Source: Clostridia bacterium
Lineage (GTDB): Bacteria; Bacillota; Clostridia; Christensenellales; Aristaeellaceae
Direction of reading: 5' to 3'
Assembly: GCA_017938795.1 (NCBI GenBank)
Contig: JAGBAV010000121.1
Location: forward strand, 1 to 43,783
DNA length: 43,783 nucleotides
Position numbers and translations under genes: made by a program. Below, piece by piece: positions 1 to 43,783 of the stretch. Within the stretch, counting starts at the first letter, position 1, and every line of letters starts with the position of its first letter. Under the pieces are notes generated by a model. That model did not search any database. It worked only from the letters and a program-made list of their open reading frames with translations, and was not told where the DNA came from.

Positions 1-2
1 AC

Positions 3-1001
3 CAGCTGCTCGTCGAGATGGACGGCTTTGCCGTCAATGAGGGCGTCATTGTGCTGGCGGCGACCAACCGCAAGGATATTCTGGATCCCGCGCTGCTGCG
101 CGCCGGCCGCTTTGACCGCCAGATCACCGTCAATTACCCCGACATCAAGGGCCGCGAGGCGATCCTGCGCGTTCATGCCAAGGATAAGCCGCTGGCGGAC
201 GATGTTGATCTGGCCAATGTGGCCAAGCGCACGCCGTATTTCGCCGGCGCCGATCTGGAGAATATCATGAATGAGGCGGCGATCCTCTGCGCGCGCGAGG
301 GCAAGGAGAAGATCACCGCGGCGCATCTCAATGATGCGATTGAGCGGGTGCAGATGGGCCCGGAGAAGAAGAGTCATGTTGTCACCGATGAGGATAAGCG
401 CCTTGTCGCCTGCCATGAGGCCGGCCATGCGATCGTGGGCGAGCTGCTGGAGGGATGCGACGACGTGCATCTGGTGACGATCATGCCGCGCGGCTCCAGC
501 GGCGGCCACACGCTGCTGCTGCCGGAGAAGGAGAGCGATTTCACCACACGCAGGCAGCTGCTTGACTATGTGGCGATGGCGCTTGGCGGCTATGCAGCGG
601 AGTGCGTTGTGCTGGGCGAGGTATCTACGGGTGCGGGCAGCGACCTGCAGCGCGCGACGGATATCTGCCGCAGGATGGTCACGCAGTACGGTATGAGCGA
701 CGATATGGGCCCGATCTATCTGGCCGGCGCGCATGACGAGGTCTTCCTCGGTCGCGACTATGGCCAGCAGGCCCGCGCCTACAGCGAGGATGTCGCCGCG
801 CGCGTGGATGCTGAGGTCCAGCGCAAGATGAATGATGCGCTGAACAGGGCGAAGCAGCTCCTCACCGAGAACAGGGACAAGCTTGACGGCCTGACCCAGC
901 TGCTGATCGACCGCGAAACGATCGACAGGGCGGCGTTCACCGCGTTCATGCGCGGCGAGCAGCCTGAGACGGAGCCGTCTGCGGAGAATGCTGAATCATA
1001 A
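3..1001 (+). CDS. ftsH: ATP-dependent zinc metalloprotease FtsH, 3' part
   Basis: This is the C-terminal 332 residues of FtsH, the membrane-anchored AAA+ protease that degrades misassembled membrane proteins and some regulators; the gene starts upstream of the window. The first visible codons (QLLVEMDGF) lie inside the AAA domain. The second region of homology follows ([20 protein letters not shown]) with its arginine fingers. The M41 protease domain carries the zinc motif HEAGH at bases 414-428 and the third-ligand region [11 protein letters not shown]. The tail is short and acidic, as usual in FtsH. Missing here are the N-terminal membrane segments and the Walker A and B motifs, because of the window edge. 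A GC-rich hairpin follows the stop. The identification is certain. Confidence 0.97.
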
Positions 1002-1006
1002 GGGCA

Positions 1007-1045
1007 GGGCGGACGCTGCGCCGGGCAGGCGCCGCGCCGCCCTTT
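1007..1045 (+). terminator. Probable intrinsic terminator after ftsH
   Basis: GGGCGG at 1007-1012 pairs with CCGCCC at 1037-1042. Inside it, CGC/GCG and GCGCC/GGCGC extend the stem to about 14 pairs around a GGGCA loop, with one bulge and one mismatch. Three T residues follow. The short U-tract lowers confidence, but the position just after ftsH fits. Confidence 0.5.
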
Positions 1046-1083
1046 CGCCGTATGATGCGGCGCTGCGGATGGGAGAGACTGGA

Positions 1084-1944
1084 ATGGAAGAGAGGATCAT
1101 GAAGGCGGATCTGCATCTGCATTCGACGGCGTCCGACGGGCTGCTGCCCCCGGCAGGTGTGGCGGCTGCCGCCGCGCAGGCCGGGTATACCCTGATCGCG
1201 CTGACAGACCACGACAGCACGGACGGCGTGAAGGAAGCACGCGCTGCTGGCGAGAAACTCGGCATGCGCGTTCTGACGGGTGTTGAGCTCAGCTGCGGCG
1301 CGCAGAAGGAGATCCATATCCTTGGCTACGGCTTTGATCCGGATCATGGGCCGCTGCGCGAGTTCTGCCGGGAACGGCGTGAGCAGCGGATCAGCAGGAC
1401 GCGCCGGATGACGGAGCTGCTCGCGCAGATGGGCATGCCGGTCTCCTTTGACCGTGTGCAGGAGATCGCGCGCGGCGTCGTCGGCAGGCCTCATGTGGCC
1501 CGCGCGCTGCTGGAGGCCGGGCATGTGAAGTCGGTGAGCGAGGCGTTTGACCGGTATATCTCGCCGGGGAAACCTGCGTATGTCCCGAAAGAGGACGTCC
1601 GCGTGGCAGACGCTGTGCGCCTGATTCATGAGGCGGGCGGCGTTGCCGTGCTGGCGCACCCGATGGAGCTGAAGATGGGTGAGGCGTCGCTTGCCTCGCT
1701 GATCGGCGAATGGAAAGAGCAGGGGCTTGACGGCATTGAGGTCTGGCACCCCAGCGCGCAGAATAACCACGCCGCTTTCCTGCATGCGCTTGCGCTTTGC
1801 GAGGGTATGCTGGTGACCGGCGGCAGCGACTTTCATGGGGCGGATCTGCACGGCGGGCGCATCGGCGACGGGCTGGAGCGCTGGCGTGATGTGCAGGACG
1901 ATGTGCAGCGTCTGCTGGCATGGATCAATCAACGAAAAGAATGA
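1084..1944 (+). CDS. PHP-domain phosphoesterase
   Basis: A 286-residue PHP-domain protein of the TrpH/YciV type, a metal-dependent phosphoesterase family. Characterised members hydrolyse nucleoside 3',5'-bisphosphate or act as 5'-3' exoribonucleases (RNase AM). The start shows the PHP motif DLHLHSTASDG, followed by LTDHDST and GVELSC. Further metal ligands are in GRPHVARAL, LAHP and the C-terminal GGSDFHG. I chose ATG 1084 because GGGAGAG lies six bases upstream; ATG 1099 is an alternative and matches where family members usually begin. It lies 22 bases upstream of the VanW gene and is probably co-transcribed with it. The fold is clear; the substrate is inferred from the family. Confidence 0.85.
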   Translation: MEERIMKADLHLHSTASDGLLPPAGVAAAAAQAGYTLIALTDHDSTDGVKEARAAGEKLGMRVLTGVELSCGAQKEIHILGYGFDPDHGPLREFCRERREQRISRTRRMTELLAQMGMPVSFDRVQEIARGVVGRPHVARALLEAGHVKSVSEAFDRYISPGKPAYVPKEDVRVADAVRLIHEAGGVAVLAHPMELKMGEASLASLIGEWKEQGLDGIEVWHPSAQNNHAAFLHALALCEGMLVTGGSDFHGADLHGGRIGDGLERWRDVQDDVQRLLAWINQRKE

Positions 1945-1966
1945 CGCCGGGAGGCGGGAGGACAGG

Positions 1967-3454
1967 ATGCCGATGATGACGAAGGCGGGCTATACGCCCC
2001 CAAAGGACCAGCCGCCAAAGGCTGAACCTCCGGTCAAAAAGAAAAAGAAGAAGAAAAAGCGCATCAGCGGCGCGGTGATTGCATCGCTTGTGATCCTGCT
2101 TGCGGCTGTGCTGATCGGCGCGGGGACGCTGTATATCTACGCGCAGACGGGTCCCTATGTCAGCGCCTATCTGCCGGGGACGCATCTGGCCGGTTATCAG
2201 CTTGGCGGCGCGACGCGCGAAGATGCGGCGAGGCTGCTGGCCAGCCTGACGCAGGAGAGCGTCGCTGCGTGGCGGTACGATCTCACCTTCGGGGAGAAAA
2301 TGTACAGCATCACGGCGCAGGATGCGAAGCTTGGCGTTGACGAGGCGGCGACGCTTGATCCGCTCTGGGCGCTTGGACGCGAGGGCGGCATGCTCGGAAG
2401 GCTGACGGCAATGATCCGCCTCGCTGCGGAGCCGCAGAACGCCAATCCCGTGATCGTGTATGATATGGAGCCGGTGGATGCACTGCTGGCCACCGTCAAG
2501 GAGGAGATTGACCGCGGACCCGTTGATGCCGGGGTGACCTACACGCCGGATTCCAGCGAGCCGTTTTCCTATACGGACGAAGTCGGGGGGCTTTCGCTTG
2601 ATGTGGCGCCGCTGCGCGCACAGATCGAGCAGGCGCTGATGGCCATGACACCCGGCAGCATGGAGCTGTCGCCGCAGCGCATTGAGCCGGCCGTGACCAA
2701 GGAGCAGCTGGAGGCGGCCTGCGTGCTGCGCGCACGCGTCCGGATGACGGCAGCGGCGGACGAGGCAGCGGCGGCAAATATCGCGCTGGCCGCCGGGAAG
2801 CTGAACGGTCTGACGCTTGCCCCGGGCGAGGCGCTGTCCTTCAATGAGACGGTCGGCGCGCGCACAGCGGAGGCCGGTTATCTGGACGCCGCGGAGGAGG
2901 CCTATGGCGCTGGCGTATCCGGCGTGGGCGGCGGCGTGTGCGCCGTGTCAACCGCACTGTACAGGGCGGCGCTCATGGCGGGTCTCGATATCCGCGCGCG
3001 CAGCGCGGCTGTGCGCCCCGTGTCCTACTGTGAGATGGGGCAGGAGGCCGCTGTCTCCGGGCAGGGGCTTGACCTTGTCATTGCAAACAATACGATAACG
3101 CCGGTGTATCTGAACGCAGCGGTCTATCCGTCCGATGAGGAAGGAACTGAGGGCGTCGTTGTCGAAGTAGAATGGATCGGGGCTCCGCTTGAGAGCACCT
3201 ATATCCTGCGCACACAGGCGCTGGAGACAGACGTCATCGAGGAGCCGGTGTATGTGCGCGACCGTGAAGGGCGCTATGCGAAGTACACCGACGAGAAGGT
3301 GCCCGCAGGCGACGGCGAGCCGGGCTTCTCCGCGCTGGTGGAGCGCGTGACGCTTGACGCGCTGGGGCAGGAGATCGGCAGCGAGACGATTTCCGAGGAT
3401 ATCTATGAGGCTGTTGCGCCGGTGATCTATGTCGGCGTTCAGGAGAGAGAATAA
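1967..3454 (+). CDS. Membrane-anchored VanW-family protein
   Basis: A 495-residue protein with a short cytoplasmic head ending in an unusually long lysine run (KKKKKKKKR), one transmembrane helix at about residues 42-66 and a large extracellular part. The first external region resembles the peptidoglycan-binding-like module often placed before VanW domains (AGYQLGGATREDAARLL). The VanW domain itself shows LAPGEALSFNETVG and GVGGGVCAVSTALYRAAL. VanW was named from vancomycin-resistance clusters, but its biochemical role is unknown, and most copies in Clostridia are not linked to resistance; no van genes are nearby. ATG 1967 is preferred because a GGGAGG site lies about five bases upstream. No C-terminal G5 domain is visible, though many relatives have one. 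Confidence 0.85.
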   Translation: MPMMTKAGYTPPKDQPPKAEPPVKKKKKKKKRISGAVIASLVILLAAVLIGAGTLYIYAQTGPYVSAYLPGTHLAGYQLGGATREDAARLLASLTQESVAAWRYDLTFGEKMYSITAQDAKLGVDEAATLDPLWALGREGGMLGRLTAMIRLAAEPQNANPVIVYDMEPVDALLATVKEEIDRGPVDAGVTYTPDSSEPFSYTDEVGGLSLDVAPLRAQIEQALMAMTPGSMELSPQRIEPAVTKEQLEAACVLRARVRMTAAADEAAAANIALAAGKLNGLTLAPGEALSFNETVGARTAEAGYLDAAEEAYGAGVSGVGGGVCAVSTALYRAALMAGLDIRARSAAVRPVSYCEMGQEAAVSGQGLDLVIANNTITPVYLNAAVYPSDEEGTEGVVVEVEWIGAPLESTYILRTQALETDVIEEPVYVRDREGRYAKYTDEKVPAGDGEPGFSALVERVTLDALGQEIGSETISEDIYEAVAPVIYVGVQERE

Positions 3455-3474
3455 TCAACATGGAGGATCATCAT

Positions 3475-3858
3475 ATGGATAAGATTTGCTTCAAGACGGC
3501 GAAGGGCCCCGCGGCTGTCGGCCCGTATTCCACCGCTGTGATCTACGGCGACACCATCTATCTCAGCGGCATGATCGGCATCGATCCGGCTGTGCAGAAG
3601 CCTGTTGAGGGCGGCACCATGGCGCAGGCGAAGCAGGTGTTTGAGAACCTGATCACCGTGCTGGGCGAGCTTGGCGCGTCGATGGACGATGTGCTCAAGA
3701 CCACGGTTTATCTGACTGATATCGGCGAGTTTGCCGAGGTCAACAAGCTGTATGCCGAGTATTTTGCGCCGAATTTCCCGGCGCGCACCTGCGTGGAGGT
3801 CTCCAGGCTGCCGATGGGCCTGTCCATCGAGGTGGAGTGCATCGTGCGCAAGCCCTGA
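3475..3858 (+). CDS. ridA: RidA family enamine/imine deaminase
   Basis: A 127-residue protein of the YjgF/YER057c/UK114 family. RidA hydrolyses reactive enamines and imines made by pyridoxal-phosphate enzymes such as threonine dehydratase. Family hallmarks are KGPAAVGPYS near the start, YLSGMIG, the central LKTTVYLTDI, and the C-terminal ARTCVEVSRLPMG with the substrate-binding arginine, followed by IEVECI with the conserved glutamate. The start is ATG 3475, eight bases after GGAGG; the ATG at 3460 overlaps that site and would add five residues. In Bacillus the homologue yabJ sits directly after purR, whereas here purR is 27 kb away. The identification is secure. Confidence 0.95.
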   Translation: MDKICFKTAKGPAAVGPYSTAVIYGDTIYLSGMIGIDPAVQKPVEGGTMAQAKQVFENLITVLGELGASMDDVLKTTVYLTDIGEFAEVNKLYAEYFAPNFPARTCVEVSRLPMGLSIEVECIVRKP

Positions 3859-3882
3859 TGACGAAGACAAGAAAGCATGCAA

Positions 3883-3909
3883 CCCGGTGGCCGCTCTGCG
3901 GTCATCGGG
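3883..3909 (+). terminator. Hairpin between ridA and fbp
   Basis: A 12-pair stem with two G-U pairs joins 3883-3894 and 3898-3909 across a TCT loop. Only CTGATTT follows, so it is at best a weak terminator, or a processing or stability hairpin in a readthrough transcript. Confidence 0.35.
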
Positions 3910-3967
3910 CTGATTTGCAGTGCCGGACAGGGGCGCGGATGATTATGAAGAAGGAAGAGTGTTGACG

Positions 3968-5938
3968 ATGAAGGATATGTCGCTGTCATCTCAGGATATC
4001 CGATACCTGCAGCTGCTGCGCAAGGAGTATAAGACGATTCAGGAGGCCTCTGCGGAGGTCGCTCATCTGCAGGCGATCATGCATCTGCCCAAGGGCACGG
4101 AGCATTTTCTCTCCGACCTGCATGGCGAGCATGCGGCGTTCCTGCATATCCTGCATAACGCGAGCGGCGTCATCAAGACCAAGATCAAGGAGCTGTACTG
4201 CGATCTCCTCTCGCGGCATGAGCAGGACATGCTCTGTACGCTGATCTACTATCCGGATGAGAAGCTGGAGATGCTCAAGAAGCAGGGGGTTGTCGACGAC
4301 GAGTGGTATCGCCTGACGATTTACCGGCTGATCGAGGTCTGCAAGATGTGCTCGGTCAAGTACACGCGCAAGCGCGTGCGCGAGGCCATGCCAAAGGCGC
4401 TGGGCGCGCTGATCGAGGAGCTGCTGCTCAACGACGGCACCCCGGACAAGGAGGGCTACTACAAGGCGATCATGCAGTCGATCCTTGAGACGGAACAGGC
4501 GGACAATATGATCATCGCCCTGAGCAGGATGATTCAGGCGCTGGTGATCGACCGCCTGCACATCATCGGCGATATCTTTGACCGCGGCCCGCGTCCGGAC
4601 AAGATCATGGATGCGCTGGAGGCTTATCATCAGGTGGATGTGCAGTGGGGCAACCATGACATCGTCTGGATGGGCGCCGCCGCCCGGTCGGAGACGTGTA
4701 TCGCGCAGGTGATTGTGACCTCGGTCAAGTACGGCAATCTGGAGACGCTGGAGGTCGGCTACGGCATTTCGCTGCGTCCGCTTTCCACGCTGGCCATGAC
4801 CTGCTATGCGGATGATCCGTGCGAGTCCTTCCGCCCGCGCGATAACGGCGAGGAGCTGCATGAAGATGAGATGGAGCTCGCCCGTATGCACAAGGCTGCC
4901 GCCGTGCTGCTCTTCAAGCTGGAGGGCCAGCTGCTGGAACGGCATCCGGAATACGGCATGGCGGAGCGCAGGCTGCTGCACGGCATTGACTTTGAGCGCC
5001 GGACGGTGATGATCGGCGGTCAGGCGTATCCGCTGCGCAGCTGCATGTTCCCGACAATCGACCCGAAGGATCCGTATGCGCTCACCCCGATGGAGCGTGA
5101 GGTAATGGACAAACTCGTTTCCGAGTTTGCCCATTCGGAGAAGCTGCAGCGACACGCGCAGTTCCTCTACAGCGCGGGCGGCATGTATCTGTGCTGCAAC
5201 GGCAATCTGCTTTACCACGGCTGCATCCCGATGAACGAGGACGGCAGCTTCGCGCCCATTCCCGTCAGCAGGACGGGCAGCCTGTGCGGCAAGGCCGCCA
5301 TCGACGCGGCGGATCAGCTGGCGCGGCAGGGTTACTTTGCGCGGCCCGGCAGCGCTGCGCGGCAGGATGGGCAGGACTTCATGTGGTATCTGTGGTGCGG
5401 GCCGAATTCTCCGCTCTTCGGCAAGAGCCGGATGGCGACCTTTGAGCGGTATTTCATCGCGGACAAGGAAACGCACAAGGAGATCAAGAACGCCTATTAC
5501 GCCTATCAGAACGACGAGGAGACGGCCAAGCGCATTCTCGGTGAATTCGGCTTGAATGAGAGCGGCTTTATCATCAACGGTCATGTGCCGGTCAAGCTCG
5601 CGCAGGGCGAGAGCCCGATCCGCGCCGGCGGCAGGCTGCTGGTGATCGACGGCGGCCTCTCCCGCGCTTATCAGAAGGTGACGGGAATCGCGGGCTATAC
5701 GCTGGTGTTCTCCTCGCACGAACTGAGCCTTGTGGCGCATCAGCCGTTTGAGTCGCGCGCGAGCGCTATCTCTGCGGAGCAGGATATCCGCTCCGTACAG
5801 AGCCCTGTGATGCAGATGCCGCGCCGCATCCTCATTGCCGATACGGATGAGGGTCAGGATCTGCGCCGGCGCATCGACGACCTGATGGCGCTGATCTTTG
5901 CTTACCGCAGCGGTACGATCAAGGAGTCGCGCAGCTGA
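3968..5938 (+). CDS. fbp: Fructose-1,6-bisphosphatase class III
   Basis: A 656-residue class III FBPase, close to the 671 residues of the Bacillus enzyme. It removes the 1-phosphate of fructose 1,6-bisphosphate in gluconeogenesis and belongs to the calcineurin-like metallophosphoesterases, unrelated to class I/II enzymes. The metal motifs are visible in order: SDLHGEH (Asp50, His52), GDIFDRG (residues 201-207), WGNHD (residues 228-231) and a late NGHVPVK. ATG 3968 has AAGGAAG ten bases upstream; TTG 3962 is closer to that site and remains possible. A HAD phosphatase follows within 30 bases, suggesting co-transcription. The identification is secure. Confidence 0.95.
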   Translation: MKDMSLSSQDIRYLQLLRKEYKTIQEASAEVAHLQAIMHLPKGTEHFLSDLHGEHAAFLHILHNASGVIKTKIKELYCDLLSRHEQDMLCTLIYYPDEKLEMLKKQGVVDDEWYRLTIYRLIEVCKMCSVKYTRKRVREAMPKALGALIEELLLNDGTPDKEGYYKAIMQSILETEQADNMIIALSRMIQALVIDRLHIIGDIFDRGPRPDKIMDALEAYHQVDVQWGNHDIVWMGAAARSETCIAQVIVTSVKYGNLETLEVGYGISLRPLSTLAMTCYADDPCESFRPRDNGEELHEDEMELARMHKAAAVLLFKLEGQLLERHPEYGMAERRLLHGIDFERRTVMIGGQAYPLRSCMFPTIDPKDPYALTPMEREVMDKLVSEFAHSEKLQRHAQFLYSAGGMYLCCNGNLLYHGCIPMNEDGSFAPIPVSRTGSLCGKAAIDAADQLARQGYFARPGSAARQDGQDFMWYLWCGPNSPLFGKSRMATFERYFIADKETHKEIKNAYYAYQNDEETAKRILGEFGLNESGFIINGHVPVKLAQGESPIRAGGRLLVIDGGLSRAYQKVTGIAGYTLVFSSHELSLVAHQPFESRASAISAEQDIRSVQSPVMQMPRRILIADTDEGQDLRRRIDDLMALIFAYRSGTIKESRS

Positions 5939-5967
5939 GCGGCGGGACGGCAGAAGGAGAGATGCAT

Positions 5968-6672
5968 GTGAACGGATGGATGCAGGCGGGGATGACGATT
6001 CCTGTGCAGGGCTGCATGCCCGGCGCAGGCGCAGGAGAGCGGCCCGTCCTGATCGTGCTGGATCTGGACGGCACGCTGACGGACAGCGCGCAGCTGGGCA
6101 GGCTGCTCTTCAAGCGCGTGTTTTCGCTGCTGGGCTTCGGCGAGATCAGCGACAGCCTCGCGGATTCCTTCAACGGCCCGAGCGCGGACGAGGTCTGTGC
6201 GCGGATGGGCGTGACCGGGGATCAGCGGATCCTGTACGATACGCTGCTTGACGAGGTGGAGGTTGATCTCGTCCGTACAATCGGCGTCGTCTATCCGGGC
6301 GTGCATGAGATGCTTGAGCAGCTCTCTTCGCAGGCGGTGCTGGCGATTCTCACCAATGGTTCGCAGGCGTATTGCAAGGCCTGCCTGTCGCATTACGGCT
6401 TTGCGCCGTATATTGCGCTGCACACGGGCTTTGTGAGCGGCGTGAGCAAGGCAGAGCGCATCGCTATGTGGGAGCGCGAGGTGCATGCGCGCCGCGTGAT
6501 CTGCGTCGGCGACCGGCGCACGGATATTGACAATGCGCGCCTTGCCGGGGCATATGCGATCGGTGTGACCTACGGCATGGGCTCCGCAGAGGAGCTGCAG
6601 GATGCGGACTGCCTCTGCGCCAGCGCGAAGGACGTTGCGCAGGCCTGCATGCGCGTGATCGCCGCGTCTTGA
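5968..6672 (+). CDS. HAD-superfamily phosphatase (Gph/PpaX-like)
   Basis: A 234-residue haloacid-dehalogenase-type hydrolase. Motif I is VLDLDGTLTDS with the nucleophile and acid aspartates, motif II is ILTNGSQ, motif III is the lysine of SKAERI and motif IV is VGDRRTDID. The cap insertion between motifs I and II is helical, as in phosphoglycolate or pyrophosphate phosphatases (Gph, PpaX), but the substrate cannot be read from sequence. GTG 5968 has AGGAG eight bases upstream; ATG 5962 is in the same frame but only about two bases from that site. The roughly 25 residues before motif I are unusually long for the family, so translation may start later. Its stop codon overlaps the promoter of the next gene. 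Confidence 0.82.
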   Translation: MNGWMQAGMTIPVQGCMPGAGAGERPVLIVLDLDGTLTDSAQLGRLLFKRVFSLLGFGEISDSLADSFNGPSADEVCARMGVTGDQRILYDTLLDEVEVDLVRTIGVVYPGVHEMLEQLSSQAVLAILTNGSQAYCKACLSHYGFAPYIALHTGFVSGVSKAERIAMWEREVHARRVICVGDRRTDIDNARLAGAYAIGVTYGMGSAEELQDADCLCASAKDVAQACMRVIAAS

Positions 6673-6697
6673 TTTTCAGGCAGGACAGCGGTACAAT
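6669..6697 (+). promoter_or_regulatory. Sigma-A-type promoter for the UPF0237/UPF0210 operon
   Basis: TTGATT at 6669-6674 and TACAAT at 6692-6697 are separated by exactly 17 bases. The -35 box overlaps the stop codon of the upstream HAD gene. Transcription would begin near 6704 and leave about 70 bases of leader. Confidence 0.75.
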
Positions 6698-6773
6698 AGG
6701 ACATTATCGCGCGGCAGCCCGGTCGGGACGTCCGTGCGTGAACAGCATATCTGAATTTCAGGAGGATACGCCC

Positions 6774-7049
6774 ATGGAAAAGAAGAATACGGCGGTCGTT
6801 ACCGTCGTCGGCAAGGATACGAGGGGAATCATCGCGCGTGTGAGCGCGGCGCTTTCCGCTCACGATGCGAATATTCTGGATATCTCCCAGACGGTGCTTT
6901 CCGGTATGTTCAACATGATCATGATCGTGGATATCTCCCTGAGCCGCTTTGCTCAGCTGGAGGAGGAACTCAGCGCCGTCGGGCAGGAGCTTGGCATCCA
7001 GATCCGCATTCAGCGCAGCGAGATCTTCGACGCGATGCACCGCATCTGA
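6774..7049 (+). CDS. ACT-domain protein, UPF0237 family
   Basis: A 91-residue protein that is essentially one ACT domain (VVTVVGKDTRGIIARVSAALS, then ANILDISQTV). ACT domains bind small ligands, mostly amino acids, and relatives include the glycine-cleavage regulator GcvR. The start is ATG 6774, eight bases after CAGGAGG. UPF0237 genes are commonly found next to UPF0210 genes in Firmicutes, as here with a 25-base gap, so this is probably the ligand-sensing partner of the next protein. The ligand is unknown to me. The family call is strong; the function is open. Confidence 0.9.
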   Translation: MEKKNTAVVTVVGKDTRGIIARVSAALSAHDANILDISQTVLSGMFNMIMIVDISLSRFAQLEEELSAVGQELGIQIRIQRSEIFDAMHRI

Positions 7050-7074
7050 TGGCAGGAGCTGAAGGAGGAACCCC

Positions 7075-8430
7075 ATGATCAATACATCCGAAATCCTGCA
7101 GACAGTGCGGATGATCACCGAGGAGAAGCTCGATATCCGCACAATCACGATGGGTATTTCGCTCTACGAGTGCGCGCATCCCGATGCTAAGGCGCTCTAT
7201 CAGCGCGTCTACGACCGCATCACGAAGCAGGCGGAGCATCTCGTGCGCACGGGCGAGGAGCTCGAGCGCGAGTTCGGTATTCCGATTGTCAATAAGCGCA
7301 TCTCTGTCACCCCCGCCAGCCTTGTGGCGGCGGCCTGCGGCGATCCGGTCGTCGTTGCGCGCGCGATGGACGCGGCGGCCAAGGAGACGGGCGTCAACTA
7401 CATCGGCGGCTATACGGCGCTGGTGCAGAAGGGGATGACCGCATCTGACCGCGCGCTGATTGCCTCCCTCCCGGAGGCGCTCTCCACGACGGAGCGCGTC
7501 TGCTCCTCGGTCAACGTCGCCTCCACCCGCGCCGGCATCGATATGGACGCTGTGCGTCTGTGCGGTCAGGCGATCAAGGATATCGCCGAGGCGACGCGCG
7601 ATCAGGATGCGGCGGGCTGCATGAAGCTTGTCGTATTTGCCAATGCCGTCGAGGATAATCCCTTCATGGCGGGCGCGTTCCATGGCCCGGGCGAAGGGGA
7701 CTGCTGCATCAACGTCGGCATTTCCGGCCCCGGCGTGGTCAAGCGGGCGCTTGAGCGCGAGGCGCAGGGCCAGCCGTTTGACGTTGTCGCGGAGACCATC
7801 AAGAAGACTGCGTTCAAGATCACGCGCGTGGGTCAGCTGATTGCGCGCGAGGCGTCCCAGCGTCTGGGCGTGCCGTTCGGCATTGTCGATCTGTCGCTTG
7901 CGCCGACGCCGGCGATGGGCGATTCCGTCGCGCATATTCTGGAGGAAATGGGTCTGGAGATGTGCGGCTGCCACGGCACGACGGCGGCGCTCGCGCTGCT
8001 CAATGATGCGGTGAAGAAGGGCGGCGTGATGGCGTCCAGCCATGTCGGCGGCCTGTCCGGCGCGTTCATTCCGGTGTCCGAGGATATCGGCATGATCAAC
8101 GCGGCGGCGAAGGGCGCGCTCAGCCTTGAGAAGCTGGAGGCAATGACCTGCGTCTGCTCCGTCGGCCTTGATATGATCGCGGTGCCGGGGGATACGCCGG
8201 CCTCCACGATCGCCGCGATCATCGCGGACGAGGCAGCGATCGGTATGGTCAACAGCAAGACGACCGCCGTGCGCATCATCCCCGCGCCGGGCAAGACGGT
8301 GGGCGACGAGGTGGAGTTCGGCGGCCTGTTCGGCCGTGCGCCGATCATGCGCGTGAGCCCGTATTCCGCGGAGGCGTTCATCGCCCGCGGCGGGCGTATT
8401 CCCGCGCCGCTGCAGAGCCTGAAGAATTAA
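7075..8430 (+). CDS. UPF0210 / DUF711 family protein
   Basis: A 451-residue member of the UPF0210 (DUF711) family, full length, starting at ATG 7075 six bases after AAGGAGG. The N-terminus ([24 protein letters not shown]) and the glycine-rich internal segments ([20 protein letters not shown]) are typical. Structures of the family exist, but no reaction has been firmly assigned as far as I know. It shares an operon with the ACT-domain UPF0237 gene, which suggests ligand control of a metabolic activity. No membrane segment or signal peptide is visible. A hairpin (8444-8464) separates it from pepF. Confidence 0.9.
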
Positions 8431-8443
8431 TGACTGACGATAC

Positions 8444-8464
8444 CGCCTGCGCAGGCCGCAGGCG
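8444..8464 (+). other. Perfect 8-bp hairpin upstream of pepF
   Basis: CGCCTGCG at 8444-8451 and CGCAGGCG at 8457-8464 flank the loop CAGGC. No T-run follows, and the pepF ribosome binding site starts about seven bases later. It could be an mRNA processing or stability element or a weak terminator; the sequence does not decide. Confidence 0.4.
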
Positions 8465-8482
8465 TCAGAAAGGAAGAGCATC

Positions 8483-10288
8483 ATGGAAATGGAACTGACC
8501 CGTGCGACGGTTGACCCGAAGTATACGTGGGATCTGACCCGCATTTACGAGAGCGATGAGGCTTGGGAGAAGGCCTTTGCCGAGGTGAAGGAGCAGGGCG
8601 ATGCGATCGGCAAGCTGGCGGGCACGCTCGCCGGCGGCAAGGAAGCTGTCCTCACTGCGCTGCGCCTTGAGGATGAGCTCGGGCTTAAGCTCAGCTGTAT
8701 TTATACCTACGCGATGATGAAGCAGAACGAGGACACCACCGTCGGCCAGTATCAGGCGATGCTCGGCCGCGCGGCGAGCCTTGCCAACGAGGTTATGGCG
8801 AAGGGCGCGTTCCTCACTCCGGAGCTGCTGTCCCTTGAGGACGGCGTGCTGGAGAGCTATATCGCCGACCCGGACTTCGCGGATTTTGATGCTTCGCTTA
8901 AAAAGACCCTGCGTCTGAAGCCGCATACCCTTTCCGCGCGCGAGGAGCAGCTGCTGGCGATGGCTGGCGAGGTCTGCGGTGCGAGCGAGAATGCGTATGA
9001 CATGCTGACCGACGCGGATATGGATCTTGGCAAGACCCGCGGCGAGGATGGCAAGAAGGTCAAGCTCACCGATGTGCGCCTCCTTTCCTTCCTCGGCAGC
9101 CGTGACCGCGCCGTGCGCAAGGCCGCATACACCAACGTGATGAACGGCTACAACAAGCTGGGCAATGCCATTGCCGCGATGTATGCCGGTCAGGTGAAGG
9201 GCGATATCTTCAACAGCCGCGCCCGCGGCTACAGCAGCTGCCGCGAGTCCTACCTCTACCGCGACAGCGTCAGCGAGGACGTCTATGACAGCCTGATCGA
9301 CGCCGTCCACGGCGGCGTGGATACGCTGAGCGAATACCTGCGCATCAAGAAGGAGCAGCTGGGTCTCTCCGTCATGCACCTGTACGATATGTATGTGGGC
9401 GTGGATACGGGCTTTGAGATCAGCATGGATATCGATGAGGCCTTTGAGACCTTCCTTGAGGCGGTGAAGCCGCTGGGCGAGGACTACGTCGCCGACGCCT
9501 CCCGCGCTCTGCCGGATCGCTGGATCGACTGCTACGAGACGAAGAACAAGCGCGGCGGCGCCTACAGCACCAGCGTGCACTGCGCCGCGCCGTATGTCCT
9601 GCTCAACCACAAGAAGACCTACGACGGCCTCTCCACGCTCTGCCATGAGATGGGCCATGCGATGCACAGCTTCTATTCCAACAAGCATCAGCCCAGCGCG
9701 AAGGCGGACTACACGATCTTTGTCGCCGAGGTGGCGTCCACCTGCAACGAGATCCTGCTCTCCGAGTACCTGATGAAGAAGTACGAGGGCAACCGCGCCG
9801 CGCAGATCATGCTCATCGGCCATCTGCTGGAGCATTTCCGCACGACGGTCTTCCGCCAGACGATGTTCGCCGAGTTCGAGCATAAGGCGCATAAGATGGC
9901 GGAGAACGGCGAGACCCTCACCCGCGACAGCCTCTGCGCGATGTACTACGACCTGAACAAGCTCTACTACGGCGGCGCCTGCAAGGTGGACAAGGAAGTC
10001 TCCTACGAGTGGATGCGCATTCCGCATTTCTACAGCTCCTTCTATGTCTACAAGTATGCAACCGGCTTCTGCGCGGCGGTTGCGCTGGCGCGCGGCATTC
10101 TCAGCGGCGATGCGGAGAAGCTGGCGTCCTACCGCAAGTTCCTCACCCTCGGCGGGAGCATGCCGCCGATCGAGGAGCTGAAGGTCGCGGGCGTCGATAT
10201 GTCCACCCCGCAGCCGGTTTGTGAGGCGCTGGATTACTTCGCCGAGCTGGTGCTCCAGTATCGCGAGCTGCTCAGCCAGGAGGATTGA
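8483..10288 (+). CDS. pepF: Oligoendopeptidase F (M3 family)
   Basis: A 601-residue cytosolic zinc peptidase of family M3B that cleaves short peptides. The zinc site HEMGH is at residues 388-392, and the third-ligand glutamate lies downstream in FVAEVASTCNEILLSEYL. The N-terminal helical region (DPKYTWDLTRIY) and total length match PepF of lactococci and Bacillus. The start is ATG 8483 after AAAGGAAGAG; an ATG two codons later is also possible. There is no signal peptide. The next small gene begins two bases after its stop and uses a ribosome binding site inside this gene, so the two are translated from one message. The identification is secure. Confidence 0.95.
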   Translation: MEMELTRATVDPKYTWDLTRIYESDEAWEKAFAEVKEQGDAIGKLAGTLAGGKEAVLTALRLEDELGLKLSCIYTYAMMKQNEDTTVGQYQAMLGRAASLANEVMAKGAFLTPELLSLEDGVLESYIADPDFADFDASLKKTLRLKPHTLSAREEQLLAMAGEVCGASENAYDMLTDADMDLGKTRGEDGKKVKLTDVRLLSFLGSRDRAVRKAAYTNVMNGYNKLGNAIAAMYAGQVKGDIFNSRARGYSSCRESYLYRDSVSEDVYDSLIDAVHGGVDTLSEYLRIKKEQLGLSVMHLYDMYVGVDTGFEISMDIDEAFETFLEAVKPLGEDYVADASRALPDRWIDCYETKNKRGGAYSTSVHCAAPYVLLNHKKTYDGLSTLCHEMGHAMHSFYSNKHQPSAKADYTIFVAEVASTCNEILLSEYLMKKYEGNRAAQIMLIGHLLEHFRTTVFRQTMFAEFEHKAHKMAENGETLTRDSLCAMYYDLNKLYYGGACKVDKEVSYEWMRIPHFYSSFYVYKYATGFCAAVALARGILSGDAEKLASYRKFLTLGGSMPPIEELKVAGVDMSTPQPVCEALDYFAELVLQYRELLSQED

Positions 10289-10290
10289 GC

Positions 10291-10629
10291 ATGGCGCTGA
10301 TGCAGGGATACGACATGCAGGCGGCGCAGGCATACATCGCCCGTGCCATGCGCAAGGCCGGCGTGAAGGCGCAGCAGGATGAGCTGCTCGCCTTCATCGG
10401 CCGCGCGGTGGAGGCCGATATGCAGTATATGCAGGAGATCGGCGTGCTCGATGATGAGGGCATGATGGGCGAGGGCGAGTATGACGACGACGACGCCTTT
10501 GAGGCGCTGCTCGATATGCTGAGCGAAGAAGAGGAGGACGATGAGAAGATCGACCATCTCGCGCAGATGCTGGATGCATACATGAGCGCGCAGCAGGGTT
10601 TTCTTGAGGCAAGCGGCCTGATGGAATAA
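10291..10629 (+). CDS. Small acidic protein of unknown function
   Basis: A 112-residue protein that I do not recognise. The first half is helical and rich in Ala and Met (YDMQAAQAYIARAMRKAG), and the middle is very acidic (GEYDDDDAFEALLDMLSEEEEDDEK). It has no signal peptide, membrane helix or cysteine. The start is ATG 10291, seven bases after AGGAGG at 10278-10283 inside pepF. The spacing, strong ribosome binding site and codon use make it a real gene. Its place between pepF and a membrane protein suggests co-expression but no function. Confidence 0.75.
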   Translation: MALMQGYDMQAAQAYIARAMRKAGVKAQQDELLAFIGRAVEADMQYMQEIGVLDDEGMMGEGEYDDDDAFEALLDMLSEEEEDDEKIDHLAQMLDAYMSAQQGFLEASGLME

Positions 10630-10659
10630 GGCGGCGCTGCTGAGGGCGAAGGGGATACC

Positions 10660-11595
10660 ATGGAAGAGATCATCATACAGCAGAAGGACAGGCCGAAGAA
10701 CCTGACGGGCAAGGCGTTTCTGATCGCAGCTGCAGGTCTTGTGCTGCGCATTGCGCTGGCGCAGACAGCAGCCAGCCTGCTGCTTGCCGCCACGGGTGAG
10801 GGCCTGTTTCGTATGCTGTTTTATCTGTATGCAGTCTGGCTGCTGGTGCGGCATATGCGCAGGATGGTCGAAGGCTATACCTATACGCTCAGGCAGGAGA
10901 CACTTGTTCTGCAGCGGCAGCTGGGCGACAGCGCGCATGCCGTGGTCGAAATCCCGCTGCGCAGCCTGCGTGCGATCCGCCCTGTGGCGATGGGCGAGCG
11001 GCTGGGGCTGTATTACCGCAAGGTGAAGGTGATTGACCCCTCTGCTGCGCCCTCGCTGAGGATGCGCATCGCCTTTGCGGCGAGCTATCTTTCCTCGCGG
11101 CTTGCAAGGAAGATCGCCGGGGAGGATGCGCGGCGCGTTATCGGCTGCGTCGCAGTCTATGAGGAGAATGAAAAGCTCATGGCATGCGTCTTCCGCCCGG
11201 ACGAGGCTTTCCGCGCTGCGCTTGCGCGCGAGCTGCCGCAGGTCTTCGGGGACGACGACCGCGCATGGCGTGATAAGCTGGAGAAGCTCTCCGCCAGAGC
11301 GCTGAACCGCGCCTTCCCGGATCTGTATCCGTATGTGCGTCCTCTCTTTGACGAGGAGGAGGCAGTATGGGCGAAGGAAGAGATTGCGCGCCAGAAGGCG
11401 GAGAAGAAAGCAGATAAAGAGAAAAAAGCCAAAAAGAAGGCGGAGAAGCGGGAGATCCGGAGCGGATGGCTCAGGAGCGATAAGCCCGCGGCGAACGAGA
11501 ATAACGAAGAAAACGAGCAGCACGAGCAGGCACCGCGCCGCAGAGCGGACCGGAGCCCGCACAAGGATGAAGGAAGGAACAGGAGCAAGCGATGA
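10660..11595 (+). CDS. Membrane protein of unknown function, possible bacterial PH-like domain
   Basis: A 311-residue protein with two hydrophobic segments at about residues 18-60, then a cytosolic region whose pattern (YTYTLRQETLVLQRQLGD, VVEIPLRSLRAIRPV) resembles membrane-linked bacterial PH domains such as the YcxB or bPH2 type. The C-terminal 80 residues are a highly charged Lys/Glu/Ala stretch (AEKKADKEKKAKKKAEKRE) followed by a disordered polar tail. The PH-like reading is weak. The last four bases overlap the start of the HAD-Tmk gene (ATGA-type coupling), so the two are expressed together. I cannot name a function. Confidence 0.7.
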   Translation: MEEIIIQQKDRPKNLTGKAFLIAAAGLVLRIALAQTAASLLLAATGEGLFRMLFYLYAVWLLVRHMRRMVEGYTYTLRQETLVLQRQLGDSAHAVVEIPLRSLRAIRPVAMGERLGLYYRKVKVIDPSAAPSLRMRIAFAASYLSSRLARKIAGEDARRVIGCVAVYEENEKLMACVFRPDEAFRAALARELPQVFGDDDRAWRDKLEKLSARALNRAFPDLYPYVRPLFDEEEAVWAKEEIARQKAEKKADKEKKAKKKAEKREIRSGWLRSDKPAANENNEENEQHEQAPRRRADRSPHKDEGRNRSKR

Positions 11596-12872
11596 AGTAC
11601 ACGACCGTATTGTTCGATCTCGACGGCACGCTCACACGGTCGGAGGAGGGCATCACCCGCTGCGCGCTGTATGCGGCGGAGAAGATGGGCTTCACCGGCT
11701 ATACCAAGGAGCAGTTCATGGCGTTCATCGGCCCGCCGCTGTTTATGTCCTTCAAGAATATCGTCGGCATGACCGACGAGCAGGCGGATCAGGCGACGGC
11801 GCTCTACCGCGAGCGCTTCTCCACGATCGGCTGGGCGGAGAACGAGGTATACACCGGGATCCCCGCGCTGCTGCGCAGCCTGAAGATGAACGGCGTGAAG
11901 ATCGCGATGGCGACGGCAAAGCCGCAGGCCTTCGCGGAGAAGATCGCCAGGAAGTTTGGATTCACGCCGTATCTGGATGCGCTCATCGGCCCCGGCTTTG
12001 ACAAGAAGCACGCCGGCAAGGCGGATATCGTGCGCGAATGCATCCGTCTGCTGGGCGGCAGCGTCGTCATGGTCGGCGACCGCTGCTTCGATGTGGAGGG
12101 CGGCGCGGCCAATGGCGTGGACACCATCGGCGTCACCTACGGCTACGGCACGGAGGAGGAGCTGCGCGAGGCCGGCGCGACGCATATCGCGCACAGCGTG
12201 GCGGAGCTTGCGGGTATTCTCCTTGGCGATGCGCCGCGTGCAAAGGGGCTGTTTGTGACCATGGAGGGCATGGATGGCTGCGGCAAGACGACGCAGCGCC
12301 GCGCGCTGGTCGATTACCTGACGCAGCTTGGCTGGGAGATTCAGGCAACCCGCGAGCCGGGCGGCGACGAGATCGCGGAGAAGATCCGCACGCTGGTGCT
12401 CGACCCGGTCAATACCGCGATGCATGACGTGACGGAGGCGTATCTCTACGCCGCCAGCCGCGCGCAGAATGTGCGCGCGCTGATCCGCCCCGCGCTGGAG
12501 GCGGGCAAGGCGGTCGTCTGCGACCGGTTTGTGGATTCGTCCATCGCCTATCAGGGCGGCGGCAGGCAGCTGGGGACGAAGGACGTCGCTGCGATCAATG
12601 CATCTGCCGTCGGCGATACGATTCCGGATATCACGATTTACCTGCGCATGACGCCGCAGGATGCGCTTGGCCGCAGGCTCAGCGCCTCTGAGCCGGACAG
12701 GCTGGAGCGCGAGAAGGCGAGCTTCTTTGAGCGCACCTTCCTTGCCTATGAGGAACTGTATGCTCAGGAGCATACGGGGCGTGTGATTACCGTGGATGCT
12801 TCTCGGTCGATTGAAGAGGTCACCGCTGAGATGATCGGCAAGCTCGACGAGCGGCTGTCGGCGCTGGCATAA
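11592..12872 (+). CDS. tmk: Fused HAD phosphatase and thymidylate kinase
   Basis: A 426-residue two-domain protein. Residues 1 to about 217 form a Gph/PpaX-type HAD phosphatase: FDLDGTLTRS (Asp9, Asp11), MATAKPQ, the lysine in KHAGKAD, and MVGDRCFDVEG. Residues 220-426 form a complete thymidylate kinase, which phosphorylates dTMP to dTDP: P-loop EGMDGCGKTTQ at 225-235, TREPGGDE, CDRFVDSSIAYQG in place of the usual DRY motif, and a lid region around RRLSASEPDR. Both sets of catalytic residues look intact. A GTG at 12255, six bases after AAGGGG, could give a separate kinase of about 205 residues. It overlaps the previous gene by four bases. No other tmk is in the window. Confidence 0.93.
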   Translation: MKYTTVLFDLDGTLTRSEEGITRCALYAAEKMGFTGYTKEQFMAFIGPPLFMSFKNIVGMTDEQADQATALYRERFSTIGWAENEVYTGIPALLRSLKMNGVKIAMATAKPQAFAEKIARKFGFTPYLDALIGPGFDKKHAGKADIVRECIRLLGGSVVMVGDRCFDVEGGAANGVDTIGVTYGYGTEEELREAGATHIAHSVAELAGILLGDAPRAKGLFVTMEGMDGCGKTTQRRALVDYLTQLGWEIQATREPGGDEIAEKIRTLVLDPVNTAMHDVTEAYLYAASRAQNVRALIRPALEAGKAVVCDRFVDSSIAYQGGGRQLGTKDVAAINASAVGDTIPDITIYLRMTPQDALGRRLSASEPDRLEREKASFFERTFLAYEELYAQEHTGRVITVDASRSIEEVTAEMIGKLDERLSALA

Positions 12873-12894
12873 GCCTGCGGGCGGAGGATTGACT

Positions 12895-14001
12895 ATGGCA
12901 AGAATTGTCGTGGGCATGTCCGGCGGTGTGGATTCCTCGGTCGCCGCGCTGCTGCTCAAGCGCGCGGGGCATGAGGTCATCGGCGTGTTCATGAAGAACT
13001 GGGAGGAGAAGGACGACAACGGCGTCTGTACGAGCGAGGCGGACTGGGCGGATGTGCGCGAGGTCTGCGATACGATCGATATCCCGTATTATTCCGTGAA
13101 TTTCGTCAAGGAATACTACGACCGCGTGTTTTCCTATTTCCTGGATGAATACCGGCGCGGGCGCACGCCCAACCCGGACGTGCTGTGCAACAGAGAGATC
13201 AAGTTCAAGGCGTTCCTGGACTACGCGTTGAAGCTTGGCGCGGACGCGCTGGCGACCGGCCATTTCTGCGGGCTGGGTACCGCAGAGAATGGGAAGAAGC
13301 TGCTGCTGCGCGGCGCAGACGCGAACAAGGATCAGAGCTACTTCCTGCATATGCTCGGGCAGAATGCGCTTGAGAAGGCGATGTTCCCCGTGGGCGCGCT
13401 GACGAAGGCGCAGGTGCGCGAGATCGCCGCGCAGGAGGGCTTTGTCAACAGCCGCAAGAAGGATTCGACCGGCGTATGCTTTATCGGCGAGCGGAATTTC
13501 AAGCAGTTCCTCTCGCAGTTCCTCCCGGCGCAGCCGGGCGATATCCGCACGCTGGAGGGGCGGAAGGTTGGCAGGCATGACGGCCTGATGTATTATACGC
13601 TCGGCCAGCGGCGCGGGCTGGGGATCGGCGGCGTGGACGGCGATGCGCATGACGGCGGGCGCTGGTTTGTGCTGGCGAAGGATATGGAGCGCAATGAGCT
13701 GGTCGTCACGCAGGGCAAGGATCACCCGCTTCTGCACAGCAGGCATGCCGAGGGCGAGGGCGCGACGTGGATCGCGGGCGCACCGCCCGCTGCGGAGTTT
13801 GACTGCACGTGCAAGTACCGCTATCGCCAGCCGGACCAGCAGGTGCATGTGACGATTCTTGAAGGCGGTCGCGTGCATGTGGAGGCGAAGGAGCGTCAGC
13901 GCGCTGTGACGCCTGGGCAGAGCATGGTATTCTACGACGGAGAGGCGTGCCTCGGCGGCGCTGTATGCGACCGCGTGCTGGACGCCGGACAGGCAGGCTG
14001 A
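12895..14001 (+). CDS. mnmA: tRNA-specific 2-thiouridylase MnmA
   Basis: A 368-residue MnmA, the ATP-dependent enzyme that makes 2-thiouridine at wobble position 34 of Lys, Glu and Gln tRNAs. The PP-loop is GMSGGVDSS near the N-terminus. The two catalytic cysteines are Cys98 in LCNREIKF and Cys195 in GVCFIGERNF. DQSYFLH and YYTLGQRRGLGIGG are also diagnostic. ATG 12895 is seven bases after GGAGG; the TTG at 12889 is too close to it. The sulfur donor (an IscS/NifS-type desulfurase) is not in the window. The DUF5662 gene starts two bases after its stop. The identification is secure. Confidence 0.96.
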   Translation: MARIVVGMSGGVDSSVAALLLKRAGHEVIGVFMKNWEEKDDNGVCTSEADWADVREVCDTIDIPYYSVNFVKEYYDRVFSYFLDEYRRGRTPNPDVLCNREIKFKAFLDYALKLGADALATGHFCGLGTAENGKKLLLRGADANKDQSYFLHMLGQNALEKAMFPVGALTKAQVREIAAQEGFVNSRKKDSTGVCFIGERNFKQFLSQFLPAQPGDIRTLEGRKVGRHDGLMYYTLGQRRGLGIGGVDGDAHDGGRWFVLAKDMERNELVVTQGKDHPLLHSRHAEGEGATWIAGAPPAAEFDCTCKYRYRQPDQQVHVTILEGGRVHVEAKERQRAVTPGQSMVFYDGEACLGGAVCDRVLDAGQAG

Positions 14002-14002
14002 T

Positions 14003-14542
14003 ATGAATGGATTCGGGAAATTCTGGGGACATCTGTCCACCATCACGCGCCATCGCCATACGGTGATAAGGCACTGCGCGAAGGCTGGCATCCTGCTGCA
14101 GGGGCTGGGGCACGATCTGTCCAAGTATGGCCCGACGGAGTTCTGGCAGGGCGTGCGCTTCTTCGACGGCACGCATTCGCCGACGGAGGACGAGCGCAGG
14201 CAGTACGGCTATTCGCTGGCATGGATGCACCATAAGGGCAGGAACCGCCACCATTGGGAATACTGGACGGACTACCATGCGGAGAAAGGCCGGTACTGCG
14301 CCGTGCCGATGCCGCGCCGGTTCGTGGCAGAGATGCTCTGCGACAGGATTGCTGCCAGCAAGATCTATAACGGCAGCAGGTATCAGGACGGCGATGTGCT
14401 CAACTACCTCATGTCGCGCAAGCTGAAGGACGAGATGCATCCGGAGACCTTCCGCATGCTTGAGCATTTCCTTACGATCCTGCGGGATCGGGGGGAGGAT
14501 GCGATGTTCGCCGAACTCAGGGCATGGCTGAAGGAAGCCTGA
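14003..14542 (+). CDS. DUF5662 family protein
   Basis: A 179-residue protein matching the DUF5662 family of Firmicutes, whose function is unknown. It is rich in His, Trp and Tyr in a pattern suggesting a metal-dependent helical hydrolase of the HD type: HRHTVIRHC, then GLGHDLSKYGPTEF, then AWMHHKGRNRHHWEYW, then EMLCDRIAAS. The repeated His/Asp pairs are the likely metal ligands; that is an inference. There is no membrane segment. It begins two bases after mnmA with no clear ribosome binding site, so translation is probably coupled. A strong terminator follows 18 bases after the stop. Confidence 0.8.
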   Translation: MNGFGKFWGHLSTITRHRHTVIRHCAKAGILLQGLGHDLSKYGPTEFWQGVRFFDGTHSPTEDERRQYGYSLAWMHHKGRNRHHWEYWTDYHAEKGRYCAVPMPRRFVAEMLCDRIAASKIYNGSRYQDGDVLNYLMSRKLKDEMHPETFRMLEHFLTILRDRGEDAMFAELRAWLKEA

Positions 14543-14560
14543 CAATCACAGATCATATGG

Positions 14561-14604
14561 AGCCCTCCCGGGCTGCGGAGTTCCGCGCCGGGAGGGCTTT
14601 CTCT
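14561..14604 (+). terminator. Intrinsic terminator between convergent genes
   Basis: A perfect 11-pair stem (AGCCCTCCCGG at 14561-14571 with CCGGGAGGGCT at 14588-14598) and a 16-base loop are followed by TTCTCT on the + strand. It ends the pepF-to-DUF5662 stretch and, read the other way, may also stop the collagen-like gene. Confidence 0.8.
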
Positions 14605-14615
14605 ATGGTTTTGCG

Positions 14616-15617
14616 TCAGGCAAGCTTCAGCATGGTGATTGACGCCAGCACGTTGCCGGGGTCGGCGACGGTCAGCGAGAGCGCGTCGGATGCTGTGAGG
14701 GCGACGGTGGTCGTGCCGTCGGAGGTGACGATGGCGCTGATCGTATAGGAGCCGACCGCCGTGTCAGCCGGCGTCACCGTGGAGGCGATCGGCGTGCCGT
14801 CCTGAGCAAGGCGCAGCGTGGTGCCCGCAGCAAGACCGGCAGGCAGATTGATCGTCGCCGTGACGAGATACGTGCCGGGTGCTGCAAGGGTGAACAGACC
14901 GTCGCTCTGCGTGACGGCATCGGCCGGGGTGGACGTGAACGTCGGGAAGGGGAACGGCGTATCAGCGGCGATATCCGTCGGGCTGGTGCTGTAGCCGGAC
15001 GCATATGCAGCAAGGCCTGTGCCGCTTTCGCCTGCCGGGCCAGCGGGGCCGGTCGCACCAGTCGGGCCAACCGGCCCAGCGGGGCCGGTCGCGCCGGTTG
15101 CACCAGTCGGACCAACAGGACCAGCCGGACCGGTCGCTCCGGTTGCACCTGTCAGACCGGTCGGACCTGCAGGGCCAACAGGCCCAGCCGGACCGATCGC
15201 GCCAGCCGGGCCAGTCGCGCCAGTCAGGCCAGCCGGGCCAGCGGGACCAACAGGACCAGCGGGGCCAGCTGCGCCGGTTGCGCCTGCAGGGCCAGCAGGG
15301 CCTGCCGGGCCAGCGGGGCCCGTTGCGCCCGTCGCACCGGCAGGGCCAGTCGGGCCCATTGCGCCGGTCGCACCAGCAGGTCCTGTTGCGCCGATCGGTC
15401 CCTGAGCGCCCTGAGGCCCCTGAGCGCCTGCAGGCCCCGTGGGGCCCTGAATACCCTGCGGGCCGCGCGGCCCTGTGGGGCCTTGCGGGCCTGACGGCGG
15501 ATAAGGGGCGGGCGGATAGGGAGCAGGCGGATACGGCGTTGGATATCCCGGACAGACGCAGCGATCGTCAGCGTGCCAGCCTGTGCCGCAGTTTTGGTTC
15601 GCAATAAAGAACGGCAA
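14616..15617 (-). CDS. Collagen-like surface protein (BclA-like architecture)
   Basis: A protein of about 333 residues in three parts. The N-terminus has three cysteines and a [14 protein letters not shown] run. Next come 52 unbroken Gly-X-Y triplets, mostly GPA, GAT, GPT and GPV, encoded by 15024-15491. The C-terminal domain of about 130 residues ([19 protein letters not shown], then [11 protein letters not shown]) looks like the beta jelly-roll trimer cap of BclA-type exosporium proteins. About 19 triplets carry Thr in the Y position, the site glycosylated in BclA. There is no classic signal peptide, as in exosporium proteins. TTG at 15615-15617 lies five bases after AGGTGA; GTG at 15624-15626 in the same frame is the alternative. 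It is divergent from a glycosyltransferase gene. Surface or spore location is inferred. Confidence 0.88.
15024..15491 (-). repeat. DNA encoding 52 Gly-X-Y collagen triplets
   Basis: Nine-base-like units rich in GGNCCNGCN/ACN codons repeat without interruption over 468 bases. Triplet blocks such as [15 protein letters not shown] recur nearly identically, which suggests growth by slippage or unequal crossover. Its length may differ between strains. Confidence 0.9.
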
Positions 15618-15681
15618 ATGTCTCACCTGCTTTCATAGAATGAAGGGCGCGGGGGAGGAGCTTGATTCCCGCACCCTGGCA

Positions 15682-15709
15682 TACTCTATGACATGGCAGG
15701 GCGCGGCGT
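15682..15709 (-). promoter_or_regulatory. Possible sporulation sigma-K-type promoter for the collagen-like gene
   Basis: On the - strand CATAGAGTA (15690-15682) fits the sigma-K -10 pattern CATANNNTA, and an AC dinucleotide (15709-15708) lies 17 bases upstream, where the -35 AC is expected. The short motif can occur by chance, so the call is tentative. Confidence 0.35.
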
Positions 15710-15745
15710 GCCTGTCCGCCGCCCTGCGCAGGAGGAGGGGTATGG

Positions 15746-16870
15746 ATGGAATTGTCGCTGTGCATGATTGTTCGCAATGAAGCTGAGAATCTGGCTCGAT
15801 GTCTTGATAGCGTATCGGGCGTCGTGGAAGAGATGATCATCCTGGATACGGGATCGACGGACGACACCAAAGCCATCGCAAGGCGCTATACACCCCATGT
15901 CTATGACTATGTGTGGCGGGACGATTTCGCCGCCGCCCGCAATGCGGCGTTTGCCTATGCGACGAAGCCGTATCTTCTCTGGATGGATGCAGACGATATG
16001 CTGGAGGAAACAGCGCAGCTCCGGCTGGCTGCGCTCAAGCCAAGGCTTGACGGCACGGTTGACGCCGTCATGACGCCGTATCACTATGCGCATGACTGCG
16101 GCGGTCGGCCGACGCTGATCTTTGAGCGGGAGCGCATCGTCCGCGCCGGAGCCGGCTTCCGCTTTGAGGGCAGGGTACATGAGGCGATGGCGGTGAGCGG
16201 GCGCATCCTGCATGAGGATATTGTGATCCGGCACATGCGTATCCATGAGCAGGGGCATACACAGCGCAATCTGTCGGTATATAAGGGGATGATTGAGCGG
16301 GGCGAGGCGCTTTCTCAGCGGGACCAGTATTATTACGCGCGGGAGCTGATGGCGGCAGGCAGGCTGAGGGAGGCAGAGCAGGCGCTTGCAGCCTGCATGG
16401 AGGAAGACGGGCTTGCGTACTGCCTTGCTGACGTCTGTATGCAGCGGGGAAAATGCCTGATGGGGCTCGGCGAGCATGCGCAGGCCAAAAGACAGCTGCT
16501 GCTTGCACTCGCCTATGGGCCCGACAGGGCGGAGGCGCTCTGTGCACTGGGTGAGGCCTGTATGGCGGCCGGGGAGGATGACGCTGCGGTCTTCTGGTAT
16601 CGAGCAGCACTCCTTTGTGAGCCGCCGGAGCCCGGATTCATGTTTGTCGAGCCGGCGGCGTATGACTATATCCCGCTGATGCAGCTGTGCGTGCTGCTTG
16701 ACCGCAGGGGTGACGTCTGCGAAGCATCCCGGATGAATGAGCGCGCGCTGCTTGTGCGGCCCGGGGATGAGGCGGCGCTGCGGAACAGAGCCTATTTTGA
16801 AGCGCTGTTTTCGCAGGATAAGATTGTTTGCAGCACCCCCGGGGAGAGAAACGCAGAACAGGAGGGATGA
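15746..16870 (+). CDS. Family 2 glycosyltransferase with TPR-like C-terminus
   Basis: A 374-residue cytosolic protein. Residues 1 to about 190 form a GT-A family 2 glycosyltransferase: SLCMIVRNEAENLARCLDS, ILDTGSTDDT, and the metal/sugar-nucleotide motif LLWMDADD. This subfamily includes SunS-type peptide glycosyltransferases. The rest consists of tetratricopeptide-like helices (YYARELMAAGRLREAEQAL, ALGEACMAAGEDDAAVFWY). ATG 15746 follows AGGAGGAGGGG by five bases. The gene is divergent from the collagen-like gene, and collagen-like spore proteins often have a glycosyltransferase next door (for example sgtA with bclA3 in C. difficile). It probably adds sugars to the Thr-rich collagen region; that is inferred. 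Its stop overlaps the ATG at 16867. Confidence 0.87.
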   Translation: MELSLCMIVRNEAENLARCLDSVSGVVEEMIILDTGSTDDTKAIARRYTPHVYDYVWRDDFAAARNAAFAYATKPYLLWMDADDMLEETAQLRLAALKPRLDGTVDAVMTPYHYAHDCGGRPTLIFERERIVRAGAGFRFEGRVHEAMAVSGRILHEDIVIRHMRIHEQGHTQRNLSVYKGMIERGEALSQRDQYYYARELMAAGRLREAEQALAACMEEDGLAYCLADVCMQRGKCLMGLGEHAQAKRQLLLALAYGPDRAEALCALGEACMAAGEDDAAVFWYRAALLCEPPEPGFMFVEPAAYDYIPLMQLCVLLDRRGDVCEASRMNERALLVRPGDEAALRNRAYFEALFSQDKIVCSTPGERNAEQEG

Positions 16871-16915
16871 AAAACGAAAAGATGGGCGGCAGGGCTTTTC
16901 TTTATTCTCGTTTTT
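16867..16915 (+). other. Out-of-frame start and signal-peptide coding stretch of the D,D-carboxypeptidase
   Basis: ATG 16867 overlaps the glycosyltransferase stop (ATGA) and follows AGGAGGG, but it reads into a stop (TAA at 16921-16923) after 18 codons. In the frame of the downstream carboxypeptidase this stretch encodes KTKRWAAGLFFILVF, a textbook signal-peptide start with no start codon. Removing one A from the A5 run at 16870-16874 would join ATG 16867 to that frame. Confidence 0.7.
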
Positions 16916-17986
16916 ATGTATAATCAATATGGCGTCATAGCGCAGGGCGATACGAGCGCGAAAGCAGCCTGCATCATGGAGATGCAGACAGGGCGCGTGC
17001 TGTTTGCATACAATATGCATCAGAAGCTGCCCATGGCGTCCACGACCAAGGTGATGACCGCTCTGCTCGCGATTGAGCGGGGGGATCTCGCTTCGCCGGT
17101 CGTCTGCTCGGAGAATGCATTCGGTGTTCCCGGCACGTCGATCTACCTTGCGCAGGGCGAGACGCTCACGCTCAGGGAGATGCTGCTGGGGCTGATGCTC
17201 TCCAGCGGCAACGACGCGGCGGTCGCGATCGCGGAGCATATTGGCGGCAGCACTGTGCAGTTCGCGCAGATGATGAACGAGCGGGCCCGGGCTGCCGGCG
17301 CGGTGAATACGCATTTCACCAATCCGCATGGCCTGCCGGATGACAGACACCTGACGACGGCGTATGATCTTGCGCTGATTGCGCGCGAGGCGATGGGGAA
17401 TGAGACGTTCCGCAGCATCGTATCGACGCAGCGCGCGGCGATCCCGTGGGAGGGGCGCGCGTATCCCCGGCAGCTGACGAATAAGAACCGGCTGCTGTCC
17501 GATTATCCGGGCGCGACGGGGATCAAGACGGGCTATACCAGCCGCGCAGGGCGCTGCCTCGTGTTCGGCGCGCAGCGCGGCGGGATGGAGCTGGTCGGCG
17601 TCGTGCTGGGCTGTCAGGACTGGTTTGCCGAGGCGGCGCGGCTGATGGATGGCTGCTATGATACGTATTCCATGACGGATGTGCTCGGGCCGATGCAGTC
17701 CGCGGGCGAGATGCCTGTGACGGACGGGCGGGAGAGCTGCGTGGGCATGTGCCTGATGGAGCCGCTCTCTGTGCCGCTGGCGCAGGGCGAGGCAGCGCAG
17801 ATTGTGCTGGACGTCCCGCAGAGCGTTGCTGCGCCGGTGTATCCGGGCATGCATCTGGGGACGGCGTCGCTGGTTGTCGGCGGGAGCGTGCTGGGCCTTA
17901 GCGAGGTTGTGGCGAGCGGCCGCGTGGACAGCAGCGGGCTGCTGGTTGATGTGCGCCGGGTGATGGCCGGATGGCCGCTTCCTTAG
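16916..17986 (+). CDS. Serine-type D-Ala-D-Ala carboxypeptidase (DacB/DacF-like, family S11)
   Basis: A low-molecular-weight penicillin-binding protein that trims the terminal D-Ala of peptidoglycan stem peptides outside the cell. The catalytic set is complete: ASTTK with the nucleophile serine and lysine, SGND, and the KTG triad in IKTGYTSRAG. A smaller beta-rich C-terminal domain follows. The coordinates give the part open from the first in-frame ATG (16916, 356 codons), but that start would cut off the signal peptide. The true start is probably ATG 16867 with a one-base frame difference in an A-run. No membrane-anchoring C-terminal helix is visible. rluB follows; in Bacillus a related dacB-spmA-spmB-rluB order exists, but spmAB are missing here. 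Confidence 0.88.
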   Translation: MYNQYGVIAQGDTSAKAACIMEMQTGRVLFAYNMHQKLPMASTTKVMTALLAIERGDLASPVVCSENAFGVPGTSIYLAQGETLTLREMLLGLMLSSGNDAAVAIAEHIGGSTVQFAQMMNERARAAGAVNTHFTNPHGLPDDRHLTTAYDLALIAREAMGNETFRSIVSTQRAAIPWEGRAYPRQLTNKNRLLSDYPGATGIKTGYTSRAGRCLVFGAQRGGMELVGVVLGCQDWFAEAARLMDGCYDTYSMTDVLGPMQSAGEMPVTDGRESCVGMCLMEPLSVPLAQGEAAQIVLDVPQSVAAPVYPGMHLGTASLVVGGSVLGLSEVVASGRVDSSGLLVDVRRVMAGWPLP

Positions 17987-18015
17987 TGCGGCAGGATATG
18001 AAAGAGGAGAAAAGC

Positions 18016-18726
18016 ATGAGGCTTCAGAAATACATGGCAATGTGCGGCGTGGCCGCCAGACGGAAATGCGAGGAGATTATCCTCAGCGGCCGCGTGAGCA
18101 TCAATGGACAGATCATCACGCAGATGGGCGTACAGGTGGAGGACGGCGACGTCGTGGAGCTGGACGGTCAGGTGATCCGGCCTGAGGAGAGCAAGCGCTA
18201 CATCATCTACCACAAGCCCGCCGGCGAGGTGACCACGGTCAGCGACGACAAGGGCCGTGAGACGGTGATGGATCGTTTTAAGGACTTTGAGCAGAGGCTC
18301 TATCCCGTCGGCCGGCTTGACTATGACAGCGAGGGGCTGCTGCTGCTGACCAACGACGGCGAGCTTGCCCAGCGGCTGACGCACCCGAGCTGCGAGGTTG
18401 ACAAGGTCTACCTCGCCCGCGTCACCGGCAACCCGAGCAATGAGGCGATCGAGCGCCTGCGCCGCGGCGTCTTCATGGAGGGCGACGAGCGCAGAACCTA
18501 CCCTGCGCAGGTGCGCGTGGTGCGCGACGAGGCGCTGTTCTCGGATATTGTGGTCTCCATTCACGAGGGGCGCAATCGTCAGGTCAGGCGCATGTTCGAC
18601 GCCGTCGGGCATAAAGTGCTGCTGCTGCGCAGAATCCGCTTTGGCTCGCTGGAGCTGGGCAGCCTGCGCCGCGGCGAATGGCGCGAGCTGACGCAGGAGG
18701 AAATAGAGGCGCTCCGGCGTCTGTAA
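18016..18726 (+). CDS. rluB: RsuA/RluB family rRNA pseudouridine synthase
   Basis: A 236-residue enzyme with an N-terminal S4 RNA-binding domain (MRLQKYMAMCGVAARRKCEE, GRVSINGQ) and the catalytic domain with GRLDYDSEGLLLLTNDG, where Asp is the nucleophile, followed by KVYLARVTG and GRNRQVRRM. It converts a uridine of 23S rRNA to pseudouridine; RluB acts on helix 80 (U2605 in E. coli numbering). The RluB name fits Firmicute practice, though RsuA-type specificity for 16S rRNA cannot be excluded. The start at ATG 18016 is five bases after AGGAGA; ATG 17998 is less likely. It lies 29 bases after the carboxypeptidase gene. Confidence 0.9.
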   Translation: MRLQKYMAMCGVAARRKCEEIILSGRVSINGQIITQMGVQVEDGDVVELDGQVIRPEESKRYIIYHKPAGEVTTVSDDKGRETVMDRFKDFEQRLYPVGRLDYDSEGLLLLTNDGELAQRLTHPSCEVDKVYLARVTGNPSNEAIERLRRGVFMEGDERRTYPAQVRVVRDEALFSDIVVSIHEGRNRQVRRMFDAVGHKVLLLRRIRFGSLELGSLRRGEWRELTQEEIEALRRL

Positions 18727-18768
18727 TCACAGGCGGAAACGCCGAACAGAAAACAAGAGGTGACAGAG

Positions 18769-21600
18769 ATGAAGAGCGATCTGACCTGCCCGGTGGAGGT
18801 TGTCAGCGTAAGAATCGGACGGGAGAAGTACGAGGAGAACGGCGCGGACAAGGAACAGCTGGTCTGTGTGATTGAGTTTTTCAATCTGTCCGACAAGCTG
18901 ATTGACAGTGTGCAGATGAATATCATCTGCTTTGCCGCGGACGGCTCGCGCGTTGGCGGTCGGCTGGTGCGCTCCGCCGTGGAGGGCGAGGCGCGCGCGC
19001 GTTTCTCTGCGCCCTTTATGCCGGAGCATGTCGACGGCACGGAGCGCGTGGAGGCATCTGTGGAGAAGGTATGGTTCAAGGACGGCATGGTCTGGCGGCG
19101 TGAAGAGCGCAATGTGCGCGAATATACGCCCAATACGCTGCCTGAGGGGCGCGAGCTGGATCGTCTGCGCGCGGCCGCCGGCGCGGACGCCGTGGGCTAT
19201 GCCCGCGAGGACGATATCGTCTGGATGTGCGTCTGCGGCAGAGCCAACAGGACGAGCGACGAAAAGTGCCGCCGCTGCGAGCGGGAGAGGCAGCAGGTGC
19301 TGCGCGATTACAGCTTTGCGGCGGTCGATGCGACGGTCGGGCGCAAGGAGCGCGACCTTGAGGAGAAGACCAAGGAGACCCTGCGCCGCAGCAGCGAGGA
19401 GACTGTCCGTCAGGGGCAGAGCGAGCAGAAGAAGACCAAGCGCCGCAAGCGGAGGATGCGTCTGCTGATCGCGCTGCTGCTGCTGGTCATCATTGCGCTG
19501 GCGGCTGCGCGCTGGGGCGTGCCGTATGCGGCGGGGCTGTATGCCGCGCAGGAGATGGAGAAGGGGCACGCTGCCGATGCGAAGGAGATCTATCTCTTTA
19601 TTGAGCGCTGGTGGCCGGGCTTCGGCGCAGGCGACAAGGCCGACGAGGCGGAGAAGGTCATTATCGAAGGGCTCATCACGGCGGGAAATAACGAGGCGCT
19701 TGCGGATGCGGCGGCCCGCGCCCTGCAGCTTGGCACGAAGGACGGCTCTGTCCTCCATGAGCGCGCCGTGCTCGCCCGTGCGCAGCTGGCGATCGACGCG
19801 GACGAGGATGCGAAGGCGGAGGAGCTGCTGACCGGCCTTGCAGACAGCGAGGCTGCGCAGACCATGCTCCGCGAGCTGATCTACAGCATCGCCGCGGAGG
19901 CGAAGAAGCAGACCAATTATCCGCTGGCGATCGAGCGCTTTGCTTCTCTTGGCGAGTATATGGATGCGCAGGAGCAGCAGCTTGACAGCGTCTATCTCTA
20001 TGGACGGCAGCTGATGCGCGAGGGCAGCTATGCCGCGGCCTGCGATCAGTTCCTGATCGTATCGGACAGGGAGGATGCGGTTGCGCTGATCCGTCAGTGC
20101 CGCTATGCGCTGGCAGGCGAGCTGATGGAGCAGGATGAGTATGTCGAGGCGGCGAAGCTCTATGAAACGCTGGGCATCTACGAGGAGGCGGAGACGCGCG
20201 CCGAGTTCTGCCGTTACAGCGCGGGCATGAATGCGCTGGAGGAGGGCCGCCTTGAGGAGGCTGTCAGGCAGCTTGCGCTCGCCGGTGATTATGAGGATGC
20301 GCAGGAGCAGTACGTGACGGCGTCCTATACGCTGGGCTGCGCAGCGATGACGGACGGCAGGTATGCCGACGCAATCGGCTGGCTGGAGCAGCTGGAGCGC
20401 GAGGGCGAGGTGGCGCAGGCGTATGAGCAGGCGGTGTATACCTACGCCCGCCAGCTTGAGGACGCAGGTCAGCTGGAGCCGGCGCAGCAGCAGTTTGCGC
20501 TGGTCGGCGATTATGAGGATGCTGCGCAGCGCCTCAGGTCGATTGAATACAGACTGGCTGTGCGCGAAATGGAGCAGAATGCGGAGGCGGCGCTGGCGCG
20601 CTTTGAGAGCCTTGGCAATTACGAGGATTCCGCGAACATGGCGAATGCCTGCCGCTACATGATCGCAGCAGCGGCGTTTGACGCGGGCGAATACGAGGAC
20701 GCGCTTAAGCGCTTTGAGGCGCTGGGCACGTATGAGGACAGCGAAGGTCAGGCGCAGCGCAGCCGCTATGCGCTGGGCGCGCAGACGGCGGCGGACGGCG
20801 ACTATGAGACGGCGGCGGCGCTCTACGAGGCCTGCGGCGTCTATCTGGATGCGGAGGAGCGCGCGATGCGCGCCCGCTACAGCCATGCGGAGGCGCTGGA
20901 GAAGGCCGGGGATCATGAAGCGGCGTCGAAGGCGTTTGCTGCCCTTGGCAGCTATGAGGACGCCAAGCGCAGAACCACGGCCTGCGAGGATGCGTGGCTG
21001 GGCGCGGCGTATACCGCAGCGCGGATGGATGCGGAGCTGGGCGATCACGAGAGCGTCATCAAGGGGCTTGAGCCGTACTGGCAGAGCGAGCTGCCCGAGC
21101 GCTATGCGCAGATCGCAGAGATGTACCGCGAGGCATGCCTCTCCCGCGCGGAGGCGCTGATCACGCTGGGCAAGCCGCTGGATGCGCTGCCCGTTCTGGA
21201 GCGTGTACCGGACAGCCGCCGTGCGCAGAAGCTCATTGAGGCCTACGTGTATGGCATTATTGGCCGCTGGAAGGACACACAGGGCGGGGAGTATATCTTC
21301 CGCCGCGACGGCAGCTGCTCCATCCTCGGGGAGGAAGGATACTTCGGCGGCGCTGCGTATGACATCTTTGTCGGCAGCGAGCCCTATCCCACCAAAACGG
21401 TTTATTCCGTGATCAGCCTGAAGAAGGCGTCGCTGACCCTGCGCAGGGAAGAGGACGGCAAGAACCTCCGGCTGAGCTATCTGGGCGAGGCGGCGCCTGC
21501 TGAGCAGACGGAAGAAGCAGCCAAAGCGCCCGAAGCCGCCGACAGCGCAGAGGAAACAGGGGCGCAGCCGGCGGAAGAACCGGCCGACAACGCGGCCTGA
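18769..21600 (+). CDS. Membrane protein with zinc ribbon and long helical-repeat domain, function unknown
   Basis: A 943-residue protein. Residues 1-140 form an unassigned, probably beta-rich domain. A four-cysteine zinc ribbon follows (Cys154, Cys156, Cys167, Cys170) in a CxCG...CxxC arrangement. After a charged linker comes one transmembrane helix at about 231-252. The region after the helix, about 600 residues, is a solenoid of at least ten TPR/SEL1-like units of roughly 35 residues with the signature LGxYEDAxxxxxxxRYxxA (for example LGNYEDSANM, LGTYEDSEGQ, LGSYEDAKRR). A small beta-domain (GRWKDTQGGEYIF) and an acidic Ala/Glu/Pro tail close it. By the positive-inside rule the zinc ribbon is cytosolic and the repeats external. 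ATG 18769 follows AAGAGGTG. Similar repeat proteins are frequent in Clostridia; I know of no function. Confidence 0.8.
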   Translation: MKSDLTCPVEVVSVRIGREKYEENGADKEQLVCVIEFFNLSDKLIDSVQMNIICFAADGSRVGGRLVRSAVEGEARARFSAPFMPEHVDGTERVEASVEKVWFKDGMVWRREERNVREYTPNTLPEGRELDRLRAAAGADAVGYAREDDIVWMCVCGRANRTSDEKCRRCERERQQVLRDYSFAAVDATVGRKERDLEEKTKETLRRSSEETVRQGQSEQKKTKRRKRRMRLLIALLLLVIIALAAARWGVPYAAGLYAAQEMEKGHAADAKEIYLFIERWWPGFGAGDKADEAEKVIIEGLITAGNNEALADAAARALQLGTKDGSVLHERAVLARAQLAIDADEDAKAEELLTGLADSEAAQTMLRELIYSIAAEAKKQTNYPLAIERFASLGEYMDAQEQQLDSVYLYGRQLMREGSYAAACDQFLIVSDREDAVALIRQCRYALAGELMEQDEYVEAAKLYETLGIYEEAETRAEFCRYSAGMNALEEGRLEEAVRQLALAGDYEDAQEQYVTASYTLGCAAMTDGRYADAIGWLEQLEREGEVAQAYEQAVYTYARQLEDAGQLEPAQQQFALVGDYEDAAQRLRSIEYRLAVREMEQNAEAALARFESLGNYEDSANMANACRYMIAAAAFDAGEYEDALKRFEALGTYEDSEGQAQRSRYALGAQTAADGDYETAAALYEACGVYLDAEERAMRARYSHAEALEKAGDHEAASKAFAALGSYEDAKRRTTACEDAWLGAAYTAARMDAELGDHESVIKGLEPYWQSELPERYAQIAEMYREACLSRAEALITLGKPLDALPVLERVPDSRRAQKLIEAYVYGIIGRWKDTQGGEYIFRRDGSCSILGEEGYFGGAAYDIFVGSEPYPTKTVYSVISLKKASLTLRREEDGKNLRLSYLGEAAPAEQTEEAAKAPEAADSAEETGAQPAEEPADNAA

Positions 21601-21613
21601 CAGGAAACGGATT

Positions 21614-21994
21614 ATGAAGAAAAAAGACATACTGCTCATCGCCGGGCTGCTGATTGCTGCGCTCCTGCTGTATCTGGTTTCCCTGATCACGCTGGGGACG
21701 GAGGCGGCGTCCGTGGTGGTGACGCTCGATGGCGAGGAAGTGCTGCGGCGTCCCCTTGCCGTTGAGGATACCTACGAGATCAGGCAGGAGGACGGCAGCG
21801 TCAATGTGATCGCCGTCGAAGGCGGAGAGGTCTATATGGCGCAGGCAAATTGCCGCGACGGTCTCTGCATCCGTCAGGGCAGAATGAAGAATGCGGCGAA
21901 GACCATCGTATGCCTCCCGCATAAGCTCGTTGTGAAGCTCAGCGGCGAGCCCATCGCGCAGGAAGACAACGATCTGGACGTAATCATACAATAA
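21614..21994 (+). CDS. NusG domain II-containing membrane-anchored protein
   Basis: A 126-residue protein with an N-terminal signal anchor (residues 5-28) and a small external beta domain of the NusG-II family. The characteristic pattern is CRDGLC, then the CLPHKLVV motif near the C-terminus. The cysteines could form a disulfide or bind a cofactor. In many Clostridia such genes lie beside the Gx-family transporter or FMN-binding/Rnf genes; none of those is here. It starts 13 bases after the solenoid protein and shares its transcript. The family call is good; the role is unknown. Confidence 0.85.
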   Translation: MKKKDILLIAGLLIAALLLYLVSLITLGTEAASVVVTLDGEEVLRRPLAVEDTYEIRQEDGSVNVIAVEGGEVYMAQANCRDGLCIRQGRMKNAAKTIVCLPHKLVVKLSGEPIAQEDNDLDVIIQ

Positions 21995-22000
21995 GGGGAG

Positions 22001-22037
22001 AGAATGCCCGTGCCGTCGGCATGGGATTCTTTTCTTC
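22001..22037 (+). terminator. Intrinsic terminator after the NusG-II gene
   Basis: The stem AGAATGCCCGTGCC (22001-22014) pairs with GGCATGGGATTCT (22018-22030): eight pairs, one bulged G, five pairs, loop GTC, followed by TTTCTTC. It separates this transcript from the acyltransferase gene. Confidence 0.75.
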
Positions 22038-22113
22038 TGCGGAGGGTGGCGCGGCGCGCCTTGCCTGCATACAAGCCGCGCGATGAGGCGCGCAGGAGCA
22101 ACGGAGGGAGAAC

Positions 22114-23337
22114 ATGAATCCGATCAGAATATGGCTTGACGACGCCCGGCGAAATCCGGACACGCGGTATGTGGATACCTGCGACGGCATCCGCGCGATG
22201 GCGATCATGCTGGTGGCGTGGTTCCATATCTGGCAGCAGTCGTGGCTGTATCCCGGGCTGGATCTCTTCGGGCGGCATATCAGCTTTGATCCGCTGGTGC
22301 GCTCGGGGTATATCTGGGTGGACGTCATGATCCTGATCAGCGGCTTCTGCCATTACCTGCCGTGGGCGAGGATGAATGAAGGCGACCGCAGGCCGCATCC
22401 CGTGGACTTCTATGCGAAGCGCATGTTCAGGATTCACCCGTCGTATATGCTGACGATCATCGTGATGTTTGCCGTGGCGATGGCGACCGGGGCGTACTAC
22501 AGCGAAAAGCACCTGCGCGTGGATCTTCTTTCGCATATGACGTATACGCACACGTTCTTCTACAATGCGTATTATGCGACCAATCTGGGCGGCTCGCTCT
22601 GGACGCTGGCGATCGAGCTGCAGTTCTACCTGATCTTCCCGTGGCTCGCGCGGGAATTCAAGCGTTCCCCGCTGATGACCTTCCTTGCGATGGTCTTCGG
22701 CTCGCTGGCGTTCCGCGCATGGGTCGGGGCGAATTACACGGATGTGTCCATGTACTTCAACCAGCTCCCGGCGTATCTGGATACGTTCGCGCTGGGCATG
22801 GCGGGTGCAGCCATTCACCAGGAACTGGCCAAGCGGCGGCATAGCCCTGTTCAGCGCATTATATGCTCCGCGCTGTGCTTCGTGTCGCTTGTGCTGCTGT
22901 GGCGCGTGGTGAAGGGGCAGTCCGCGTCCTCCGGCGTTGAGATGATCCGGATCAATCAGATGAATAACCGCATGGCGATGGGGTGCCTTGGCTGTGTGCT
23001 GCTGGTGTGCTCGGCCAATGCGGGGCTGCTGGTGCGGAAGCTGTTTGCCAATCCGCTGACGAGATTCATCTCTGCGGTGTCGATGCAGTTCTATATCTGG
23101 CATCAGACGATCGCCGTCTGGCTGCTCAAGTACAGGGTGATCCCCAGCGAGGCGGAGCACCCGAATTATGAGGGCGATCTGCGCTGGCAGATCCTCTTCA
23201 CCGCGGCGTGCTTCCTCGTGTCGTTTGCGGTCAGCGCCGTGCTGACCTATGGCTTTGAGCGCCCTGCCGCCAAGTGGCTGCAGGGAAGATGGAATGCATG
23301 GCGCGCGCAGAAGCGAATGAAAGCACAGGAGGAATAA
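22114..23337 (+). CDS. Acyltransferase 3 family membrane protein (OafA/YrhL type)
   Basis: A 407-residue integral membrane protein with about ten hydrophobic segments. The family signature is at the start (DTCDGIRAMAIMLVAWFHIW), with Asp/Arg and the catalytic-type His, then FYAKRMFRIHPSYML and LGGSLWTLAIELQFYLIFP, where Glu-x-x-F-Y-x-x-x-P is diagnostic. These proteins move acetyl or other acyl groups onto extracellular sugars, O-antigens or peptidoglycan. The substrate is unknown. ATG 22114 follows GGAGGGAGAAC. Translation ends one base before the endonuclease IV start, so the two are likely co-transcribed. Confidence 0.9.
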   Translation: MNPIRIWLDDARRNPDTRYVDTCDGIRAMAIMLVAWFHIWQQSWLYPGLDLFGRHISFDPLVRSGYIWVDVMILISGFCHYLPWARMNEGDRRPHPVDFYAKRMFRIHPSYMLTIIVMFAVAMATGAYYSEKHLRVDLLSHMTYTHTFFYNAYYATNLGGSLWTLAIELQFYLIFPWLAREFKRSPLMTFLAMVFGSLAFRAWVGANYTDVSMYFNQLPAYLDTFALGMAGAAIHQELAKRRHSPVQRIICSALCFVSLVLLWRVVKGQSASSGVEMIRINQMNNRMAMGCLGCVLLVCSANAGLLVRKLFANPLTRFISAVSMQFYIWHQTIAVWLLKYRVIPSEAEHPNYEGDLRWQILFTAACFLVSFAVSAVLTYGFERPAAKWLQGRWNAWRAQKRMKAQEE

Positions 23338-23338
23338 A

Positions 23339-24172
23339 ATGCTGCATATCGGATGCCATCTGTCCTGCGCGTCAGGATATCTTGCGATGGGACGGCAGGC
23401 CGCGGCGATCGGCGCGGATACCTTTCAGTTCTTTACGCGCAACCCGCGCGGCGGCTCTGTAAAGGCGTTTGACGCGCAGGATGCGGCGGCGCTTACGGCT
23501 TTCCTGAATGAGCATGGCTTTGCGCCGGTGCTCGCGCATGCGCCGTACACGCTCAATGCCTGCGCGGCGGATGCGTCGATCCGCGAATTTGCGGAGAGGA
23601 CGATGCGCGAGGATCTGGAGCGGCTGGCCCATATCCCCGGCGCGATGCTCAATTTCCATCCCGGCAGCCATGTGAAGCAGGGCGCGGAGACAGGGATCCG
23701 CCTGATCGCGCAGATGCTGGATACCGTGCTGACGCCGGATATTCAGACGCCCGTGCTGCTGGAGACCATGGCGGGCAAGGGCAGCGAGGTCGGGCGCAGC
23801 TTTGAGGAGCTGCGCGCGGTGATGGACACGGCGGCCTGCGGTGGGCGGCTGGGCGTCTGTCTGGATACCTGCCATGTGTTTGACGCCGGGTATGACATTG
23901 TGAATGCGCTTGACGACGTGCTTGGCGAGTTTGATCGCGTGATCGGGCTGGAGCGCCTGCGCGCCATCCACATCAACGACAGCAAGAACCCGTCTGGCAG
24001 CCGCAAGGACAGGCATGAGAAGATCGGGCAGGGGCACATCGGCCTTGACGCGATGGTGAGAATCATCAACCATCCGGCGCTGCGGAATCTGCCCTTTTAT
24101 CTGGAGACGCCCAATGAGATCGACGGCTATGCGCAGGAGATTGCGCTGCTGCGCAGCCGGTACACGGAGTAA
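23339..24172 (+). CDS. nfo: Endonuclease IV
   Basis: A 277-residue TIM-barrel AP endonuclease with three zinc ions that nicks DNA 5' of abasic sites in base excision repair. Metal-site motifs are visible in order: GCHLS with the first His, LAHAPYTLN, NFHPGSH, LLETMAGKG, GVCLDTCHVFDAGYD and HINDSKNPSGSRKDRHEKIGQG, which is diagnostic for Nfo. The length is normal for the family. The start at ATG 23339 has AGGAGG a few bases upstream at the end of the acyltransferase gene. The identification is secure. Confidence 0.95.
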   Translation: MLHIGCHLSCASGYLAMGRQAAAIGADTFQFFTRNPRGGSVKAFDAQDAAALTAFLNEHGFAPVLAHAPYTLNACAADASIREFAERTMREDLERLAHIPGAMLNFHPGSHVKQGAETGIRLIAQMLDTVLTPDIQTPVLLETMAGKGSEVGRSFEELRAVMDTAACGGRLGVCLDTCHVFDAGYDIVNALDDVLGEFDRVIGLERLRAIHINDSKNPSGSRKDRHEKIGQGHIGLDAMVRIINHPALRNLPFYLETPNEIDGYAQEIALLRSRYTE

Positions 24173-24184
24173 TGGAGGATGCAT

Positions 24185-25093
24185 ATGGAGATCAGGAAGG
24201 TGGGCCTCATCGGCCTTGGCGCAGTCGGCATGAACTTTGGCGAGCATCTGCTCAGGAGCGGCGCGGATCTGATTGTGATAGCCGATGAGGAGCGCGCGGC
24301 GCGCTATCAGCAGCAGGGTGTGTACAGCAACGGTGAGAAGATTCCGTTCGCCTATGCCACGCCGGCGCAGGCGAAGCCCGTGGATCTGCTGATCATCGCG
24401 ACAAAGGCCGGCGGCCTTCAGGGCGCGCTGGATACAGCGGAGGGCTTTATCGGAAAGGATACGCTGATCATCTGCCTGATCAATGGCGTCACCAGCGAGG
24501 AGATGATCGCAGAGCGCTACGGCGCGCGCAATGTGCTCTACAGCGTGGCGCAGGGCATGGATGCAACCAAGATCGGCAACCAGCTGACGTATACGCATTC
24601 CGGCCGCATCGTGCTGGGAGAGAAGGCGCCCGGCCCGGTGTCGCCGCGCGTGCAGGCAGTGGCGGATTATCTCAATGCGCATGACGTCACCTGCCAGCCC
24701 GTGGAGGATATGGTGCGCAGGCAGTGGGGCAAGCTGATGCTGAACGTGGGGCTCAATCAGGCGTGCATGGTCTTCGAGGGGGATTACGCCGCCGTGCAGC
24801 AGCCCGGTCAGGCGCGCGAGGTCATGCTCGGCGCGATGCGCGAGGCGCAGAAGCTCGCTGCGCTGGAGGGCTTCGCCATCAGCGAGCCGGAGTTTGACGA
24901 GTGGGTCGCGATGGTCGATTCGCTCTCGCCGGACGGGCAGCCGAGCATGCGGCAGGACGGCGAAGCGCACAGGAAGAGCGAAGTCGAGCTCTTTGCCGGC
25001 ACGATGATCCGCCTTGCAAAGAAGCATGGCGTGGACGTCCCCGTCAATCGCTGGCTCTATGACAGGGTCATGGAGATGGAAGCGGCGTACTGA
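24185..25093 (+). CDS. 2-dehydropantoate 2-reductase family protein
   Basis: A 302-residue NADPH-dependent dehydrogenase of the ApbA/PanE family. The Rossmann motif is at the N-terminus (VGLIGLGAVGMNFG). LLIIATKAGG carries the conserved lysine, LINGVTSEE carries the Asn used in catalysis, and the C-terminal helical domain has the ordered RRQWGKLMLNVGLNQ. The classic reaction is ketopantoate to pantoate for coenzyme A, but many paralogues act on other keto acids and no pan genes are nearby, so no symbol is given. ATG 24185 is six bases after GGAGG; ATG 24179 abuts it. It is the last gene before a terminator. Confidence 0.87.
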   Translation: MEIRKVGLIGLGAVGMNFGEHLLRSGADLIVIADEERAARYQQQGVYSNGEKIPFAYATPAQAKPVDLLIIATKAGGLQGALDTAEGFIGKDTLIICLINGVTSEEMIAERYGARNVLYSVAQGMDATKIGNQLTYTHSGRIVLGEKAPGPVSPRVQAVADYLNAHDVTCQPVEDMVRRQWGKLMLNVGLNQACMVFEGDYAAVQQPGQAREVMLGAMREAQKLAALEGFAISEPEFDEWVAMVDSLSPDGQPSMRQDGEAHRKSEVELFAGTMIRLAKKHGVDVPVNRWLYDRVMEMEAAY

Positions 25094-25176
25094 TCAGGCG
25101 GCCGGGGGAGAGCGGCCTGCATGCCATAAGGGCAGTACGCCGCACCGGAAACGGGCTGACAGAAGCATAACCTGAA

Positions 25177-25210
25177 ACAGCAAGCCGGGCAGATGACGGC
25201 TTGCTGTTTT
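25177..25210 (+). terminator. Intrinsic terminator after the ketopantoate reductase-like gene
   Basis: A perfect 11-pair stem (ACAGCAAGCCG at 25177-25187 with CGGCTTGCTGT at 25197-25207), loop GGCAGATGA, and TTT after it. It lies 84 bases after the stop codon. Confidence 0.75.
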
Positions 25211-25230
25211 GCATAATGCTGTGATAGAAT
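25201..25230 (+). promoter_or_regulatory. Possible promoter of the XRE regulator gene
   Basis: TTGCTG (25201-25206) and TAGAAT (25225-25230) have an 18-base spacer. The -35 box lies in the right arm of the preceding terminator. It is a fair match about 55 bases before the gene. Confidence 0.45.
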
Positions 25231-25284
25231 CAGGGCAGTAAACTTGAATGCACCGTCATGCCGGTTGTTTTCAGAAAGGCAGAT

Positions 25285-25893
25285 ATGATGGAATTTGGCG
25301 AAAAACTGAGAGAACTACGGAAACAAAAAGGCCTTACACAGGAAGAGCTTGCATCGGAACTCTTCGTATCCAGAGCTGCGATTTCAAAATGGGAATCCGG
25401 CAGAGGCTATCCCGGGATAGATTCCCTGAAAGCAATCGCAGGGTTCTTCGGAATGACGATCGATGATTTGCTCTCGGGCGATGAGCTGCTGACCCTGGCG
25501 CAGGAGGATGTGCAGCAAAAGGAAAGCCGCTGTCGCGATCTGACATTCGGGCTGCTGGACTGCAGCATAGCCATGCTCTTCTTTCTGCCGTTCTTCGGGC
25601 AGAAAGCCAATACGGGAATACAGGCGGTTTCGCTCATGCACCTTGAAGGGATTTCTCCGTATGTGAGGCTGGTTTATTGTCTTGTTGTGACCGGGATTGC
25701 TGTATCAGGTGTGCTGACGCTTGCTCTGCAGTCGTGCCGCAATACACTGTGGGTGAAGAGCAAGAGCAGGATATCCATCGCATTGAATGCGGCAGGAGCG
25801 CTCCTCTTTATCATCAGCCTGCAGCCGTATGCGGCAGTGTTTCTGTTCATAATCCTGACGATAAAGGGGCTCATGCTGATCAGATGGCCATGA
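25285..25893 (+). CDS. XRE-family regulator with C-terminal membrane helices
   Basis: A 202-residue protein. Residues 1-65 form a Cro/CI-type helix-turn-helix (FGEKLRELRKQKGLTQEELASELFVSRAAISKWESGRGYP), typical of Clostridial XRE regulators. The rest has about four hydrophobic segments (LLDCSIAMLFFLPFF, LVVTGIAVSGVLTLAL, AAGALLFIISLQPY, VFLFIILTIKGL), so the DNA-binding domain would be tethered to the membrane. ATG 25285 follows AAAGG; ATG 25288 is equally possible. Base composition is less GC-rich than in its neighbours, with more AAA and ACA codons, which hints at a different origin. It may regulate itself and the PAP2 gene downstream; that is inferred. Confidence 0.85.
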   Translation: MMEFGEKLRELRKQKGLTQEELASELFVSRAAISKWESGRGYPGIDSLKAIAGFFGMTIDDLLSGDELLTLAQEDVQQKESRCRDLTFGLLDCSIAMLFFLPFFGQKANTGIQAVSLMHLEGISPYVRLVYCLVVTGIAVSGVLTLALQSCRNTLWVKSKSRISIALNAAGALLFIISLQPYAAVFLFIILTIKGLMLIRWP

Positions 25894-25911
25894 TACGAAG
25901 CGTATCATGGC
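25887..25911. other. Perfect 11-bp inverted repeat over the regulator stop codon
   Basis: GCCATGATACG (25887-25897) and CGTATCATGGC (25901-25911) flank the loop AAG. It covers the TGA of the XRE gene. No T-run follows directly, so it may be an operator for the regulator or a hairpin in the message rather than a clean terminator. Confidence 0.6.
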
Positions 25912-25999
25912 TGTGACGGCCTGTTTCTTGCGGTGATCCATGCCTTCTTATAGACTGTGTTCAGGCGGAAGCCAGAATACAGAAAGGCAGGTTGATACC

Positions 26000-26653
26000 A
26001 TGAGAAAAGAAGACCGGGGAAACTTTATCATAGCGGCAGATGTGCTTGCGGCGTTTTTAGGATGGACGGCTGCAGTCCGATGGATTGATGTTGAGGCAAT
26101 CGGGCCGCAGGGGTCAGCTGTCGGGGTGGCGTCAATCAATCAGTTTGTTCACCGCCTTACAGGCGTTCATATGTTCCTGTATACGGTCACAGATTGGCTG
26201 AGTCTGGTGCCTGTCATGCTTGGAACAGGATTCGCCTTTCTCGGGCTTATGCAATGGATCAGGAGAAGGCGCCTGCTGAGCGTGGATTACAGCCTCCTTG
26301 TTCTTGGCGGATTCTATATCGCTGTGATGGCGGCGTATATCCTTTTTGAAGCGGCTGTCGTCAATTACAGGCCTGTGCTGATTGACGGGATTCTGGAGGC
26401 ATCGTATCCGTCGTCAACAACCATGCTTGTTATGTGTGTGATCCCGACTTCGATCATGCAGTTCCGTGACCGCATCCAAAACAGAATGATCAGGCGGTGC
26501 GTTGTGACCGCATGCGCTGTGTTTATGGTGTTTATGGTCATCGGCAGACTTGTTTCAGGTGTACATTGGTTGACGGATATCATCGGCGGCGCGTTGCTCA
26601 GCGCGGGGCTTGTTCTGATGTATCGCGCCGTCATCCGTTTGAGAATCGGATAA
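26000..26653 (+). CDS. PAP2-like membrane protein with altered phosphatase motifs
   Basis: A 217-residue membrane protein with about six hydrophobic segments, arranged like PAP2 lipid phosphatases. Motif 3 is present (GRLVSGVHWLTDIIGG with Arg, His and Asp). Motif 1 has VVNYRP, but Glu stands where the usual Lys precedes the Arg by seven. Motif 2 reads YPSSTTM instead of PSGH, so the histidine is a threonine. It may therefore be inactive or act differently. ATG 26000 follows AAAGGCAGG at about ten bases. The gene shares the lower GC content of the XRE gene and sits between it and a strong terminator. Confidence 0.8.
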   Translation: MRKEDRGNFIIAADVLAAFLGWTAAVRWIDVEAIGPQGSAVGVASINQFVHRLTGVHMFLYTVTDWLSLVPVMLGTGFAFLGLMQWIRRRRLLSVDYSLLVLGGFYIAVMAAYILFEAAVVNYRPVLIDGILEASYPSSTTMLVMCVIPTSIMQFRDRIQNRMIRRCVVTACAVFMVFMVIGRLVSGVHWLTDIIGGALLSAGLVLMYRAVIRLRIG

Positions 26654-26709
26654 GCTGCAGTTCCACTGGAATGCCCCAAAACGCGCAGGCATTCGGAGAT
26701 GCATATGCA

Positions 26710-26749
26710 AACGGGCGTCCGGCAGGTATGCCGGACGCCCGTTCTGCAT
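26710..26749. terminator. Bidirectional terminator between convergent genes
   Basis: A perfect 15-pair stem (26710-26724 with 26729-26743) has loop GGTA and ends with CTGCATTT on the + strand and TTTGC on the - strand. It lies between the PAP2-like gene (+) and asparaginase (-). Confidence 0.8.
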
Positions 26750-26821
26750 TTATGGAGAATCGAGGTTTTCTTTGCGCCGCGGGAAGAATCTTCCATTGTG
26801 ATCCGTCTTGATAGTATCCGG

Positions 26822-27823
26822 TCAGATGAAGCGCAGCAGATCGTGCGCGACAGGCGTGTAGAAGAGCGAGGTGATCCGGCTGAGATCGCGCGTCTGCGGG
26901 AGGATCCACATCAGCTTGGCGACGACGGATTCGACAGTCATTGTATGCGCCTGCAGCACGCCGGGCATACCTGCGGCGCGCGCGCCGACCTGATAGACGG
27001 TCATGTCGCTGCCCTCGTGCGGCACCTGCGTGGTGATGACGATGGGCTTGCCGATGCGCGCCCATGCGGCGACGGCGGCGAGGAAATCTTCGCTCTCATA
27101 GCAGGGCAGACCGCCTACGCCGAAGCTCTCGATGACCAGCGCATCGAAGCTGTCCAGCAGCGAATACAGGACGCCGGGGTTCATCCCGGGGATCAGGCGC
27201 AGGACGAACACGCGCGGATTGAGCTCTGTGTAGAACTGCGGCGCGCCGTCCGGCTTTTCCTCGCGGATGTAATGCAGGATGCGCCCCTCGCGCAGCAGCG
27301 CAATATCCGGATAATCGATGCTGGAGAAGGCGTTGAGCGACTTCGTGCGCGTCTTTCTGGCGCGCGTGCCGGTAATGACCCTGCCGTCAAAGACGAGCAG
27401 TACGCCGTGCAGCGCATCATCCTGTGCGGCGAGGAAGGCGTCGTACAGGTTGCGCCGGGCGTCGGTGTCCTGCGAGTAGATGGACTTCTGCGAGCCGGTG
27501 AGGACGATGGGCTTCGCGCTGCGCTGGATGAGATAGGACAGCGCGCTGGCGGTGTAGGCCATGGTGTCCGTGCCGTGCGTGATGACGAAACCGTCGTACT
27601 GATCATAGTGCGCGCTGACGCAGGCGGCAATGCGAAGCCAGCAGTCGGGCGACATATTGGTGGAGTCGATATTCATCAGCTGCAGGGTATCAATGCGGCA
27701 CAGGGACTCAAGCTCCGGCACGCACTGGAGGATATCCTCCGCGCACAGCTGCGGCGCGAGGCCGCTGACCGTCGGCCGGCTGGCGATGGTGCCGCCTGTG
27801 GCGATGAGCAGGATGTTCTTCAT
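26822..27823 (-). CDS. Type I L-asparaginase
   Basis: A 333-residue asparaginase that hydrolyses L-asparagine to aspartate and ammonia. The catalytic threonine motif is at the start (LLIATGGTIASRP) and the second one is at VITHGTDTMAYTASAL. The lack of a signal peptide indicates a cytosolic type I enzyme. The C-terminal domain shows ALVIESFGVGG and PIVITTQVPHEG, as usual in the family. The start codon is the ATG on the - strand at 27823-27821, seven bases after AAAGGAAA. A divergent promoter pair separates it from the small secreted protein. A glutaminase side activity cannot be excluded. Confidence 0.94.
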   Translation of the reverse strand: MKNILLIATGGTIASRPTVSGLAPQLCAEDILQCVPELESLCRIDTLQLMNIDSTNMSPDCWLRIAACVSAHYDQYDGFVITHGTDTMAYTASALSYLIQRSAKPIVLTGSQKSIYSQDTDARRNLYDAFLAAQDDALHGVLLVFDGRVITGTRARKTRTKSLNAFSSIDYPDIALLREGRILHYIREEKPDGAPQFYTELNPRVFVLRLIPGMNPGVLYSLLDSFDALVIESFGVGGLPCYESEDFLAAVAAWARIGKPIVITTQVPHEGSDMTVYQVGARAAGMPGVLQAHTMTVESVVAKLMWILPQTRDLSRITSLFYTPVAHDLLRFI

Positions 27824-27853
27824 GATCGGTTTCCTTTCGGATTTCTTGAGGAC

Positions 27854-27859
27854 AGTATA
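27854..27859 (-). promoter_or_regulatory. Probable -10 box of the asparaginase promoter
   Basis: TATACT on the - strand, 31 bases upstream of the asparaginase start. The expected -35 position holds only TTTTCC, a weak match, so the promoter may need an activator. It lies next to the divergent promoter at 27888-27916. Confidence 0.45.
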
Positions 27860-27887
27860 CCACGTTTGCCGCCGCCGGAAAAGGGTT

Positions 27888-27916
27888 TTGACGGATGTGC
27901 GCGGGGGTGGTATAAT
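27888..27916 (+). promoter_or_regulatory. Strong sigma-A promoter for the small secreted protein
   Basis: TTGACG (27888-27893), a 17-base spacer and a perfect TATAAT (27911-27916). The predicted transcript begins near 27923, leaving a 70-base leader. Confidence 0.85.
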
Positions 27917-27993
27917 GCCTGCAGGTATGCGACGAACCTGAATGGATCTGACTATAGCCGGCGCTGTGCCGGACAGAATAAGGAGGACACAGG

Positions 27994-28488
27994 ATGAAGA
28001 GAATGATGATCGCGCTGATGGCGCTGCTGCTGCTTCTGCCGGCTCTTGCGCTGGCGGATGGCCCGGTGCTGCTGGTGGAGCTGCCCGAGGATGCGCAGAT
28101 GGTGGAGGACGTCTCCTTCGACGACGGCGACTATATCCAGACCTATCAGTTTTCGGGCGTGCAGGTGCAGCTGATCCGCTACGGCGCCTTCTCGATGACC
28201 ATTGAGGAGCTCGCCGCCAGCGACTGGGCTGGCGCAAAGAGCGTGACGCCGATGGAGCTCACCGAGGTGAGCGGCTATCCGGCCTCCGGCGTGCAGATCA
28301 TGCATGAGGAGGCAGCGGCGGAGCCGGTGGAGGTCACGCTGGTGCTGGTGAGCGCGGATGGGTACACGCTGGTGTACAGCGTGATTATCCCGGAGAGCGC
28401 GGGCGACGGCGTCCGTGAGCAGACGGATGCGATGCTGGACGCGCTGCAGGTCTTTGACCCGGAGGGCGGCAGCGAAGAGGTCGGATGA
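27994..28488 (+). CDS. Small secreted protein of unknown function
   Basis: A 164-residue protein with a clear Sec signal peptide (MKRMMIALMALLLLLPALALADG, cleavage likely after ALA). The mature part of about 140 residues is acidic and looks alpha/beta, with hydrophobic strands (EVTLVLVS, YTLVYSVII). There is no cysteine and no lipobox, so it is probably released or loosely cell-wall associated. I do not recognise the family. AAGGAGG lies seven bases before the start. It has its own strong promoter and a terminator-like hairpin, so it is monocistronic. Confidence 0.8.
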   Translation: MKRMMIALMALLLLLPALALADGPVLLVELPEDAQMVEDVSFDDGDYIQTYQFSGVQVQLIRYGAFSMTIEELAASDWAGAKSVTPMELTEVSGYPASGVQIMHEEAAAEPVEVTLVLVSADGYTLVYSVIIPESAGDGVREQTDAMLDALQVFDPEGGSEEVG

Positions 28489-28500
28489 GACGACATACAT

Positions 28501-28531
28501 AGAGGCGGTGCGCATGATGCGTACCGCCTCT
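28501..28531. terminator. Hairpin between convergent genes (secreted protein and murC)
   Basis: AGAGGCGGTGCGCA (28501-28514) pairs with TGCGTACCGCCTCT (28518-28531): 14 pairs including one G-U, loop TGA. The T-runs on both sides are poor. Its position 12 bases after the secreted-protein stop and 20 bases past the murC stop supports a bidirectional terminator. Confidence 0.6.
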
Positions 28532-28550
28532 GTTATGCTTATACGGGGAT

Positions 28551-29939
28551 TCAGTAGTTGTCTCCGTGCTTCTGGATCTGCGCGTTGAGCAGATGGATAT
28601 CGCCGCAGCTCATGGTGATGACCAGATCGCCGGGCTGCCAGTGTGCGCGCAGGAAGGCCTCTGCGTCGTCGAAGGTGGGCGTGTAATGAACGCTCTTGCC
28701 CGTCTTCGCGATGGCGTCCACCAGCATGGTGGAATGAATATCGCCGGGATCTTTCTCGCGTGCGGCGAAAATATCCGTGATCAGGATCTCATCCGCGAGG
28801 TCGCAGCAGTGGATGTAGTCCGCGAAGAGCGTCTTCACGCGGGAATAGGTATGCGGCTGCATGACGGCGAAGAGCCTGCCATGCGGCTGATGCGCGGCGT
28901 TATCCAGCGCGTTGCGCATCTCTGCCGGGTTGTGGCCGTAGTCGGTATAGAGCTCCACGCCGCATACCGTGCCTGTATGCTCAAAGCGCCTGTGCGGCGC
29001 GGCGAAACGGGAGAGGGACTCTGCGATGACGCCGGCGTCTGCCCCGACCTCGACACAGGCGGCCATGGTCGCCAGCGCATGCATGACGTTGTAATCGCCA
29101 GGGACGCGGAGAGCGATATGCGCGGCGATCACGCCGTCCTTCGCAGCGTCAAACTGTGCGCAGCCCGTGTCGTCATAGACGAGATTCAGCGGCTGCCATG
29201 TGCAGGCGGAGGAGAAGCCGTAGGTGACCGTCTTCACCGGGAGCGTGCCCAGCAGGGAGACGACGCGCTCGTCGTCGCCGTTGCCGATGCAGACACCGTT
29301 CTCGGGCAGCAGCGCGAAGAAACGCGCGAAGGCATGACAGATGTCGTCAAGATCCTTGTAGAAATCGAGGTGATCCTCTTCGATATTTGTCACGACGGCG
29401 ATCGTCGGATGGAACTGCAGGAAGCTCGCGTTGAACTCGCAGGCCTCCACGACGAAGGTCTCGTGGCTGCCCACGCGCGTGCTGCCGCCGATATAGTCAA
29501 GCTGACCGCCGATATGCACGGTGGGATCAAGCCCGGCGTCCAGCAGCACCTCGGCGATCATGGAGGTGGTGGTGGTCTTGCCGTGCGTGCCGCAGACGTT
29601 GATCGCGTGGCGGTAGCCCTCCATCAGCTGGCCCAGCAGCGTGGCGCGTTCCATCTGGGGGATCCCCAGTTCGAAGGCGCGTGCGCGCTCAGGATTCTCG
29701 GGCGAGATGGCGGCAGAGTAGATGACCAGATCGGCGCCGTCTACATTCTGGGCACAGTGCCCGATGGAGACATGGATCCCCTGCGCGCAGAGCGCGTCGG
29801 TCATATAGGAGCGGGCAGAGTCGGAGCCCGTGACGGCGGCGCCCGTCTTTGCGATCATGCCGGCCAGGCCGCTCATGGAGCTGCCGCCGATGCCGATCAT
29901 GTGGACGCGCCTGCCGGAGTATTCGCTGATATGCGGCAT
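28551..29939 (-). CDS. murC: UDP-N-acetylmuramate--L-alanine ligase
   Basis: A 462-residue MurC, which adds L-alanine to UDP-MurNAc in the cytosol, the first step of the peptidoglycan stem peptide. The N-terminal UDP-binding domain shows VHMIGIGGSSMSGLA. The ATP P-loop is NVCGTHGKTTTTSM. The central domain has EACEFNASF and TNIEEDHLDFY, and the C-terminal domain has TDYGHNPAEM, all typical of MurC. The start at 29939 lies seven bases after AAGGAGG. It is divergent from purR, an arrangement seen in other Clostridia. The identification is secure. Confidence 0.95.
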   Translation of the reverse strand: MPHISEYSGRRVHMIGIGGSSMSGLAGMIAKTGAAVTGSDSARSYMTDALCAQGIHVSIGHCAQNVDGADLVIYSAAISPENPERARAFELGIPQMERATLLGQLMEGYRHAINVCGTHGKTTTTSMIAEVLLDAGLDPTVHIGGQLDYIGGSTRVGSHETFVVEACEFNASFLQFHPTIAVVTNIEEDHLDFYKDLDDICHAFARFFALLPENGVCIGNGDDERVVSLLGTLPVKTVTYGFSSACTWQPLNLVYDDTGCAQFDAAKDGVIAAHIALRVPGDYNVMHALATMAACVEVGADAGVIAESLSRFAAPHRRFEHTGTVCGVELYTDYGHNPAEMRNALDNAAHQPHGRLFAVMQPHTYSRVKTLFADYIHCCDLADEILITDIFAAREKDPGDIHSTMLVDAIAKTGKSVHYTPTFDDAEAFLRAHWQPGDLVITMSCGDIHLLNAQIQKHGDNY

Positions 29940-30025
29940 AGAGATGCCTCCTTGCTGTGGGGTGATGGCAATGCGCCGCAGCCTTTGCGCGCGGCATAGG
30001 CGGGCGGACATATGCATGCAAGCAT

Positions 30026-30055
30026 ATTATACGTCAAACCGGGCGCAGCAATCAA
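30026..30055 (-). promoter_or_regulatory. murC promoter
   Basis: On the - strand TTGATT (30055-30050), an 18-base spacer and a perfect TATAAT (30031-30026). The predicted start is near 30019, about 80 bases before murC. Confidence 0.75.
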
Positions 30056-30169
30056 CAGGAAAGTGAGATTCGGGCCAAGAAACAGACTATGCCCCTGGAA
30101 AGATTGCATAAAAACGAAAAAAAGCTGAAAGAATCGGAAAAAAGACTGGATTTCTTGAAATAACTGAAT

Positions 30170-30175
30170 TATAAT
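30170..30175 (+). promoter_or_regulatory. purR promoter -10 box
   Basis: A perfect TATAAT 67 bases before purR. The -35 region, 17 bases upstream, reads TGGATT, a weak match, but A-tracts lie just upstream and could act as an UP element. Confidence 0.55.
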
Positions 30176-30242
30176 AGATGGCGATCTGCCTAACATTCGG
30201 AAGAAATTACCGCAGGAATATTCGTATTCGGGAGGGAACAGC

Positions 30243-31082
30243 ATGGACCGCATCCGCCGTAATGAGCGTCTTGCCGCCATGACAAGGATTCTGGTTGAAT
30301 CACCTAACAAGATTGTCACACTTGGCACATTCTGTGAGATGTTCGGCGCAGCGAAGTCGACGCTCAGTGAAGATATCGATATTCTGCGCAATGTCTTTGC
30401 GCAGTTCCATCTGGGGCAGCTGGATACTGTGACCGGCGCGGCAGGCGGCGTGCGCTATCGCCCGGTTCCCTCGGCGGAGGATGCGTATGCCTTTGTTAAG
30501 GATCTTGCGCAGATGCTCTCTGCGCCGGGGCGTCTGCTGCCGGGCGGCTTCGTCTATATGGCGGACATCCTCGCCACGCCCGAGCTTATGGAGAAGATGG
30601 GCGCGGTCATCGCCGCGCAGTATTACCGCGCAGAGCCGGACTTCGTCCTGACGATGGAGACGAAGGGGATCCCGGTGGCGATGATGACGGCGAAGGCGCT
30701 GGGCGTGCCGATGGTCATCGTCCGCAGGGACAGCAAGGTCTACGAGGGCCCTGCGGTGAACATCAACTATCTCTCCGGCTCCGGCGGCCGGGTGGAGACG
30801 ATGAGCCTGTCCCGCCGCACTGTGCGCGAGGGTCAGCGTGCGCTGATTGTCGATGATTTCATGCGCGCAGGCGGCACTGCCCGCGGTATGGTCGATATGA
30901 TGCGCGAGTTCTCGGTGACGGTCGTGGGCGTCTGCGTGATGGCTGCGACGCAGGAGCCGGTGAAAAAGCGCATCGAGGGCGTCAAGTCCCTGCTGGTCAT
31001 CGAGGGCACGGACGAGGCGGACAACACCATCAGCATCCGTCCGGCGGCGTGGCTGGCATCCGGCGCGGAGAAAGGCAAGTAA
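30243..31082 (+). CDS. purR: Pur operon repressor PurR (Bacillus type)
   Basis: A 279-residue PurR of the Firmicute kind: an N-terminal winged-helix domain (RIRRNERLAAMTRILVESP, KSTLSEDIDILR) joined to a phosphoribosyltransferase-like domain. The PRPP-binding loop is ALIVDDFMRAGGTARG. In Bacillus PurR binds tandem PurBoxes upstream of purine genes and PRPP releases it. The start is ATG 30243 after GGGAGGGAACAGC. In Bacillus ridA/yabJ, spoVG, glmU and prs lie between purR and pth; here pth follows directly, 87 bases after the purR stop. A PurBox-like sequence (31082-31094) and an imperfect GC-rich hairpin (about 31109-31135) lie in that gap. Confidence 0.95.
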   Translation: MDRIRRNERLAAMTRILVESPNKIVTLGTFCEMFGAAKSTLSEDIDILRNVFAQFHLGQLDTVTGAAGGVRYRPVPSAEDAYAFVKDLAQMLSAPGRLLPGGFVYMADILATPELMEKMGAVIAAQYYRAEPDFVLTMETKGIPVAMMTAKALGVPMVIVRRDSKVYEGPAVNINYLSGSGGRVETMSLSRRTVREGQRALIVDDFMRAGGTARGMVDMMREFSVTVVGVCVMAATQEPVKKRIEGVKSLLVIEGTDEADNTISIRPAAWLASGAEKGK

Positions 31083-31169
31083 ACCACGAACATTCGGCAT
31101 AGAATCAAGCGGGGGCCCCGGTATGGGACTCCCGCATAGGCTGTTTTGGGAAAATGGAGGATCAAACCT

Positions 31170-31739
31170 GTGTTTATTGTGATCGGTCTGGGCAATCCGG
31201 GCAGGGAATACGCGAGGACGAGGCACAACGTCGGTTTTGATGTGATCGACGTGCTCAGCGAGAAGCACGGCATCGCGCTGACGAAGAACGCCATGCACGG
31301 CCTGATCGGCGAGGGCTTCGTCGGCGGGGAGAAGCTGGTGCTCGTCAAGCCGCAGACGTATATGAATCTCTCCGGGCAGTGCGTGACGGAGATCGTCTCA
31401 TGGTATAAGCCGGAGATGGATCGCGTGCTGCTCGTCTACGACGACATTGATCTGCCGCTGGGCAAGCTGCGCCTGCGCCAGAGCGGGAGCGCCGGCACGC
31501 ATAACGGCATGCGCTCGGTCATCGGGCTGCTCGGACGGCAGGATTTCCCGCGTCTTCGTGTGGGCGTGGGCAAGAAGCCGGAGGGATGGGAGCTGGCGGA
31601 CTGGGTGCTCTCCCACTACCAGACGGAGGAGGACCGCAAGACGCAGTTTGACGCCTTCCTGCGCGCGGCGGATGTGGTCATCGACCTGATGAAGAACGGC
31701 ATAGAGAGCGCCATGCGCACGGCCAACACCCAGAAGTGA
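31170..31739 (+). CDS. pth: Peptidyl-tRNA hydrolase
   Basis: A 189-residue Pth, which frees tRNA from peptidyl-tRNA dropped by ribosomes. The motifs are IGLGNPGREYARTRHNVGF, with the catalytic His19 when GTG 31170 is the start, YDDIDLPLGKLRLRQSGSAGTHNGMRS with the conserved Asp, and FPRLRVGVGKKP. GTG 31170 has GGAGG eight bases upstream and gives the standard N-terminus (MFIVIGLGNPG); TTG at 31146 upstream in frame precedes the ribosome binding site. mfd follows 40 bases later, a conserved neighbour across Firmicutes. The identification is secure. Confidence 0.95.
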   Translation: MFIVIGLGNPGREYARTRHNVGFDVIDVLSEKHGIALTKNAMHGLIGEGFVGGEKLVLVKPQTYMNLSGQCVTEIVSWYKPEMDRVLLVYDDIDLPLGKLRLRQSGSAGTHNGMRSVIGLLGRQDFPRLRVGVGKKPEGWELADWVLSHYQTEEDRKTQFDAFLRAADVVIDLMKNGIESAMRTANTQK

Positions 31740-31779
31740 GCCATAAGCAGAACCCCGACGACGGAATGAAGGAGTAAGC

Positions 31780-34700
31780 ATGCAGACGCATTTTCTGTTT
31801 GACGCGCTGGAGGAGCTGAAGCCCTTCCGCGAGATCGTGGAGGAATCCGCAAAGTCCGGCGCAGTGATCGCGGCCTCCGGGCTTGCCGGCGCGCAGAAGA
31901 TCCATCTGGCCTGCGCGCTGGCGAAGCGGACGGGGCGTCCGCTGCTGTTTCTGGCGGCCAGCGAGCGTGCCGCGGCGGAGGCGATGGAGGATGTATCCTC
32001 GCTGACGGACGGCGGCGTGAGCCTCTTCCCCGCCAGAGAGATCACCTTCTATCAGGATGTGGCGGCCAGCCGCGACGTCGCCTTCCGCAGGATCGAGACC
32101 CTGCGCAGGCTGGTGACAGGCGAGGTGCGCGCTGTGGTTGCCCCGGCGGACGCCGTGCTCCACAGGGTGATGCCGCGCAGCGTGTTCAGCGATTTCACGA
32201 TTGACCTTCGCTCCGGCGAGCAGATGGAGATGGATTATCTCGTGGAGAGCCTGCTGGCCTCCGGCTACTCGCGCGAGCATATGGTCGAGGGGAAGGGACA
32301 GTTCTCCGTGCGCGGCGGTATTGTGGACGTCTATCCCGCGGATGCGCTGCATGCGGTCCGCGTTGAGTTCTTTGACGACGAGATCGATTCCGTGCGCGCG
32401 TTTGACGTGATGAGCCAGCGCTCCATGCACAACCTCAGCGGTGTGAGCATCCCGCCGGCAAGCGAGGCGCCCGCGCCCATAGAAGGCACGGAGGCCTTTG
32501 CTGAGAGGATCGAGGCCGCCCTGCAGCGCCAGCGCGAGAACATGAAGCGCGCCGGCAGCAAGGAGACGGAGGAGGGCTCGCTGGCCGATCTGCCGCTTGC
32601 AGAGGGGGAGATCGCCGCGCCGGCTGCCTTCACCAGAGAAAGCCGGACGCTTGAGCGCTATCAGGAGAACGTCCGCGCCGCACTGGAGCAGATGAAGAAG
32701 GGAATCTCCAGCCGTCTGCTGGAGAAATACATCCATCTGCTGTACGGGCAGACGGATACGCTGCTTGATTATATGAACAGGCCGATCGTCGTGATGGACG
32801 AGCCGGATGCGCTCTTTACGCGTATGGACAGCAGGCTGTCCGAGTTCGATCAGGCGTTTTCCGCTGCGCTTGAGCGCGGCGAGGCGATCGAGGATCACGA
32901 TGGTCTGATCCTCTCGCGCGATGAAGCGATTGCCTGTATGCATGAGCATACGATGCTTGCGCTCACGTCCATCCTGCGCCCTGTGGCGCAGCTCAAGCCC
33001 ACGCTGCTGGCGCAGATGGGCGGCATGGGCGCGGGCAGCTACGGCGGCCGCATCAAGGACATGTGCGCCGATATCAACCGCTGGATGGCGGAGGGCTGGC
33101 GGGTCATCATGCTCTCCGGCGGCGCGGCACGCGGCGAGCGCATGCGCCAGTCCTTTGAGGATGAGGGCGTGAGGACGCGCTTTGACGAGCTGGGCGCGAG
33201 CATGCCGGACAGGGGCGAATGCAGGATCTACCCGATGATGCTCTCCGGCGGATTCCAGTATCCGCAGATCCGGCTGGCTGTGCTGGTGGAGGGCGACGTC
33301 TATGGCGCAAAGGGCGCAAAGGCGAAGGCAAAAGCCAAAAAGGGCAGCAGGATTGCCTCGTTCACCGATCTGTCGGTGGGCGACTATGTCGTGCATGAGA
33401 CGCACGGTATCGGCATCTATCAGGGTACGGAGCGCATCACGACGGACGGCGCGTCGCGTGATTACCTGCTGGTGCAGTATCTGGGCAGCGACAAGCTCTA
33501 TATCCCTGTGGATCATCTGGAGCGCATCCAGAAATACATCGGCGGCGGCGAAGGGGCCGCGCCGAAGCTCTCGCGTCTTGGCGGCAAGGACTGGGAGAAG
33601 CAGAAGAGCAGGGTCCGCGAGAGCCTGAAGGAGCTGGCGTTCGACCTTGTGCAGCTGTATGCCCAGCGGCAGAGGAACACGGGCTACGCCTTTGAGCAGG
33701 ATACGCCGTGGCAGCAGGAGTTTGAGGAAAACTTCCCCTACGACGAGACGCCGGATCAGCTGCAGGCGACGGACGAGATCAAGCGCGATATGGAGCGCCC
33801 GCAGCCGATGGATCGCCTGCTCTGCGGCGACGTCGGCTACGGCAAGACGGAGGTCGCCCTGCGCGCCGCATTTAAGGCGGTCATGAGCGGCAAACAGGTG
33901 GCGCTCCTCGCCCCGACGACCATCCTCGCGCAGCAGCATTATAATACGCTGATGCGCCGCTTCGAGGGCTTCCCGGTACAGGCGGCTGTGCTCAGCCGCT
34001 TCGCCACGGCGAAGGAGCAGAAGGAGACGCTGCGCCGCGTTGAGGCGGGCGAGGTCGATATCCTTGTCGGCACGCACAGGCTGCTGGGCAAGGACGTCAA
34101 GTTCAAGGATCTGGGGCTTCTGATCGTGGACGAGGAACAGCGCTTTGGCGTGGGGCACAAGGAAACGATCAAAAACATGAAAAAGAGCGTCGACGTGCTG
34201 ACCATGTCCGCCACGCCGATCCCGCGTACGCTGCATATGTCCATGGTCGGTATCCGCGACATGAGCCTGCTGGAGACGCCGCCGCAGGCGCGCTATCCCG
34301 TGCAGACCTACGTCATGGAGTATCAGGACAGCGTCATCCGCGACGCCATCCTGCGCGAGCTGGGGCGCGGCGGTCAGGTCTTCTTCCTGTATAACCGCGT
34401 CGGCTCCATCGACCTGTGCTACCGCCAGCTGCAGAAGCTCGTGCCGGAGGCGCGCATTGCCATCGCGCACGGACAGATGCGCGAGAATGTGCTGGAGGAC
34501 GTCATGCTTGACTTCAGCCAGCAAAAATACGACGTGCTGCTCTGCACGACGATCATCGAGTCCGGTCTGGATATCCCGATGGCCAATACGCTGATCATCT
34601 ACGATGCGGATCACTTCGGCCTCTCGCAGCTGTATCAGACCAGAGGCCGCGTCGGCCGGTCGAACAGGCTGGCGTATGCGTACTTCACCGTGCGTCCGGG

Positions 34701-35394
34701 AAAGGTGCTCTCCGAGACGGCGCAGAAGCGCCTTGACGCCATCCGCGAGTTCACGGAGTTCGGCTCCGGCTTCCGCATTGCGATGCGCGATCTGGAGCTG
34801 CGCGGTGCGGGTAATCTCCTTGGCCCGCAGCAGAGCGGTCATCTGGCCAATATTGGCTACGACCTGTACTGCAAGCTGCTGGAGGAGGCCGTGCTGGAGG
34901 CGCAGGGCGAGGAGCCTAAGCCCAACCGCGACATCGAGACACGCATGGACGTCCACATCAACGCCTATCTGCCGGCGGACTATGTCACCGGCGACAAGCA
35001 GCGGCTGGAGATCTACAAGCGCATCGCCTCCATCAGCAGCGCGGAGCTGCGCGACGAGGTGGAGGATGAGCTCATCGACCGATTCGGCGACGAGCCGCAG
35101 TGCGTATCCAATCTTGTGGCGGTGGCCTATCTCAAGTCGATGTGCACGCGGATGGGGATTGACCGCGTCCATCAGACGGACGGCATGATCGAGATGCGCT
35201 TCTCCCCGCGCGCGCAGATCGACGGGCAGAAGCTCTTTGAGGCGATGCTGCGCTTTGATCCGCGGCTGACGCTCAATGCAGCTGTGCCCGTGTCCCTGCG
35301 CCTGCAGGACAGGAAGCTCGCGCGCGACGATCTGTTCCATCTGTGCGTGAAGGTCATGGAGCGCCTGCTGACGCGGATGGGGATGCCGCTGTAA
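31780..35394 (+). CDS. mfd: Transcription-repair coupling factor Mfd
   Basis: A 1204-residue Mfd, the ATP-driven translocase that removes RNA polymerase stalled at DNA damage and recruits UvrA. The N-terminal UvrB-like part is complete (HFLFDALEELKPF to the lysine-rich linker near residue 515). The RNA polymerase interaction domain contains GDYVVHETHGIGIYQG. The RecG-like motor has Walker A CGDVGYGKTE (Asp684), a DEEQ box (Asp784), MSATPIPRTL and YQTRGRVGRS. The C-terminal TRCF domain follows. The lysine/alanine run KGAKAKAKAKKG around residue 510 is a lineage-type linker. The start is ATG 31780 after GAAGGAG. The length is normal for the family. Confidence 0.97.
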   Translation: MQTHFLFDALEELKPFREIVEESAKSGAVIAASGLAGAQKIHLACALAKRTGRPLLFLAASERAAAEAMEDVSSLTDGGVSLFPAREITFYQDVAASRDVAFRRIETLRRLVTGEVRAVVAPADAVLHRVMPRSVFSDFTIDLRSGEQMEMDYLVESLLASGYSREHMVEGKGQFSVRGGIVDVYPADALHAVRVEFFDDEIDSVRAFDVMSQRSMHNLSGVSIPPASEAPAPIEGTEAFAERIEAALQRQRENMKRAGSKETEEGSLADLPLAEGEIAAPAAFTRESRTLERYQENVRAALEQMKKGISSRLLEKYIHLLYGQTDTLLDYMNRPIVVMDEPDALFTRMDSRLSEFDQAFSAALERGEAIEDHDGLILSRDEAIACMHEHTMLALTSILRPVAQLKPTLLAQMGGMGAGSYGGRIKDMCADINRWMAEGWRVIMLSGGAARGERMRQSFEDEGVRTRFDELGASMPDRGECRIYPMMLSGGFQYPQIRLAVLVEGDVYGAKGAKAKAKAKKGSRIASFTDLSVGDYVVHETHGIGIYQGTERITTDGASRDYLLVQYLGSDKLYIPVDHLERIQKYIGGGEGAAPKLSRLGGKDWEKQKSRVRESLKELAFDLVQLYAQRQRNTGYAFEQDTPWQQEFEENFPYDETPDQLQATDEIKRDMERPQPMDRLLCGDVGYGKTEVALRAAFKAVMSGKQVALLAPTTILAQQHYNTLMRRFEGFPVQAAVLSRFATAKEQKETLRRVEAGEVDILVGTHRLLGKDVKFKDLGLLIVDEEQRFGVGHKETIKNMKKSVDVLTMSATPIPRTLHMSMVGIRDMSLLETPPQARYPVQTYVMEYQDSVIRDAILRELGRGGQVFFLYNRVGSIDLCYRQLQKLVPEARIAIAHGQMRENVLEDVMLDFSQQKYDVLLCTTIIESGLDIPMANTLIIYDADHFGLSQLYQTRGRVGRSNRLAYAYFTVRPGKVLSETAQKRLDAIREFTEFGSGFRIAMRDLELRGAGNLLGPQQSGHLANIGYDLYCKLLEEAVLEAQGEEPKPNRDIETRMDVHINAYLPADYVTGDKQRLEIYKRIASISSAELRDEVEDELIDRFGDEPQCVSNLVAVAYLKSMCTRMGIDRVHQTDGMIEMRFSPRAQIDGQKLFEAMLRFDPRLTLNAAVPVSLRLQDRKLARDDLFHLCVKVMERLLTRMGMPL

Positions 35395-35431
35395 GGCTGA
35401 AGCCGTATTTATGAAATTTCTGTTAACTGAC

Positions 35432-35460
35432 TTGCATTTTACCGGGTTATGCGGTACAAT
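35432..35460 (+). promoter_or_regulatory. Promoter of the SRP RNA gene
   Basis: TTGCAT (35432-35437), a 17-base spacer and TACAAT (35455-35460). The expected start at about 35467 coincides with the 5' end of the RNA deduced from base pairing. Confidence 0.85.
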
Positions 35461-35466
35461 AGCCGG

Positions 35467-35591
35467 GTAGAGTGTGATGACGGATGGAACTCATGCAATG
35501 CGAGGGTGTGAACCTTGTCAGGGCCGGAAGGCAGCAGCAATAAGCATTGTATCGTGTGTGCCGTGGGAATTTTCTGCCCCGAGCATTCTAC
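35467..35591 (+). ncRNA. ffs: Signal recognition particle RNA, small bacterial (4.5S-like) type
   Basis: The conserved core is TGTCAGGGCCGGAAGGCAGC (35517-35536): a GGAA tetraloop closed by GCC/GGC, followed by the asymmetric AGCAGCA side bound by Ffh. Flanking arms ATGCAATGC and GCATTGTAT pair. The 3' side TGTGTGCCGTGG resembles that of E. coli 4.5S RNA. GTAGAGTG at 35467-35474 and CATTCTAC at 35584-35591 close the molecule, giving about 125 nt. The ends are inferred from this pairing and the promoter. The RNA, with Ffh, targets membrane proteins to the translocon. No Alu domain is seen. Confidence 0.93.
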
Positions 35592-35607
35592 GTTCTAAAC
35601 AGAATCG

Positions 35608-35632
35608 GCGCCGGAGTGATCCGGCGCTTTTT
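35608..35632 (+). terminator. Intrinsic terminator of the SRP RNA gene
   Basis: GCGCCGG (35608-35614), loop AGTGAT, CCGGCGC (35621-35627), then five T residues. A classical strong terminator. Confidence 0.92.
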
Positions 35633-35662
35633 CTGTATTCATTCAGTGCTGAGATGACTGCC

Positions 35663-36916
35663 TTACTGCGCGTCGTCCGGATCACGGAGACCGAACAGAT
35701 CGGTGAAATCCGGATCCCCGAGCAGCGTTTCGGTGTACCATGCGCTGTCAAAGGGATGAGTATCCCGCAGCCGCAGAAGCCCCTGAGAGGGGGTGAGGTG
35801 CATGAGGTCTTCATTCGGGATCGTGAGCCAGCGCATCCGCTCTCTCTTCCGGGGCACGGTATCCGTATTCTGTGTGACCACGGTGTGTGAGAGGCGGAAT
35901 TCGATGCCGTCTGCCTTGCGGAAGACGAAGACGGTCTCCCGCCAGATATGGATGCCGTCGCCGCTGTCACGGGCGGCGTTGGTCACCGGCTCGCCGGATT
36001 CTTCATCCAGAATCTCATTGATGGTATGGCGGAGCTCATCCTGCATCTCCTGGTCGGCGGCGGCGAGTACGCGCGCGGCGATCTCGGGATGATCGGGCAG
36101 GGCGATGCGCAGCGCATCATGCTCAGAAACGGGGCCGCTCCCTGCAAGTACAAGGGTACCGTCGTCATCCAGATCGTATTTGTCGATGTAGTAGTACTGC
36201 CCGGCTTCATTCATACGCAGCGCGATGCAGCCATCCTCCGAATCACGCCGCAGGAGCTCCGGGTCATGCTCATGGCGCAGCTGAGCATCCTCCGCATGGC
36301 CGATGATCTTATCCTGCGCGCGCTGTTCGGGCGTCTGCGCGGGCTGATGCGTATCCTCCGCCTGCTGCGCGCTGAGCGCGGCCAGCTGCTTTTCGCGCCA
36401 GTCGGGTCTGGATTCCTCCGGTGTATCGGATTGCTCATCCTTCTGATGATCAATCTGCGCAAAGAACTTGTCGCGCTGCGCTGCATATTCAGTCGTGCGC
36501 ATTGGCCCGGAGGAGGCGTCCTCATGCGCCGCGGCAGGGGGCTGCGCAGCCGTGCCGGGAGTCTTAGCGGCTTTTGCTTCCTCGGTGCGTTTCCTGATCT
36601 TTTCGACCTCGGTGCGCGCGCTGGAAAGAATCTGAGCGTCTTCGCTGGTGCGCTGCATGAATGCTTTTTTCCACTCAAGGCGGGCGGCATACCGGCCCAG
36701 AAGCCACCAGACGAGCAGGAACAGCGGGCCGACCATCAGCCAGACGGCAGCCAGAAAGATGGTGATGAACAGCAGATCAAGCCCATCGATGAACAGCTGG
36801 GCAAACATGGCGAGAAAGCACATGGTCAGCAGGATTGCGAACCACAGACCGTAGAATCTGGCGATGCTGCTGCGCATGTGCTGTATCCGCTGCGGGGTAA
36901 GCATTCTGAGAAGCAT
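35663..36916 (-). CDS. Two-helix membrane protein with large cytosolic domain, function unknown
   Basis: A 417-residue protein that I do not recognise. Two transmembrane helices at about residues 22-75 form a hairpin (LWFAILLTMCFLAMFAQLF, then LFITIFLAAVWLMVGPLF). A charged coiled-coil-like segment (residues 80-115) and a long Gln/Glu/Pro/Ala-rich disordered stretch (about 115-215) follow. The last 200 residues look like a folded soluble domain (GCIALRMNEAGQYYYIDKYDLDDDG, HIWRETVFVFRKADGIEFRLSH). The start at 36916 lies about eight bases after AAAGGAGA. It has its own promoter and forms a single-gene unit that converges on the SRP RNA gene. Both soluble ends should face the cytosol. Confidence 0.75.
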   Translation of the reverse strand: MLLRMLTPQRIQHMRSSIARFYGLWFAILLTMCFLAMFAQLFIDGLDLLFITIFLAAVWLMVGPLFLLVWWLLGRYAARLEWKKAFMQRTSEDAQILSSARTEVEKIRKRTEEAKAAKTPGTAAQPPAAAHEDASSGPMRTTEYAAQRDKFFAQIDHQKDEQSDTPEESRPDWREKQLAALSAQQAEDTHQPAQTPEQRAQDKIIGHAEDAQLRHEHDPELLRRDSEDGCIALRMNEAGQYYYIDKYDLDDDGTLVLAGSGPVSEHDALRIALPDHPEIAARVLAAADQEMQDELRHTINEILDEESGEPVTNAARDSGDGIHIWRETVFVFRKADGIEFRLSHTVVTQNTDTVPRKRERMRWLTIPNEDLMHLTPSQGLLRLRDTHPFDSAWYTETLLGDPDFTDLFGLRDPDDAQ

Positions 36917-36948
36917 GAACGCATTCTCCTTTCAGAAAACCTGAGTGT

Positions 36949-36977
36949 ATTATAGCAGAATGTGGCTTTGAAGGCAA
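36949..36977 (-). promoter_or_regulatory. Promoter of the two-helix membrane protein gene
   Basis: On the - strand TTGCCT (36977-36972), a 17-base spacer and a perfect TATAAT (36954-36949), 33 bases upstream of the start codon. Confidence 0.8.
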
Positions 36978-37008
36978 TTGCCGGGCGTGATGCGTCATCG
37001 GCTATCCA

Positions 37009-37037
37009 TTGAAAAACAATGAGCATTGCGCTATAAT
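37009..37037 (+). promoter_or_regulatory. Strong sigma-A promoter for the deoB operon
   Basis: TTGAAA (37009-37014), a 17-base spacer and a perfect TATAAT (37032-37037). It is divergent from the promoter at 36949-36977. The leader to deoB is about 57 bases, and no operator is obvious. Confidence 0.85.
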
Positions 37038-37100
37038 ACAAATAATAGGCGGCACAGGCATGAGCCGCTGAAACGGACTGTATTCCGGGAGGATTTGGAT

Positions 37101-38270
37101 ATGAAGAAGAAAGCGATTCTGATTGTGCTGGACAGCGTGGGCATCGGTGCGCTTGAGGACGCTGCCGCCTATGGCGACGCCGGCGCGGATACGCTGGGGC
37201 ACATCATCAATACCTGTCATCCGCATCTGCCGAACATGATGCAGCTGGGCCTTGCGCATATCGACGGCGCATCCTTCGGCGGCGGGGTCGGCGCACCCTC
37301 CGGCTGCTTTGGCAGGCTGAAGGAGGTATCCGCCGGCAAGGACACGACCACCGGCCATTGGGAGATTTCCGGCGTACAGCTGGCCCGCCCGTTCCCGACG
37401 TTCCCGGAGGGCTTCCCGCAGGATTTCATCGAGCGGTTTGAGCAGGCTGTCGGCCGCGGTACGCTGGGCAATAAGCCGGCCTCCGGCACGGCGATCCTTG
37501 ACGAGCTGGGCGAGGAGCATATCCGCACGGGCAAGCTGATCGTCTACACCTCCGCGGACAGCGTCTTCCAGATCGCGGCGAATGAGGCTGTTGTGCCGCT
37601 TGAGGAGCTGTACCGCATCTGTGAGATTGCGCGCGACATGCTCGTGGATGAGCTGGAGGTGGGCCGCGTGATCGCGCGTCCGTTTATCGGGGAGAAGGCG
37701 GGCGCCTTCACCAGAACAGGCGGGCGCAGGGACTTCAGCGCCATTCCGCCGACGACCATGTGCGATCTGCTGGAGAAGGCGGGGAAGACCGTCTATGCCG
37801 TGGGCAAGATCGAGGACATCTTCTGCCTGCGCGGCATCACGAAGTCCAACCATGCGGCAGGCAATGCGGCCTGCATGGAGGCAACGTTTGCAGCGATGCG
37901 CGAGGAGTTTGACGGGCTGCTGTTTGTCAATCTCGTGGACTTCGATATGAGCTACGGGCACAGGCGCGACGTGCAGGGCTATGCGAAGGCGCTGGAGACA
38001 TTCGACGCACAGATTCCGCAGCTCATGGAGCTGATGGGCGAGGAGGATATCCTCATCCTGACGGCGGATCACGGCTGCGATCCCTGCCATACCGGCACGG
38101 ACCATACGAGGGAGCATGTGCCGCTGCTCGTCTGGGGCAAGAGACTGCGCGGCGGGGTGAACCTTGGCACGGGCGATACCTTCGCCGATATCAGCGCGAC
38201 GGTGCTCGATTTCTTCGGCGTGGAGAATACGCTCAAGGGCACGTCGTTCCTTGGAAGGATCATGAAGTAA
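37101..38270 (+). CDS. deoB: Phosphopentomutase
   Basis: A 389-residue DeoB of the alkaline phosphatase superfamily. It interconverts ribose or deoxyribose 1-phosphate and 5-phosphate, linking nucleoside breakdown to central metabolism. The motifs are LIVLDSVGIGAL with the metal Asp, KDTTTGHWEISG with the phosphorylated Thr, VDFDMSYGHRRD, LTADHGCDPCHTGTDHTREHVP and GTSFLGRI at the end. ATG 37101 lies eight bases after GGGAGG. The purine nucleoside phosphorylase gene follows 15 bases later, the usual deoB-punA order. The identification is secure. Confidence 0.97.
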   Translation: MKKKAILIVLDSVGIGALEDAAAYGDAGADTLGHIINTCHPHLPNMMQLGLAHIDGASFGGGVGAPSGCFGRLKEVSAGKDTTTGHWEISGVQLARPFPTFPEGFPQDFIERFEQAVGRGTLGNKPASGTAILDELGEEHIRTGKLIVYTSADSVFQIAANEAVVPLEELYRICEIARDMLVDELEVGRVIARPFIGEKAGAFTRTGGRRDFSAIPPTTMCDLLEKAGKTVYAVGKIEDIFCLRGITKSNHAAGNAACMEATFAAMREEFDGLLFVNLVDFDMSYGHRRDVQGYAKALETFDAQIPQLMELMGEEDILILTADHGCDPCHTGTDHTREHVPLLVWGKRLRGGVNLGTGDTFADISATVLDFFGVENTLKGTSFLGRIMK

Positions 38271-38285
38271 AGCGGGAGGCGCACG

Positions 38286-39101
38286 ATGGACGAGATGAAG
38301 AGGATTCAGGCTGCGGCGGAGAAAGTGCTCGCCGTCTGCGGCCATGCCGAGATCGGCGTCATTCTGGGCAGCGGTCTGGGCGGCTACGCGGATGCGCTGG
38401 AGGACGCCGTGCGTCTGCCGTACAGCGAGATTCCGTGCTTCCCGCAGTCCACGGTCGCCGGGCATGCGGGGATGCTCTGCTGCGGCATGCTCCACGGCAG
38501 GCGCGTGGTAATGATGCAGGGGCGCTTTCATTACTATGAGGGCTATTCGATGAAGGAGATCACGCTGCCTGTGCGCGTGATGCAGCTGATGGGCGTGAAG
38601 ACGCTGATCGTCACCAATGCCTGCGGCGGCGTGAACCTTGATTATCAGCCGGGCGATCTGATGGTGATCTCCGACGTGCTCAGCCTGACGGGCGCGAACC
38701 CGCTCACCGGAGCGAATCTGGATGCATTCGGCCCGCGTTTCCCCGACATGAGCTGCATGTTTGACAAGGGGCTGCGCGCGCTGGCGCATGACTGCGCACG
38801 TGCGCAGGGCTTTTCCCTGCGCGAGGGCGTGTATTGCCAGTTCCCCGGGCCGGCGTACGAGACGCCGGCGGAGGTGCGCATGGCGCGCATCCTCGGCGCA
38901 GACGCCGTCGGTATGAGCACGGTGCCGGAGGCGATCGCTGCACGGCATGGCGGCATGCGCGTGCTCGGCGTCAGCTGCGTGACGAACATGGCGGCGGGCA
39001 TCCTCGATCAGCCGCTCAATCATGAGGAGGTCACGCTGACAGCAAACCGTGTGAAGGATCAGTTCCGCGGACTGCTGGATGCGGTCATCGCGAGAATGTA
39101 A
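38286..39101 (+). CDS. punA: Purine nucleoside phosphorylase (PunA type)
   Basis: A 271-residue trimeric-type PNP that splits guanosine and inosine nucleosides with phosphate into base and pentose 1-phosphate, the substrate of DeoB. The motifs are VILGSGLGGYAD with the phosphate loop, GRFHYYEGYS, TNACGGVN, QFPGPAYETPAE with the base-site Glu, and VGMSTVPE with a Met before the Ser. The Asn of SCVTNMAAG favours 6-oxopurines. GCGGGAGG precedes ATG 38286. It works with deoB in one operon. The identification is secure. Confidence 0.95.
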   Translation: MDEMKRIQAAAEKVLAVCGHAEIGVILGSGLGGYADALEDAVRLPYSEIPCFPQSTVAGHAGMLCCGMLHGRRVVMMQGRFHYYEGYSMKEITLPVRVMQLMGVKTLIVTNACGGVNLDYQPGDLMVISDVLSLTGANPLTGANLDAFGPRFPDMSCMFDKGLRALAHDCARAQGFSLREGVYCQFPGPAYETPAEVRMARILGADAVGMSTVPEAIAARHGGMRVLGVSCVTNMAAGILDQPLNHEEVTLTANRVKDQFRGLLDAVIARM

Positions 39102-39109
39102 AACCATTC

Positions 39110-39140
39110 TGCCGGTTCCCGGATGCAGGGGGCCGGCATT
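39110..39140 (+). terminator. Weak terminator-like hairpin after punA
   Basis: TGCCGGTTCCC (39110-39120) pairs with GGGGGCCGGCA (39128-39138), 11 pairs with two G-U, loop GGATGCA, then only TT. It could partly separate punA from the next gene. Confidence 0.35.
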
Positions 39141-39163
39141 CCTATGGAAAGACGAGGATCAAT

Positions 39164-39769
39164 ATGGAGTTTTTGTACACGGATAAGGAGCTGGCAGTGA
39201 TCATCAAGCCGGTCGGGCTGGACGCCGAGGGGCAGGTGCCGCAGGCCATCGCCGCACAGCTGGGCGGCGAGGTCTTCACAGTGCACAGGCTGGACCGCAA
39301 CGTCGGCGGCGTGATGGTCTATGCGCGCAGCAAAGGCGCGGCTGCTGCGCTGTCCCGCGCGATACAGGACGGCACGATGATCAAGGAATACGTTGCGATG
39401 GTGCACGGTCAGCCGCCGGAGAGCGGGGATTGGGAGGATCTGCTGCTCAAGGATTCGGCGAAGAACAAGGTCTTCGTCGTCAAGCGCATGCGCGGCGGCG
39501 TGAAGCGTGCGCGGCTGGAATACCGCCGCCTGACAGCCGGTGAGACGTCGCTGGTGCGCGTGCGTCTGCATACCGGGCGGAGCCATCAGATCCGCGTGCA
39601 GTTCGCCAGCAGGCAGTATCCTCTGGTGGGCGACCGCAAGTACGGCTCGCGCGGAGGGGCTGAGGCGCCGATGCTCTTCTCCTGCAGCATCACATTCCCG
39701 TGGAAGGGGAAGCTGATGCGCTACGAGGCGCTGCCGTCTTGGGCGCATGCTGCGGGGGATGGGGTATGA
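39164..39769 (+). CDS. RluA-family pseudouridine synthase (short form)
   Basis: A 201-residue enzyme with the RluA catalytic motif HRLDRNVGG, where Asp is the nucleophile, preceded by VIIKPVGLDAEG and followed by KEYVAMVHG, LHTGRSHQIRVQFA and PLVGDRKYG. It is only about two thirds the length of RluD and lacks an S4 domain, as in the YlyB/TruC-like short forms. The target RNA cannot be inferred. The start is ATG 39164. Its stop overlaps the start of the YjbR-like gene by four bases. Confidence 0.88.
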   Translation: MEFLYTDKELAVIIKPVGLDAEGQVPQAIAAQLGGEVFTVHRLDRNVGGVMVYARSKGAAAALSRAIQDGTMIKEYVAMVHGQPPESGDWEDLLLKDSAKNKVFVVKRMRGGVKRARLEYRRLTAGETSLVRVRLHTGRSHQIRVQFASRQYPLVGDRKYGSRGGAEAPMLFSCSITFPWKGKLMRYEALPSWAHAAGDGV

Positions 39770-40149
39770 CCCGCGAGGAGATCCATGCCCTTTGCATGAC
39801 CATGCATGGCGCGCAGGAGACCTATCCGTTCGGCCCTGTTCCGGTCTGCTATAAGCTGGGCGGCAGGATCTTTGCGCAGCTGTACCCGTATGCAGAGGAT
39901 TTCAAGATCACGCTCAAGTGCACGGAGGAAACGGGACGGACGTACAGAATGGTGTATCCTGACCATGTCCGCCGCGGATATCACTGCCCGCCGGTGCAGC
40001 AGCCATATTTCATCACAATTACTCTTGACGGATTCCCTGATGATGAGTTACAATACCTGATTGGCTGCGCTTATGATGCGGTGCTGCACAGCTTCAGCAG
40101 GAGGACGCAGCGGGCGCTTCTGGCGCAGGCCGGCGACGAGGATGCATAG
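39766..40149 (+). CDS. MmcQ/YjbR family protein
   Basis: A 127-residue protein of the MmcQ/YjbR group, a double-wing DNA-binding-like fold without known function. Typical patterns are ETYPFGPVPVCYKLGGRIFAQL, FKITLKC and the C-terminal YLIGCAYDAVLHSF helix. The start ATG overlaps the upstream stop (ATGA), implying coupled translation. No catalytic motif is visible. Confidence 0.85.
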   Translation: MTREEIHALCMTMHGAQETYPFGPVPVCYKLGGRIFAQLYPYAEDFKITLKCTEETGRTYRMVYPDHVRRGYHCPPVQQPYFITITLDGFPDDELQYLIGCAYDAVLHSFSRRTQRALLAQAGDEDA

Positions 40150-40169
40150 GAAGAATACGGAGGGTATTC

Positions 40170-41099
40170 ATGGAGAAATGGGGCGCTGTGGCGCAGGTGA
40201 TCGTGCCGATCTTTGCGGCGGTGTTTGTGGGTATCTATGCACGCAGGAAGAATCTGTTCAGCCTCAAAGAGGTCAAGGGCATGCAGCAGTATGTGATGAA
40301 ATTCGGACTGCCGTGCGTGCTGTTCAATTCCTGTCTGGGTGCGTCGATGAATGCGGAATCGCTGACCAGCATGGCGATGGTCTTTCCGACGATCCTGCTG
40401 ACGGCGCTTTTCGCGTTCTTTGTGCTCAGAAAGAAGATGCCGTATCACAATCTCCCGATGCTCTTCGCCGCGCAGGAGTCCGGTATGCTGGGCATTCCGC
40501 TGTACATGACGCTGTTTGGCGCAGCGCATGTATTCAGGATGGGTGTGCTGGATCTGGCGCAGGCGCTTATCTGCATTGCGACGATTGCCATCCTTGACGC
40601 GGACGCCGGAGAGAACCCGACGAAGATGAAGATCCTGTGCGAGGTGCTGCGTTCGCCGCTGCTGCTGATGAGCGGCGCAGGCCTGCTGCTCAATCTGACC
40701 GGCGCGAAGCTCCCTCTTGAACAGATGGGGATCATGCAGGTCTTCACGGAGACATTCGGCTTCATCGCTCAGCCGGTCAGCGCGCTGATGCTCTTCAGCG
40801 TGGGCTTCAGCCTCTCCCTGTCGGAGGGGAACCGCAGCGTGATTGCACGCCTGTGCGTCATCCATTTCGGGATTATGGCGCTTGCAGGCCTGCTGATGCA
40901 GGGGATTCTCTTCCTGCTGCCGCAGGTGGACGCGGCGACGCGCTGGGCGCTGCTGATGTATACGACGCTGCCGGGCAGCTATATCGCCACGACGCTCGGC
41001 CGCACGCAGGAGGAGACGGAGATTGCCTCCGGCGTATGTTCGCTGCTGACGATTGTCAGCCTCGGCGTGTTCTGCGTGATCGCGATCTGCGTGGCATAA
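40170..41099 (+). CDS. AEC family transporter (auxin efflux carrier-like permease)
   Basis: A 309-residue integral membrane protein with about ten helices of the AEC/BASS-like fold. Characteristic segments are IVPIFAAVFVGIYARRKNLFS, YVMKFGLPCVLFNSCL with the conserved Asn-type helix break, and ALLMYTTLPGSYIATTLG near the end. Bacterial AEC members export or import organic acids such as malate or malonate; the substrate here is unknown. ATG 40170 has GGAGGG five bases upstream. It lies 20 bases after the YjbR-like gene. Confidence 0.9.
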   Translation: MEKWGAVAQVIVPIFAAVFVGIYARRKNLFSLKEVKGMQQYVMKFGLPCVLFNSCLGASMNAESLTSMAMVFPTILLTALFAFFVLRKKMPYHNLPMLFAAQESGMLGIPLYMTLFGAAHVFRMGVLDLAQALICIATIAILDADAGENPTKMKILCEVLRSPLLLMSGAGLLLNLTGAKLPLEQMGIMQVFTETFGFIAQPVSALMLFSVGFSLSLSEGNRSVIARLCVIHFGIMALAGLLMQGILFLLPQVDAATRWALLMYTTLPGSYIATTLGRTQEETEIASGVCSLLTIVSLGVFCVIAICVA

Positions 41100-41137
41100 C
41101 AAACAGATATATAAAAGAAACAACAAACGGAGGAAAC

Positions 41138-41575
41138 ATGATGATTGTGCATGCGGGCGTCTGTGACGCCGCATCAGCAGCGGCTCTGGCTGTGCAGATG
41201 TGGAAATCCAGCACGGAGGAAGAGCTGACGGCAGAGTTTGAATCGATGATCTCTCGCGAGGATGCGGCGGTATTCCTTGCGCTTGAGGAGGACAGGGCGG
41301 TCGGTTTTGCGCAGTGCCAGCTGCGCCGCGACTATGTCGAGGGGACGAGCAGCAGCCCTGTTGGCTATCTGGAGGGTATCTTCGTGGAGGAGGCCTTCCG
41401 TCAGCAGGGGATCGCTGCTGCGCTCCTGTCTGCCTGCGAGCAGTGGGCGAAGGAGCTTGGCTGCACGGAGTTCGCCAGCGACTGCGAGATTGAGAATGAC
41501 GAAAGCCTTGCATTCCATCTGAAGATGGGTTTCTGTGAGGCGAACAGAATCATCTGCTTCACCAAGGCGCTGTAA
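41138..41575 (+). CDS. GNAT acetyltransferase, AAC(6')-like
   Basis: A 145-residue GNAT enzyme resembling aminoglycoside 6'-N-acetyltransferases in length and motifs. The acetyl-CoA loop is FRQQGIAAALLSACE, preceded by SSPVGYLEGIFV. The AAC(6') signature region reads EFASDCEIENDESLAFHLKMGF, followed by EANRIICFTKAL. Such chromosomal relatives often give little or no resistance and may act on other amines. ATG 41138 is four bases and ATG 41141 seven bases after GGAGG. An A-rich leader precedes it. It is the last gene before a terminator facing fabG. Confidence 0.85.
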   Translation: MMIVHAGVCDAASAAALAVQMWKSSTEEELTAEFESMISREDAAVFLALEEDRAVGFAQCQLRRDYVEGTSSSPVGYLEGIFVEEAFRQQGIAAALLSACEQWAKELGCTEFASDCEIENDESLAFHLKMGFCEANRIICFTKAL

Positions 41576-41658
41576 AACGGCAATCGGGCAGAGGCGCCGC
41601 CGGCATAGGGCGGGTCTTTGCGGCGAAGGATGGACGTCATACAGCAGAAAACAGAATA

Positions 41659-41706
41659 AAAGAACCCCTCCTGCAGGGATGCCCGATTGGGCGGCTGCGG
41701 GAGGGG
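41659..41706 (-). terminator. Intrinsic terminator of the fabG-like gene
   Basis: CCCCTCCTGCAG (41665-41676) pairs with CTGCGGGAGGGG (41695-41706), 12 pairs with one G-U. On the - strand a T-rich run (TTCTTTTATTCTG) follows. The + strand side lacks T residues, so it serves mainly the - strand gene. Confidence 0.75.
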
Positions 41707-41721
41707 ATTCTCGTTGTCTGA

Positions 41722-42465
41722 TCAGGTCTGCGCGGCGCCGTCGACGGAGAGGATCTCACCGGTGACATAGCTGGCCATATCGCTGGCGAGGAAGAGGAAG
41801 CAGTTGGCGACCTCCTCCGGCTCGCCGACGCGGCCCAGCGGGATCGGGGCGCTGACGCGCTCAAGGAGCTCCTTGGGCAGCGCGGCGACCATGTCGGTGC
41901 GGGTGACGCCCGGGGCAACCGCATTCACGCGGATGTTGCTGCGGCCAAGCTCACGGGCGAGGGACTTCGTCAGGCCGTTGACGGCGAATTTGCTGGCCGG
42001 ATAGCCAACGCCGGAGGGCTGGCCATACAGGCTGACCATGGAGCTGGTGTTGATGATGCTGCCGCCGCCCTGTTCCTTCATGATCGGGGCGACCGCACGG
42101 CAGCCGTTGAACACGGCGTTGACGTTCAGGCGGATGATATTGTCAAACGCGGCGGGATCATACTGCATCAGCGGCTCGCGCGCGGAGATGCCGGCGTTGT
42201 TGACGAGAATGTCGATGCGGCCAAACTGCGCCTTCACAGCGTTCATCGTGGCCTCGACGGCGGCGTAGTCGGTCAGATCGGGCGCCATGCCCACAACCGG
42301 CCAGTCCGGATTGGTCTCCTTGAGCTTGGCGAGCGCCTTGTCCACCGTCTCCTGACGGGAGCCGAGCAGCGCGACGCTGGCGCCGTTCTTGAGGAAGAGT
42401 TCGACGACGGCATAGCCGATACCGCGCGTACCGCCGGTCACGACGGCAACCTTACCCTTAAGCAT
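41722..42465 (-). CDS. Short-chain dehydrogenase, 3-oxoacyl-ACP reductase-like (FabG)
   Basis: A 247-residue SDR with the NADP(H) motif VTGGTRGIG, the NNAGIS loop, the catalytic Ser of INTSSM and Tyr-Lys in GYPASKFAVNG, and the C-terminal GRVGEPEEVANCFLFLASD and YVTGEILSVDGA, all close to FabG. No other fab genes are adjacent, so it may instead reduce another keto group; a specific symbol is withheld. The start at 42465 follows AAAGGAGG by nine bases. Its leader holds an imperfect inverted repeat (42487-42503, arms CCGCC/GGCGG). It is divergent from the ABC gene. Confidence 0.88.
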   Translation of the reverse strand: MLKGKVAVVTGGTRGIGYAVVELFLKNGASVALLGSRQETVDKALAKLKETNPDWPVVGMAPDLTDYAAVEATMNAVKAQFGRIDILVNNAGISAREPLMQYDPAAFDNIIRLNVNAVFNGCRAVAPIMKEQGGGSIINTSSMVSLYGQPSGVGYPASKFAVNGLTKSLARELGRSNIRVNAVAPGVTRTDMVAALPKELLERVSAPIPLGRVGEPEEVANCFLFLASDMASYVTGEILSVDGAAQT

Positions 42466-42525
42466 AGTTGGTGTCCTCCTTTATATCCGCCCTGAACAGG
42501 CGGTCATATTGCAAAGATTGTTAAG

Positions 42526-42554
42526 AGTATAACATAGTGCGGGCAATATGGCAA
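42526..42554 (-). promoter_or_regulatory. Promoter of the fabG-like gene
   Basis: On the - strand TTGCCA (42554-42549), a 17-base spacer and TATACT (42531-42526), 60 bases upstream of the start codon. Confidence 0.75.
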
Positions 42555-42691
42555 GTGTTTTCCGTCAAAGCAGAGAGGATTGTTGTTATTTATTCGGGAG
42601 AAGGTGACGGGGAAGGCGGCGATGAAGAAGGCGGACGGGCTGCGACGGCGATAAAACGGGGCGTGATTGCACAGAATGACAAAATAAAAGC

Positions 42692-42720
42692 TTTCAAAAC
42701 AACGACGGATACGGTATAAT
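42692..42720 (+). promoter_or_regulatory. Promoter of the ABC transporter operon
   Basis: TTTCAA (42692-42697), a 17-base spacer and a perfect TATAAT (42715-42720), 37 bases before the gene. The 290 bases between fabG and this gene hold nothing else coding that I can support. Confidence 0.7.
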
Positions 42721-42757
42721 AAACCTAAATAGTGTCTGCTGTAAAGGAGTGGTGGTT

Positions 42758-43783
42758 TTGAGCGAGTATATCATCGAAATGCTGAACATCACCAAAGAGT
42801 TTCCCGGTATTATCGCCAATGATAACATTACGCTCCAGCTGAAGAAGGGCGAGATTCATGCACTGCTGGGCGAGAACGGCGCGGGTAAATCAACGCTGAT
42901 GAGCGTGCTCTTTGGTCTGTATCAGCCGGAAAAGGGTGAGATCCGCAAGAACGGCGAGACAGTAAAGATCAAGGACCCGAACGATGCGAACGATCTTGGC
43001 ATCGGCATGGTGCATCAGCATTTCAAACTTTCCCCGAGCCTGACGGTTTATGAAAACATTGTACTCGGCATTGAAACCAACAAAAAACTAAAAATCGGAA
43101 ACAAAGAGATCAACCTGCCACTGATCGACAACAAGCGGGAACGCAAAGTCGTGGAGGACTTGATCCAAAAATATAATTTCAGCCTGAATCCGGACGACAA
43201 GATACGCGACCTGTCCATCGGCGCCCGCCAGCGCGTGGAGATCCTGAAAATGCTCTATCGCCAGGTCAAGGTTTTGATCCTGGACGAGCCAACCGCGGTT
43301 TTGATCCCGCAGGAAGTGGAAGAGCTGATCGCGAAGATCCACGATCTCAAGCGGATGGGGCAGACCGTTATCATCATCACGCATAAGCTCAACGAAGTCA
43401 AAGCCTGCGCAGACACCATCAGTGTCATGCGCCGCGGGCAGCTGATCGATACGATCGTCAACGATGATGCGGCTACCACTGAAAAGCTGGCCGAAATGAT
43501 GGTCGGCCGTCCGGTGCTGCTGCGCGTCAGTAAAAGTGGAAAACCAGTCGGGGACAAGCCCGTGCTCGAGGTCCGCCATTTGAGCGCAAAGAACGCGGAA
43601 GGCCGCGAAGTGGTCCGCGATGTTTCGTTCACCATCCATGAAAATGAAATCCTGGGCGTGGCGGGCATTGAAGGGAATGGCCAGACAGAACTGATGTATC
43701 TTCTGACGGGCTTGATGAAGCCGACGGCCGGCAGTGTCAAGCTCCGCGGCAAAGAGATCTTAAACGAGTGGCCGGATGAGCTG
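42758..43783 (+). CDS. ABC transporter ATP-binding protein, nucleoside/BMP type, 5' part
   Basis: The first 342 codons of a two-cassette ATPase of the sugar/nucleoside class (YufO/NupO or RbsA-like); the gene runs past the window. Cassette 1 is complete: Walker A GENGAGKST, Q-loop VHQHFKLSPSLTVYENI, signature LSIGARQRVEILK, Walker B VLILDEPTAVL, H-loop ITHKL. Cassette 2 begins with the degenerate loop GIEGNGQTEL. HQHFKL and LTVYENIVLG are typical of ATPases paired with BMP-type (basic membrane protein) purine nucleoside binding proteins. The start is TTG 42758, eight bases after AAAGGAG; GTG 42752 is too close. A nucleoside substrate would fit deoB and punA 4 kb upstream. Part of it (43080-43200) is less GC-rich, with AAA and CTA codons. 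Confidence 0.9.
   Translation, partial: MSEYIIEMLNITKEFPGIIANDNITLQLKKGEIHALLGENGAGKSTLMSVLFGLYQPEKGEIRKNGETVKIKDPNDANDLGIGMVHQHFKLSPSLTVYENIVLGIETNKKLKIGNKEINLPLIDNKRERKVVEDLIQKYNFSLNPDDKIRDLSIGARQRVEILKMLYRQVKVLILDEPTAVLIPQEVEELIAKIHDLKRMGQTVIIITHKLNEVKACADTISVMRRGQLIDTIVNDDAATTEKLAEMMVGRPVLLRVSKSGKPVGDKPVLEVRHLSAKNAEGREVVRDVSFTIHENEILGVAGIEGNGQTELMYLLTGLMKPTAGSVKLRGKEILNEWPDEL

Follow-up and report, generated by a model that had tools for sequence, protein, structure and literature searches.

A divergent collagen-like protein and glycosyltransferase gene pair with a symmetric sigma-K-type promoter element in a member of the Clostridia

The divergently oriented genes for a collagen-like protein and a family 2 glycosyltransferase (GT) in an uncultured gut bacterium of the Clostridia (GenBank accession number JAGBAV010000121.1; the whole 43,783 nt stretch that was analysed is referred to as the window) probably form a two-gene spore-surface glycoprotein module of the Clostridioides difficile SgtA/BclA3 kind, with a symmetric sigma-K promoter serving both genes. 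The proposal is built on the architecture of the genes, their conserved pairing, the symmetric element between them, and the genes for SigE, a SigK-like sigma factor and SpoIVA in the host genome, all of which were read from the sequence.

The two genes and their products

The features of the locus are listed in Table 1. The coordinates given for both genes in an earlier note on this DNA were correct, and only the start codon of the collagen gene is amended here. The collagen loci of the genus share the leader M(L)P[FY][FY].A, together with a Cys-rich stretch, and one relative, G006, has ATG at the codon aligned with the TTG at 15617. Hence, this TTG is probably the start, and the GTG at 15626 probably belongs to the ribosome-binding site.

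Table 1. Features of the collagen-like protein/GT locus (positions are those of the window)
Feature	Positions	Strand	Basis
Collagen-like protein gene	14616..15626	-	Longest ORF; Collagen PF01391, 85 bits (Pfam cut-off 27.2); PF18573, 43.2 bits; triplet count; genus leader
BclA_C (C1q/TNF-like) C-terminal cap	14619..14972	-	PF18573 above cut-off (residues 219-336; Pfam cut-off 38)
Gly-X-Y collagen region	15015..15491	-	52 perfect triplets plus terminal G-T-G (pattern count 53); 19 Thr in Y
N-terminal leader MPFFIANQ..., three Cys, PYPPA repeat	15492..15617	-	Genus leader and Cys-rich stretch
Inverted repeat, predicted 5' end of collagen transcript	15646..15679	-	Folds in 12/12 loci tested
Candidate -35, rightward GT promoter, weaker	15658..15661	+	GAGC here, GAAC in most of 16; 18 nt from -10
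Palindromic shared -10, CATACTCTATG	15680..15690	.	Reads as sigma-K-type CATANNNTA on either strand; no variation in CATA or TATG among 16/16 genus GT loci
-35 (CAC), leftward collagen promoter	15708..15710	-	17 nt from -10; invariant 16/16
GT2 glycosyltransferase with C-terminal TPR superhelix, SgtA-like	15746..16870	+	Pfam domains

The earlier description of the collagen-like protein was also borne out. Recounting gave the same 52 unbroken triplets and 19 Thr in the Y position (with one in X, where Pro occurs 32 times), the BclA-like cap scores above its cut-off, and three Cys, at positions 13, 23 and 25, are followed by the PYPPA repeat. The collagen repeat is not a chance feature, because, across the whole window, G-X-Y runs in the five remaining frames reach at most 4. 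The protein ends in ...ITMLKLA, without an LPXTG tail. No exosporium leader model was among the NCBIfam matches to it at E ≤ 1, in a library that may include no such model; its N-terminus is a Cys-containing leader specific to the genus.

A BclA_C-type cap is found at the collagen loci of the window, G006, G017, G021, G025, G027 and G028, several of which are split by contig ends. Five genus loci (G001, G008, G012, G016 and G019) have a short tail, ...LLANLRAAGLL.. or similar, in place of the cap, which suggests that the outward end of the protein is exchanged while the anchor and promoter stay. The cap sequence had no significant match in the PDB (best E 4.3), and phmmer found no match to it among the collagen frames of the named loci (the best 80 of at least 587 relatives, see below).

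The facing gene, previously described as a family 2 glycosyltransferase with helical repeats, encodes 374 aa with matches to Glycos_transf_2 (72.2 bits) and TPR_2 (33.4 bits) in Pfam, in agreement with that description; D81-D84 is its putative active site. A model of the GT was compared with the PDB using VIA-align. At E ≤ 1e-20, the GT was found in 24 of 60 genomes, namely the host genome and 15/28 of the same genus, 0/7 of the same family and 8/24 of the same order. A profile search at E ≤ 1e-50 found it in 130 of 396 genomes of the order, host included, three of them from other genera of the family. Alignment A1 contained the window and 21 GT loci (L017, L029, L030, L032 and L033, which are cut, distant or partial, were left out), and alignment A2 contained the window and 48 of the 80 named loci.

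A symmetric element between the genes

The palindrome CATANNNTATG is present in the intergenic gap of all 16 GT loci of the genus, and reads as the sigma-K -10 CATANNNTA on both strands. In the window, the gap is 119 bp long. When the loci were aligned on the palindrome, the columns without variation were CATA, TATG, the GTG that lies to the right at a distance of exactly 17 nt, and, on the left, several of the bases that make up a GGGAACTTGTTT...CCC block. Sigma-K promoters have a spacing of approximately 17 nt between the -35 AC and the -10. The leftward promoter, CAC-N17-CATANNNTA, follows this pattern in 16/16 loci, with a spacer that averages 0.44 bits per column. The candidate rightward promoter has its -10 in 16/16, with a weak -35 that in most loci reads A[AG]C at 18 nt and in the window GAGC. 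A shared symmetric -10 of this type, which is a feature of bidirectional promoters, is thus present at the locus on a reading of the sequence. In C. difficile, bclA1-3 are controlled by sigma-K, with start sites that are unmapped in the part of the source available, which gives one sigma-K promoter with a -35 of AC and a -10 of CATATAAT (PMC3789822).

The palindrome occurs 15 times in the 222,943 bases of loci L040-L063, and the composite of palindrome and -35 occurs once in each of the 15 genus loci in this set and in 0/9 of the others. There are two palindromes in the window, the second inside DacF. A pattern search of the 60 genomes for a fuller element found it in 14 (host included), at most once per genome and always beside the GT. 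Direct reading revealed the palindrome in four further genomes that this pattern missed, G017 and G021, which have GT loci, and G025 and G028, which lack the GT. In other genomes, the divergent loci L181 and L093 have the same layout, and L092/L183 keep half of the symmetric element (TATAGTCTATG). However, the element is absent from the divergent locus L185, and there is no symmetric CATANNNTATG in the gap of either of the Priestia loci examined (see below); the symmetric -10 is therefore not supported as a general rule for divergent GT/collagen loci.

The inverted repeat beside the -10 was also considered as a conserved RNA hairpin (window z -1.81). Covariation in fixed register was not above that of shuffles, 224 of 500 of which were as high for cells paired, and therefore no conserved RNA structure is claimed.

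DacF is kept in three of the 13 genus genomes that lack the GT, G018, G025 and G028. In G025 and G028, the symmetric element lies approximately 100 bp from DacF, the interval contains no GT, and no GT of the same family was found elsewhere in either genome at E ≤ 1e-20; therefore, the collagen can persist without this enzyme. Thr occupies 33 % of the Y positions in the G028 collagen and 47 % in that of G025, of which only half the gene is available. In G018 (L245, 1-1505), the place of the collagen is taken by a frame with the leader MPYHVA, the tail ..LNALLSNMRAAGLL and Pro/Cys/Glu repeats instead of Gly-X-Y; this leader and tail resemble those of the collagens. Here, the rightward CATA is CACC, and the leftward box has changed to CATANNNTG, keeping CAC-N17-CATA and ending in TG instead of TA. 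On a weakly supported DacF tree, these three genomes are not one clade, and a single origin of the GT loss could still account for all of them.

These observations bear on whether the element serves both genes. It is conceivable, if on balance unlikely, that the pair is real and only the collagen gene is driven by sigma-K, the symmetry being a by-product and the GT being transcribed from another promoter or by weak, leaky divergent initiation. This would fit the leftward -35 being invariant and the rightward one degenerate in the 16 loci, and the retention of the palindrome in the GT-less G025 and G028. However, all 16 loci have TG after the leftward CATANNNTA, a dinucleotide that only the rightward CATA requires. 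When sites of the form AC-N15-18-CATANNNTA upstream of a GT or collagen gene were sought in the 77 non-divergent named loci (from the best 80 of at least 587 relatives), 27 distinct sites, some perhaps due to chance, were found in 24 loci, and 0/27 end in TATG. In G018, the GT and the rightward CATA are both missing, though the leftward box has changed too, and this genome fits the model in which the promoter serves the pair.

Conservation of the pairing and the link to sporulation

The earlier note had made its proposal depend on the two genes co-occurring in related genomes. This was borne out, and the proposal is supported: the divergent pair was found in 15 of the 16 GT loci of the genus, and at the remaining one the contig stops short of the repeats. 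However, the whole block MnmA-DUF5662-collagen-GT-DacF-Rlu-TPR protein is conserved. As MnmA, DUF5662, DacF and Rlu are kept too, the pairing within the genus reflects inherited gene order and is not independent evidence. Any collagen at E below 1e-6 was found in 15/15 GT-positive and 5/13 GT-negative genus genomes (p 0.0004), a count that includes phage-like collagens. Two neighbouring genes are also recorded here. The TPR-like repeat protein kept beside the locus in the genus (window 18760-21600, + strand; 946 aa) has only weak Pfam matches, and at window 11592-12872 (+ strand) a single frame of 426 aa joins a HAD-type hydrolase to a thymidylate kinase (PF13419, PF02223).

Evidence for pairing that is independent of inherited gene order comes, on the sequences compared, from outside the genus. 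The named loci are the best 80 of at least 587 relatives, mostly from Clostridia and Bacilli, or 79 when the one locus from the same genus is removed. Collagen-like frames of at least 8 triplets were counted, and the GT-collagen distance of L177 was left out. A collagen frame lies within 4 kb of the GT in 53/80 loci (52/79 without the genus locus), and none was found within this distance in 27/79, where some contigs end early. Within 800 bp, the figure is 44/80, with the collagen downstream on the same strand in 23, on both sides on the same strand in 12, upstream on the same strand in 6, and divergent in 3, including the genus locus. Hence, outside the genus there is a collagen within 800 bp in 43/79, on the same strand in 41. 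Of the 54 collagen frames at these loci that lie no more than 800 bp from the GT, 45 have at least 3 Cys in the 60 residues before the repeats. At the level of the order (29 of the 30 loci returned for the best-scoring of the 130 genomes), 20/29 have collagen within 1.5 kb of the GT, two of the 29 being from the same genus. In control loci with flanks of approximately 1.5 kb, collagen was found beside 0/6 other GT2 loci of the host genome and 0/6 DacF loci of other genera. No account of a general GT/collagen pairing was found in the literature covered, from which most subscription journals are missing.

In 12 named loci (L095-L126; from the best 80 of at least 587 relatives), the GT has a collagen-like gene on each side, both on its own strand; the examples L095, L097, L099 and L101 have a short, Thr-poor collagen upstream and a long, Thr-rich one downstream.

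The median proportion of Thr in Y is 0.60 for GT-adjacent collagens (n=32) vs 0.29 for non-adjacent ones (n=23), and that of charged triplets is 0.03 vs 0.22, though the rows are related and part of the non-adjacent set looks phage-like. The comparison covered frames with ≥15 triplets and excluded six loci, each either a GT locus or that of G025, and the non-adjacent set retains a few contig-end frames (e.g. L228) that possibly belong to GT loci. Thr in Y is common in Gram-positive collagens generally (48.3 % in the part of PMC8968730 available), and is therefore no proof of glycosylation.

We consider it quite improbable that the acceptor of the GT is something else, for instance a coat protein or spore polysaccharide, with the collagen as an incidental neighbour. 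This would account for the 36/80 named loci (best 80 of at least 587 relatives) with no collagen within 800 bp and for the collagens that stay without a GT in G025 and G028. However, the adjacency recurs in Clostridia and Bacilli in differing orientations, the neighbouring collagens share the Thr-Y bias and low charge, and the biochemistry of SgtA also argues for the collagen as acceptor.

The host genome (2.87 Mb, 78.8 % complete) encodes SpoIVA and a SigE (382.8 bits, cut-off 339). A second sigma factor falls just under the cut-off of the strict SigK model TIGR02846 (297.3 vs 298.65), and passes the SigK subfamily model (299.6 vs 252), as the SigE protein also does. Against the SigE model it scores only 222.1 (cut-off 339), and it is best read, from these scores, as SigK. 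SpoIVA was found in 12/15 GT-positive vs 3/13 GT-negative genomes of the genus (Fisher p 0.0067) and in 21/24 vs 19/36 over all 60 genomes (p 0.0058). As the genomes are related and incomplete, these p values, and the one given above for the collagens, are only a guide. The earlier note had left the location as spore or cell surface; the sigma-K-type promoters and the co-occurrence with SpoIVA favour the spore, and the cell surface is less favoured. Neither the GT nor SpoIVA nor a close DacF was found in seven genus genomes (G002, G004, G014, G015, G020, G022 and G023), which are 3.4-5 Mb in size and may represent a clade of non-sporulating bacteria that has been placed in this genus.

It is very unlikely that the product is a vegetative cell-surface adhesin like Scl1/Scl2. 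NCBIfam matches to SclA/SclB cover the repeat region, but they are far below cut-off (99.5 vs 325), and the absence of an LPXTG tail, the sigma-K-type promoter, the BclA_C cap and the association with SpoIVA all argue against this reading, which was rejected. A phage-derived tail-fibre collagen, suggested by some other collagen genes in these genomes that look phage-like, with charged GEKG-type repeats, can be dismissed as scarcely credible, given the low charge of this collagen and the housekeeping neighbours kept across the genus.

Proposed role and comparison with known systems

We infer that the module operates as follows. In the mother cell, at a late stage of sporulation, RNA polymerase with sigma-K would bind the symmetric promoter and transcribe the collagen-like gene leftward and that of its glycosyltransferase rightward, so that enzyme and substrate are co-transcribed. 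The TPR arm of the GT would hold the Gly-Pro/Ala-Thr chain while the GT-A domain attaches a sugar (GlcNAc, by analogy with SgtA) to the threonines in Y, ahead of triple-helix closure. The Cys-containing leader would then anchor the trimers in the outer spore layer, with the BclA_C cap facing outward. The product would most likely be an O-glycosylated collagen nap on the spore.

A broader proposal, which in our view has about an even chance of being correct, is that selection built a mirror-symmetric sigma-K promoter, in which a single -10 couples the timing and rough dose of a spore collagen and the GT that decorates it, and that collagen O-glycosylation is the dedicated function of this GT family, which would be widespread in spore-forming Bacillota and recurs with collagens in several arrangements. 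If the pairing reflects the same chemistry, a single enzyme family decorates the spore collagens of many spore formers in gut and soil, which would bear on the adhesion and spread of commensal spores. The symmetric element, for its part, would offer a clear example from nature of a bidirectional promoter that acts during development and is maintained by selection. In the same literature coverage, no account of a sigma-K bidirectional promoter was found, and C. difficile SgtA was the one characterised enzyme of this kind.

The comparison with sgtA and bclA3 drawn in the earlier note holds for the architecture, SgtA being compared by its description. SgtA is described, in the part of the source available, as an O-GlcNAc transferase of approximately 360 aa with a GT-A domain and C-terminal TPRs, encoded beside a Thr-rich collagen-like gene (PMC7157674), an arrangement like that found here. 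The sigma-K control of bclA3 (PMC3789822, from the available text) is likewise paralleled by the sigma-K-type promoter. However, here the genes diverge from one symmetric promoter, and the collagen has a BclA_C cap and a Cys-containing MPFF.AN leader. The BclA proteins of Bacillus anthracis and Bacillus thuringiensis share the collagen stalk and the PF18573 cap, which is named for BclA (PMC11952670, available part), but here no exosporium leader was recognised and a glycosyltransferase adjoins the collagen.

In Priestia megaterium plasmids NC_014025.1 and NZ_CP023318.1 (two examined of 12 plasmid records with a match), the GT and a gene with collagen repeats likewise diverge, and almost every Y position of these repeats is Thr; the plasmid loci differ in the gap, as described above. 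The SunS/ThuS S-glycosyltransferases are unlike this GT, which scores 69.5 bits with the SunS model TIGR04195 (equivalog cut-off 350) and has a collagen-like gene as its neighbour. The cgeAB and cgeCDE operons of Bacillus subtilis, which are divergent and are expressed late in the mother cell, belong to the spore crust and encode glycosyltransferase-like proteins; to our knowledge, they include no collagen. Finally, symmetric -10 elements drive divergent transcription by sigma-70 in Escherichia coli (Warman et al., PMC12825309, in the portion available). The element described here resembles them in that one symmetric -10 can be read in both directions, and differs in being a sporulation-type -10, recognised from the sequence, at a conserved gene pair.
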